In this document: in pieces, positions 1 to 35,311 of the stretch
Layout of the letters: every line of letters begins with the position of its first letter
Numbering within the stretch: the first letter of the stretch is position 1
Assembly (NCBI GenBank): GCA_021793515.1
Contig: JAJYSP010000025.1
Coordinates: 1-35,311, forward strand
Direction: 5' to 3'
Length of the DNA stretch: 35,311 nt
Origin: Actinomycetes bacterium
GTDB lineage: Bacteria > Actinomycetota > Acidimicrobiia > Acidimicrobiales > RAAP-2
Program-made: the position numbers and the translations under genes
The notes under the pieces: model-generated
Seen by the model: only the letters and a program-made list of their open reading frames with translations
Databases searched by the model: none
What the model was told of the DNA's origin: nothing

Positions 1-55
1 GACCCCTTCGCGCTCACGCAAAGAGTTGAGCGAAGGGGTCCTTCTCTTTTCTTGG
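1..55 (+). terminator. Rho-independent-type terminator
   Basis: Bases 1-11 pair perfectly with 30-40 (GACCCCTTCGC against GCGAAGGGGTC) around an 18-nt loop. The stem is followed directly by a pyrimidine-rich, T-heavy tract at 41-54. That order is the classic intrinsic terminator layout on the plus strand, so it probably ends a gene lying to the left of the window. It could alternatively be a subterminal hairpin of the adjacent degenerate IS200/IS605-type element. Confidence 0.55.
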
Positions 56-148
56 ACACCCCACGCTCTCACCGCCCGAAGCGACAACGCAACCACCAAC
101 GGTGCCTCAATGCATCATCACGGTGAGCGGCGCTTCAGCCGGAGTTGC

Positions 149-376
149 TGGTCATCGAATGCGTCGCCCTACACGCCATGCTTCGTGAAGGAAGAACCCC
201 TTGAGGTCAGACACGTCCTCGGCCTGTCGACGAGGACCCACTCGTGTCAGGCCTGCGGGCTTGTGCTCGACCGCGACCTCAATGCAGCCATCAACCTGGT
301 TCTCTGGCGACCCAAGGAGTCCTCCGCAGTGACGTCGTTGGGCCCAACGCGCGTTCCGCTTCATTCCACCGCCTGA
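149..376 (+). pseudogene. Decayed TnpB (IS200/IS605 OrfB) C-terminus
   Basis: One open plus-strand frame carries the hallmark end of TnpB-type proteins: Thr-His-Ser-Cys-Gln-Ala-Cys-Gly, then DRDLNAAINL (around 239-300). This is the second CxxC of the zinc ribbon followed by the last RuvC-like acidic motif. The first CxxC pair is not recognisable upstream, no RuvC I or II motif is present, and a full TnpB needs about 350-450 residues. The copy is therefore a 3' remnant and cannot encode an active nuclease. No TnpA gene or clear element ends are visible. The family call rests on this short motif alone. Confidence 0.6.
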
Positions 377-434
377 TCCGCCACCGATCTGCACCACGAA
401 GCACGCGGAATGAGTCAATCGTCACTCGCACAAC

Positions 435-556
435 CATCACGACGATGTGATGAGGGTACTGGGGCGGACACGAGTACTCAGACGAAGCATCGTCTGAGAA
501 GTTGCACGGTGAGTAGGCACCGCGGGTCCACTTGGTTCAGCCGGTCAAGGCGAACC
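435..556. other. Hairpin-rich non-coding stretch
   Basis: Three stem-loops lie in the roughly 260 bp between the TnpB remnant and the next gene. They are CATCAC/GTGATG with a 6-nt loop at 435-452; CTCAGACGA/TCGTCTGAG with a 4-nt loop at 477-498; and GGTTC-(A)-GCC/GGC-GAACC with a 6-nt loop at 534-556, with a single bulged A. No coding frame is convincing here. It may be the leader of the small gene at 641, or remains of the right end and guide-RNA region of the transposon. Confidence 0.4.
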
Positions 557-640
557 GGTGGGTCCAAATAGACACACGCTGTAAGGTCCGTTTCGGAGCA
601 GGTGCTGGACGGTGGGAGCCGGAACGAAGGGAGGACCGGC

Positions 641-814
641 GTGATCTACGTGTGGATGCTGGTTGCGTTGTTGTTCGTCACGTTCGTCGGCTGGGTGTCG
701 AGCAAGGGTCGGTTCGGCGACAAGGCACCTCGAGAGGCGAGACGATTCACGTCACTTGGACGACGCACGTCGGTATTTGATGATGACGAGGACGGCTACG
801 TCCGCGATAAGTAG
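641..814 (+). CDS. Small single-pass membrane protein
   Basis: This 57-residue protein starts at a GTG placed 6-7 nt after a good ribosome binding site (AGGGAGGA, 627-635). An in-frame upstream GTG at 602 has no such site. Residues 2-20 form one hydrophobic helix (Val-Ile-Tyr-Val-Trp-Met-Leu onward). A basic segment with several Arg and Lys follows, then an acidic tail, Asp-Asp-Asp-Glu-Asp. The expected topology is a short outside N-terminus and a charged cytoplasmic tail. I do not recognise a family. The gene stands alone on the plus strand, facing the converging galT-like gene. Confidence 0.55.
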   Translation: MIYVWMLVALLFVTFVGWVSSKGRFGDKAPREARRFTSLGRRTSVFDDDEDGYVRDK

Positions 815-964
815 CGGCCCCGCGTCGTGGGGGTCACCGCAGCCAGAGGAACGATGGCCCAGCCAAGGCGGTCGTGCCAGCAACTCGTGACGCGAGACTC
901 GTCACGCTGCTCGGAATCAGTACGGAACTGGGTGGCGTATGAGTGGATCGCGTCGGCGGCCCAC

Positions 965-1852
965 CTAGCCAAGCGCGAGCGCGTTGGCCACGTCGGACGG
1001 CGGGATCATGATCACCGCCATCCCGAAGTACGGCGGGAGGACGCCGACGGCCGTGAACCTCGGGAGAATCTGGGCCACGAGCCGAGGTCCATGTAACAAG
1101 ACGATGTTGTAGGCGAGCGAGCCGAAGGCGTGAACGAGGTCAGTGATCGCCGCGCGAAGGGCTTCGGCGAGGTTCGTGGGATCCTGAGCGACGACTCGGA
1201 TCTCGCCGGTGGTGGTGGGTGCCCACGCGACGTAGCTGACCGACTCAGACGAGTCCTTCAGCATGAGTCCGTGTTGTCGCGCGAGTGCGATGTCCTCGTC
1301 GAGCGAGGTGGCGTCCACGGTCATCGAGACGGGGGCGGTGACGTCGACGTTGGTGCTCACGATTTGGCCGTGCAGATGAGGTTGTGTCCCGTTCACCTCG
1401 AGACCGACGTTGACGAAGGCGAGGGTTCGTCGGAACTCGGTGCGGTGACGTGCGCGGACTTCGAGCATGGCAGTGAGTACGTCTGCTGACTCGTCGGACC
1501 CGAGGCTCTCGAAGTCGGTGACGTGTCGTCGAGTGATCACGAGATCGGCCCCGCCGGCTGGGCCGAACGGGCTCCACCGATTCGCGATGACGAACGAGAA
1601 CGGACTGTCTCGCTCGAGGTGACTGACGTCATCGCCGTTTTGAATGTCGTTCGTCACTGAGACCGGAGTCGCGGCGAGGCCACAGAAGACGCAGCGCTCG
1701 CCGGGGTCGGGCAGCGTTCGCCGCACGACAGGGAATGGCTTGTTCCGTTGGTCAGGGTGTACGGAAACGACACCCGTCAGCGGATCGCGGCGGATCTCAT
1801 CGGTGTTCGTGTCGATGAATCGAACGGTACTCGCGGTGGCGTACCGTTGCAA
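965..1852 (-). CDS. galT: Galactose-1-phosphate uridylyltransferase-like protein
   Basis: The 295-residue protein belongs to the GalT branch of the HIT superfamily, whose members transfer UMP between UDP-glucose and galactose-1-phosphate in the cytosol. Visible hallmarks are an N-terminal RRDPLTG motif; a zinc-type CVFC (Cys54, Cys57); the family segment SPFSFVIANRWSPF; His110, matching the third zinc ligand; and H159-L-H-G-Q, where His161 would be the uridylylated nucleophile and Gln163 the phosphate contact. It is shorter than the roughly 350 residues usual for GalT, mostly at the C-terminus. The start is a TTG without a clear ribosome binding site, so the N-terminus is uncertain. No galK or galE lies nearby, so the true sugar phosphate could differ, as in ADP-sugar phosphorylases of this superfamily. 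Confidence 0.8.
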   Translation of the reverse strand: MQRYATASTVRFIDTNTDEIRRDPLTGVVSVHPDQRNKPFPVVRRTLPDPGERCVFCGLAATPVSVTNDIQNGDDVSHLERDSPFSFVIANRWSPFGPAGGADLVITRRHVTDFESLGSDESADVLTAMLEVRARHRTEFRRTLAFVNVGLEVNGTQPHLHGQIVSTNVDVTAPVSMTVDATSLDEDIALARQHGLMLKDSSESVSYVAWAPTTTGEIRVVAQDPTNLAEALRAAITDLVHAFGSLAYNIVLLHGPRLVAQILPRFTAVGVLPPYFGMAVIMIPPSDVANALALG

Positions 1853-1990
1853 TCCAGTAACCGGACGCGTACGACGGCCAAGCCATCCAGTCGTCTACAC
1901 GGGCGTGGCGGTAAGCGGTCGAGGTCGAGCGACGGTCCGTTCGCGTCTGGTCGAGACTCGCGCGGCCGTACGGCGTGGTTTGGAACGTCG

Positions 1991-2061
1991 GCGCTCGGCG
2001 ACGACGGCGAACCAGCCCGACCGCGATGGCGGTTCGCGGCTATCCCGTCGTCGCCGAGCGC
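1991..2061 (-). terminator. Large imperfect hairpin after the secreted-protein gene
   Basis: A perfect 17-bp stem (1991-2007 with 2045-2061, GCGCTCGGCGACGACGG and its complement) encloses an inner 6-bp stem (2008-2013 with 2031-2036) and an 8-nt bulge. The minus-strand stop at 2072-2074 lies just upstream, so it most likely ends that transcript. There is no U tract after the stem. The branched size is unusual for a plain terminator. Confidence 0.5.
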
Positions 2062-2071
2062 GTTGGCGTCG

Positions 2072-4063
2072 CTACGGTGTCAGCAGGTTGACTGACGTGC
2101 CCCAATTGATGAACAGGTCCCTCGTGTTGCCACAGGTGAAGTCTGCGGTGAACTGGCTATCGGTGCACGTCTGGTTGATCATCCCTGAAGCGAAAGCCAC
2201 ACTGTTGCCGACCACCTGGGCCGCGGAGTAGTCACCCCAGCGAGGGTCGTAACTCGAGGTGCCCAGACCCTGGTACTCCGAGAACCCGTCCTGAGGTCCG
2301 ACCCCGAGAGCGGCGACGTGAACGGTCGAGTCCACCGAATCACCGGCATTGACCAGGGAGTAGGCCGTGCTCGGGTAGTAGTTCGTGCCCGAGATGCCGT
2401 AGGTCACGACCCCCGTCCCGTTGGGTGTGATGGCCACCGCCGGGAAGAAGGCGTTGGCACCACTCGGCGACAGGTAGCCCGTTGACACCGGGGAGGACTC
2501 GAGGCCCGACGGTTGAAGGTTCGGCGTGACGATGAAGTAGGCGACGCCCGAGTACAGCGTCTGGGTCGTACCCGAGAGCTGGAGCACGCCGGTGTTGAGG
2601 GCGCCCACGAGCGCTCCGGTCGAGGGGTCAAACGTGGCGGTCGCCATCCGGTCGTCATTGGTCTGGATGGGACCTTCCGGGGGAGCCTTCGCCTTCTTGA
2701 TCCCGTTCAGGGCGTTCCAGTTGTCACCGAGCGGAGTGGGTCCGGCCTTCTGGGTGGCGAGTGGGGGCATCGCGTACTGTCCGGAACTGAGCGTCGCCTC
2801 GTAGATGCCAATCGGCGCCGCATTCGGGCTGGGACTGTTCACCGCGGACGTGTTCGTGAAGGCCCACTCGGCGATCCGCTGATCGCCGGCGTTCGAGAAG
2901 TCGAGAGCGCTGAGGGCGTAACTCGTGCCACCGTACGCGCTCGAGTATGAACCGGCGGGGGACTGGGCGGGAACGAGTGAGTACCACGGACCCGCGCCCG
3001 GGGCCGATACGGTGGCGCCGATCGCGTTCCACCACACGGGGACGCTCGCGGCACCACGATCGAGTTCGGCCTTGCTCAAGAAGTAGTAGTTGGACTGCCC
3101 GGCTGGCGCGCTGCCGAAGATCGAGTACTCGTTCGTCGAGATCTGGACGGTGTTGTGACCGACGCCGAGCAGGGGTTGATCACCGAAGCACGGGTTCGCC
3201 GTCGAACTGCTGATCGGCTGGTTGTTGCACGTCGCGGTTCCCGTCTGATTGGACAGATCGGGGATGAAGTAGACGTTCCACGAACCCGTCGGGTCAGCCG
3301 TCTTGCTCACCGCAAGCCACGTCCCGGCCCAGCCCTGGGGGGTGGCGTTATTGAGGTCTAACCAGATCTGACTGGCGTACCAGTGTCCCGTCGTGCTGTC
3401 GAAGTAGCAGCGAGGGTCACCTTGCACGGAGTAACTACCGTCTCCTGCGGCCCCGAAAATCTCCGGCGTACCGAAGAGGCTCTCGAGTGGTGCGATGGTG
3501 ACCGGGGACAACGTCGATCCCGAGAACACCTCGACCACCTCGTTGTTGAGTTCCATCGTGGCCGTAGAGCTTGCGCACAGGCCCTGGTCCGACGGTTCGG
3601 CGTCGACGCCGGGTAGTCCCCCGTTCTGTGGGTGGGTGATGCCCTCGAGGTACCCGCTCAACCCCGAGGTCGTGGTGAGCCCACTCGTTGCGCCGGCGAT
3701 CGGTGAGCCCGTCACCGTTGGATAGGGCGTGCTGGAAGGACGGCCCTTACCCTGGGAATTGGAGACGGACGCCGGTACCTTGGCTTGGGATGACGCGGTA
3801 TCGCCGACGCCGAAGGTCCGTGGGCCTGCACCGGGCGGAATCGACGACGGCAGTGCTTGAGCCCCGCCGTACGCGTAGGTACCCGTTCCGAGCGTTGTCG
3901 TTCGCACCAGCGTCGCTACACCTGTTCGGGTCGCTTGGCCGACGAAGCCGTCAGTGCCGGGCGGGGAATTGGGGGCGGAGGTGTTGGCCGCACCCACACT
4001 CGTCACGTTCAACATGGCGAGCGCTGCCGCTGCCGCCATCACGCTGCCGAATCGCTTTTTCAT
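2072..4063 (-). CDS. Large secreted protein of unknown function
   Basis: The chosen ATG (4061-4063) follows a GGGGGTGTCCG ribosome binding site and begins MKKRFGSVMAAAAALAML, a textbook signal peptide. The longer frame adds 11 residues without support. The mature part (about 630 residues) is rich in Ser, Thr, Gly and Ala. Near residues 200-330 it has ordered motifs such as YFDSTTGHWYASQ, TADPTGSWNVY and GDQPLLGVGHNTVQIS. These recurring Trp/Tyr-Gly blades look like a beta-propeller, similar in feel to sialidase or YD-type extracellular folds, but no catalytic set is recognisable. It is exported and probably cell-surface or secreted. Function unknown. It stands as its own unit, between a hairpin downstream and a long non-coding region upstream. 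Confidence 0.75.
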   Translation of the reverse strand: MKKRFGSVMAAAAALAMLNVTSVGAANTSAPNSPPGTDGFVGQATRTGVATLVRTTTLGTGTYAYGGAQALPSSIPPGAGPRTFGVGDTASSQAKVPASVSNSQGKGRPSSTPYPTVTGSPIAGATSGLTTTSGLSGYLEGITHPQNGGLPGVDAEPSDQGLCASSTATMELNNEVVEVFSGSTLSPVTIAPLESLFGTPEIFGAAGDGSYSVQGDPRCYFDSTTGHWYASQIWLDLNNATPQGWAGTWLAVSKTADPTGSWNVYFIPDLSNQTGTATCNNQPISSSTANPCFGDQPLLGVGHNTVQISTNEYSIFGSAPAGQSNYYFLSKAELDRGAASVPVWWNAIGATVSAPGAGPWYSLVPAQSPAGSYSSAYGGTSYALSALDFSNAGDQRIAEWAFTNTSAVNSPSPNAAPIGIYEATLSSGQYAMPPLATQKAGPTPLGDNWNALNGIKKAKAPPEGPIQTNDDRMATATFDPSTGALVGALNTGVLQLSGTTQTLYSGVAYFIVTPNLQPSGLESSPVSTGYLSPSGANAFFPAVAITPNGTGVVTYGISGTNYYPSTAYSLVNAGDSVDSTVHVAALGVGPQDGFSEYQGLGTSSYDPRWGDYSAAQVVGNSVAFASGMINQTCTDSQFTADFTCGNTRDLFINWGTSVNLLTP

Positions 4064-4221
4064 CGGACACCCCCACAATGTTCGTTGCGCTGACAATGTG
4101 CTGCGATGCCGATGTTAGGAGTTCCACTTCTCGCCGCTACGCGAAGCGCCGTTCGACTCACGATGAAACGGTACGAAAAAAGGTGCCGGTGATCAGGAAC
4201 GAAAGACGAACACGGAAGCCG
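4064..4221. other. Intergenic region with divergent signals
   Basis: Together with the following promoter this fills about 350 bp between the divergent secreted-protein gene and the DUF2630 gene. I see no coding frame. It includes an A-rich run near 4175-4181. I could not place a convincing promoter for the minus-strand gene. Confidence 0.4.
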
Positions 4222-4250
4222 TTGACACAAAGTTGTTGTGCTTATGCGAT
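4222..4250 (+). promoter_or_regulatory. Candidate sigma-70 promoter with internal dyad
   Basis: A perfect TTGACA at 4222-4227 is separated by 17 bp from TGCGAT at 4245-4250. The spacer and -35 edge contain CACAA-agttg-TTGTG (4226-4240), an inverted repeat well placed for a repressor or activator. A transcript would start near 4257 and reach the DUF2630 gene at 4417 with a leader of about 160 nt. Confidence 0.4.
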
Positions 4251-4416
4251 GTGTGGGACATTAAGCGTAACGCCTCGTGTCGCGCACTGGTCAGCGTCCC
4301 GTGAAGGGAAGCGAAATGAGTTGGCGTCGCCGAACTTGTGACGTTATCGCGCGGTGTTGGGTTCGTCGACGACCGGCGATACGGTCTTGGAGGAGCCACC
4401 GATGAGAGGAGCAACG

Positions 4417-4659
4417 ATGGATGACACAAACATTCTCGATCGGATCACGAAGTTGAGTGACGAGGAGATGGAACTCGAGGAGCACCACGCGAAGGCCGAA
4501 CTGACCGAGGACCGGCTGGCCCGTCTCAAGTCGATTGAGACCGAGCTCGACCAGTGCTGGGATCTCCTTCGCCAACGTCGAGCCCGTCGAACCGCTGGAC
4601 TCGATCCCAATGAGGCGGCCGTGAGGTCCGAGGACGTGGTCGAGCGCTACCTGCAGTAA
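4417..4659 (+). CDS. DUF2630 family protein
   Basis: The 80-residue product starts at the ATG that follows GAGAGGA (4404-4410). The frame is open further upstream but has no other ribosome site. The pattern matches DUF2630: MDDTNIL at the start, an acidic helix with EEMELEEHH, the conserved WDLLRQRRARR at about residues 48-58, then a C-terminal acidic stretch ending VVERYLQ. The family consists of short helical cytosolic proteins common in Actinobacteria and has no assigned function. The charged heptad-like pattern suggests a helical hairpin. It is monocistronic here. Confidence 0.85.
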   Translation: MDDTNILDRITKLSDEEMELEEHHAKAELTEDRLARLKSIETELDQCWDLLRQRRARRTAGLDPNEAAVRSEDVVERYLQ

Positions 4660-4874
4660 AGGGGCGGGTCGGCACCGAGGGAGTGCTCACTGACACGGGC
4701 ACTACTCGCGACTCGAATCTGCTCGTACGGTGGCGACGAGTGTGCGGACGCGACGAGGTGGTGCGCCAGCGACGTCAAAGCCCGTCGCGGTCCTGGGAGC
4801 CCTTTCGTATTCGCGTGAAACACCTGATCAAAAAGCGTTTAGTGGTATCCGGTCATAAATACGAACCGATACGG

Positions 4875-4880
4875 TATAGT
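4875..4880 (+). promoter_or_regulatory. Candidate -10 box of the SPW gene
   Basis: TATAGT at 4875-4880 would set transcription start near 4887 and a leader of about 90 nt. The matching -35 region (about 4852-4857, GTCATA) is weak. The -10 overlaps the dyad ACCG-ata-CGGT (4865-4875), and a related GGTATCCGGT lies at 4844-4853, suggesting operator sites for a regulator. Confidence 0.35.
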
Positions 4881-4905
4881 AATGATATGTGGGTCGTCCC
4901 CACAG

Positions 4906-4962
4906 ATACCGGGAACGGTATGACCCAGGGAACTGGGTTTCAAGTTCGGGGCAACGTCCGAA
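4906..4962 (+). promoter_or_regulatory. Structured 5' leader with tandem GGAA hairpins
   Basis: Two perfect 6-bp hairpins sit one nucleotide apart: ATACCG-GGAA-CGGTAT (4906-4921) and ACCCAG-GGAA-CTGGGT (4923-4938). Both have a GNRA-type GGAA loop. A third weaker stem, TTCGG/CCGAA (4945-4962), runs up to the ribosome binding site at 4963-4970. The layout is that of a cis-acting RNA controlling translation of the SPW-repeat gene. I do not recognise it as a named riboswitch class. Confidence 0.45.
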
Positions 4963-4977
4963 GAGAGGAGATATGCC

Positions 4978-5367
4978 ATGAAAGATCTAAAGGCATGGGT
5001 CCGGGGCGAGGATTGGATCAGCCTGGCCGCCGGCGTCTACCTGTCATTTGCCGCAATGATCGGTGCCACGGTGACCGCAGCGTCGGCGAACGCGTACACG
5101 ATGGGGCCCGTGATCGTGGTGCTCGCGCTGCTGGCCCTGGCCTTTCCCAAGGTGATGACTATTGAGTGGCTGCAGTTGCTCGCCGGTGTCTGGGTGTTCA
5201 TCGCGCCGTGGGTCCTCGGTTTCTCCCACGTCACCGCGGCGTCGTGGAACGCGTGGGTCATCGGTGTCATCGTGGCGGCGTTCTCGGCTGCCCGTCTTAC
5301 CGAGTTGAACTCGCGTGACGCGACATCGACCTCGTCGCACGGGACGCACCTACCCCACGCGGCGTAG
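4978..5367 (+). CDS. SPW-repeat membrane protein
   Basis: The 129-residue protein is preceded by a strong AGAGAGGAG ribosome site 7 nt before the ATG. It has four hydrophobic segments (about residues 16-35, 42-57, 63-82 and 88-107). The second half shows the SPW family signature, WLQLLAGVWVFIAPWVLGFS followed by Ala-Ser-Trp-Asn. The first half carries a degenerate version of the same repeat (EDWISLAAGVYLSF). Family members are small integral membrane proteins of unknown role. The C-terminal 20 residues are polar and His-rich. The structured leader suggests condition-dependent expression. Confidence 0.85.
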   Translation: MKDLKAWVRGEDWISLAAGVYLSFAAMIGATVTAASANAYTMGPVIVVLALLALAFPKVMTIEWLQLLAGVWVFIAPWVLGFSHVTAASWNAWVIGVIVAAFSAARLTELNSRDATSTSSHGTHLPHAA

Positions 5368-5391
5368 ACGTCGGTGAAGTTGCGCTCGGCG

Positions 5392-5428
5392 GCGACGGAG
5401 GGGCGGGGTTGTCCCGCCCCTCCGTCGC
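5392..5428 (+). terminator. Strong GC hairpin terminator
   Basis: A perfect 16-bp stem (5392-5407 with 5413-5428, GCGACGGAGGGGCGGG and its complement) with a 5-nt loop begins 24 bases after the SPW gene stop. There is no U tract, as is common for actinobacterial hairpin terminators. Confidence 0.7.
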
Positions 5429-5535
5429 GTGCCGGGTGCTGCATACCGGTCGACGTGATGCCCCGGGAGTGGATTGCGAGACCGTTGTGACCGACGTGAC
5501 TCGAATAGGACCAAAGGAATGGAGAGCGCAGTGAA

Positions 5536-6243
5536 GTGGCAGGTGTCGTTGCTCGATCGCTCAGTGCAACCGACGGGGACGTGGCCGCGAGGGACGAGCG
5601 TTGGTCGGGTGCTCGCGTGATCGCCGATGACCTCGATTCGGGGCGTCGTCTGCCGGGACGTCCACGTGACCCTGCGGTGGGTGACGCTATCCTCGCGGCG
5701 ACCCTCGATCTGCTCGCGGAGTTCGGGTACGGGCGGACCTCGCTCGACGCAGTGGCGGAGCGCGCGGGCGTCAGCAAGCCGACGCTCTATCGCCGATGGT
5801 CGTCGAAGAAGGATTTGGTCATCGCGGCAATCGAGCGTTTCGGTGATTCCGCCACGTTGCCCGAAGGTGGCGATGCTCGCCAGCGTGTGACGACGTTCGT
5901 GGAGGAGTGGTGGAATCTAGCGGCGAGTCCGGAGCAGGCCATCGTGCCCAAGGTGTTCGCCGAACTACTCGGTGAGGCGCAGCGTCACCCCGAACTGAAC
6001 CAAGCCGTGCATCGAATGTTCCTGTCGAGCCGGCGGGCACAGATTCGACACCTCCTCGGCGACGCCGTGGCTGACGGGGAGTTGCGACCCGATCTGGACC
6101 TCGATGACGCGATCGACGTACTCATCGGGACCCTCCTGTTTCGCCGGCTCATTTCCGACGGGCCCGTCTCACCCGAAGCCGCACGACGAATCGTGGACAT
6201 CGTGTTCGACGGGGCGGGACCCGTGGATACCGAGGTGATGTGA
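5536..6243 (+). CDS. TetR/AcrR family transcriptional regulator
   Basis: A 235-residue repressor-type protein. The helix-turn-helix lies at about residues 47-93, with the typical order AILAATLDLLAEFGYGRTS, then AERAGVSKPTLYRRWSSKKDL. The rest is an all-helical ligand-binding and dimer domain of the TetR_C type. The first 40 residues precede the conserved domain and may be extra: an internal GTG at 5617 (28th codon) is an alternative start. The GTG at 5536 has GGAGAG ten bases upstream. The gene lies 141 bp before an ABC exporter on the same strand, so it probably controls that exporter and itself. The direct repeats CGACGTGA at 5451 and 5492 are possible operator parts. Confidence 0.9.
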   Translation: MAGVVARSLSATDGDVAARDERWSGARVIADDLDSGRRLPGRPRDPAVGDAILAATLDLLAEFGYGRTSLDAVAERAGVSKPTLYRRWSSKKDLVIAAIERFGDSATLPEGGDARQRVTTFVEEWWNLAASPEQAIVPKVFAELLGEAQRHPELNQAVHRMFLSSRRAQIRHLLGDAVADGELRPDLDLDDAIDVLIGTLLFRRLISDGPVSPEAARRIVDIVFDGAGPVDTEVM

Positions 6244-6371
6244 GCGGCAGAATCGATGTCCCGAGGTCACCGAGTTCGTGGACTCGTTCGCTCCATGGGT
6301 GGCGTCGGCGATGTAGAGCGCCGGCAGTCTCTCACCTACGACCATCGCATCACCCGGTTTCAGGACCCAAG

Positions 6372-6377
6372 TATCCT
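6372..6377 (+). promoter_or_regulatory. Possible -10 for a leaderless ATPase mRNA
   Basis: TATCCT ends 7 nt before the GTG at 6385, the spacing expected when transcription begins at the start codon. No ribosome binding site is visible before that GTG. A -35 match is weak, so the call is tentative. Confidence 0.3.
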
Positions 6378-6384
6378 CGGGCTC

Positions 6385-7281
6385 GTGGCGCCTGCTCTCC
6401 AGCTCGAAGACCTCAGTCGCCGGTTCGGTGAACGCGTCGCACTCGATCACCTCTCCTTTGAGGTGGCCGCCGGCCAGGTCGTCGGATTCCTCGGGCCCAA
6501 TGGTGCGGGCAAAACCACCACGATGCGGGCAATCTTTGACCTGACGGATCTGGACAGTGGCACGATCACGTGGAGCGGCACGGCTGTTGATCAAGCGCAG
6601 CGGCGGCGCTTTGGCTACATGCCCGAGGAGCGCGGACTGTATCCGAGCATGCTCGTGGGAGAACAGTTGCAGTACCTCGGCAAGTTGCACGGTCTGAGCC
6701 CCCGTGTCGCCGCGAGTGCGACGGCCACTTGGCTCGAACGCCTCGGACTCGCCGATCGGGCCGATTCCAAGGTGGAGTCACTCTCCCACGGGAACCAACA
6801 GCGCGTTCAACTCGCGGCCGCGTTGCTCCACGGACCCGAGCTACTGATCTTGGACGAGCCTCTCGCGGGCCTCGACCCGTCGGGAATTGACGTCATCGGT
6901 GACGTACTCGCCGAGCAGGCGCGCGCCGGATGTTGCGTGCTCTTCTCGAGTCACCAGCTCGATCAGGTCGAAGATCTTTGCGAATCGGTCGTGATTATCG
7001 ACCACGGCCATCTCGTCGTGGCCGGCCGGGTTGATGATTTGGCCACGAGTGGACCTCGTCGACTGGTCGTGCGAATCGAAGGCGAGCGCTCCGCTAGCTG
7101 GCTGGATGGCGTCGCGGGCATCGAGATCTCCGAAGTACGGGGGGGCGATGTGCGCCTCGTGTTGGACGCCACGGTCGACAGCAACACCATTTTGGAACTG
7201 GCGCGAAAGACTGGCCGTGTGACCAAGTTCGTCTTTGAGCGCCGCCGGCTTTCCGAACTGTTCCGAGAAGCGGTCGCGTGA
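6385..7281 (+). CDS. ABC exporter ATPase, NatA type
   Basis: 298 residues from the chosen GTG, where the conserved domain starts at once (APALQLEDLSRRFGER). Open frame extends to 6256 but codes for nothing family-like. Motifs in order are Walker A GPNGAGKTTT, the Q-loop region with the NatA-like GYMPEERGLYP, the ABC signature LSHGNQQRVQ, Walker B LLILDEP, D-loop AGLDP and the H-loop SSHQL. A C-terminal DUF4162-like part of about 80 residues follows. LSxGNQQ is typical of NatA/YhaQ Na+ or drug exporters. The stop overlaps the permease start by 4 bp, so the pair is translationally coupled. It likely energises efflux under control of the TetR protein upstream. Confidence 0.92.
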   Translation: MAPALQLEDLSRRFGERVALDHLSFEVAAGQVVGFLGPNGAGKTTTMRAIFDLTDLDSGTITWSGTAVDQAQRRRFGYMPEERGLYPSMLVGEQLQYLGKLHGLSPRVAASATATWLERLGLADRADSKVESLSHGNQQRVQLAAALLHGPELLILDEPLAGLDPSGIDVIGDVLAEQARAGCCVLFSSHQLDQVEDLCESVVIIDHGHLVVAGRVDDLATSGPRRLVVRIEGERSASWLDGVAGIEISEVRGGDVRLVLDATVDSNTILELARKTGRVTKFVFERRRLSELFREAVA

Positions 7282-8567
7282 AGTTCATCGTCCCCGCACT
7301 GGTGCTGATCGTGTTGGCCGCGCGCCTTCGCCGCCGTCGCCGAACAACGGTGCGCGCACCTCACGCGAAGTCCGACCGCCTGCGTGGTGACGTCACGCTG
7401 GTCATGGCCCGAGAGGTTCGTGAGCGGTTTCGCGGTCGCGTGTTCAAGGTCACGACGCTGTTCGTCCTGCTCGTGGTCGCCGCCGCGATCATCATCCCCG
7501 TACTGCGCGGCGGAAAGACGAAGATCGAGACGATCGGGATCGTCGGCGCTTCCACGTCCGCCCTTCGCGCCACGGTCGCGAGTTCGGCCGCCACGGTCGG
7601 TCTCTCTGTGCATCTGGTGTCCGAATCGAGCATCGATGCGGCCAAATCTGACCTTGGCGCAGGTCGGATCAACGCGGCGATCGTGAACAACCGCGCAGTA
7701 CTGATCCAGTCCTCGTTAGCACCGACCGACATTTCTTCCGGCGCCCAGTTCGTCCGCACGCTCGCGGAGAACCTCGGCATCGCGAAAGCGTTTCGCGATG
7801 CCAACCTGTCCTCGAGCCAGTACGAGACGATCACGCACGCGAGGACGCTGCCCATCACGAGCGTTCAACCCGGTTCCGGTCGGTCTAGCGGACGAAGCCC
7901 CACGCAAGGAACCTCGGTGATTGGGACCGTCCTCATCTTTGTCATGCTCTCGCAGTACAACACCTGGATTCTCATGGGCGTGATGGAAGTGAAGTCCAGT
8001 CGGGTCATCGAGGTGCTGCTGTCCGCGGTGCGTCCGATCCAACTCCTGACCGGCAAGGTCCTGGGCATCGGCATCGTGGCGCTCGCCCAGGCGTCACTCA
8101 TCGTGGCCTTCGCACTCGCTCTGTCAAAAGCCGTGGGTTCAAATCTCTTGCACGGCTCGGCGCCCTTCGTGGTGGTAAGCACACTGGTCTGGCTCGTGCT
8201 CGGCTACTCCTTCTACTGCTGGGTCTACGCCGCCGCCGGGTCGATGATCGAGCGCCAGGATCAGGTGCAGAGCCTGGTGCTGCCTCTGAGTCTCCCGATG
8301 ATCTTCGGGTACATCATGGCCCTCACGGGGGCGAGTTCGGGCAGCCCCAGCCTGTTGCTGAAAGTGCTGGCCTTCCTGCCACCGACGGCCCCGTTCACGA
8401 TGCCCGTCCTCGTCGGTTTCGGGGCGGTGACGTGGTGGGCATTTCTCGTATCGGCCGCCATCAGCGTCCTGTGCACGGTGGGCATCGCTCGACTGGCGGC
8501 GACCGTGTATCGACGGGCAATTCTTCGAACCGGTTCACGGGTTCGTCTGCGCGAGGTCTTCAACTGA
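7278..8567 (+). CDS. ABC-2 type exporter permease, NatB-like
   Basis: 429 residues in the ABC-2 (NatB/YhaP) pattern. An unusual short N-terminal hydrophobic segment and Arg-rich loop come first, then MAREVRERFRGRVFKVTTLF leading into the first classic helix (about residues 61-76). A large extracytoplasmic domain spans about 80-205, and five to six transmembrane helices lie between about 208 and 415. The segment MGVMEVKSSRVIEVLLSAVRP is the conserved cytoplasmic coupling loop of this family. The GTG start overlaps the ATPase stop (GTGA). With the ATPase it forms an exporter of unknown substrate, with Na+ or small toxic molecules most usual for the family. Confidence 0.9.
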   Translation: MKFIVPALVLIVLAARLRRRRRTTVRAPHAKSDRLRGDVTLVMAREVRERFRGRVFKVTTLFVLLVVAAAIIIPVLRGGKTKIETIGIVGASTSALRATVASSAATVGLSVHLVSESSIDAAKSDLGAGRINAAIVNNRAVLIQSSLAPTDISSGAQFVRTLAENLGIAKAFRDANLSSSQYETITHARTLPITSVQPGSGRSSGRSPTQGTSVIGTVLIFVMLSQYNTWILMGVMEVKSSRVIEVLLSAVRPIQLLTGKVLGIGIVALAQASLIVAFALALSKAVGSNLLHGSAPFVVVSTLVWLVLGYSFYCWVYAAAGSMIERQDQVQSLVLPLSLPMIFGYIMALTGASSGSPSLLLKVLAFLPPTAPFTMPVLVGFGAVTWWAFLVSAAISVLCTVGIARLAATVYRRAILRTGSRVRLREVFN

Positions 8568-8626
8568 TCCAAGGGCGGGCCGCACTCGACTGAGTTGGGC
8601 TGTCACTCGCGCGACGGTCGATCATG

Positions 8627-9571
8627 TCACGTCAGTGGTTCGTCGGCCCAACGGTCCTCGACTGGCCGCGGTGAGCGGGGGTGGAATCGCTCTTGGGCGA
8701 TGGCGACGCCGAGGAGTATGAGTAGGGCCCCCACGGGCTCGTTCCAGCTGAGTGATTCACCGAGGAACGCGATGCCCACGATCACGGCGAAGACCGGCGT
8801 CAGGTACGTGACGCTGCTCGCCACGGTCGCTGGCGCATTGCGAACGACGTCGAAGTTGAGGACGTAGGCGAACCCGGTGCCGAGCACGCCGAGCGCCCCG
8901 AGGGCGAGCAACGACGACAGGGGGTGGCTGGCCCGGAGGTGTCCGAAGGCGAGGCTGAACGGCACCAGCTGGAGGGTTCCACAAAGAATCTGGCCCGTCG
9001 CCAGCGCGATGGGCTTGTCGGGCAGGCTCCCCAGATGTCGGCGCGCGTAAGTGAAGCCGAAGCCGTAGCAGACGACCGCACCGAGGCACGCGACGACGCC
9101 CAGTCGTTGACCCGCGCCGAAGCCCTGCCACACGCCGATCACGACGAGCACACCGACGAGACCAACGACCAGGCCACCGATGATGGCCGGGCGTACGGGT
9201 TCCTGGCGCAAAATGAAGAGCGCGACGATCAGTGTCGAGAGCGGTGTGCAGGCGTTGATCAGTCCAGCGAGGACCGCCGAGATATGGGTTTCGCCGTAGG
9301 AGAACAGTGTGAATGGGACGCTGTTCATCAGTGCGGCGAGCACGAACAGGTGCCCCCACGTCTTAATCGAACGCGCGAGTGGTGTGCGTGTCGCGGCGCT
9401 CAACGCAAGCAGCGTGACCGCACCCGCCGCGAGTCGCACGGCGGCGACGTCAACGGGCGACATTGCCCGAAGGCCCAACTTGATCCACCAGAATGAACAG
9501 CCCCAGATCGCCCCGAGCAAGAAGAACCACACCTGCCACCCAATCCGTCGTGCGTGCGGGGGGCTCGTCAT
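8627..9571 (-). CDS. EamA/DMT family transporter
   Basis: 314 residues from the ATG at 9571. The frame continues upstream to 9739 but that part is Pro/Arg-rich and not family-like. Ten hydrophobic helices form two EamA repeats (about residues 11-140 and 150-292). Family-typical features are GAIWGCSFWWIKLGL in the first helix, PFTLFSYGETHISAVLAGLINACTP closing repeat one, and VTYLTPVFAVIVGIAFLGES near the end. Such proteins export metabolites or amino acids. No neighbouring gene reveals the substrate. It converges with the ABC permease gene. No good ribosome site is seen before the ATG. Confidence 0.88.
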   Translation of the reverse strand: MTSPPHARRIGWQVWFFLLGAIWGCSFWWIKLGLRAMSPVDVAAVRLAAGAVTLLALSAATRTPLARSIKTWGHLFVLAALMNSVPFTLFSYGETHISAVLAGLINACTPLSTLIVALFILRQEPVRPAIIGGLVVGLVGVLVVIGVWQGFGAGQRLGVVACLGAVVCYGFGFTYARRHLGSLPDKPIALATGQILCGTLQLVPFSLAFGHLRASHPLSSLLALGALGVLGTGFAYVLNFDVVRNAPATVASSVTYLTPVFAVIVGIAFLGESLSWNEPVGALLILLGVAIAQERFHPRSPRPVEDRWADEPLT

Positions 9572-9965
9572 GGGTTCCGGCGGGCGCCTGCGTGGCGCGT
9601 GCACCACGTCGCCACGGTTGCCGATGCCCGGTGATAGCCGCCACGGAGGCAGTCGCGGCGGATCATGCGGCAAGACGATGCAACCGGGCCGCGGTGGGTC
9701 CTGGACGTCGATCGCACGGCGGGCATCGCCTGGGCCCACGTGGTGGGTCGGGGCACCTGAGCGTACGTGCGCGTGTTACCGAGCGAGACCTTGCACAGCA
9801 CGACCCATCTTGCCATCTTCGAGACGTCAGTGGGAAATCCAGCGGGCCCACTGAGTGGCGTCGGTATCGCCGCGATCGCCTATGCATTGGATCGAGGTCA
9901 TCGCGGCGCGGCGCCGAGGGAAGGTGAGGGCCCTCTCGACCCGGCGCCGTAACTGAATGAAGAAA
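9572..9965. other. Gene-free stretch, possible ADP-ribosyltransferase remnant
   Basis: No intact gene is convincing in about 390 bp. On the minus strand one frame reads TDVSKMARWVVLCKVSLGN (about 9829-9773). A second frame just downstream reads GCIVLPHDPPRLPPW (about 9687-9643). The order and wording recall the C-terminal part of a PARP-like catalytic domain (YFADxxSKS...LLCRVALGN...VVFDxxxxLPxY) broken by a frameshift. The match is short and the upstream half is missing, so this is only a suspicion. Confidence 0.2.
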
Positions 9966-10004
9966 GCTCGAGGCGACGTGCACCTTTTGCACGTCGCCTC
10001 GAGC
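9966..10004 (-). terminator. Rho-independent terminator of the surface-protein gene
   Basis: A perfect 17-bp stem (GCTCGAGGCGACGTGCA, 9966-9982, with 9988-10004) and 5-nt loop are followed on the minus strand by TTTCTTCATT. It lies about 84 nt beyond the minus-strand stop at 10088. Confidence 0.8.
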
Positions 10005-10087
10005 AAGCGACTGGCTGAACCGGACGAGGTCACCTGACCTTCGTGCTACCTGGCCCGGTTCAGCGGATTATCGACGCATGGCCGCTG

Positions 10088-11974
10088 TTATGCGATCTGG
10101 CTGTAACGAACTCGGCAGGACTTACCGTTCGCGAGGACGATCAGGAAGGTGAAAATACCATTTCGCGATCCTGCGCGCACCGACGTCCGTACCGTCAACT
10201 GTCGGCCACTGTCACGAAGAACCGTGCTCACGGTTCCAACGTGACTGGTGACCTTCGGACGACCGTAGAAGCCCTGGCCCTGGATCAACAGCGTTACCGT
10301 ACGACCTTCGACGGCACGTCCAACGACGCGATAAGCCCGAAGGATCAGTACAGGCGACTTGGTGACCGCCAACGTGTACGTAAAGGTTCCGAGGTCGCCG
10401 GTAGCGTCGCCCGTCGTTCCGGTAGCCGTGTAGGTGCCGGGACTCTGCATGCCAACCGTCTGCACCACACCCGTGGCGGAAACGCTGAGGTTACTCGAGC
10501 CGCCATTCTTGGTGAAGGTGACCGCGCCATTGGAACCGCTCACGAGGAGCTGTGCCTTGAAGCTGGCCGACGATGTGTTGACGACGGTGCCTGACAGGGG
10601 AGCAGTCTGAGTGATGAGTCCGACCGTCAGGGTGTAGGTGAAGACACCGACGTCGCCGTTGGTGTCACTCGTCGTTCCTGAAATGGTGTAGGTACCCGCA
10701 CTCAGCGTGTGACTCGTTGACACGACGCCAAGGGGACTGACAGTCAAGTTCGGTCCTTTGGCGTGCACGACGTAAGTAACGGCGCCCGTGGCGCCCGTAG
10801 ACGTCAACTGCGCGGTAAAGGTCGTTGAACCAGTGACGGTCACGGCACCGCTTGTCGGAGCGCTCTGCGTGATGGTACCGGCCGACGTCGTGAACGGGAA
10901 GGAAGCATCGATCCACGTAGATCCGGCGGGGGCAGTACCGCAATGGGTCGCCGCGCTCGAGTCGTTACTGGGATAGGGCGTGGCGTTCAACTCACACACG
11001 TAGACGGTGTACGTGGTGCCCGCGGCTAGTCCAGCGGGAACCGTGGTGGTTCCACTGAGCTTCGGTGCGAACAGGGTCGTCCCGTCGTAACAATCGTTCG
11101 AGATCGTTACCCCGGCTGCGCTGCCGTTAACTGGTGTGACGGTGGGCGAGGAGAACCACTTCACCGCGAGGAACGAGGTCGGTACATTCCCGTATCCGCT
11201 TCCCGTGGCACACGATGCGGGTGTGGCCACTGGCGTTGTCGATAACGCTGCGGCCTGTACGGCCTCGATGGCGTTACCCCACCAGTACTTATTCGCGGCA
11301 TTCGTGTCGGCGAGCGTGACTACCGTGCCGGCCCCACCCTTGAGGGGTGTTGCAGTGATGGTGGGGCTGTTCGGTAGCGGCTGACCGGCGTAGGTCATGA
11401 GAAACTCACCACCGGGCAACGGGGCGAGTGACGCATTCACGACCGCAACCGCACAACCGAACAAGCCGGCGTTGATCTGAGCCTGCGTGGGCGGACAGGC
11501 TGCATTTGCGTCGGTGGCGGCAAACGTCTTAGGGACAGCCAGCGTCGTCACGGTGCACAATCCCGCTGTAGCAGCGGGACATCCGGTGTTCGTTGTACTC
11601 CTTGCAAACGTGGCCAAGGTCGCGACGTCTGCCTCGTTCGACGGCGTGACGCCCGTGGAACTGATGCCACCAAGAAGCGACGCCTGTAATGCGTAAGCGG
11701 CCGTCGACGACACGTTGCAGTCGATGGTCAGGACGCTGGTGCCGGCCTTGACGCCGACAACGAGGCTGCCCGAGGGCGTCGCCACAACAGTGCCGGGAGC
11801 CGTCGAAACGACTTCATTGCACGGTGAGGCGGGCGTTGCTGCACTGGCAGCTCCACCTGACGACAGCGTGAGCCCAGTTACGAAGAGACTGGACGTGGCA
11901 CCTAGGAGGACCAGTACGCCAAATTGCGCGCGGAGCTTTCGGAAGGCACCTTTATCGGTGCGAGAAGAATTCAT
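10088..11974 (-). CDS. Secreted surface protein with two Ig-like repeats
   Basis: 628 residues with a long signal peptide (basic start, hydrophobic core about residues 18-36, Ala-rich cleavage region near 42-47). Residues 48-365 form a Cys-containing, Thr/Ala/Ser-rich region with ten or more cysteines, suggesting disulfides. Two tandem repeats of about 85 residues follow: 368-452 (starting ITQSAP) and 454-537 (starting ITQTAP). Each ends in a GxFTYTL motif, typical of Ig-like beta-sandwich repeats. The last 90 residues, with LLIQGQGFYGRPKVTS and NGKSC, resemble an IPT/TIG fold. No catalytic motif or sorting signal is visible. A structural or adhesive envelope role is inferred. Its leader holds a hairpin and an element shared with the gene at 13529. 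Confidence 0.8.
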   Translation of the reverse strand: MNSSRTDKGAFRKLRAQFGVLVLLGATSSLFVTGLTLSSGGAASAATPASPCNEVVSTAPGTVVATPSGSLVVGVKAGTSVLTIDCNVSSTAAYALQASLLGGISSTGVTPSNEADVATLATFARSTTNTGCPAATAGLCTVTTLAVPKTFAATDANAACPPTQAQINAGLFGCAVAVVNASLAPLPGGEFLMTYAGQPLPNSPTITATPLKGGAGTVVTLADTNAANKYWWGNAIEAVQAAALSTTPVATPASCATGSGYGNVPTSFLAVKWFSSPTVTPVNGSAAGVTISNDCYDGTTLFAPKLSGTTTVPAGLAAGTTYTVYVCELNATPYPSNDSSAATHCGTAPAGSTWIDASFPFTTSAGTITQSAPTSGAVTVTGSTTFTAQLTSTGATGAVTYVVHAKGPNLTVSPLGVVSTSHTLSAGTYTISGTTSDTNGDVGVFTYTLTVGLITQTAPLSGTVVNTSSASFKAQLLVSGSNGAVTFTKNGGSSNLSVSATGVVQTVGMQSPGTYTATGTTGDATGDLGTFTYTLAVTKSPVLILRAYRVVGRAVEGRTVTLLIQGQGFYGRPKVTSHVGTVSTVLRDSGRQLTVRTSVRAGSRNGIFTFLIVLANGKSCRVRYSQIA

Positions 11975-11995
11975 GTGACGCCAACTTTCTTACAA

Positions 11996-12020
11996 GACAC
12001 CTGACTATCTGTCAGATGTC
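11996..12020 (-). promoter_or_regulatory. Leader hairpin of the surface-protein gene
   Basis: GACACCTGAC (11996-12005) and GTCAGATGTC (12011-12020) pair over 10 positions, one of them a mismatch or G-U pair depending on strand, around a 5-nt loop. It begins 22 bases upstream of the ATG and next to the ribosome site AAGAAAGTTGG (11981-11991). It may mask or stabilise the leader, or be an operator. Confidence 0.35.
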
Positions 12021-12021
12021 A

Positions 12022-12056
12022 AGGAAGCGGGGTCTTGACGTCCTAGACGAATCGTA
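12022..12056 (-). promoter_or_regulatory. -10 box plus shared start-site element (copy 1)
   Basis: Reading the minus strand, TACGAT (12056-12051) is followed after 5 nt by TAGGACGTCAAGACC (12045-12031), then C-CGC-T-TCC. The same element, with two changes, follows a TATATT box at 13871 before another minus-strand gene. Both copies begin where transcription should start and lie 53-57 nt from their start codons. Confidence 0.45.
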
Positions 12057-12221
12057 GCACAACCACTCAATAGCGGGAATAGAAAGTCCCCAAAGTTCTC
12101 CGTGTAGTAGACGTTATAAGTGATGTATAAGCAGTTTAATGAACTATTGCCGTGAGGTACTTGCCACATGGTGCGGCATGAGGGTGTTTAGTATCAATCG
12201 ACCGAAAATGAGGTGACGGGA

Positions 12222-12824
12222 ATGAGGACCGCAACGCGTTGGGAAAACATGGACGGCGCCGTATTCGGCGCGATTGTTGGCATGGTCGCATTGTCGTTCG
12301 TGGTCCTCGCGACACCGCTGGCCCAAGTGAGTGCAGCAGCGGTTCCTCGATGCTCACTTCGCCAGCTCGCTATCACCGCGAACGGGCAGGTCGGTGCTGG
12401 CGGCACCGACGGTGGTGTTCTTACGTACCGGAACACCTCAAGGCACGCGTGTTCACTAACTGGCTACCCGAACGTTGTCGCTCGTGGACCGAAGGGGTCG
12501 GCGATCAGGGCCGTTCACGTGTTCAGCGGCATGCTCGGCGGTTGGGACTGGAGCGGTCTTTCGCCAAAGCCGAAGCCACCGGTCGTCGTCTTGTCCGGGA
12601 CCAAGGGATTTGCTTCTGACTGGTTTCAATTTTCAGAGAATGGGCCCGCAGGCTACACACTCTTTCGAGCCAGCACCTTAGAAGTGAGTCTCGTGGGTTC
12701 GAAACCGTTCGTTCGCGTTCGAGGGATTGTCGACGCCGCAGAAGGGAAGATGTGGGTCACCCCGTTCGTTCCTGGCAGGACGGGAACCGATGAACCGACC
12801 ACGACACCGTCGCGTCTGGGCTAG
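12222..12824 (+). CDS. Secreted DUF4232 domain protein
   Basis: 200 residues from the ATG at 12222, preceded by GAGGTGA at good spacing. The longer GTG frame lacks a ribosome site. An N-terminal hydrophobic segment (about residues 11-35, ending ASA-like) is a signal peptide or anchor. The rest fits DUF4232: a first Cys in RCSLRQLAIT, a YRNTSRHACSLTGYPNV motif (second Cys and the conserved Leu-Xaa-Gly-Tyr-Pro), and a C-terminal beta-rich half. DUF4232 proteins are extracytoplasmic and often lipoproteins in Actinobacteria; their role is not defined. A 16-bp palindrome overlaps the stop codon. Confidence 0.8.
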   Translation: MRTATRWENMDGAVFGAIVGMVALSFVVLATPLAQVSAAAVPRCSLRQLAITANGQVGAGGTDGGVLTYRNTSRHACSLTGYPNVVARGPKGSAIRAVHVFSGMLGGWDWSGLSPKPKPPVVVLSGTKGFASDWFQFSENGPAGYTLFRASTLEVSLVGSKPFVRVRGIVDAAEGKMWVTPFVPGRTGTDEPTTTPSRLG

Positions 12825-12835
12825 TGGCCACTAGC
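12820..12835. repeat. 16-bp perfect palindrome over a stop codon
   Basis: GCTAGTGGCCACTAGC is fully self-complementary and includes the TAG stop of the DUF4232 gene. About one such site would be expected by chance in two windows of this size, so its meaning is open. Confidence 0.4.
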
Positions 12836-12902
12836 GCACAACTTCGTTCTTCGGATCCGGCGAAGTGGAACATGACCGAGCGCTGGTAAGCGCCGGTCGT
12901 CC

Positions 12903-12946
12903 AGTGGACACGATCGCCCCGTACCGACGAGGCGATCGTGTCCACT
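12903..12946. terminator. Bidirectional terminator hairpin
   Basis: A perfect 16-bp stem (AGTGGACACGATCGCC, 12903-12918, with 12931-12946) and 12-nt loop lie between two converging genes: the DUF4232 gene ending at 12824 and the CsbD gene ending at 12986. It can end transcripts from both sides. Confidence 0.7.
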
Positions 12947-12985
12947 CGACGGCGCACGGAGGACTGCGGAGGGACCTCGCGCGGA

Positions 12986-13159
12986 CTACTTCTTGAAAAT
13001 TTCCTTGACCTTCCCTTTCAGTTGCTTGAGGTGGCCCTTCAGTTGGTCGACCTCGCCGTGGACTTGGAGCGAGGAGTTTCCAGTGGCTTTACCGACCTTC
13101 GTCTTGATCTTGCCCTTCACAATCTGCATTGAGTTCTTCGACTTGTCTGTCGTTGACAT
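12986..13159 (-). CDS. CsbD-like stress protein
   Basis: 57 residues from the ATG at 13159, which follows the site AAGAAAGTTGG (13165-13175) at 5 nt. The open frame upstream to 13213 has no support. The sequence has the CsbD pattern: a Lys-rich start, QIVKGKIKTKVGKATGN (the conserved KGxxKexxGkxtgn core), then GEVDQLKGHLKQLKGKVKE, an amphipathic Lys/Glu helix. CsbD proteins are small, hydrophilic and induced by general stress in many bacteria; their biochemical role is unknown. The setting among other small stress-type genes fits. Confidence 0.9.
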   Translation of the reverse strand: MSTTDKSKNSMQIVKGKIKTKVGKATGNSSLQVHGEVDQLKGHLKQLKGKVKEIFKK

Positions 13160-13229
13160 GGCTTCCAACTTTCTTCCATTGCAAGAGGGAACTTCCCCCA
13201 TCTTGCGCTTCACATGGTTTCTAATGATC

Positions 13230-13257
13230 TGAACGCGACTGCCCCTATGTCAGTCAA
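13230..13257 (-). promoter_or_regulatory. Possible CsbD promoter with dyad
   Basis: On the minus strand TTGACT (13257-13252) is a fair -35, and an inverted repeat GACTG/CAGTC (13255-13237) overlaps it. The matching -10 at 17 bp (GTTCAG) is poor, so the promoter call is weak, while the dyad itself is plain. Confidence 0.25.
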
Positions 13258-13331
13258 TTCCGCTGAAGTCTCACGCATCACGCGAGGTCAGCGTCGGCAC
13301 CAATAACAATGGCCGTGCTGTGTCCCACTCG

Positions 13332-13403
13332 TTATCGCCGTAGCAACATAACGAGCAGGACAACGACGATGATTACAACGAGTAATCCGCCTCCGATGTA
13401 CAT
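13332..13403 (-). CDS. 23-residue membrane microprotein
   Basis: An ATG at 13403 sits 5 nt after a near-perfect GGGAGGAG ribosome site. The product is one hydrophobic helix: a short MYIGGG start, about fifteen consecutive Leu, Val and Ile residues, and a Leu-Arg-Arg end. The two terminal arginines predict a cytoplasmic C-terminus. A longer in-frame ORF to 13532 exists, but its extra 43 residues look non-coding. It is too short for most gene finders. Function unknown. Single-helix peptides of this kind often bind and tune larger membrane proteins. The group it lies in carries other stress-type genes. Confidence 0.65.
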   Translation of the reverse strand: MYIGGGLLVVIIVVVLLVMLLRR

Positions 13404-13528
13404 AAATACTCCTCCCTCTGTGTAGGACTGTGGTCTGCGTGATATCGTTCGGTTCTGGACGTATCGCGTGACGTGACCAGCACGCGATGAGAACGACGGC
13501 GCCTGGATCGGCTCATCGAATCGTTGAG

Positions 13529-13792
13529 TCACGGGGAGACTTCATAGAACGAACTGGTTCGTCCGTCGTCGTTTACAACGTGACGATCAAACAATTGGCG
13601 GCTACCACCGCTCCGGTGTCGAGAAACGGCAACGATGCTCGTAGAAACGATGAATCCGATCGCACCCACGATCATCACGTTGAGACCGATCGCGGAAAAG
13701 CGAAAGCCCGCGGTCTGGAACGCGCTGGTCCAGTACATGACCGCGCCAGTGGCACCGCCAACAGCGCTCAGTGCCAATGCGGGTACACCCAT
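13529..13792 (-). CDS. Small two-helix membrane protein, DUF6458-like
   Basis: 87 residues from the ATG at 13792, preceded by a strong AGGAGGTGCGAG site. The frame upstream to 13867 has none. Two hydrophobic helices are seen (about residues 3-20 and 34-55), with a Gly-Ala-Val turn and the ending IGLNVMIVGAIGFIVS. This resembles DUF6458, small actinobacterial membrane proteins with a GAIL...GVILMIVGALGL pattern. The C-terminal 30 residues are polar and basic. It has its own promoter region with the element shared with the surface-protein gene. Confidence 0.7.
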   Translation of the reverse strand: MGVPALALSAVGGATGAVMYWTSAFQTAGFRFSAIGLNVMIVGAIGFIVSTSIVAVSRHRSGGSRQLFDRHVVNDDGRTSSFYEVSP

Positions 13793-13836
13793 CTCGCACC
13801 TCCTACTGTGGGCCGTGACAATTTGTCCAGCGAGTG

Positions 13837-13871
13837 GGATGCGAGGTCTTGACGTCCTACTTGGCAATATA
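13837..13871 (-). promoter_or_regulatory. -10 box plus shared start-site element (copy 2)
   Basis: On the minus strand TATATT (13871-13866) is followed after 6 nt by TAGGACGTCAAGACC (13859-13845), then T-CGC-A-TCC. Identity with copy 1 at 12045-12023 is 21 of 23 bases. It lies 53 nt upstream of the DUF6458-like start codon. Confidence 0.45.
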
Positions 13872-14049
13872 ACGACTAAGCACAGAATTCGTGCGCGGGC
13901 GGTGAGGTCTTCGACGTTCCTGGTCTCTAACCACCCGTCTTCTCGGTGTGGGATTCGCGTCGGGTCCCACTGGACTGCACCCAGAGTCGCTGGGGCGTTC
14001 GGTGTTGCCGAGCTACGTCGTTGTCACGGTGGTTACCGTCACTGGTGCG

Positions 14050-14484
14050 TCACGCAACGCCGCTGACGATGGTCGCTGTGGCGTGGCGTGCGAGGGGGAC
14101 GTTGTAGTTCGACGCGAAGGCGCCGCGAAGGTCTCCGAGATCGCCGAGGACGTCCAGTTGCACACCTGCGATGGGCGCTACGGAGACATCGAGCAGAATC
14201 GACCTGGTCGTCAGTCCCCAGCGATAGTCGCCGAGCGCTCCATCGCTGCGCACGACCCGGTGGCAGGACACGACGCGCGCCGCGGGATTCGCCGCGCAAG
14301 CCGAACACACCACTCGAACCGCACGAGGTGAGCCGAACCACTTCGCCACCTCTGCGTACGTGAGCGTCTCGCCCCAGGGGACCTTGCGCAGTACGTTCCA
14401 TACCCGTGCCTGAAATGCAGTGCCCGCCAGGGAGATCGCCTGGCGTTCGGTCTTTGGGTGGTTGAGATCGTAGGTGAACGCTGG
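14050..14484 (-). pseudogene. Truncated O6-alkylguanine-DNA alkyltransferase (Ada C-terminal type)
   Basis: The frame, open from a TGA at 14487-14485, reads LAGTAFQARVWNVLRKVPWG, ETLTYAEVAKWFG, VVCSACAANPAARV and VVSCHRVVRSDGALGDYRWG, which is the MGMT DNA-binding and active-site domain. The acceptor cysteine is present, but the usual Pro before it (PCHR) is Ser. No ATG, GTG or TTG exists before codon 46, an in-frame stop lies just upstream, and the N-terminal MGMT/Ada part is missing. About 50 unrelated residues follow the domain. It appears to be a decayed alkylation-repair gene. A rare start codon such as CTG cannot be excluded. Confidence 0.7.
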
Positions 14485-14536
14485 TCACCCACGTGAAAAC
14501 GGGAGACCAGTGGTGCGAGGTGGTCGTGAGACGGCG

Positions 14537-14560
14537 GTCCCACCCACCCGTGCGTGGGAC
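14537..14560 (+). other. Hairpin upstream of the cold-shock gene
   Basis: GTCCCAC (14537-14543) pairs with GTGGGAC (14554-14560) around a 10-nt loop. It lies upstream of a possible TACACT -10 box (14600-14605) for the cold-shock gene, so it is probably outside that transcript. No role is clear. Confidence 0.3.
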
Positions 14561-14661
14561 GGAATTTCGAATTCTTAATTTGGCTACCTCAGTGGTGAGT
14601 ACACTGGTCAATAGCGAGCAGGCCGAAATGGTTGGTCTGTCGCTCTGAGAATTGAGTAATC

Positions 14662-14862
14662 GTGGCAAACGGTACAGTTAAGTTTTTCAATGCAGAAAAG
14701 GGATTCGGCTTCATCTCGCGTGAGCAGGGTGATGACGTCTTCGTACATTTCTCCAACATCCAAAGCGACGGCTACAAGAGTCTCGAAGAGGGTCAGCGCG
14801 TCGAGTTCGACGTCGCTCCGGGCAAGAAGGGCGAAGAAGCGCTGAACGTTCGCGCTATCTGA
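14662..14862 (+). CDS. cspA: Cold-shock protein (CspA family)
   Basis: 66 residues with a GTG start: a complete single cold-shock domain. Both nucleic-acid motifs are intact, RNP1 as KGFGFI and RNP2 as VFVHFS, in the order [16 protein letters not shown] then [11 protein letters not shown]. The protein is a beta-barrel RNA chaperone of the cytosol that melts mRNA structure after cold or other stress. The ribosome site is weak (GAG five bases before GTG). A leader of some 50 nt follows a possible -10 at 14600. A hairpin begins 6 nt after the stop. It is monocistronic and close to other stress-type genes. Confidence 0.95.
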
Positions 14863-14868
14863 GTGAAT

Positions 14869-14889
14869 GACGGACCGCCTTGGTCCGTC
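14869..14889 (+). terminator. Terminator hairpin of the cold-shock gene
   Basis: GACGGACC (14869-14876) and GGTCCGTC (14882-14889) form a perfect 8-bp stem with a 5-nt loop, 6 nt past the stop codon. No U tract follows. Confidence 0.55.
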
Positions 14890-14972
14890 GATGCCGCTGA
14901 GGCGGCTTCATCACAGTTACACGGAATCCAATTTCGCGAGGTGTTCCTCGCGATGGCAGTTGCGTCGACGCA

Positions 14973-14986
14973 CACGACTAGTCGTG
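14973..14986. repeat. 14-bp palindrome CACGACTAGTCGTG
   Basis: A perfect palindrome in the roughly 240-bp gene-free space between the cold-shock gene and the converging response-regulator gene. It may be a protein-binding site or a small terminator element. Nothing else is seen in this space. Confidence 0.35.
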
Positions 14987-15132
14987 GTGCTCGCGCAGTC
15001 GACGAGATCGACAACAGAAGGCCCGTCTGTGCCGTCAACGTCGACTCGGGTTGGATCTTGTCACTGACATAATCGAGACCGTGCGCACCCCGGCGTTGAC
15101 GTTCACGTCGCGCTGGGGCCGCGCGGGATCGA

Positions 15133-15786
15133 CTAATTCAGTCGGTGCTCATTGGCCCAGTTCGACAACTGGTGACGATTTGACAACTGTAATTTGTGCA
15201 GCACGGAGGAGACGTGGGTCTCCACGGTTCGCGACGAAATGCCCAGTTCGACACCGGCCTGTTTATAGGTGTAGCCCCGAGCGATGAGACGAAGGACTTG
15301 TCGCTCTCGAGTCGTCAATTGATCGAGGTCGGGGTCCCCGCTCGTCGTTAGTTGCTCGTTCGTCGAGTCCCCGGCGAAGGCCTCAAGGACGAAACCCGCC
15401 AGCATCGGTGAAAAAACGGCGTCGCCCGCACGGATCCGCCAGATGGCCTCGATGAGGTCGACCCCCGAGATGTTCTTGGTCACGTAGCCACTCGCGCCAG
15501 CTCGAACGACGGCGATGACATCCTCACCGGCGTCCGAGACGGACAGCGCGAGGAAACGGACGTCACTATCCGCCGCGCGCACCTCGCGAAGTATTCGCAG
15601 GCCCCCGCCATCGGGCATATGGACATCGAGCAGTACGACCTCGGGACGCCGCTCGAGGATCATCTCGACCGCCGCGACGACTTCGTCGGCCTCACCGACG
15701 ATCTCGACGGCGTCACCGAGCTCGGCCTTGATGCCCGAGCGGATGAGCTCATGGTCGTCCACGAGAAAGACGCGGGGCTGGCTCAC
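15133..15786 (-). CDS. NarL/FixJ-type response regulator
   Basis: 217 residues. The receiver domain (about 1-120) has the acidic pair Asp10-Asp11, phospho-acceptor Asp54 in LLDVHMPD, a Ser in the switch position (LALSVSD) and Lys103 in YVTKN. A LuxR-type DNA-binding domain occupies about 152-215 (LTTRERQVLRLIARGYTYKQAGVELGIS, SRTVETHVSSVLHKL). Its ATG overlaps the stop of the sensor kinase gene by 4 bp (ATGA), so the two are coupled and form a cognate pair. A natural target is the inverted repeat at 17114-17154 in front of both the kinase gene and the divergent PspC protein gene. Confidence 0.95.
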   Translation of the reverse strand: MSQPRVFLVDDHELIRSGIKAELGDAVEIVGEADEVVAAVEMILERRPEVVLLDVHMPDGGGLRILREVRAADSDVRFLALSVSDAGEDVIAVVRAGASGYVTKNISGVDLIEAIWRIRAGDAVFSPMLAGFVLEAFAGDSTNEQLTTSGDPDLDQLTTRERQVLRLIARGYTYKQAGVELGISSRTVETHVSSVLHKLQLSNRHQLSNWANEHRLN

Positions 15787-17054
15787 GGCGTGACAACCGC
15801 GCGAGAGACCGAGAGCGCCACATCGGTGCCCTCGCCGAGGGTCGTTCGCACGGTGCTCGATCCACCGAGCTGCTCGAGGCGAGCGTGGATCGAGTGGGCG
15901 AGCCCCTGCCGGTCGTCCGCGACCGCTGCGGGGACGAAACCGACACCATTGTCACGCACGTAGATCGAGACCGTGTCGGGCTCCACCTCGCCGTAAATAC
16001 TGAAGGTTTCCGCACCCGACCACTTCGCCGCATTGACCGCTGCCTCACGGGCCGCGCCCACCAGTCCACCGATTCGCTCGTCGAGGGGGACGTCACCCAC
16101 GACGACCAGGTCGACGCGTACGCCGTAGTCCCGCTCGATGTCGTGCTGGATCGCGCGCAACTGGTTCGCGAAGGTCTCACCATCTCGCGCGGCCACACCG
16201 ATGAGTTCCGGCGCGAAGAGCCAGGAGCGCAGTTCACGCTCTTGGGCGCGAGCGAGGCGACGGACGGTGGCGGCATCGCTAGCGGAGCGCTCGATCAAGG
16301 TAAGCGTCTGCAGCACCGAGTCATGCACGTGGGTGACGAGCGCGGCGCGCTCCTCGGCGCGTACTCGTACGCGGCGCTCGCTCGAGAGGTCACGTACATT
16401 CTGCAGCCACCACGGGGCGAGCATGATCAGGATTCCGACGATCAGCACGACACCGCCGATGAGCGCGGGCACCGCGGCGCCCCACACGCCCCCGACTTGG
16501 CGCAGGATCTGCAGACCCGCCACGATCAAGACAGTCGCGGGGATTACCCGCCAGACAATTGCTCGCCACCCTCGTTCAGACGCGACGCCGAGCACCGGTA
16601 GCGCTTGGGCGATTCCCTCGAGGTGCGTGCGCTCGGGCGCCGACGATCCGCGCCAGACAGCCACGGTGAGTACAACGCTGAGCAGCACCGACCACGCGTA
16701 AGGACTGAAGAAGGCGAGGTTGAGTCGCGAGATCACGAGCAGAATCGTGAGGACGCCGGCCAGGAGCCAGAACACGATGCTCGAGGTGCGCCGCTGCCCT
16801 TCGAGCCGCTTCGCAATTGCCACGTCTTCACCGTCTCGACGGAGCGCGAGCCAGAGCACCATGTACACGACGAGACCGATGCCGAAGATGAGGCTCAACA
16901 GTGCCGTGGTGAGTCGAACGTTTCTGGTGCGAACACCCAGTCGACAGGCGATACCGGCGCAGACCCCGCCGAGCACGGTGTCGGTGACGTTGCGACACAA
17001 GGGGAGTTGTGGGACCCCGAGTCGTGGATGCTGCAGGTGGTTCGTGATGGTCAT
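15783..17054 (-). CDS. PspC-domain sensor histidine kinase
   Basis: 423 residues from the ATG at 17054 (GAGGAAG five bases upstream). The frame extends to 17483, but that part overlaps the divergent gene and is not kinase-like. Order: PspC domain (about 18-75, LGGVCAGIACRLGVRTRNVRL, with one membrane helix), a pair of helices at about 93-135, another pair at about 170-215, then a HisKA_3-type dimerisation helix with THVHDSVLQTL (His244 the likely phosphosite), and a HATPase domain with an N-box (AAREAAVNAAKWS), DNGVGF and GEGTDV. This is the LiaS/DesK-like class found with PspC modules in Actinobacteria, sensing envelope stress. It is co-transcribed with its regulator. Confidence 0.93.
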   Translation of the reverse strand: MTITNHLQHPRLGVPQLPLCRNVTDTVLGGVCAGIACRLGVRTRNVRLTTALLSLIFGIGLVVYMVLWLALRRDGEDVAIAKRLEGQRRTSSIVFWLLAGVLTILLVISRLNLAFFSPYAWSVLLSVVLTVAVWRGSSAPERTHLEGIAQALPVLGVASERGWRAIVWRVIPATVLIVAGLQILRQVGGVWGAAVPALIGGVVLIVGILIMLAPWWLQNVRDLSSERRVRVRAEERAALVTHVHDSVLQTLTLIERSASDAATVRRLARAQERELRSWLFAPELIGVAARDGETFANQLRAIQHDIERDYGVRVDLVVVGDVPLDERIGGLVGAAREAAVNAAKWSGAETFSIYGEVEPDTVSIYVRDNGVGFVPAAVADDRQGLAHSIHARLEQLGGSSTVRTTLGEGTDVALSVSRAVVTP

Positions 17055-17113
17055 CGTGCTTCCTCGTCGATCGCGACTACAAGCCTTACACCACGTCGAC
17101 GAGCCTGCGCTAC

Positions 17114-17154
17114 GGGAGAACCCTGATACGACGTGACGATCTCCGGGTTCTCCC
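17114..17154. promoter_or_regulatory. Inverted-repeat operator in the divergent promoter
   Basis: GGGAGAACCC (17114-17123) and its exact complement GGGTTCTCCC (17145-17154) lie with centres 31 bp apart, about three helical turns. They sit midway between the kinase gene (starts 17054, minus) and the PspC/LiaF-like gene (starts 17193, plus). CCCTGAT also repeats directly after each arm region. This is a likely binding site for the response regulator. Confidence 0.5.
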
Positions 17155-17180
17155 TGATGGCCTCGGAGTCGGCCACAACG

Positions 17181-17186
17181 TACCGT
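17181..17186 (+). promoter_or_regulatory. Possible -10 for leaderless PspC/LiaF-like mRNA
   Basis: TACCGT ends 6 nt before the ATG at 17193. Only a weak GTGAG is seen as a ribosome site, so transcription may start at the start codon. Confidence 0.3.
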
Positions 17187-17192
17187 GAGTTC

Positions 17193-18125
17193 ATGACCGA
17201 CGAACCCAATCCAACACCAAATCCCGAGCCCGCCACCACCGCGGCGGGCGAGCCGCCACGTCACCTGCGACGTAGCCTCAACGGCAAGGTGATCGCCGGC
17301 GTCGCACGAGGACTGGGGAACCGTTTCGACATCGACGCGAACATCTTTCGCGTCATCTTCGTTGTCCTCGCGTTGTTCTGGGGACTGGGCATCGCGATTT
17401 ATCTGGCGATGTGGGTCTTCGTTCCCCGTGTCGAGGGCGAGGTCGTGAACGAGCGTGGTCGTCGGCCCGTGTCGACCTCGCATCGTTTGACCGTGGCCGT
17501 GCTCGCCGGCGTGTTCGTCCTTGCGGCCCTGCTGGTGCTGCTCTCCCGTGGGGGTCCGATCAGAAACGGTGCCCCGAGCCTCGCGCTGCTATGGCTGGTG
17601 TTTCTCATTGCCCTCGCGGTGGTGGCGATGCGGACGCCAGCTCGTCGGCTTACGGTCCGTCGATTCTTTGCGGTGATCTTCTTCGTCGCGCTGAGTGGAC
17701 TCATTCTCCTCGTCGGTGCCCTCGTTGGCTTTCTGGATTCGACCGGGGTTTCACTTTCGGGTGGCAATGGCGCCCACACCTGGCAACCCACGGCGTTGCG
17801 CGACGTGCAACACCGCTACACCACGGAGTTCGGATCCGCCACCGTTGACTTGGCGGCGGTCACGTTCCCCTCATCGGGGTTCACCGTCGATGCGTCGACC
17901 GCCGTCGGGATGCTTCGGGTCGATGTTCCGGCGAACGCCGTCGTCTCGGTAACGACTCACGTAGGGATCGGACCCGTCGACTTCTTTCAGGGTGCGAACC
18001 CAGTGGCGACTTTCGCGTCGAACCCGTCGACCGGCTTCGTGGACGGTTCTCGATCGCGGGCGCCACATCTCTCTATCGACGCGCGCGTCGGCATCGGGCA
18101 AATTGTCATCGTGCGCTCGGAGTGA
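17193..18125 (+). CDS. PspC-domain membrane protein with LiaF-like C-terminus
   Basis: 310 residues from the ATG at 17193. A Pro/Thr-rich N-tail (about 1-22) leads to a PspC domain (about 27-82: RSLNGKVIAGVARGLGNRFDIDANIFRVIFVV and one helix ending AMWVFVP). Helices follow at about 100-116, 130-148 and 160-182. An extracytoplasmic or membrane-proximal beta-rich domain (about 205-310) has repeating VDVPANAVVSVTTHVGIG-type segments, as in the LiaF/DUF4097-like adhesin folds. In the LiaFSR systems of Firmicutes, LiaF holds its kinase inactive until cell-wall stress. By position and domains this protein is a candidate for the same job with the divergent kinase. Confidence 0.88.
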   Translation: MTDEPNPTPNPEPATTAAGEPPRHLRRSLNGKVIAGVARGLGNRFDIDANIFRVIFVVLALFWGLGIAIYLAMWVFVPRVEGEVVNERGRRPVSTSHRLTVAVLAGVFVLAALLVLLSRGGPIRNGAPSLALLWLVFLIALAVVAMRTPARRLTVRRFFAVIFFVALSGLILLVGALVGFLDSTGVSLSGGNGAHTWQPTALRDVQHRYTTEFGSATVDLAAVTFPSSGFTVDASTAVGMLRVDVPANAVVSVTTHVGIGPVDFFQGANPVATFASNPSTGFVDGSRSRAPHLSIDARVGIGQIVIVRSE

Positions 18126-18235
18126 TCGACGACGTTTGCCTCGAGCGGGTGTTCAACGAAGGGTCGCGTTCGCACCTTGATCGATTGGTGCTTCGGCGGG
18201 TTTCATCGCCGATCCGCGTAGTTCTCGTGCCGTTT

Positions 18236-18991
18236 TTAACCGTGCAGCACACTGATCGCACCGACGAGAAGTGGTGCGACGACCAGTGAGGGCAAGAGGT
18301 CGGCGACCGGCACCGACTTGATCTGCAACAAACGCAGTCCAATCCCCAAGAGCAGAATGCCGCCAGTCGCGGTGATTGCGGCGATCATCGACGCCGGTAG
18401 GAACGAACCAGCGAGAACGCCCAGCACCGTAATGATCCCCTGGAAGACGCCCACCGGCAGCGCGGAGATGGCGACGCCCCAGCCGAGGGTGGCGGCGAAC
18501 GCGATTGCCGCGAATAGGTCGAGCGCGGACTTGAGGACGAGTTGGCTGATGCCGTGGCCGAGGCCATCGCTGAGTGCGCCAAGGATGGCGAGTGGTCCGA
18601 TGCAGAATAGGAGCGACGCCGAGACGAAACCCTCAATGAATCGTTCGCGCGAGTCACTGACCCGGCCGCGCGTCATCCGCTCTTGGATCCATCCGCCGAA
18701 GGTCGTGACCCGCTCCTCGATACGCAGAAGCGACCCCCCGATGCCACCGATGACCAACGCTCCAAGCACGACAAGCAACGTCCAACTGTTTCCGACTGCG
18801 TGACGGAAGGAGTGGTCGGATATGGCGGCGACGTTGAGTGCCCCGATTACGAGGATGACGAGCCCGAGCGCGTCAGTGACGGTGTGGCGCGTTCGAGCGG
18901 GTAGTCGATTTCCCACGAGCACGCCGAGTAACGCACCGACGATGATCGCGACGACGTCGATGATGGTCCCGAGTCCTCGCACGACGTCCAA
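18236..18991 (-). CDS. DUF554 (YqgA-like) membrane protein
   Basis: 251 residues with seven or so hydrophobic helices. Family landmarks are GTIIDVVAIIVGALLGVLVG at the start, the middle segment RFIEGFVSASLLFCIGPLAILGALSDGL (the strongly conserved GPMAIxGSxxDGL of DUF554), and TATGGILLLGIGLRLLQIKSVPVADLLPSL at the end. It is an integral membrane protein whose physiological role is unknown; a transport role is often guessed. The start is TTG with a moderate GGGAACGAG upstream; a GTG three codons in is an alternative. Single-gene unit. Confidence 0.88.
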   Translation of the reverse strand: MDVVRGLGTIIDVVAIIVGALLGVLVGNRLPARTRHTVTDALGLVILVIGALNVAAISDHSFRHAVGNSWTLLVVLGALVIGGIGGSLLRIEERVTTFGGWIQERMTRGRVSDSRERFIEGFVSASLLFCIGPLAILGALSDGLGHGISQLVLKSALDLFAAIAFAATLGWGVAISALPVGVFQGIITVLGVLAGSFLPASMIAAITATGGILLLGIGLRLLQIKSVPVADLLPSLVVAPLLVGAISVLHG

Positions 18992-19112
18992 GGTACTCGT
19001 TCCCTTTGGCGCTCAAGGTTGGACGTTCGAAGATGGACGGTCGCGAACCCTGAACTATTTTCACGTTGAATCGGTCTTGCGGAAGTCGCCGTTGATGGAT
19101 GGTCTCTACGGC

Positions 19113-20516
19113 CTACTGGGCTGTCGCACTCTGTTCGAGGGGGAGTCCCTTCGTCTCTCGTCCGTAGAGCGCGACCACGACCACCGCGATGAGCGCGATG
19201 GTGCCCACGAGTGAGTACACCCCGGCCACGCCGAAGTGCGAGAACAAAGTCGGGATCATTGACGGACCGATGACGCCCGAGATCAAACGGCCGAACCCTT
19301 CGGTCGTAGCGACGCCCCACGCGCGGATCTCGGTTGGGTAGCTCTCTGAGGTGTAAACCTTGACGGCCGGGTCGACCGCGATGCCGAAGAACGACATAAC
19401 ACAGCCCACGAGGAGGACCGGCACCGCACCTCGGACGAAACCGAACGCGTATGAAGCCGCTGCGGCGATAACGGTGAAGCTAATGATGACTGGCTTCCGG
19501 CCCCAACGTTCGATCACCCACGATTCGAGCAGCTTGCCGGGGATGGAGACGCCCACGATGACCGCCGTAAAGGCGAAGGCCGAGGTGAGGTTATAGCCCA
19601 TGGTCGTGACGGCCGTTGGCATAAAGATCTGGATTGAATAGAAAATGAAGAACGTCCCGCCAAAGGTCGCCCACAGAGTCATGGAGCGACGTCGTAGGGG
19701 CCGCACGAAGATGGCGCGAAGCGGGTGGGCGGTGACGACGGGCGGCGTTGCGGTTTCGGGTGCGGGTGGTGCGACGGGCGTGAGGGGAGTCCCCGTCGCG
19801 CGAACCGCTCGCGCTTCCAGTCGAGCGAGCACCTGTTCGGCCTCGTCCCACTGCCCCGTTGACTCGTACCAACGGGGCGACTCGGGGAGGTACCGCCAGG
19901 CGAGCACCGCGAAGATGATGGGCAGCCCACCGATCATGAACATGACGCGCCAGCCGGTGGTGTCCTGGACGTTGGGGATGAGGACGAGCGCGAGCAGCGG
20001 CGAGAGGAAATACCCGGCCGAGAGGAACGCGTCGGACCACGCGATGTAACGACCTCGGCGCTGGGGCGGGCAGAACTCGCTCGCAATGACGTAGGGCAAT
20101 GGGAAGACAGCACCCATGGCCATGCCGTCGACAATGCGCAGGACGATCAGGCTCGTCACGTTCGGGGCGAGACCTGTCGCGAAGGTCAAGACGGCATAAG
20201 CGATAGTTCCGATGATGAGGGTGCGACGTCGGCCGAAACGGTCGGCGATTCGTCCCGCGGGCACGATACCGATCACGATGCCGATATTGGCCGAGATGGC
20301 GACGAAGGATTTCATCGCGGTCGATAGTGCGAACTGGTGGGTGAGCGACGGGAGCACTGATCCCGTGAGCCCGACGTCGTAGGACTCAATCAGCCAACTG
20401 AGAAAGAGCAGTGCCATGATCGAGGTCAACCATCTCGTCACGGGCAAACGGTCAAGACGCGCACCGGCTTGGGGACGCACTCGAGTACGCGAAGTGGGTG
20501 GTGGGCTATTGGTCAC
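19113..20516 (-). CDS. MFS transporter, sugar/aromatic-acid porter type
   Basis: 467 residues with twelve helices in two halves joined by a cytoplasmic loop. Motif A appears as GRIADRFGRRRT after helix 2, and its repeat in the second half as ESWVIERWGRKPV. The PESPRW motif follows helix 6. IESYDVGLTGSVLPSL in helix 1 resembles the acid-symporter and metabolite-H+ symporter families, where that Asp couples protons. The central loop is Pro/Ala-rich. Substrate cannot be told from context, since the neighbours are unrelated. The GTG start has no strong ribosome site, so the first 25 residues are uncertain. Confidence 0.88.
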   Translation of the reverse strand: MTNSPPPTSRTRVRPQAGARLDRLPVTRWLTSIMALLFLSWLIESYDVGLTGSVLPSLTHQFALSTAMKSFVAISANIGIVIGIVPAGRIADRFGRRRTLIIGTIAYAVLTFATGLAPNVTSLIVLRIVDGMAMGAVFPLPYVIASEFCPPQRRGRYIAWSDAFLSAGYFLSPLLALVLIPNVQDTTGWRVMFMIGGLPIIFAVLAWRYLPESPRWYESTGQWDEAEQVLARLEARAVRATGTPLTPVAPPAPETATPPVVTAHPLRAIFVRPLRRRSMTLWATFGGTFFIFYSIQIFMPTAVTTMGYNLTSAFAFTAVIVGVSIPGKLLESWVIERWGRKPVIISFTVIAAAASYAFGFVRGAVPVLLVGCVMSFFGIAVDPAVKVYTSESYPTEIRAWGVATTEGFGRLISGVIGPSMIPTLFSHFGVAGVYSLVGTIALIAVVVVALYGRETKGLPLEQSATAQ

Positions 20517-20657
20517 GAGGGATCGGCGGTCCAGGCGGGTTGGGGCGCTGGACCCCGTGAATGTTGGTGCACGGTACCTCGCTGGTTGTCATGGACGGTA
20601 AACGCTGACATTGCGAGTTTAGGAACGGTTGGTGCTGGCCTGGTAACAACCCTGGTC

Positions 20658-20765
20658 AACGGCGGTGTCCGTGCAACCGCCGTTCCACGGAAGGGGTCGA
20701 TTCGCTACGGTGGTGGCAGTTGCTGTGATGGTTGTTCCGGTGGCCGGTGCCCGTGAGGTCACGGG
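20658..20765. promoter_or_regulatory. Dyads upstream of the protein kinase gene
   Basis: In the 305-bp space between the MFS gene and the kinase gene are two dyads: AACGGCGGT/ACCGCCGTT with a 9-nt gap (20658-20684), and CCCGTGA-gg-TCACGGG (20750-20765). They lie 57-164 bp before the kinase start and may be operator sites. I see no clear -35/-10 pair. Confidence 0.3.
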
Positions 20766-20821
20766 GCGCCGGTTGATCCAATGACGTGAACAGGACACCC
20801 GAAGATCGTGAGCCGATACGC

Positions 20822-22315
20822 ATGTCCATGAACGGAGAGGTCATCGGCGGGCGGTACCGGGTTGGTCGACTCCTCGGCCGAGGTGGAACCTCAGACGTCT
20901 TCGAAGCGATCGACGAGCGTACGGGGGGGCCAGTAGCCATCAAGGTGGTCCGCTCCGATGACCCAGAGTTCGTCCGACGACTGGTCGAGGAGGCTCGCGC
21001 GTTGGAGAGCTTCGATGGACCGGGACTCGTGCGGTTCCTCGACACGGGTGTGCACGGCGACCGGGCGTATCTCGTCATGGAATACATCGACGGCCCGACG
21101 CTCGCGCAGTCGCTCAAGGACGGCCCGCTGGGCACGGGGGCCACGGCGGCGATCGCCGCGAGGGTGGCGAGTGCGCTGAGTTACGTGCATGAGCGCGGCG
21201 TCGTGCATCGCGACGTGAAACCATCCAACATCCTGCGATCCTCCACGGGCGAGGTCTGGCTCGCCGATTTCGGCATCGCGAAGTTCGATGATGCGACGAC
21301 GATCACGGCGCCGGGTACGACCATCGGCACGGTTATCTACATGGCGCCTGAGCAGCTCGACGGTCAACGGGTTGGACCGAGCGCGGACATCTGGTCACTC
21401 GGCATCGTGATCCTCGAGTGCTTGACGGGGAGGCGAGTCTTCGAGGGCTCGCCCAGTGAGATCGTTGCGAAACGGCTCACTGGACCGGTCGTACTCCCCA
21501 AAGACTTGCCGAAGCCGTGGACGGTGCTGCTGAACGGCATGCTCGATCCACGACCCGATCATCGCCTGCGTGGGGCGGAAGTAGCTGCGCTGCTCGAGAG
21601 CTCGGCGTACGTGACGCCGTGGGTGCCTGGTGACAACGACGAGACCCAGGTGCTCGGTCGCAGTGGGTCGAGTGACGAGACCCAAGTGCTCGGTCGCAGT
21701 GGGCCGGTCGACCAGACCTTCGTGATGCCCGGCGTCGTCGCGCCGGTACGGGGGGGTGACGAGACACTCTTCGTCCAACCTTCACGGACCCCCGATCGCC
21801 ACACGCGACGGCCGTGGGTCGTCATCGGCGTGCTCCTCGTTGCGGGAGCTCTGATCTACGCATTGGTCGCATCACTGTTCGGCGGTTCGACGCCCGGTCC
21901 TACGTCGACGACGACCACGACACTTCGAGCGACGACGACTACGACGCTTTCGAGCTCGACGGCAATCGCCGCGTTGATGTCTGATCTCGCGACGAGCCAG
22001 GCCGCGGGCTCAATTGCACCTGCGGTGGCCCAGAGCATTTCACAGTTCGCGAATCAGTCGCTCATCGATAACGCGAACGCCAATCTCGTCGCCGTCGAAG
22101 GTGACTTGCAACAAGCGATGACGACGATTGTCGACGGTGTAGCGTCCTCGACCATTACGCCGACCGTGGGATCGAAGCTCGAGCACGACGTGAGCGCCCT
22201 CGCTACGGCGCTCGGTGTTGCAACACCGAGCACGACCACAACCACCACGACTCCATTCGTCGTACCCGGACCGGGCAACGGGAATGGTCATGGAAATGGC
22301 AACGGTCGTCACTAA
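20822..22315 (+). CDS. Transmembrane Ser/Thr protein kinase (PknB-like)
   Basis: 497 residues from the ATG at 20822 (a GTG at 20786 is the alternative). The kinase domain (about 12-260) is complete: a Gly-rich loop GRGGTSDVF, Lys41 in VAIK, HRDVKPSN (Asp131), DFG (149-151) and APEQL. A juxtamembrane part (270-320) carries two tandem 12-residue repeats beginning DETQVLGRSG and two looser ones (DQTFV, DETLFV). A membrane helix spans about 331-354. Outside lie poly-Thr linkers, a helical domain (about 380-465), a second Thr run and a Gly/Asn/His tail. No PASTA repeats are present, so the sensed signal is probably different from that of PknB. It lies next to an Rpf-like gene, which fits control of cell-wall growth. 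Confidence 0.93.
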   Translation: MSMNGEVIGGRYRVGRLLGRGGTSDVFEAIDERTGGPVAIKVVRSDDPEFVRRLVEEARALESFDGPGLVRFLDTGVHGDRAYLVMEYIDGPTLAQSLKDGPLGTGATAAIAARVASALSYVHERGVVHRDVKPSNILRSSTGEVWLADFGIAKFDDATTITAPGTTIGTVIYMAPEQLDGQRVGPSADIWSLGIVILECLTGRRVFEGSPSEIVAKRLTGPVVLPKDLPKPWTVLLNGMLDPRPDHRLRGAEVAALLESSAYVTPWVPGDNDETQVLGRSGSSDETQVLGRSGPVDQTFVMPGVVAPVRGGDETLFVQPSRTPDRHTRRPWVVIGVLLVAGALIYALVASLFGGSTPGPTSTTTTTLRATTTTTLSSSTAIAALMSDLATSQAAGSIAPAVAQSISQFANQSLIDNANANLVAVEGDLQQAMTTIVDGVASSTITPTVGSKLEHDVSALATALGVATPSTTTTTTTPFVVPGPGNGNGHGNGNGRH

Positions 22316-22449
22316 CACGTTCCGTGCCTGATCGGCACCGTGCGACAACCGATTCCGCCGCACACTTCTCGGTAGCATTATTCGAGGTCACGGGTCATAT
22401 TGAAGTAGTGATGCTACGAATATCGCCAATATCGTCACCAGCATTACTA

Positions 22450-22477
22450 TTGAGGACGAAATATTGATTCTTATAAA
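22450..22477 (+). promoter_or_regulatory. Candidate promoter of the Rpf-like gene
   Basis: TTGAGG (22450-22455) and TATAAA (22472-22477) are separated by 16 bp within an unusually AT-rich stretch. A start near 22484 gives a leader of about 235 nt. Confidence 0.4.
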
Positions 22478-22483
22478 TCCTGA

Positions 22484-22719
22484 TCAACTTGTCAGTATGA
22501 GAAAAATACCGGCGAAAACGCGCGAAAGAACGAATTGTCACCGTAGAATTAACGCCGCAGCAAAGACTGCTTCGATGTCACCTCACAAACGAGTGGGTTA
22601 AGTGGCCAATTGACCGTGTCGCTTGGTGGACCTTTCTGGTCAGTCGCCAAGTCATGTGCCCGGCGCCGGTGTTCGCAATGCGAACGGCGACGGGTGCAGC
22701 GCACGCCAAAGGAGAGACC
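22484..22719 (+). promoter_or_regulatory. Long structured leader before the Rpf-like gene
   Basis: No coding frame is convincing. One stem, CTTGG...CCAAG, encloses GACC/GGTC (about 22622-22651). Another, CGCC...GTTCGC-aat-GCGAAC-GGCG (22664-22689), sits just before the ribosome site. Rpf genes of Actinobacteria are often behind riboswitches, but I could not find the conserved core of the c-di-AMP (ydaO) class here. Confidence 0.35.
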
Positions 22720-23163
22720 ATGCGAAGAATCTTGTATGCGACTGTGGCGTTACTCACCAGCGCTGCGGTACTGCCTTCATCGGGCGGTGCCGCGAGCACG
22801 TTGCCGACCCCACATGCGAAGAAGGTCATCGTCGTACACCACCGGGCACAACCACGCGTTAAACGAGTGGTTCATCGCCCGACGTTACTCAGTTACGTGG
22901 CGGCCCTCGCGCGGGTCACAGTGAATCAGTTGCGAGCGGAGTGGCAACACGTGGCGATCTGTGAAGTCGGCGGAAACTGGTCGATGCAGGGCCCCGTCTA
23001 TTCGGGCATCGGATTCGCGAACTCGACGTGGTCCGAATACGGTGGGACGCAGTTCGCGCCCTTGGCCGGTCAGGCACCTCGTGACGCGCAGATCCTTATC
23101 GGTATGCGCGTAACCGGTGGCTGGGTCCCCGACCAGAATGGTTGCGCGCCAGGTGGTTGGTAG
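22720..23163 (+). CDS. Rpf-like secreted lytic transglycosylase
   Basis: 147 residues from the ATG at 22720, with AAAGGAGAG seven bases before it; the open frame upstream has no site. A signal peptide (about 1-26, MRRILYATVALLTSAAVLP) is followed by a basic linker rich in His, Lys and Arg. The C-terminal part (about 70-147) matches the transglycosylase-like/Rpf domain: WQHVAICEVGGNW with the catalytic Glu, then GIGFANSTWSEYGG and a helix with the APRDAQILIGMRV ending. Rpf enzymes cleave peptidoglycan and wake dormant cells. The domain lacks LysM or G5 additions, so it is a minimal form. The adjacent kinase may influence the same process. Confidence 0.88.
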   Translation: MRRILYATVALLTSAAVLPSSGGAASTLPTPHAKKVIVVHHRAQPRVKRVVHRPTLLSYVAALARVTVNQLRAEWQHVAICEVGGNWSMQGPVYSGIGFANSTWSEYGGTQFAPLAGQAPRDAQILIGMRVTGGWVPDQNGCAPGGW

Positions 23164-23427
23164 ACGCGTGACGCGATGGCCGTCTATGGACTGCACGTCG
23201 CCGTCGCGCCCGATGGCTGTCCGGATGTAACAGAAGTTGACCGCGGTGCAGTTGGCTTCAATGGCGTTCAAGCTCGCGGTACCGGGTCGTCGACACCACG
23301 GTCGCGACCGTCATATCAATCTCGACGCCTGCGTGCATCGACCATTGCCGGGCGGGCAGCGCGTGGCACCGGTTCGTCAGGGACATCCCGGATTGCTGTG
23401 AGCGACACGTCGTCATAACCTCGAATC
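23164..23427. promoter_or_regulatory. Intergenic region with palindrome and leaderless-type promoter
   Basis: ACGGTCGCGACCGT (23298-23311) is a perfect 14-bp palindrome and a possible operator. TTGCTG (23393-23398) and CATAAC (23415-23420), 16 bp apart, end 7 nt before the GTG of the next gene, which has no ribosome site. This fits a leaderless transcript. Confidence 0.35.
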
Positions 23428-24432
23428 GTGTCAGCGACGCGACGGACCGAGCAGTCACCGACCAACGACGAGAGGATCGCCCGTGGCGGTAGGGACCCGT
23501 CGTCGCCGTGGGCTGTCGAGACCCATGGACTGACGAAGCGTTTCGGGGAGAACGTGGCCGTCAACGACGTCGAACTCCTCGTTCCGCGAGGTTGCGCTTT
23601 CGGGTATCTCGGGCCCAATGGGGCCGGTAAGACCACGCTCATCAGGACGCTGCTCGGCTTGACGCACGCGGACGCCGGCACAATGTCACTCCTCGGTTTC
23701 CCGGTGCCAGAGCATCGCGACCGCGCGCTCGCCCGTGTCGGCGCAATCGTTGACGAACCGCGCTTCCACGCGCACCTGACGGGGCGCCAAAACCTTGAGA
23801 TCCTCGCCGCCGCGCGCGAACCCGAGGCGCGGGGCCGCATCCAGTCGTCACTCGAACGCGTTGGCATGGCCCAGCGCTCGGACGTGCGCGTGTCGAAGTA
23901 CTCCATGGGTATGCGCCAACGGTTGGGCGTCGCGGCGTGCCTACTTGGCGATCCTCAGTTGCTCATCCTGGACGAGCCGATGAATGGTCTGGATCCTGCC
24001 GGTATGCACGAGATGCGCGACATGATCCAGTCTCTCGTCGCCGAAGGTCGCACGGTCATGCTCTCGTCGCACTTGCTCGACGAGGTCGAGCGGACCTGTG
24101 ACGCCGTCGCCATCGTCGACAAGGGACGGGTGATCCGTCAAGGGTCCATCAGTGAACTACTCGCCGGATCCTCGGTGCAAGTGGAGATATCGTGCTCGAA
24201 GCCCGAGACGGCTCGGACGCTCCTCGCTTCGACGACGCTCGTCGCCGAGATTGGCGTCGACCCGTCAGGACTCACTGTGCATCTCGCCCCAGGAACGGAT
24301 CGTGAGGCGATCGCCGAGATTAATCGAGTCTTGGTCTACGGCGGCGTCGACGTCTATCGCCTTTCCCAGATACAGGTCTCGCTCGAGTCGTGGTTCCTCG
24401 CGGTGACGAGTCGATTGGGGGAGCCAGCGTGA
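23428..24432 (+). CDS. ABC exporter ATPase, BcrA/CcmA type
   Basis: 334 residues. A polar N-tail of about 28 residues precedes the nucleotide-binding domain: ETHGLTKRFGENVAVNDVEL, Walker A GPNGAGKTT, signature YSMGMRQRLG, Walker B LLILDEP, D-loop NGLDP and H-loop SSHLLDEVE. A C-terminal part of about 85 residues resembles the DUF4162-type extension. The YSxGMRQRLG form is typical of bacitracin or lantibiotic-type self-resistance and related efflux ATPases. It is coupled by a 4-bp overlap (GTGA) to the permease gene. No regulator gene is adjacent. Confidence 0.92.
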   Translation: MSATRRTEQSPTNDERIARGGRDPSSPWAVETHGLTKRFGENVAVNDVELLVPRGCAFGYLGPNGAGKTTLIRTLLGLTHADAGTMSLLGFPVPEHRDRALARVGAIVDEPRFHAHLTGRQNLEILAAAREPEARGRIQSSLERVGMAQRSDVRVSKYSMGMRQRLGVAACLLGDPQLLILDEPMNGLDPAGMHEMRDMIQSLVAEGRTVMLSSHLLDEVERTCDAVAIVDKGRVIRQGSISELLAGSSVQVEISCSKPETARTLLASTTLVAEIGVDPSGLTVHLAPGTDREAIAEINRVLVYGGVDVYRLSQIQVSLESWFLAVTSRLGEPA

Positions 24433-25562
24433 CAGCAATCGATCCGCGAGACATGACGGGTTCGCGCGAGGACCCCGCGAGGGATGGTCGCGGATCGTGG
24501 TTGCCCACACTCGCCATGGTTCGCACCCGGATCATGGAGCTCGTCCGTCGCCGGGGTCTCATGGCGGCGATGATTATCGTGAACATCGGATTTCCCTCAC
24601 TGTTCGTATTGGTTCGACTCATCGCGCACGCCGTGGCACCACACTCCTATGGTCCAGCTGGGGGGTACGTCATCTTCACGAGCCTCGTCGCCGGTGTGAT
24701 GTACGTGTTCGGTTTCATCGTCGCCGCGACCCTTGGGTGCACGGCCGGATCCGTTGACTTGAGCGAAGGTATGTTCCGCCACCTCGTCATCACGGGTCGC
24801 TCGCGTCTCGCGCTGTACCTCGCCCGGATTCCCGCTGGGCTGGCGATAATCGTGCCGATGGTGGCCACGGGTTTCACCATCGTCTGCGCGGTCTGTGTGT
24901 TCGCGGCGCCGACCACGCTCAATTATCAAGGGGTGAGCGTGCCCCCGGGACTCTCACTGAGTGGGTTTGAGGGCTGGGCGGCCCAGCACTCCAAGGAAGT
25001 GGTCTGCGGGTTCCCCTACCGGTTGCCGATCGGTATCGCCTGTGGGATCGATCAACGAGGTCAGGTGATCACGCCGCCCGGAAGCACGGGGTTCAGCGCC
25101 ATCTCGGCGACGACGTTACGGGCAGACGCAGTCAAAATCGCTCGACAGGACTACCGCGATTATTCGCGCACGTTCCTCTATCCGTCGAACTCGCTGATGG
25201 TCAAGACGGGACTGTGGATCGAATTGGAAGCGATAATCGGCTTCATCGTCGGACTCGGCCTGGCGTCATTGATGGGACAGCGAACGGTTCCCGTCGTGTT
25301 GATGATCGTGCTCGAGATCATCTTGACGCCGCTGCTTTCGCACACGGTGATCGCGCACCTCATCAATCTTCAGCGCGGCGTTGTGGGACTCGCCATGGCG
25401 CACCTCGAGCCCGGGGGACTGCCTCGCGCCTTCGGCGGTGGCGGTGGCGGTGGTGCGTCGCTCGTGCCGGAGAGCACTACCGTCGCGGTGGCGGTGGTCA
25501 TCGGCTGGTTGGTCGTGTGGACGGCCCTCGGAGCGTGGCGCATGTCCACGCGCGACGCGTGA
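24429..25562 (+). CDS. ABC-2 type permease partner
   Basis: 377 residues from the GTG at 24429, which overlaps the ATPase stop and follows GGGGGAG at good spacing. A polar N-tail (about 1-35) is followed by helix 1 (about 43-63), two further helices by residue 100, and two around 125-160. An extracytoplasmic loop of about 100 residues (about 165-260) holds two cysteines. Then come two helices (about 262-310) and a last one near the end. An eight-glycine run (about residues 336-343) precedes the last helix, an odd flexible linker. The layout matches ABC-2 permeases with an extra outer loop. Substrate unknown. Confidence 0.85.
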   Translation: MTAIDPRDMTGSREDPARDGRGSWLPTLAMVRTRIMELVRRRGLMAAMIIVNIGFPSLFVLVRLIAHAVAPHSYGPAGGYVIFTSLVAGVMYVFGFIVAATLGCTAGSVDLSEGMFRHLVITGRSRLALYLARIPAGLAIIVPMVATGFTIVCAVCVFAAPTTLNYQGVSVPPGLSLSGFEGWAAQHSKEVVCGFPYRLPIGIACGIDQRGQVITPPGSTGFSAISATTLRADAVKIARQDYRDYSRTFLYPSNSLMVKTGLWIELEAIIGFIVGLGLASLMGQRTVPVVLMIVLEIILTPLLSHTVIAHLINLQRGVVGLAMAHLEPGGLPRAFGGGGGGGASLVPESTTVAVAVVIGWLVVWTALGAWRMSTRDA

Positions 25563-25659
25563 CGGTGGTACCGCTGCGGTCCGCGACAGATTCGGCTCAG
25601 TTGATCGACGAGTCGCGTCGGGGCCGACCGGTCAGCGCGGTGTTCACCTCGTCAGTGAA

Positions 25660-26559
25660 TCAGTGGAACGGCGGCGGCAGGACGGCGATGATGGCGTCCG
25701 CGATGGCTTCGTAGCCCGCGGCGTTGGGGTGGATGTTGGGACCGTACGGGGCGGCGGCGCACATCCACGTGAGATGACAGACGGTCGCCACGTTCGTCGG
25801 CACGCGCCTGCCCGAACGGTAGGTGGTCGAGGTCTGGTGCAGGTGGAAGACACCGGCCACGTTGGCCATCGGCATGCCCTGGGACTGATAGATCGTCGCG
25901 AGCGTCTGGTCGAGTTGACTAATGGCCTGGAGACTCGCGCGGGCGTGGATCCTTCCGGTAGTGCCATTGGCCGCCTGGGCGAGGTACGGGTCGGCGAAGC
26001 TGAGCCCAACGAAGGTCACGTTCGGGCCCGCCGCGGCCTTGAGCACCGTGAGGATGCTGGTGAGCTGGGGCGCCATCTGGTCGATGCTCTGCTGCACGCA
26101 GGTGGGGTCGACCACGTGGGTACGAAGGCACGGCACGACCGAGTTGAAGCCGAGGTCGACCGTGACCAGGCCGGTCTGATCGTGGTGCGCGTTCAAGAAC
26201 GTGATCGCGTCGGCCAACTGGGAATCGCCCGAGTGATAGCAGCCGTCCTTACCGTTGACCATCGTCACTACCGACTCACCGGGACACCCCAGTTCAGTGA
26301 GCGTGAGCGATATCCCGTGGCTCGCCTCGTAGGCGATCAGGTCGTTCGCGAAACCGTGGTGGGTCCGGTACCCGGTGGGGTGCAGTGGCGTGGGCTGGAC
26401 CCCGACGGACACCGACGCGCCGATGTCGAGGTAGAAACCACTCGTAATCGTGGCTGCCCCGGCGGCGCCGACGCCGCTGGCGACTCCCACCCCGGCGAGC
26501 ATCGTCAGCGCGGCCGCGAGCATGGCGACACCACGCGTGAACACTCGTTGGAAACGCAC
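25660..26559 (-). CDS. Secreted SGNH/GDSL-type hydrolase (paralogue 1)
   Basis: 299 residues with a GTG start after AAGGAG and a signal peptide (about 1-36). Block I reads YLDIGASVSVG, with Ser in the GxSxxxG nucleophile position but Ala instead of Asp before it. Block III reads VTVDLGFNSV, where Asn would shape the oxyanion hole. Block V reads GPNIHPNAAGY, with the catalytic His but Pro where the DxxH Asp usually lies. Six cysteines are shared with the paralogue at 31172, as expected outside the cell. SGNH enzymes are esterases or acyltransferases. The neighbouring acyltransferase-3 gene suggests work on acyl groups of an envelope molecule. Last gene of the five-gene block. Confidence 0.85.
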   Translation of the reverse strand: MRFQRVFTRGVAMLAAALTMLAGVGVASGVGAAGAATITSGFYLDIGASVSVGVQPTPLHPTGYRTHHGFANDLIAYEASHGISLTLTELGCPGESVVTMVNGKDGCYHSGDSQLADAITFLNAHHDQTGLVTVDLGFNSVVPCLRTHVVDPTCVQQSIDQMAPQLTSILTVLKAAAGPNVTFVGLSFADPYLAQAANGTTGRIHARASLQAISQLDQTLATIYQSQGMPMANVAGVFHLHQTSTTYRSGRRVPTNVATVCHLTWMCAAAPYGPNIHPNAAGYEAIADAIIAVLPPPFH

Positions 26560-26583
26560 TACTCGGACTCCTTGACGTTCTAG

Positions 26584-26616
26584 CGCGACGGAGACCCGTG
26601 GGGAGTCTCCGTCGCG
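26584..26616 (-). terminator. Hairpin between acyltransferase and SGNH genes
   Basis: A perfect 12-bp stem (CGCGACGGAGAC, 26584-26595, with 26605-26616) and 9-nt loop. It lies about 100 nt past the acyltransferase stop and just before the ribosome site of the SGNH gene. It has no U tract, so it could be an attenuator or mRNA-stabilising stem rather than an end. Confidence 0.45.
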
Positions 26617-26715
26617 AATCCATTCATTGACCCCATCTACGGTACGGCATAGTTCGAGCGAGAAGAACGTGTGTCACGAAGAAATGCATAAGAATTAAGG
26701 GTTCTGACGCCTCCG

Positions 26716-27951
26716 CTACGGCTCAACGACGTCCATCGGTCCGTCGGCGATGTCGCCACGTTCGACCACCGCGGGGAGCTGACGGCGAGGCCACAGGCTC
26801 GCCCAGGTCGCTCGGCTGCGGCCGGTGACACCCTTGGCAACCCAGGTCCGCGCCATGAGCGCGGTGAAGACGAAACCGACGCTGTAAACGATCACGAGGG
26901 CGAGCGGAGCGGCAACCTGCCAGGGGAGGTGCACCCCGCTCGCGGCGCGAAGTCGAACGAGCGCGGGGATCCAAATCATCTGGGAGAGATAGACGCCGTA
27001 GGAATTGTCGGAGCCCGACTGGACCATGGCACGGATTCGGGCCCGTCGTGCCGGGGCGGTTAGGTAGACCCCGAGCAGGTAGACGCACAGGATGGCACCG
27101 ATGTTGTACGGGATGATCAGGGGTGAGAAGACATAAACACCCGTGCGCAGGTAGGGCGGCAGGACGTGGGCGACTCCGACGTAGGTGAGGACCTCCGCGA
27201 GCGCCATGGCCGCCAGGGTTCCACCGAGGATCAGAGCGACGTGCTGCACGATCCACTGGTGGACCTCGTCGAGGTGGAGCGCCACGATGACGCCGCCCAC
27301 GATGTAGATGACGTAGGAAAGGATGAGTCGGGTCTGCAGGAGCCCCGGCACTGAGAGCACAGCGTGGTGCGAGCTGACCCAGGCGCCGTAGGCCACCTGC
27401 CAGAGCAGGGCACCCACCATCATCCGCCAGTGCCACGTTGGGTGGCGTCGGATGAATCGGAGCATGAGCGGGAAGAGGACGTAGAACTCGCCGATGACGA
27501 GCAGGTAGTAGAGGTGGTAGTACCCGGTCGCGGTGAGGTGGGTCAGGACGCGAAGGCCGCTCCAACTGAAGACACGTGCGGCGTCAAAGGCGTAGTACGG
27601 GAACGTCGAGCGGGTGTTGAGCGACGTGTAGAGGAAATAGAGGACCGTCCAGGTCAGATACGGCACGCCGACGGACATGAAACGCCGTTTCGCGTATGGC
27701 AGGACCGCGACCTTTGTCGTGTTGCGGTAGCTGTAGGTGAGCATGCACGCCGAAACGAAGAGGAACGCGTCGCGTGAGAATCGGGTCAACATGATCAGGC
27801 CGACGACGGTGGTGCTCGTCGCCAGTGGCGCGAAGAAGATGAGGGCGTGCGTGGAGATGACGGCCGCCTGCTTGACCGGCCGCATGGCGTCGATGTGGTC
27901 GAGACGCCGACGGGTGCCCGAGGGTGGCGCCGCCGGCTCGGGGGCGCTCAT
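26716..27951 (-). CDS. Acyltransferase-3 family membrane protein
   Basis: 411 residues with about ten helices. The family motif R/K-x10-H is intact in the first helix (Arg24 to His35, in DAMRPVKQAAVISTHAL). A Ser-Phe/Arg-Asp turn follows (RFSRDAFLFVSACML), and the YGVYLSQMIW segment near the end is also family-like. Acyltransferase-3 proteins pass an acyl group from a cytosolic acyl donor to a glycan or lipid on the outer face, often completed by an SGNH protein. The adjacent acyl-CoA ligase (28 bp away) and the two SGNH genes fit this scheme. The C-tail of about 40 residues is basic and cytosolic. Confidence 0.88.
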   Translation of the reverse strand: MSAPEPAAPPSGTRRRLDHIDAMRPVKQAAVISTHALIFFAPLATSTTVVGLIMLTRFSRDAFLFVSACMLTYSYRNTTKVAVLPYAKRRFMSVGVPYLTWTVLYFLYTSLNTRSTFPYYAFDAARVFSWSGLRVLTHLTATGYYHLYYLLVIGEFYVLFPLMLRFIRRHPTWHWRMMVGALLWQVAYGAWVSSHHAVLSVPGLLQTRLILSYVIYIVGGVIVALHLDEVHQWIVQHVALILGGTLAAMALAEVLTYVGVAHVLPPYLRTGVYVFSPLIIPYNIGAILCVYLLGVYLTAPARRARIRAMVQSGSDNSYGVYLSQMIWIPALVRLRAASGVHLPWQVAAPLALVIVYSVGFVFTALMARTWVAKGVTGRSRATWASLWPRRQLPAVVERGDIADGPMDVVEP

Positions 27952-27979
27952 CGGCGATCCGCTGACGACGCTGACCTCT

Positions 27980-29491
27980 TCACGTGAGGTCCATGGTGGC
28001 GATCACGTCGAGCGGTTCGCTCGTCAAGCGGTGCTTTTGGATCTTGCCGGTTGCGTGGGCCGGTAGCTGGGCCACCACCGTGAAGGACGCGGGCCAGTGC
28101 GTCTTTGGGAACCCCTCGGTGACGACGCGGCGTAGTTGGGCCAGCACCGAGTCGCGGTCGCAGTCTTCGGCCAACTCCACGTACGCCGTGGGTACCTCGC
28201 CGAAGACGTCATCGGGTAAGGCGATGACCGCCACACCCCGCACGTGTTCGACGCCGAGGAGTGCGTCTTCGAGTTCGCGCGGGAAGATCTTCTCGCCTCC
28301 CCGGTTGATCACGTCGTCGCTGCGTCCAACGAGGTAGAGGTAGCCATCCTCGTCAAGGTAGCCGAGGTCGCCGGTGCGCAACCACCCGTCGATACTGAAA
28401 CGGTCCTCGTAGCCGGCGCTCTCGTAGCGCGTGATTACCGACGGCCCGTGGATCTCGACGTGGCCGACGTTGGATGAGGGCACCGAGGGATCGGCTTCGT
28501 CTTCGGCGAATGGCGCGATGCGCAATTCCACGCCGACGGGGACGCCCGCCGAGCCAGGTTTGCGATCACCGTCGAGGGGATTGGCGCTGATCTGACTCGC
28601 GGCCTCAGTCATACCGTAGGACTCGATCACGGGAATGGCGACGGCCAATTGGAACTGCGCGAAGACCGCGGGGGAGAGTGGCGCGGACGCCGAGCGAACG
28701 AAACGGATGCGCTCGGCGATGACCTCGGCTTCTCGCAGGTTCGACAGCCGGGCGATGATCGCGGGCACCGCGTTGATCCACGTGACCTCGTACTGGTCGG
28801 CCAGCGCCCAGAAGTCGGTGCGGTGGAAGCGCTCGTCTAAGACCAGGGAGGAGCCCGCGACGAGGGACGCCAACAGGCCGACGACTTCGGCATTGATGTG
28901 CCAGAGCGGAAGGGGGTTGAGGCCGCGATCGGCTGGGGTGAGCCGGTTGTGCGTCGCGACGAGCGAGGCCGTGTGGAGTAGTTGTGCGGCGGGCAACGCC
29001 ATGATCTTGGGCGTGCCCGTCGTGCCCGAGGACGCGAGGATCACGCCGCCGGTGTCGGTCGACACGGCGTCGGTCACTGGAACGGACGCCGGCGGCGTGC
29101 GCACGTCGTGCCAATTCACGATCACCGCGCCGGGGCGGTCGAGGTCGCTGAAGACCGCGTGCACGCCGAGACGTCGGAGTCGGGCGTTGAGGGCATCAAC
29201 GTTGATCGGGTTCATCGTGGGGTCCAGAGGGGCGACCCACAGGCCGCAGGCGATGACGGCGAGGAACGCCTGGGCGAATAGGAGGGGGTCGCGGATGAGG
29301 AGTCCGACGCGGTCGCCGCTGCGCAGGTCGAGTTCGCCCAGTCGCGAGAACCACCAGTCCCTCGTCCGCTCGAGGTCGCTAAAGGAGACGACGTCGCTGG
29401 AACGGAGTCGCAGGAGGTAGGGTGCGGCCCCGTACTGCTCGGATCGTCGTGCGATCAGGGCGCCCAGGGACCGCGGATGCTCGTCGCTCAC
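27980..29491 (-). CDS. Acyl-CoA synthetase (AMP-binding)
   Basis: 503 residues from the GTG at 29491 (GAGGAG six bases upstream). The open frame to 29782 overlaps the dehydrogenase gene and is not family-like. Motifs: P-loop ILASSGTTGTPK, ESYGMTEAASQ, DGWLRTGDLGYLDEDGYLYLVGR, the hinge DDVINRGGEKIFP, and the catalytic Lys in GKIQKHRL. Such enzymes adenylate a carboxylic acid and load it on CoA. The whole N-domain and mobile C-domain are present. Chain length cannot be told from motifs. Together with the aldehyde dehydrogenase just before it, the gene pair would convert an aldehyde to an acyl-CoA for the membrane acyltransferase. Confidence 0.9.
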   Translation of the reverse strand: MSDEHPRSLGALIARRSEQYGAAPYLLRLRSSDVVSFSDLERTRDWWFSRLGELDLRSGDRVGLLIRDPLLFAQAFLAVIACGLWVAPLDPTMNPINVDALNARLRRLGVHAVFSDLDRPGAVIVNWHDVRTPPASVPVTDAVSTDTGGVILASSGTTGTPKIMALPAAQLLHTASLVATHNRLTPADRGLNPLPLWHINAEVVGLLASLVAGSSLVLDERFHRTDFWALADQYEVTWINAVPAIIARLSNLREAEVIAERIRFVRSASAPLSPAVFAQFQLAVAIPVIESYGMTEAASQISANPLDGDRKPGSAGVPVGVELRIAPFAEDEADPSVPSSNVGHVEIHGPSVITRYESAGYEDRFSIDGWLRTGDLGYLDEDGYLYLVGRSDDVINRGGEKIFPRELEDALLGVEHVRGVAVIALPDDVFGEVPTAYVELAEDCDRDSVLAQLRRVVTEGFPKTHWPASFTVVAQLPAHATGKIQKHRLTSEPLDVIATMDLT

Positions 29492-29511
29492 GAAACTCCT
29501 CGCACGTTCAG

Positions 29512-29533
29512 CCGTCGCATGGGAACGCGACGG
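29512..29533 (-). other. Intercistronic hairpin
   Basis: CCGTCGC (29512-29518) and GCGACGG (29527-29533) pair perfectly around an 8-nt loop in the 92-bp gap between the aldehyde dehydrogenase stop and the ligase start. It may mark processing or partial termination in the operon. Confidence 0.4.
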
Positions 29534-29583
29534 AACGGGTGGGTGCCGTGCTGCGTTGCGGAGTTCGCTCGGTGGTGGCGCAT

Positions 29584-31083
29584 TCAGTGAGTCTGGGTCC
29601 AGACGGACTTGGTCTCGAGGAACTCGTTGACGTGCTCGACACCGCCCTCGCGGCCGTAGCCGCTCATCCGGTAGCCCCCGAAGGGAACGGCGGGGTCCAT
29701 CTGCCCATAACAGTTGACCCAGACCGTTCCGGTGCGTAGGGCGCCCACGGTCCGGGTCGCCTTGGTGAGGTCGTTGGTCCACACGCCACCACCCAGACCG
29801 AAGGGACTGGTGTTGGCGAGTTTGATGACGGACTCGTAGTCATCGAAGGCCATGACCGAGACGACGGGTCCGAAGATTTCCTCTTTGGCGACGCGCATGT
29901 CGTTGTCAACGTCAGTGAAGATCGTTGGCGCCACGAAATAGCCCTTGGCGTAGTCGCCTTCGGTGAGTCGCGCACCCCCGGTGTAGACGGCGGCCCCCTC
30001 GGCGCGCCCGACGTCGAAGTAGTCGGTCACGCGCTCGAGCTGGGTCTGTGAGACGAGTGGTCCAAGCTGGGTGGTGTCGTCGAGTCCGTTACCCACGGTG
30101 AGTGCGTCCGTATAGGACGACATGGCCTGCACGAAGTCGTTGTAGATGCCGCGTTCGACGAAGAGCCGCGTACCGGCGCTGCACACCTGCCCGGAATTGG
30201 TGAAGGCCGCCATGGCCGCACCGGGGACCGCGAGGTCGAGGTCGGCGTCGTTGAAGACGATGTTGGGCGACTTGCCGCCGAGTTCTAGGGTGACGCGCTT
30301 CAAGGTGCCAGCGGCGGCACGAACGATGGCTTGACCCGTCGCGGTCGATCCGGTGAAGGCAATCTTGTCGACGCCGGGGTGGACGCTTAACGCGGCGCCG
30401 GCTGTCTCGCCGTAGCCCGTCACGACGTTGACCACGCCGTCGGGCAGGCCGGCCTCGAGGAGCATTTCGCCCAACCAGAGCGCGCTGAGGGAGGCTTCCT
30501 CGGCGGGCTTAAGTACGACGGTGCAGCCCGCGGCAAGTGCGGCGCCGACCTTCCAGATGAAGGCGATGTGGGGGTTGTTCCAAGGGATGATGGCACCCAC
30601 CACGCCGACGGGTTCGCGCAACGTCTGGGTATGGAAGTCACCTGGAATCGAATTGGTGATGGTCTCGCCACGCAGCGCCGTGGTGAGACCGGCGTAGAAG
30701 CGGGCCATACCAACCGCCCGGCGCAGGTTGCCTCGCATGCGCTGGATCGGGGCACCCATGTCGAGGGTGTCCAAGATCGCCAAGTCCTCGTGTCGCGATT
30801 CGACCAGGTCGGCGAAGCGAAGCATGATTCGTTGGCGGTCAAAGGGCTTCATCGTCGACCACGGTCCGTCGTCGAAGGCGCGACGTGCGGCCGCGACCGC
30901 CCGGTCGACGTCGGGCGCGTCACCGGCGGGCAGGCGGGCGAGCAGTTGACCCGTCGCCGGATTGAGCGTGTCGAACGTCTCGCTCGATACCGCTGGGACG
31001 AATGCGCCGTCGATCAGCATCGATGCAAGACCGCCGGTGACGAATCGCTCAATCGCCGAGGGGACGGAGACTTCTTGTGGCAT
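29584..31083 (-). CDS. NAD(P)-dependent aldehyde dehydrogenase
   Basis: 499 residues with AAGGGG seven bases before the ATG, complete for the ALDH superfamily. Visible are IIPWNNP (Asn169-Asn170 region), Lys192 in VLKPAE (cofactor), the FTGSTATGQ Rossmann segment, general base Glu267 in TLELGGKSPNIVF, nucleophile Cys301 in SGQVCSAGTR, and EEIFGPVVSV near the end. It oxidises an aldehyde to the acid; the closest types are betaine-, phenylacetaldehyde- or aliphatic-aldehyde dehydrogenases. Position before the acyl-CoA ligase implies its product is activated next. A 27-codon frame upstream ends over its start codon. Confidence 0.93.
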   Translation of the reverse strand: MPQEVSVPSAIERFVTGGLASMLIDGAFVPAVSSETFDTLNPATGQLLARLPAGDAPDVDRAVAAARRAFDDGPWSTMKPFDRQRIMLRFADLVESRHEDLAILDTLDMGAPIQRMRGNLRRAVGMARFYAGLTTALRGETITNSIPGDFHTQTLREPVGVVGAIIPWNNPHIAFIWKVGAALAAGCTVVLKPAEEASLSALWLGEMLLEAGLPDGVVNVVTGYGETAGAALSVHPGVDKIAFTGSTATGQAIVRAAAGTLKRVTLELGGKSPNIVFNDADLDLAVPGAAMAAFTNSGQVCSAGTRLFVERGIYNDFVQAMSSYTDALTVGNGLDDTTQLGPLVSQTQLERVTDYFDVGRAEGAAVYTGGARLTEGDYAKGYFVAPTIFTDVDNDMRVAKEEIFGPVVSVMAFDDYESVIKLANTSPFGLGGGVWTNDLTKATRTVGALRTGTVWVNCYGQMDPAVPFGGYRMSGYGREGGVEHVNEFLETKSVWTQTH

Positions 31084-31116
31084 CAGTGGCCCCTTCGCTC
31101 AGTGTCGGTGGAGACC

Positions 31117-31139
31117 GCTACGGCCCCAGTCCTCGTAGC
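31117..31139 (-). other. Intercistronic hairpin
   Basis: GCTACG (31117-31122) pairs with CGTAGC (31134-31139) around an 11-nt loop in the 88-bp gap between the SGNH paralogue 2 gene and the dehydrogenase gene. Additional C/G pairs flank it with a bulge. Confidence 0.3.
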
Positions 31140-31171
31140 CGGCGGCGTCGTCACGGTGCTCCTCATAAAAG

Positions 31172-32071
31172 TTAGCCCCGCCAGGCCGCCGGCAGCGCCG
31201 CCTCGATGGCCGCGGCGATGACGCGATATCCCGCGTTGTTGGGGTGGTCGTCGGGCCCGAAGGGGTAGCCCGCGCAGTTCCAGGTCAGCTGGCAGGTCCT
31301 CGCCACGTTCAACGGCACCACGCCGACGCCCTTCAGCGACACGGGATTGCGGTTGTCCAGCTGGTACGCGCCCGCCACGTTGGCCACGGGAATGTTCGAT
31401 GCGTGATACAGACGCACGAGGTCACTGTCGAGTGTCGACATCACCTGGAGGGTTCGAGTGGCCACCGCCACGTGGATGCCCCCCTGCAGGTACTTTGAGA
31501 GGAACGGGTCGCTGTAGTCGAGGCCGACGAAATGGACGTTGGGTCCCGCAGCCGATTTGAGCGCCGCGAGCACCGGCGTGAAGTCGCGGGTCACGTTCGC
31601 CAGGCCGGCGGCGACACACGCCTCATCGACCACGGCGGTGTTGAGACAGGGACGAACGTCGTTAAAGCCCAGGTCGATGGTGACGAGACCGACGGCATCG
31701 TGATTCGCCTGGAGGAACTGTTCGGCGGTAAGCAGTTGGCGCTGGGGCAGGGTGTAACAGTGGTCGCCACTGAGCAGCATCGACTCGACGGTCTCACCGG
31801 GACAGCCGATTTGTCGCAACTGCAGGTCGACGCCCTTGGTCGACAGATAGTTGACGACGTCGTTGGCGTAGCCGGTATCGGTGCGATGACCGTTGTGCTT
31901 CGGGATGCCCGTTGGCTGGAAGCCCAACGACGATGACGCACCGACGTCGAGGTAGAACCCTGAGGTCACGGTGGCGCTCGACCCGGCAAAGGGGTGCATC
32001 AGCAGGTAGGTGCCGATGACGGCGGCGATGAAGACGACGATCGCGAGCCGTCGGACTAGCTGCAAGAACAC
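31172..32071 (-). CDS. Membrane-anchored or secreted SGNH-type hydrolase (paralogue 2)
   Basis: 299 residues from the GTG at 32071. The longer frame to 32266 is not supported, and GGGG upstream is a modest ribosome site. The N-terminus (VRRLAIVVFIAAVIGTYLL) is a signal anchor. Blocks match paralogue 1: YLDVGASSSLG, VTIDLGFNDV, GPDDHPNNAGY. It also has Ala before the block-I Ser and Pro in the usual DxxH Asp position. Six cysteines align with paralogue 1, two of them in CQLTWNC. Long shared stretches such as AAGPNVHFVGLDYSDP show a common origin by duplication. As first gene of the minus-strand block it may be translated from the same mRNA as the acyl-activation genes. Confidence 0.85.
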   Translation of the reverse strand: MFLQLVRRLAIVVFIAAVIGTYLLMHPFAGSSATVTSGFYLDVGASSSLGFQPTGIPKHNGHRTDTGYANDVVNYLSTKGVDLQLRQIGCPGETVESMLLSGDHCYTLPQRQLLTAEQFLQANHDAVGLVTIDLGFNDVRPCLNTAVVDEACVAAGLANVTRDFTPVLAALKSAAGPNVHFVGLDYSDPFLSKYLQGGIHVAVATRTLQVMSTLDSDLVRLYHASNIPVANVAGAYQLDNRNPVSLKGVGVVPLNVARTCQLTWNCAGYPFGPDDHPNNAGYRVIAAAIEAALPAAWRG

Positions 32072-32317
32072 GTGAGAAACCCCGAAGTGGATAGACGGTG
32101 TCTCCAGTCTGACACACACCATCGCGGCGCGAGTGTCAGCGGCGCGCAACGCGGCCGAACTCGTGCATGGTCGAATGATGTGTACTCCCAGGTCAACGCC
32201 GTGTGTTGGTTCGTCGCCGCGCTCGGGCGAGGTGCAACCGTGTGGCGTGTAACAGCCACTGGTCAACGCGAGCGTGCGACACCTCGCCCATCGCCGCGTG
32301 ACGCTCGAGTGAGTACG
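32072..32317. other. Divergent promoter region with a 9-bp direct repeat
   Basis: This region separates the acylation block (minus) from the uptake operon (plus). GGTCAACGC occurs at about 32193 and 32262. I could not set a confident -35/-10 for either side. No coding frame is convincing. Confidence 0.3.
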
Positions 32318-33190
32318 ATGGCCGAGACCATGGGGAGGTGGGGTACGCGACGCGAATGGCCCACTCGCACGAGGAGCGCAGTCAACGGACCGTCGTCGGT
32401 GCCCGTCGCCGGGCGGCCATGGTCGTGGCGGCGGTTCCCGATTCGCTACGTCGGTGTCCTCGTGGGCTCACTCATCGCGTGGCAGGTGGTAGCGGTCAGT
32501 CACGTCTTTCCGAGCTTCGCCTTCCCGTCGCCGGCGAGCACCTGGGATTCGTTTCTCCAGACGTTGCACCACGGGTATCAGGGCTCGACGCTGCTCGCCG
32601 ACCTGATGGTGAGCCTGGAACGCGTGTCGATCGCCTACGTGGGGGCCGTCGTGATCGGCGTGACGCTCGGCTTCGCGATGACCCAGAGTCGTGCCGTGTT
32701 CACCGTGATCGATCCGTACTTGCAATTCCTTCGACCGATCCCACCGCTCGCGTACATCCCGCTTTTCGTCGTGTGGTTCGGGATCGGCGAGATGCCCAAG
32801 GTGCTCTTGATCCTCGTCTCGACCGTTCCGGTCATCGTGATCAACACCATCAACGGCGTGCGCTCGACGCCCAACTACCGGGTCGAACTAGCTCGCAACC
32901 TCGGCGCCAACCGACGCCAGATACTGACGAGAGTCGTCTTCCCGTCGGCGCTGCCGGACATTTTCACGGGCATGAAGGTGGCCATCGGCGTAGCGTGGAG
33001 CACCCTCGTCGCGGCCGAACTCATCGCGGCGAGCCGCGGGCTCGGCTGGTTGATCGAACAGGCGGGGACCGAATTGCAGACGGGCATCGTGGTGACGGGG
33101 ATCATCTTGATCGGCATCATGGGTTATCTCATGGACTTGGCCATCCGCGTGCTCGAGCGCGTGGTCATCCCTTGGCGGGACTTTGTGTGA
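32318..33190 (+). CDS. ABC importer permease (SsuC/TauC type)
   Basis: 290 residues from the ATG at 32318 with GAGTGAG nearby; upstream open frame overlaps the divergent region and lacks family features. After a basic N-tail of about 38 residues come six helices. The EAA-like loop appears as ELARNLGANRRQILTRVVFPSALPDIFTGMKVAIG. Family-typical stretches are RPIPPLAYIPLFVVWFGIGEMPKVLLI and VAAELIAASRGLGWLIEQAG. Such permeases import sulfonates, nitrate, taurine or pyrimidine-like compounds. Here it is first of three genes, followed by the binding protein and the ATPase. Confidence 0.92.
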   Translation: MAETMGRWGTRREWPTRTRSAVNGPSSVPVAGRPWSWRRFPIRYVGVLVGSLIAWQVVAVSHVFPSFAFPSPASTWDSFLQTLHHGYQGSTLLADLMVSLERVSIAYVGAVVIGVTLGFAMTQSRAVFTVIDPYLQFLRPIPPLAYIPLFVVWFGIGEMPKVLLILVSTVPVIVINTINGVRSTPNYRVELARNLGANRRQILTRVVFPSALPDIFTGMKVAIGVAWSTLVAAELIAASRGLGWLIEQAGTELQTGIVVTGIILIGIMGYLMDLAIRVLERVVIPWRDFV

Positions 33191-33370
33191 GCGTTGCGTA
33201 GACCCTAATCAGGGAAGACGGTACACGCAGGTGGGATTTCCCGACCGTTTTCCACGCGCGGGTAGAGCGAAGCCTGCAAGAATGCTGCAGGGCCGGTCAG
33301 CGTGTCCACCCGGTTCCGCGGGATTCGAGTGGTCGAGTTGGCGGTGCGAACCAGATCCGAGGGAGGTCCA

Positions 33371-34414
33371 GTGCGAAGGTTTCGTCGACTGACAGGTGTG
33401 GCGGTGTCACTGGCGTTCGCCGCCGGTGTGGCGACGCCACTCGCGAGCGGACTGTTTGCACCGACGCCGAGTGGGGCGTCGGTGAACGCGGGCTCGATCG
33501 CGATCGGCTACGAGAACAATGGTGCGGACCCGTCGATCATCTCGGTGGCGAACAAGTACTTCCAACACGAGATGGGCCGCGACGTGCGTCTCAAGTTGTT
33601 CACGTCGGGACCGGCCGCGCTCACCTCGCTCGCGTCGGGCCAGCTCCCGTTCATGTGCGGCTTGGGCATGCCGCCAGTGATCGCGGCGATCGCCCAAGGT
33701 GTTCCGCTCCAGGTGGTGTTCAACCAGGAGCGCTACACCAAGGACGCGGGGCTCGTCGTCAAGTCTTCGAGCGGCATCAAGTCGGTGGCCGGTCTCGCCG
33801 GTAAGAGCGTCGGGCTCGTGATTGGATCCCAGTCGTCTTTCGAACTCGCCACCTACGCCCGCCGGGCGGGTCTCAAGCTGTCGTCGGTGCGGCTGGTGAA
33901 CCTCACGCCACCGGAACTGCAGAGTGCGTGGTCGACCGGGCGAATCGAGGCGGCGGTCGTCTGGGACCCGGTGTATGACTTCCTCGTCACCCACGGCGGG
34001 CGGGTGCTGATGGATGACTCGAAGCTTCCTGTGACCGCAACGTCGTTCAATATCTGCGTGGCGAACAAGGCCTTCGCTTCCAAGCACCCGGCGGTCGCCA
34101 AGGCGTTCGTGAAGGCGCTCGGTGACGGTGTCAGCTTCCTGAGGACCCACCGGTCGGCCGCGATGGGGGTCATGGCTAAGGCGGCGGGGATCTCGGTTCC
34201 GACGGCGAAACTCGAGATCGCCGGGTACCAGATCTACTCCGTGGCCGACCAGGCGACTGCGGCGGTGCTGGGCACCTCATCGGCGACCAGCGCGAAGTCG
34301 GGCACGGCCGAGTCGCTGCTCAACAACTGGAAGGCGCTGTACAACGCGGGGACGATCACGGTGAAGCCACCCAAGTCAGCGGGCGCGTTCGTGAACCCGA
34401 GCTACGCGAAATAG
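33371..34414 (+). CDS. NMT1/SsuA-type substrate-binding protein
   Basis: 347 residues from a GTG right after GGGAGGTCCA, an excellent site. An N-terminal signal sequence (about 1-32) has no lipobox Cys, so it is secreted or anchored by the uncleaved helix. The mature part is the two-lobed type II fold: [89 protein letters not shown], and [20 protein letters not shown]. These are NMT1/SsuA/TauA landmarks. The C-terminal 40 residues are Ala/Ser-rich. Ligand unknown; candidates are sulfonates, taurine, nitrate or a thiamine precursor. Confidence 0.9.
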
Positions 34415-34424
34415 GCGAGTTCGC

Positions 34425-35183
34425 TTGGCACTACGCGTAGACCAAATTTCTAAGACCTTCGATAGCGACGACGCGAGGCGTTCGACGCACCAGGTGTTCG
34501 ACCAGTTCACCCTCGATATCGCCGACGGCGAATTCGTGGCGGTGCTCGGTCCCTCGGGGTGCGGCAAGACGACGTTGCTACGCATGATCGCGGGCTTCGA
34601 TCGTCCCGACGCCGGGCGGGTCATCTTCGACGGGAGTGACGTCACGGGCCCCGCGAGCGATCGCGTCGTGGTCTTTCAACAGCCCGGGTTGTTCCCGTGG
34701 ATGGACGTGCGCCACAACGTGGCCTTCGGACTGCAGCTGGGGCGCCGTCGAATCGATTGGCGACCCGTGGACGAGATCTTGGCGACCGTGGGGTTGAGCG
34801 AGTTCGCGGGTCACGCGCCCTATGAGCTCTCGGGAGGGATGCAACAGCGCGTGGCGTTGGCTCGCTCACTGGTGATGCGCCCGAAGATGCTCTTGATGGA
34901 CGAGCCCTTCGCGGCCCTTGACGCGCATCTGCGCCACGCGATGCAGGTGTTTCTGCGCGAGCTGTGGGTGGAGTTTCGCACCACGGTGCTCTTCATCACC
35001 CACGACGTCGAGGAGGCGATCGTGCTCGCCGAGCGCGTCGTCGTGCTCGGGTCCAACCCCGGCCGGATCCTCGGCGAGCTCGACGCGCGCGACGTGCACC
35101 CGAGCAGCGCTGACCTGTTGGACAACGCCGACTACCGACGACTTCGCCACCGAGCGATTGAGCTCCTCGGTGAATTGCCCTAA
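34425..35183 (+). CDS. ABC importer ATPase (SsuB/TauB type)
   Basis: 252 residues. The TTG start lies 10 bp after the binding-protein stop, with GGCGAG nearby; no ATG or GTG fits. Walker [11 protein letters not shown]-loop [21 protein letters not shown], signature [15 protein letters not shown], Walker [12 protein letters not shown] and the H-loop [10 protein letters not shown] are all present. The LFPWxxVxxNVxFGL wording is typical of SsuB/TauB/NrtD. With the permease and binding protein it completes one uptake system. The operon order, permease then binding protein then ATPase, is less usual. Confidence 0.93.
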
Positions 35184-35204
35184 CCTTGCGATTAAACCTA
35201 AGCC

Positions 35205-35311
35205 CTACTCGCTGGCGTCTTCTTTCAGGATGAGTTCGGCGGCTTTCGCGTCAACGGTCCGTATCTGGGCGAGTAGGTCACGGATGCGGCGGTCGTTGCC
35301 TATCCACTCCA
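35205..35311 (-). CDS. C-terminal end of an unidentified protein
   Basis: A minus-strand frame runs in from the right edge to a TAG at 35207-35205, giving about 35 residues: WIGNDRRIRDLLAQIRTVD, then AKAAELILKEDASE. It is helical and charged. The codon use is GC-rich like the neighbours. Nothing in it points to a family. It would converge with the importer operon, with 21 bp between stops. Confidence 0.45.
   Translation of the reverse strand, partial: EWIGNDRRIRDLLAQIRTVDAKAAELILKEDASE

Follow-up and report, generated by a model that had tools for sequence, protein, structure and literature searches.

The window, a stretch of 35,311 nucleotides from an Acidimicrobiales genome, contains a block of five genes, all of which lie on the minus strand in the window's list of open reading frames (Table 1). 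They are separated by short gaps, as the preliminary description of this DNA had stated, and the coordinates and families that it gave were likewise confirmed. In the order of transcription, the genes are SGNH2, ALDH, LIG, AT3, and SGNH1, with intergenic gaps of 88, 92, 28, and 156 nt. A promoter scan gave no signal above chance.

Table 1. Genes and features of the block and of the adjoining importer (LIG was scanned against Pfam as a protein with a 17-residue upstream extension)
Feature	Position	Strand	Basis
SGNH2, first gene of the block	31172..32071	-	SGNH fold; hydrophobic N-terminus (by eye); Lipase_GDSL_2 3.7e-05, below cut-off
ALDH, aldehyde dehydrogenase, accessory	29584..31083	-	Pfam Aldedh 9e-174
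LIG, AMP-forming acid ligase, core gene	27980..29491	-	GTG start; Pfam AMP-binding 1.1e-41 and its C-terminal domain
AT3, standalone acyltransferase-3 membrane protein, core gene	26716..27951	-	Pfam Acyl_transf_3 1.6e-23
14-bp stem-loop between AT3 and SGNH1	26584..26616	-	z -3.5; possible terminator or leader element
SGNH1	25660..26559	-	SGNH fold; hydrophobic N-terminus (by eye)
TauC/SsuC-like ABC permease, adjunct	32354..33190	+	Best NCBIfam match TauC; possible sulfonate uptake
SsuA/TauA-like substrate-binding protein, adjunct	33302..34414	+	SsuA family match below cut-off
ABC ATPase of the same importer, adjunct	34425..35183	+	Family by eye; list of open reading frames

Conservation Within the Genus

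The conserved core of the system is LIG beside a standalone AT3. Among the 31 further LIG loci found in the genus, the two genes adjoin in 30, and a contig end interrupts the remaining one. Because a profile search of the window's own genome gives just two AT3 and twelve AMP-binding matches, and because the genes are nevertheless neighbors in 30/31 loci, this neighborhood is beyond chance. The synteny predicted for related genomes is present for LIG and AT3, rather than being absent outside this genome; the exact five-gene layout is shared by G053, the only further genome in which it was seen. The pair is preceded by the phosphosulfolactate synthase ComA and by VOC, a small protein, in 28 of the 31 loci, and a count of genes within 7 kb gives ComA and VOC in 28/31, AT3 in 30/31, HisP (a histidine phosphatase) in 24/31, SGNH2 in 14/31, SGNH1 in 10/31, and ALDH in 5/31.

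Co-occurrence over 61 genomes of the genus (both / LIG only / other only / neither) is 32/0/2/27 for LIG and AT3, LIG without AT3 being found in 0/61, and 30/2/2/27 for LIG and ComA (p 1e-12). On an rpoB tree that took in 50 of the 61 genomes, ComA goes the same way in an average of 12.9 of 13 independent LIG pairs and the opposite way in none, with 4 independent pairs, too few for significance, left when well-supported branches alone are used. Two genomes, G036 and G053, have LIG-AT3 and lack ComA, and both are incomplete (86 and 82 percent, respectively); G002 has ComA and lacks both LIG and AT3.

ComA, VOC, and Phosphatases

In the window's own genome (G000), ComA (match 3e-80), VOC, and HisP lie together on contig C25, apart from the block. 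The ComA proteins of relatives, like the one on C25, score above the PF02679 cut-off (E 1e-75 to 1e-82 in four proteins from relatives) and match the phosphosulfolactate synthase 1u83 of Bacillus subtilis at 3e-77, but miss the TIGR03849 equivalog cut-off (217-225 vs. 280 bits in three proteins). In five stretches where ComA is separated from LIG, HisP lies beside ComA in three (G000, G027, and G002, in the last of which no LIG was found) and VOC in one only. In G012 and G015, no HisP match was seen near the second copy of ComA. True ComB occurs in only 7/61 genomes of the genus. Coenzyme M synthesis, which was considered because of ComA, was set aside by argument, ComB being the one other coenzyme M gene searched for.

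Occurrence in Other Lineages

The gene set recurs in other Actinomycetota and in Bacillota. Among the best 80 of 391 VOC loci, ComA is present in 65, LIG in 45, AT3 in 39, and all three in 35, and these full sets are found in seven gene arrangements (12, 10, 9, 1, 1, 1, and 1 loci). Clustering of neighbors in the 80 loci was hampered by spurious antisense open reading frames and served only to choose genes for scanning. ComA without LIG or AT3 was seen in 22/80 loci, some of them on short contigs, and sulfolactate is therefore used apart from acyl transfer as well. Within 3 kb of ComA or VOC, HisP is found in 21/80, ComB in 6/80, and a HAD phosphatase in 3/80 loci, against a background farther out of 0.05, 0, and 0 per 6 kb, respectively; in some loci, the phosphatase beside ComA-VOC is true ComB or a HAD enzyme in place of HisP.

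A spread to Acidobacteriota was rejected, since the ligase tree places locus L127 next to a nearly identical bin of Actinomycetes and the genes of L128 match those of G035 from this genus. Locus L098 carries a Proteobacteria MAG label as deposited. Several of the set-bearing Actinomycetota and Bacillota are acidophiles by name, an impression gained from record titles.

Aldehyde Dehydrogenase and Importer

The preliminary description rested its novelty on a dedicated aldehyde-to-acyl supply. As the center of the system, this supply was not borne out: ALDH is a rare accessory, with an orthologue in 6/61 genomes of the genus, each within this locus, and is missing in 26/32 LIG genomes, whereas ComA, VOC, and HisP are the usual supply genes. 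In other lineages any ALDH match at all is found in only 4/80 loci, one of the four being from this genus. Among the 25 NCBIfam families listed for ALDH, none reached its cut-off. A replacement of ComA by ALDH was rejected, as four of seven ALDH loci (L029, L047, L062, and L084) also have ComA. In L126, an Alicyclobacillaceae MAG, an ALDH with 47 percent identity lies beside ComA-VOC.

The importer remains below the NCBIfam cut-offs (TauC, 223 vs. 342 bits; SsuA, 135 vs. 163.5 bits). Its orthologues also flank the block in G053 and G027; these two and G000 are the genomes whose ALDH locus does not itself include ComA. A sulfonate importer as a general part of the system was rejected, because, in three loci of other lineages with ABC matches near the module, the genes are osmoprotectant (Opu)-like by eye (L091 and L102) or of the NMT1 type and beside a UbiD-like gene (L096). 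ABC matches near the module were also noted in four Actinomycetospora loci (L100, L103, L112, and L129).

Ligase and Acyltransferase

LIG has the features of an AMP-forming (ANL) acid ligase, namely, PF00501 and PF13193 matches and the C-terminal catalytic lysine, K483, which is kept in 59/59 rows with a letter at this site in an alignment of 60 module ligases. Its closest solved enzymes are three oxalate-CoA ligases (5ie0, 6qjz, and 8aff), followed by succinylbenzoate, FadD13, and malonyl-CoA enzymes. However, LIG differs from the oxalate-CoA ligases in signature residues, which were compared across 60 module ligases: it reads H-[IV]-N instead of HVH, and RSASAPL instead of RSCSASL or RSCSSAL. 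The best NCBIfam match is the fatty-acid ligase family FadD7, at 263 bits vs. a cut-off of 650 bits, and the ligase tree does not show the module ligases as one clade.

AT3 passes the PF01757 gathering score (83.7 vs. 31 bits), and its R24 and H35, invariant in 16/16 sequences, are eleven residues apart, the same spacing as that of OafB R14/H25, which are called essential where OafB is treated in PMC9833829. The best PDB match of the AT3 model (pLDDT 78) is HGSNAT, with a probability of 0.99 but with a weak E of 0.06 and a TM of 0.38. The AT3 proteins of the module match one another (that of the window and that of Alicyclobacillus at 4e-22), but the other AT3 of the window's genome does not (E 0.65).

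SGNH Proteins

The two SGNH proteins fall under the Pfam gathering cut-off (29.4 and 24.8 vs. 32.9 bits). The SGNH1 model (pLDDT 87) matches solved GDSL/SGNH esterases, and its closest folds include phospholipase A1 and lipases. The four-block SGNH residues S49, G94, N139, and H277 are invariant in 22/22 sequences; when the comparison is extended to 31 sequences, S49 and H277 are kept in 31/31 and G94 and N139 in 30/31. The aspartate three residues before the catalytic histidine is missing from the SGNH proteins of the genus, with P274 in SGNH1 and the equivalent proline in SGNH2, but is present in two Bacillota SGNH proteins, L113 and L115.

At E<=1e-80, the SGNH family and LIG give counts of 30/2/4/25 over the 61 genomes, G013 and G040 having LIG without a strong SGNH match. 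Since the family co-occurs with LIG even when unlinked, it is a candidate partner for the standalone AT3. The SGNH proteins thus follow LIG rather than being consistently found without it, although LIG-negative genomes carrying them do exist, numbering four at E<=1e-80 and eight at 1e-30. No SGNH protein was seen in 36/45 LIG loci of other lineages.

Co-transcription of SGNH1 with the other genes of the block is unlikely as a rule, in view of the 14-bp hairpin in the last gap and of the orientation of SGNH1 in relatives: of the ten loci (among the 31) with SGNH1 nearby, eight carry it on the strand opposite to AT3 and downstream, in one it lies upstream, and one shows the orientation seen in the window. 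No T-run terminator was called at the hairpin, and weaker stems lie at its position in L021 (z -1.7) and L053 (z -1.2).

Proposed Mechanism and Alternatives

Families, gene order, and co-occurrence are read from the sequences, and from these we infer the substrate, the order of steps, and the acceptor. On balance, we favor the view that an extracytoplasmic molecule is decorated with a short acyl group bearing a sulfonate, 3-sulfolactyl being the likeliest, and that the block supplies the half of this system devoted to activation and transfer. ComA would join sulfite and phosphoenolpyruvate. Sulfolactate would then be freed by a phosphatase, namely, HisP in this genome and ComB or HAD in some other lineages; the genes for this part of the route lie elsewhere in this genome and inside the locus in most LIG-bearing relatives. 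VOC would act on the sulfolactate pool in some manner. LIG would then adenylate sulfolactate and convert it to a CoA thioester, AT3 would carry the acyl group across the membrane, and one or both SGNH proteins would pass it to the final acceptor, or one of them would remove it. ALDH, here and in a few relatives, may add a second acid source by oxidizing sulfolactaldehyde or sulfoacetaldehyde to the acid, to which the sulfonate-type importer seen in three of these genomes may contribute. In outline, the earlier proposal of a cytosolic ligase feeding AT3, with secreted SGNH partners, is upheld by the LIG-AT3 synteny and the SGNH co-occurrence; what falls away is the aldehyde source as its center.

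The same system might handle another short anionic acid in this organism (sulfoacetate via the action of ALDH on sulfoacetaldehyde, oxalate, malonate, or glycerate), with ComA as an indirect partner. Such a reading would explain why ALDH orthologues are confined to this locus and why a Tau/Ssu-like importer lies at the ALDH loci of G000, G053, and G027, and oxalate is the substrate of LIG's closest solved enzymes. We regard it as unlikely, however, because nearly every genome with one of ComA and LIG also has the other and because the two are neighbors in other lineages, where ALDH matches are so few. It is less probable again that ComA, VOC, and HisP make sulfolactate as a free solute and that LIG-AT3-SGNH is a separate acylation system sharing the neighborhood. 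Genus co-occurrence and adjacency in seven arrangements across lineages argue against such independence, as does the retention of both halves in G000 and G027 despite their different contigs; nevertheless, the 22 ComA-VOC loci without LIG or AT3 would fit it, and sulfolactate is said to make up ~5 percent of the dry weight of B. subtilis spores in the part of PMC517825 that deals with it.

The least probable alternative, which we consider very doubtful, is that ALDH and LIG catabolize a sulfonate brought in by the importer, turning the aldehyde into the acid and the acid into its CoA thioester, with AT3 and SGNH being incidental. ALDH, LIG, and the importer do adjoin in three genomes, but the complete lack of LIG without AT3 and the many LIG genomes without ALDH are difficult to reconcile with it. 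A further alternative, compatible with the sulfolactyl transfer favored above, concerns the acceptor: in place of a glycan or wall polymer, it could be a lipid or a small molecule that is secreted. Phospholipase A1 and lipases are among the closest folds of SGNH1, and standalone AT3 proteins of Streptomyces acylate macrolides, according to the section of PMC9833829 concerned; the anionic AT3 products named in the corresponding section of PMC9558356, however, are glycans, and we judge a lipid or small-molecule acceptor to be rather unlikely.

Comparison With Known Systems

In DltABCD D-alanylation, a dedicated AMP-forming ligase feeds a membrane acyltransferase and an SGNH-like protein. The system proposed here would differ in using AT3 instead of the MBOAT DltB and in transferring a hydroxyacid with a sulfonate group where Dlt transfers an amino acid, and within the block the gaps of 28-156 nt hold no carrier-protein gene DltC. 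It shares with YitCD of B. subtilis spores a ComA homologue (1u83) and, putatively, sulfolactate, but ComB is seldom found in the genus, HisP lying beside ComA instead, and the coupling to LIG and AT3 is a further difference. Succinyl-CoA is a central metabolite, whereas AT3 is linked here to a pathway and a ligase dedicated to its acid, in contrast to the succinyl-type systems OpgC/MdoC, ExoH, and IcaC. In the latter, AT3 proteins modify an exported glycan with an anionic acyl group (for IcaC, this is a suggestion), as summarized in part of PMC9558356.

The OafB/OatA-type systems are similar in the AT3 family, the N-terminal Arg/His spacing, and the SGNH partner, and acyl-CoA, the donor proposed here, is the likely donor there too in the relevant section of PMC9833829. 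However, OafB has SGNH fused to AT3, whereas the genes are separate here, and has D618/H621, whereas the corresponding aspartate is missing from SGNH proteins in the genus; moreover, a ligase and genes for acid synthesis appear to be dedicated to the donor here. The same source, in its treatment of peptidoglycan O-acetylation, describes PatA/PatB as a membrane exporter with a separate SGNH transferase, as a hypothesis (PMC9833829). PatA is an MBOAT protein, unlike the membrane protein of the block, which belongs to the AT3 family.

A sulfonate keeps its charge at low pH. It is conceivable, if somewhat short of probable, that some Actinomycetota and Bacillota build a permanently charged sulfonated surface, with sulfolactate made from phosphoenolpyruvate and sulfite passing through a dedicated ligase to AT3 and a separate SGNH protein, and that this constitutes a new class of envelope modification. 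In the literature searched, whose coverage left out most subscription journals, no description of a sulfolactyl-type surface decoration was found. The sections consulted of PMC7324677 name sulfolactate solely in a reference and as the substrate of a transporter, and those of PMC10562698 refer to comA of Alicyclobacillus but give it no role in the envelope. If true, the proposal would add a surface chemistry without a description in the literature searched and a further role for bacterial ComA. An acid-stable sulfonate charge would suit acidophiles, a link that comes from record titles viewed without a control. Standalone AT3 proteins may have a separate SGNH partner, as suggested in part of PMC9833829, and the block would then offer a concrete test of whether they employ one.

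The five-gene block and its missing half

Five closely spaced minus-strand genes had been read in the preliminary description as machinery for aldehyde-fed acylation of an envelope molecule. ORF calling confirmed their coordinates, and Pfam and NCBIfam scans, supplemented for SGNH1 by structure-model matches, confirmed their families: in transcription order SGNH2, ALDH (aldehyde dehydrogenase), LIG (AMP-forming acid ligase), AT3 (acyltransferase-3) and SGNH1. The gaps are short, as described (88, 92, 28 and 156 nt), and the fourth, between AT3 and SGNH1, holds a strong hairpin. Because of this hairpin, and because SGNH1 lies on the opposite strand downstream of AT3 in 8 of the 10 other genus loci having SGNH1 near LIG, the first four genes are a likelier operon than all five.

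Taken by itself, the five-gene block would pass for an unusual aldehyde-fed acylation system. The aldehyde step does not extend to most relatives, as ALDH orthologues (E≤1e-150) occur in only 6 of 61 genus genomes, each in this locus directly after SGNH2; a seventh was found in L084, a further stretch from the genus. ALDH fell under every NCBIfam cut-off among the best 25 of 44 families, and sulfolactaldehyde or sulfoacetaldehyde, both guesses, would be substrates compatible with its neighbours. Joining the block to its missing half, namely ComA (phosphosulfolactate synthase), VOC (a small VOC protein) and a phosphatase, gives a more specific and more interesting reading than the block alone: sulfolactate would be made, activated by LIG, exported by AT3 and placed on an extracytoplasmic acceptor with SGNH help.

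Coordinates of features in the window and in other loci read (L numbers; G numbers are genus genomes)
Feature	Location	Positions	Strand	Remark
Five-gene block	window	25660-32071	minus	
Stem-loop	window	26584-26616		14 bp, 5' of SGNH1; GCGACG/CGTCGC arms recur in L021 and L053
Ser/Thr kinase gene	window	20786-22315		
Small protein, transglycosylase-like (Rpf-type) domain	window	22654-23163		after the kinase gene
Amino-acid-permease-like ORF (by eye) and PLP-dependent decarboxylase	L057 (own contig C25)	978-4114		adjoin HisP-VOC-ComA
Second ComA copy of G012	L059	8298-10102		beside SGNH1 relative; no VOC or LIG match there
Second AT3 copy	L034	11190-12776		in-frame stop

Conservation and co-occurrence in the genus

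ComA, VOC, phosphatase, LIG, AT3 and SGNH are very probably functionally coupled, a conclusion that is well supported. Among the 61 genomes surveyed, the window's own counted in, AT3 is present in 34, LIG (E≤1e-60) in 32 and ComA in 32, and 44 stretches around AT3 and ComA matches (36 + 8) were examined. Synteny of LIG with AT3 was borne out in relatives: AT3 lies within 7 kb of LIG in 30 of the 31 other LIG genomes, the 31st being cut by a contig end, and the same distance takes in ComA and VOC in 28, the histidine phosphatase HisP in 24, SGNH2 in 14, SGNH1 in 10 and ALDH in 5 of the 31. These genomes show a longer order (SGNH2, sometimes ALDH, ComA, VOC, LIG, AT3, HisP, SGNH1) and a shorter one (HisP, ComA, VOC, LIG, AT3), with variants. 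G036 and G053 carry LIG without any ComA match genome-wide, and G027, like the window's genome, has ComA on a contig other than that of LIG. In L033 the AT3 gene is broken across two reading frames.

LIG and ComA occur together in 30 genomes and are jointly missing from 27 (LIG only, 2; ComA only, 2). For LIG and AT3 the corresponding counts are 32 and 27, with no genome having LIG only, and the two with AT3 only (G028, G042) hold partial genes. The association of SGNH with the ligase stood in part: at E≤1e-80, 30 genomes have both, 25 neither and two LIG only (G013, G040), but four (G002, G026, G042, G046) have SGNH without LIG, as do eight of the 39 positive at 1e-30. SGNH genes and LIG lie on different contigs in many genomes, for example G001. 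Kinship was controlled with an rpoB tree of 50 of the 61 genomes, leaving out six without an rpoB match and five with fragments only. The best tree yields 13 independent LIG pairs; on average ComA changes in the same direction as LIG in 12.9 of them, AT3 does so in 11.9 and SGNH in 10.4, and none of the three ever changes in the opposite direction. Strongly supported branches leave only 4 pairs (3.9, 3.0 and 2.8; opposite 0), so that significance is out of reach there.

Distribution outside the genus

In the class, 32 of 395 genomes contain ComA, eight being from the window's genus; stretches were examined from 19 of the other 24 (five dropped), plus L084. All of ComA, VOC, LIG and AT3 are present in two of the 19, L065 and, in different gene order, L066. 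The short contig L074 has ComA, VOC and HisP, and its counterpart record L085 ends in a ligase fragment; in the remaining 16, ComA is more distant (34-44 percent) and neither LIG nor AT3 gave a match. VOC was found in only 6 of 396 sampled genomes of the phylum, four of them from the genus, and the set is therefore rare.

A VOC-alignment scan of named genomes gave 391 relatives, of which the best 80 were kept, some being genus genomes already counted. These best 80 loci include ComA in 65, LIG (>200 bits) in 45 and AT3 (>90 bits) in 39; all three occur in 35, ComA alone in 22 and none in 12. The 35 full sets fall into seven arrangements: AT3-LIG-ComA-VOC (12 loci), LIG-AT3-ComA-VOC (10), ComA-VOC-LIG-AT3 (9), ComA-VOC-AT3-LIG (1) and three more, each seen once, in which the genes occupy both strands. 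Hosts include, by name, Nocardia, Pseudonocardia, Actinomycetospora and Alicyclobacillus. L153, L157 and L164 have two tandem AT3 genes with an SGNH gene just after on the opposite strand. The bins of L127 and L128 are named Acidobacteria, and their module genes match Actinomycetota; they are probably mislabelled or mixed.

Acyltransferase, SGNH proteins and ligase

R24 and H35 are invariant in the AT3 proteins (16/16), with the same spacing as R14/H25 of the fused acyltransferase OafB; the paper that describes these residues also indicates that standalone AT3 proteins may have a partner (PMC9833829). The predicted AT3 fold model is of moderate certainty only. Module AT3s retrieve one another (window against Alicyclobacillus, E 4e-22); the own genome's other AT3 does not match them (E 0.65).

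The genus SGNH proteins conserve six cysteines and the block residues, and lack the Asp three residues before His. Among the best 80 of 391 VOC loci, SGNH of this profile occurs in 9 of 45 LIG loci (three of them Bacillota) versus 0 of 35 others, at least four of the nine having fed the profile (L113, L115, L128, L155, the latter two matching genus stretches); in 36 of the 45, no such SGNH was found in the stretch.

The LIG profile best matches oxalate-CoA ligases among solved structures (3e-92, 5e-90, 2e-84), followed by succinylbenzoate, FadD13 and malonyl enzymes, and its best NCBIfam match, FadD7, is far under cut-off. Module ligases share R266, A268 and S269 (60/60) and N200 (59/60), positions at which most of ten same-genome paralogues differ, A268 being common to four; H198 is also found in 60/60 but is common to most paralogues too. 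The ligase tree separates one group, made up of seven paralogues, the Bacillota ligases, L098 and L121, from all remaining sequences. A further three paralogues have branches 8-10 long, and explaining the paralogue label takes 3 changes, of which starred branches enforce 2. A single origin of the module ligases is thus neither shown nor safely excluded.

The proposed sulfolactate pool

ComA is identified by PF02679 (four scanned proteins, E 1e-75 to 1e-82) and by 1u83, the B. subtilis phosphosulfolactate synthase (3e-77). At E≤0.001 VOC has a single solved relative, 3rri, whose deposited name is glyoxalase/bleomycin resistance protein/dioxygenase. HisP is the third neighbour of ComA-VOC in relatives, and the three are grouped on C25 in the own genome. 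Because true ComB, an alternative phosphatase, occurs in only 7 of 61 genus genomes, and in just 4 of the 32 that have ComA, HisP suggests itself as the enzyme for the phosphatase step after ComA. ComA lies away from LIG in five stretches that were read over their full length, and in a sixth (G042) that is only a fragment at a contig end. HisP adjoins ComA in three of the five (the own genome, G027 and G002, the last without LIG), the second ComA copies in G012 and G015 have no HisP in the vicinity, and VOC is present in the own genome's stretch only. The best reading, held with moderate confidence, is a sulfolactyl group transferred to an extracytoplasmic acceptor; confidence in it is slightly reduced by the ligase tree, which does not demonstrate a single origin, and by the two separated ComA copies without HisP nearby.

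In the best 80 of 391 VOC loci, HisP was found no more than 3 kb from ComA/VOC in 21 (some by construction, the models having been built from examples in such loci), ComB in 6 (two by construction) and the alternative phosphatase HAD in 3 (one), compared with 0.05, 0 and 0 for every 6 kb at greater distance. A D-2-hydroxyacid dehydrogenase lies as near in nine of these 80 (two by construction), always with VOC and without a ComA match; none of the four proteins is nearby in 41. The sulfolactate dehydrogenase SlcC belongs to the same family as these dehydrogenases, and the ComA-phosphatase and dehydrogenase routes would both fit a sulfolactate pool. The nine dehydrogenase loci are L097, L101, L105, L109, L117, L120, L130, L131 and L141; L105 and L130 are from Sulfobacillus, and in L105 the dehydrogenase-VOC site is followed by a MurJ-like flippase.
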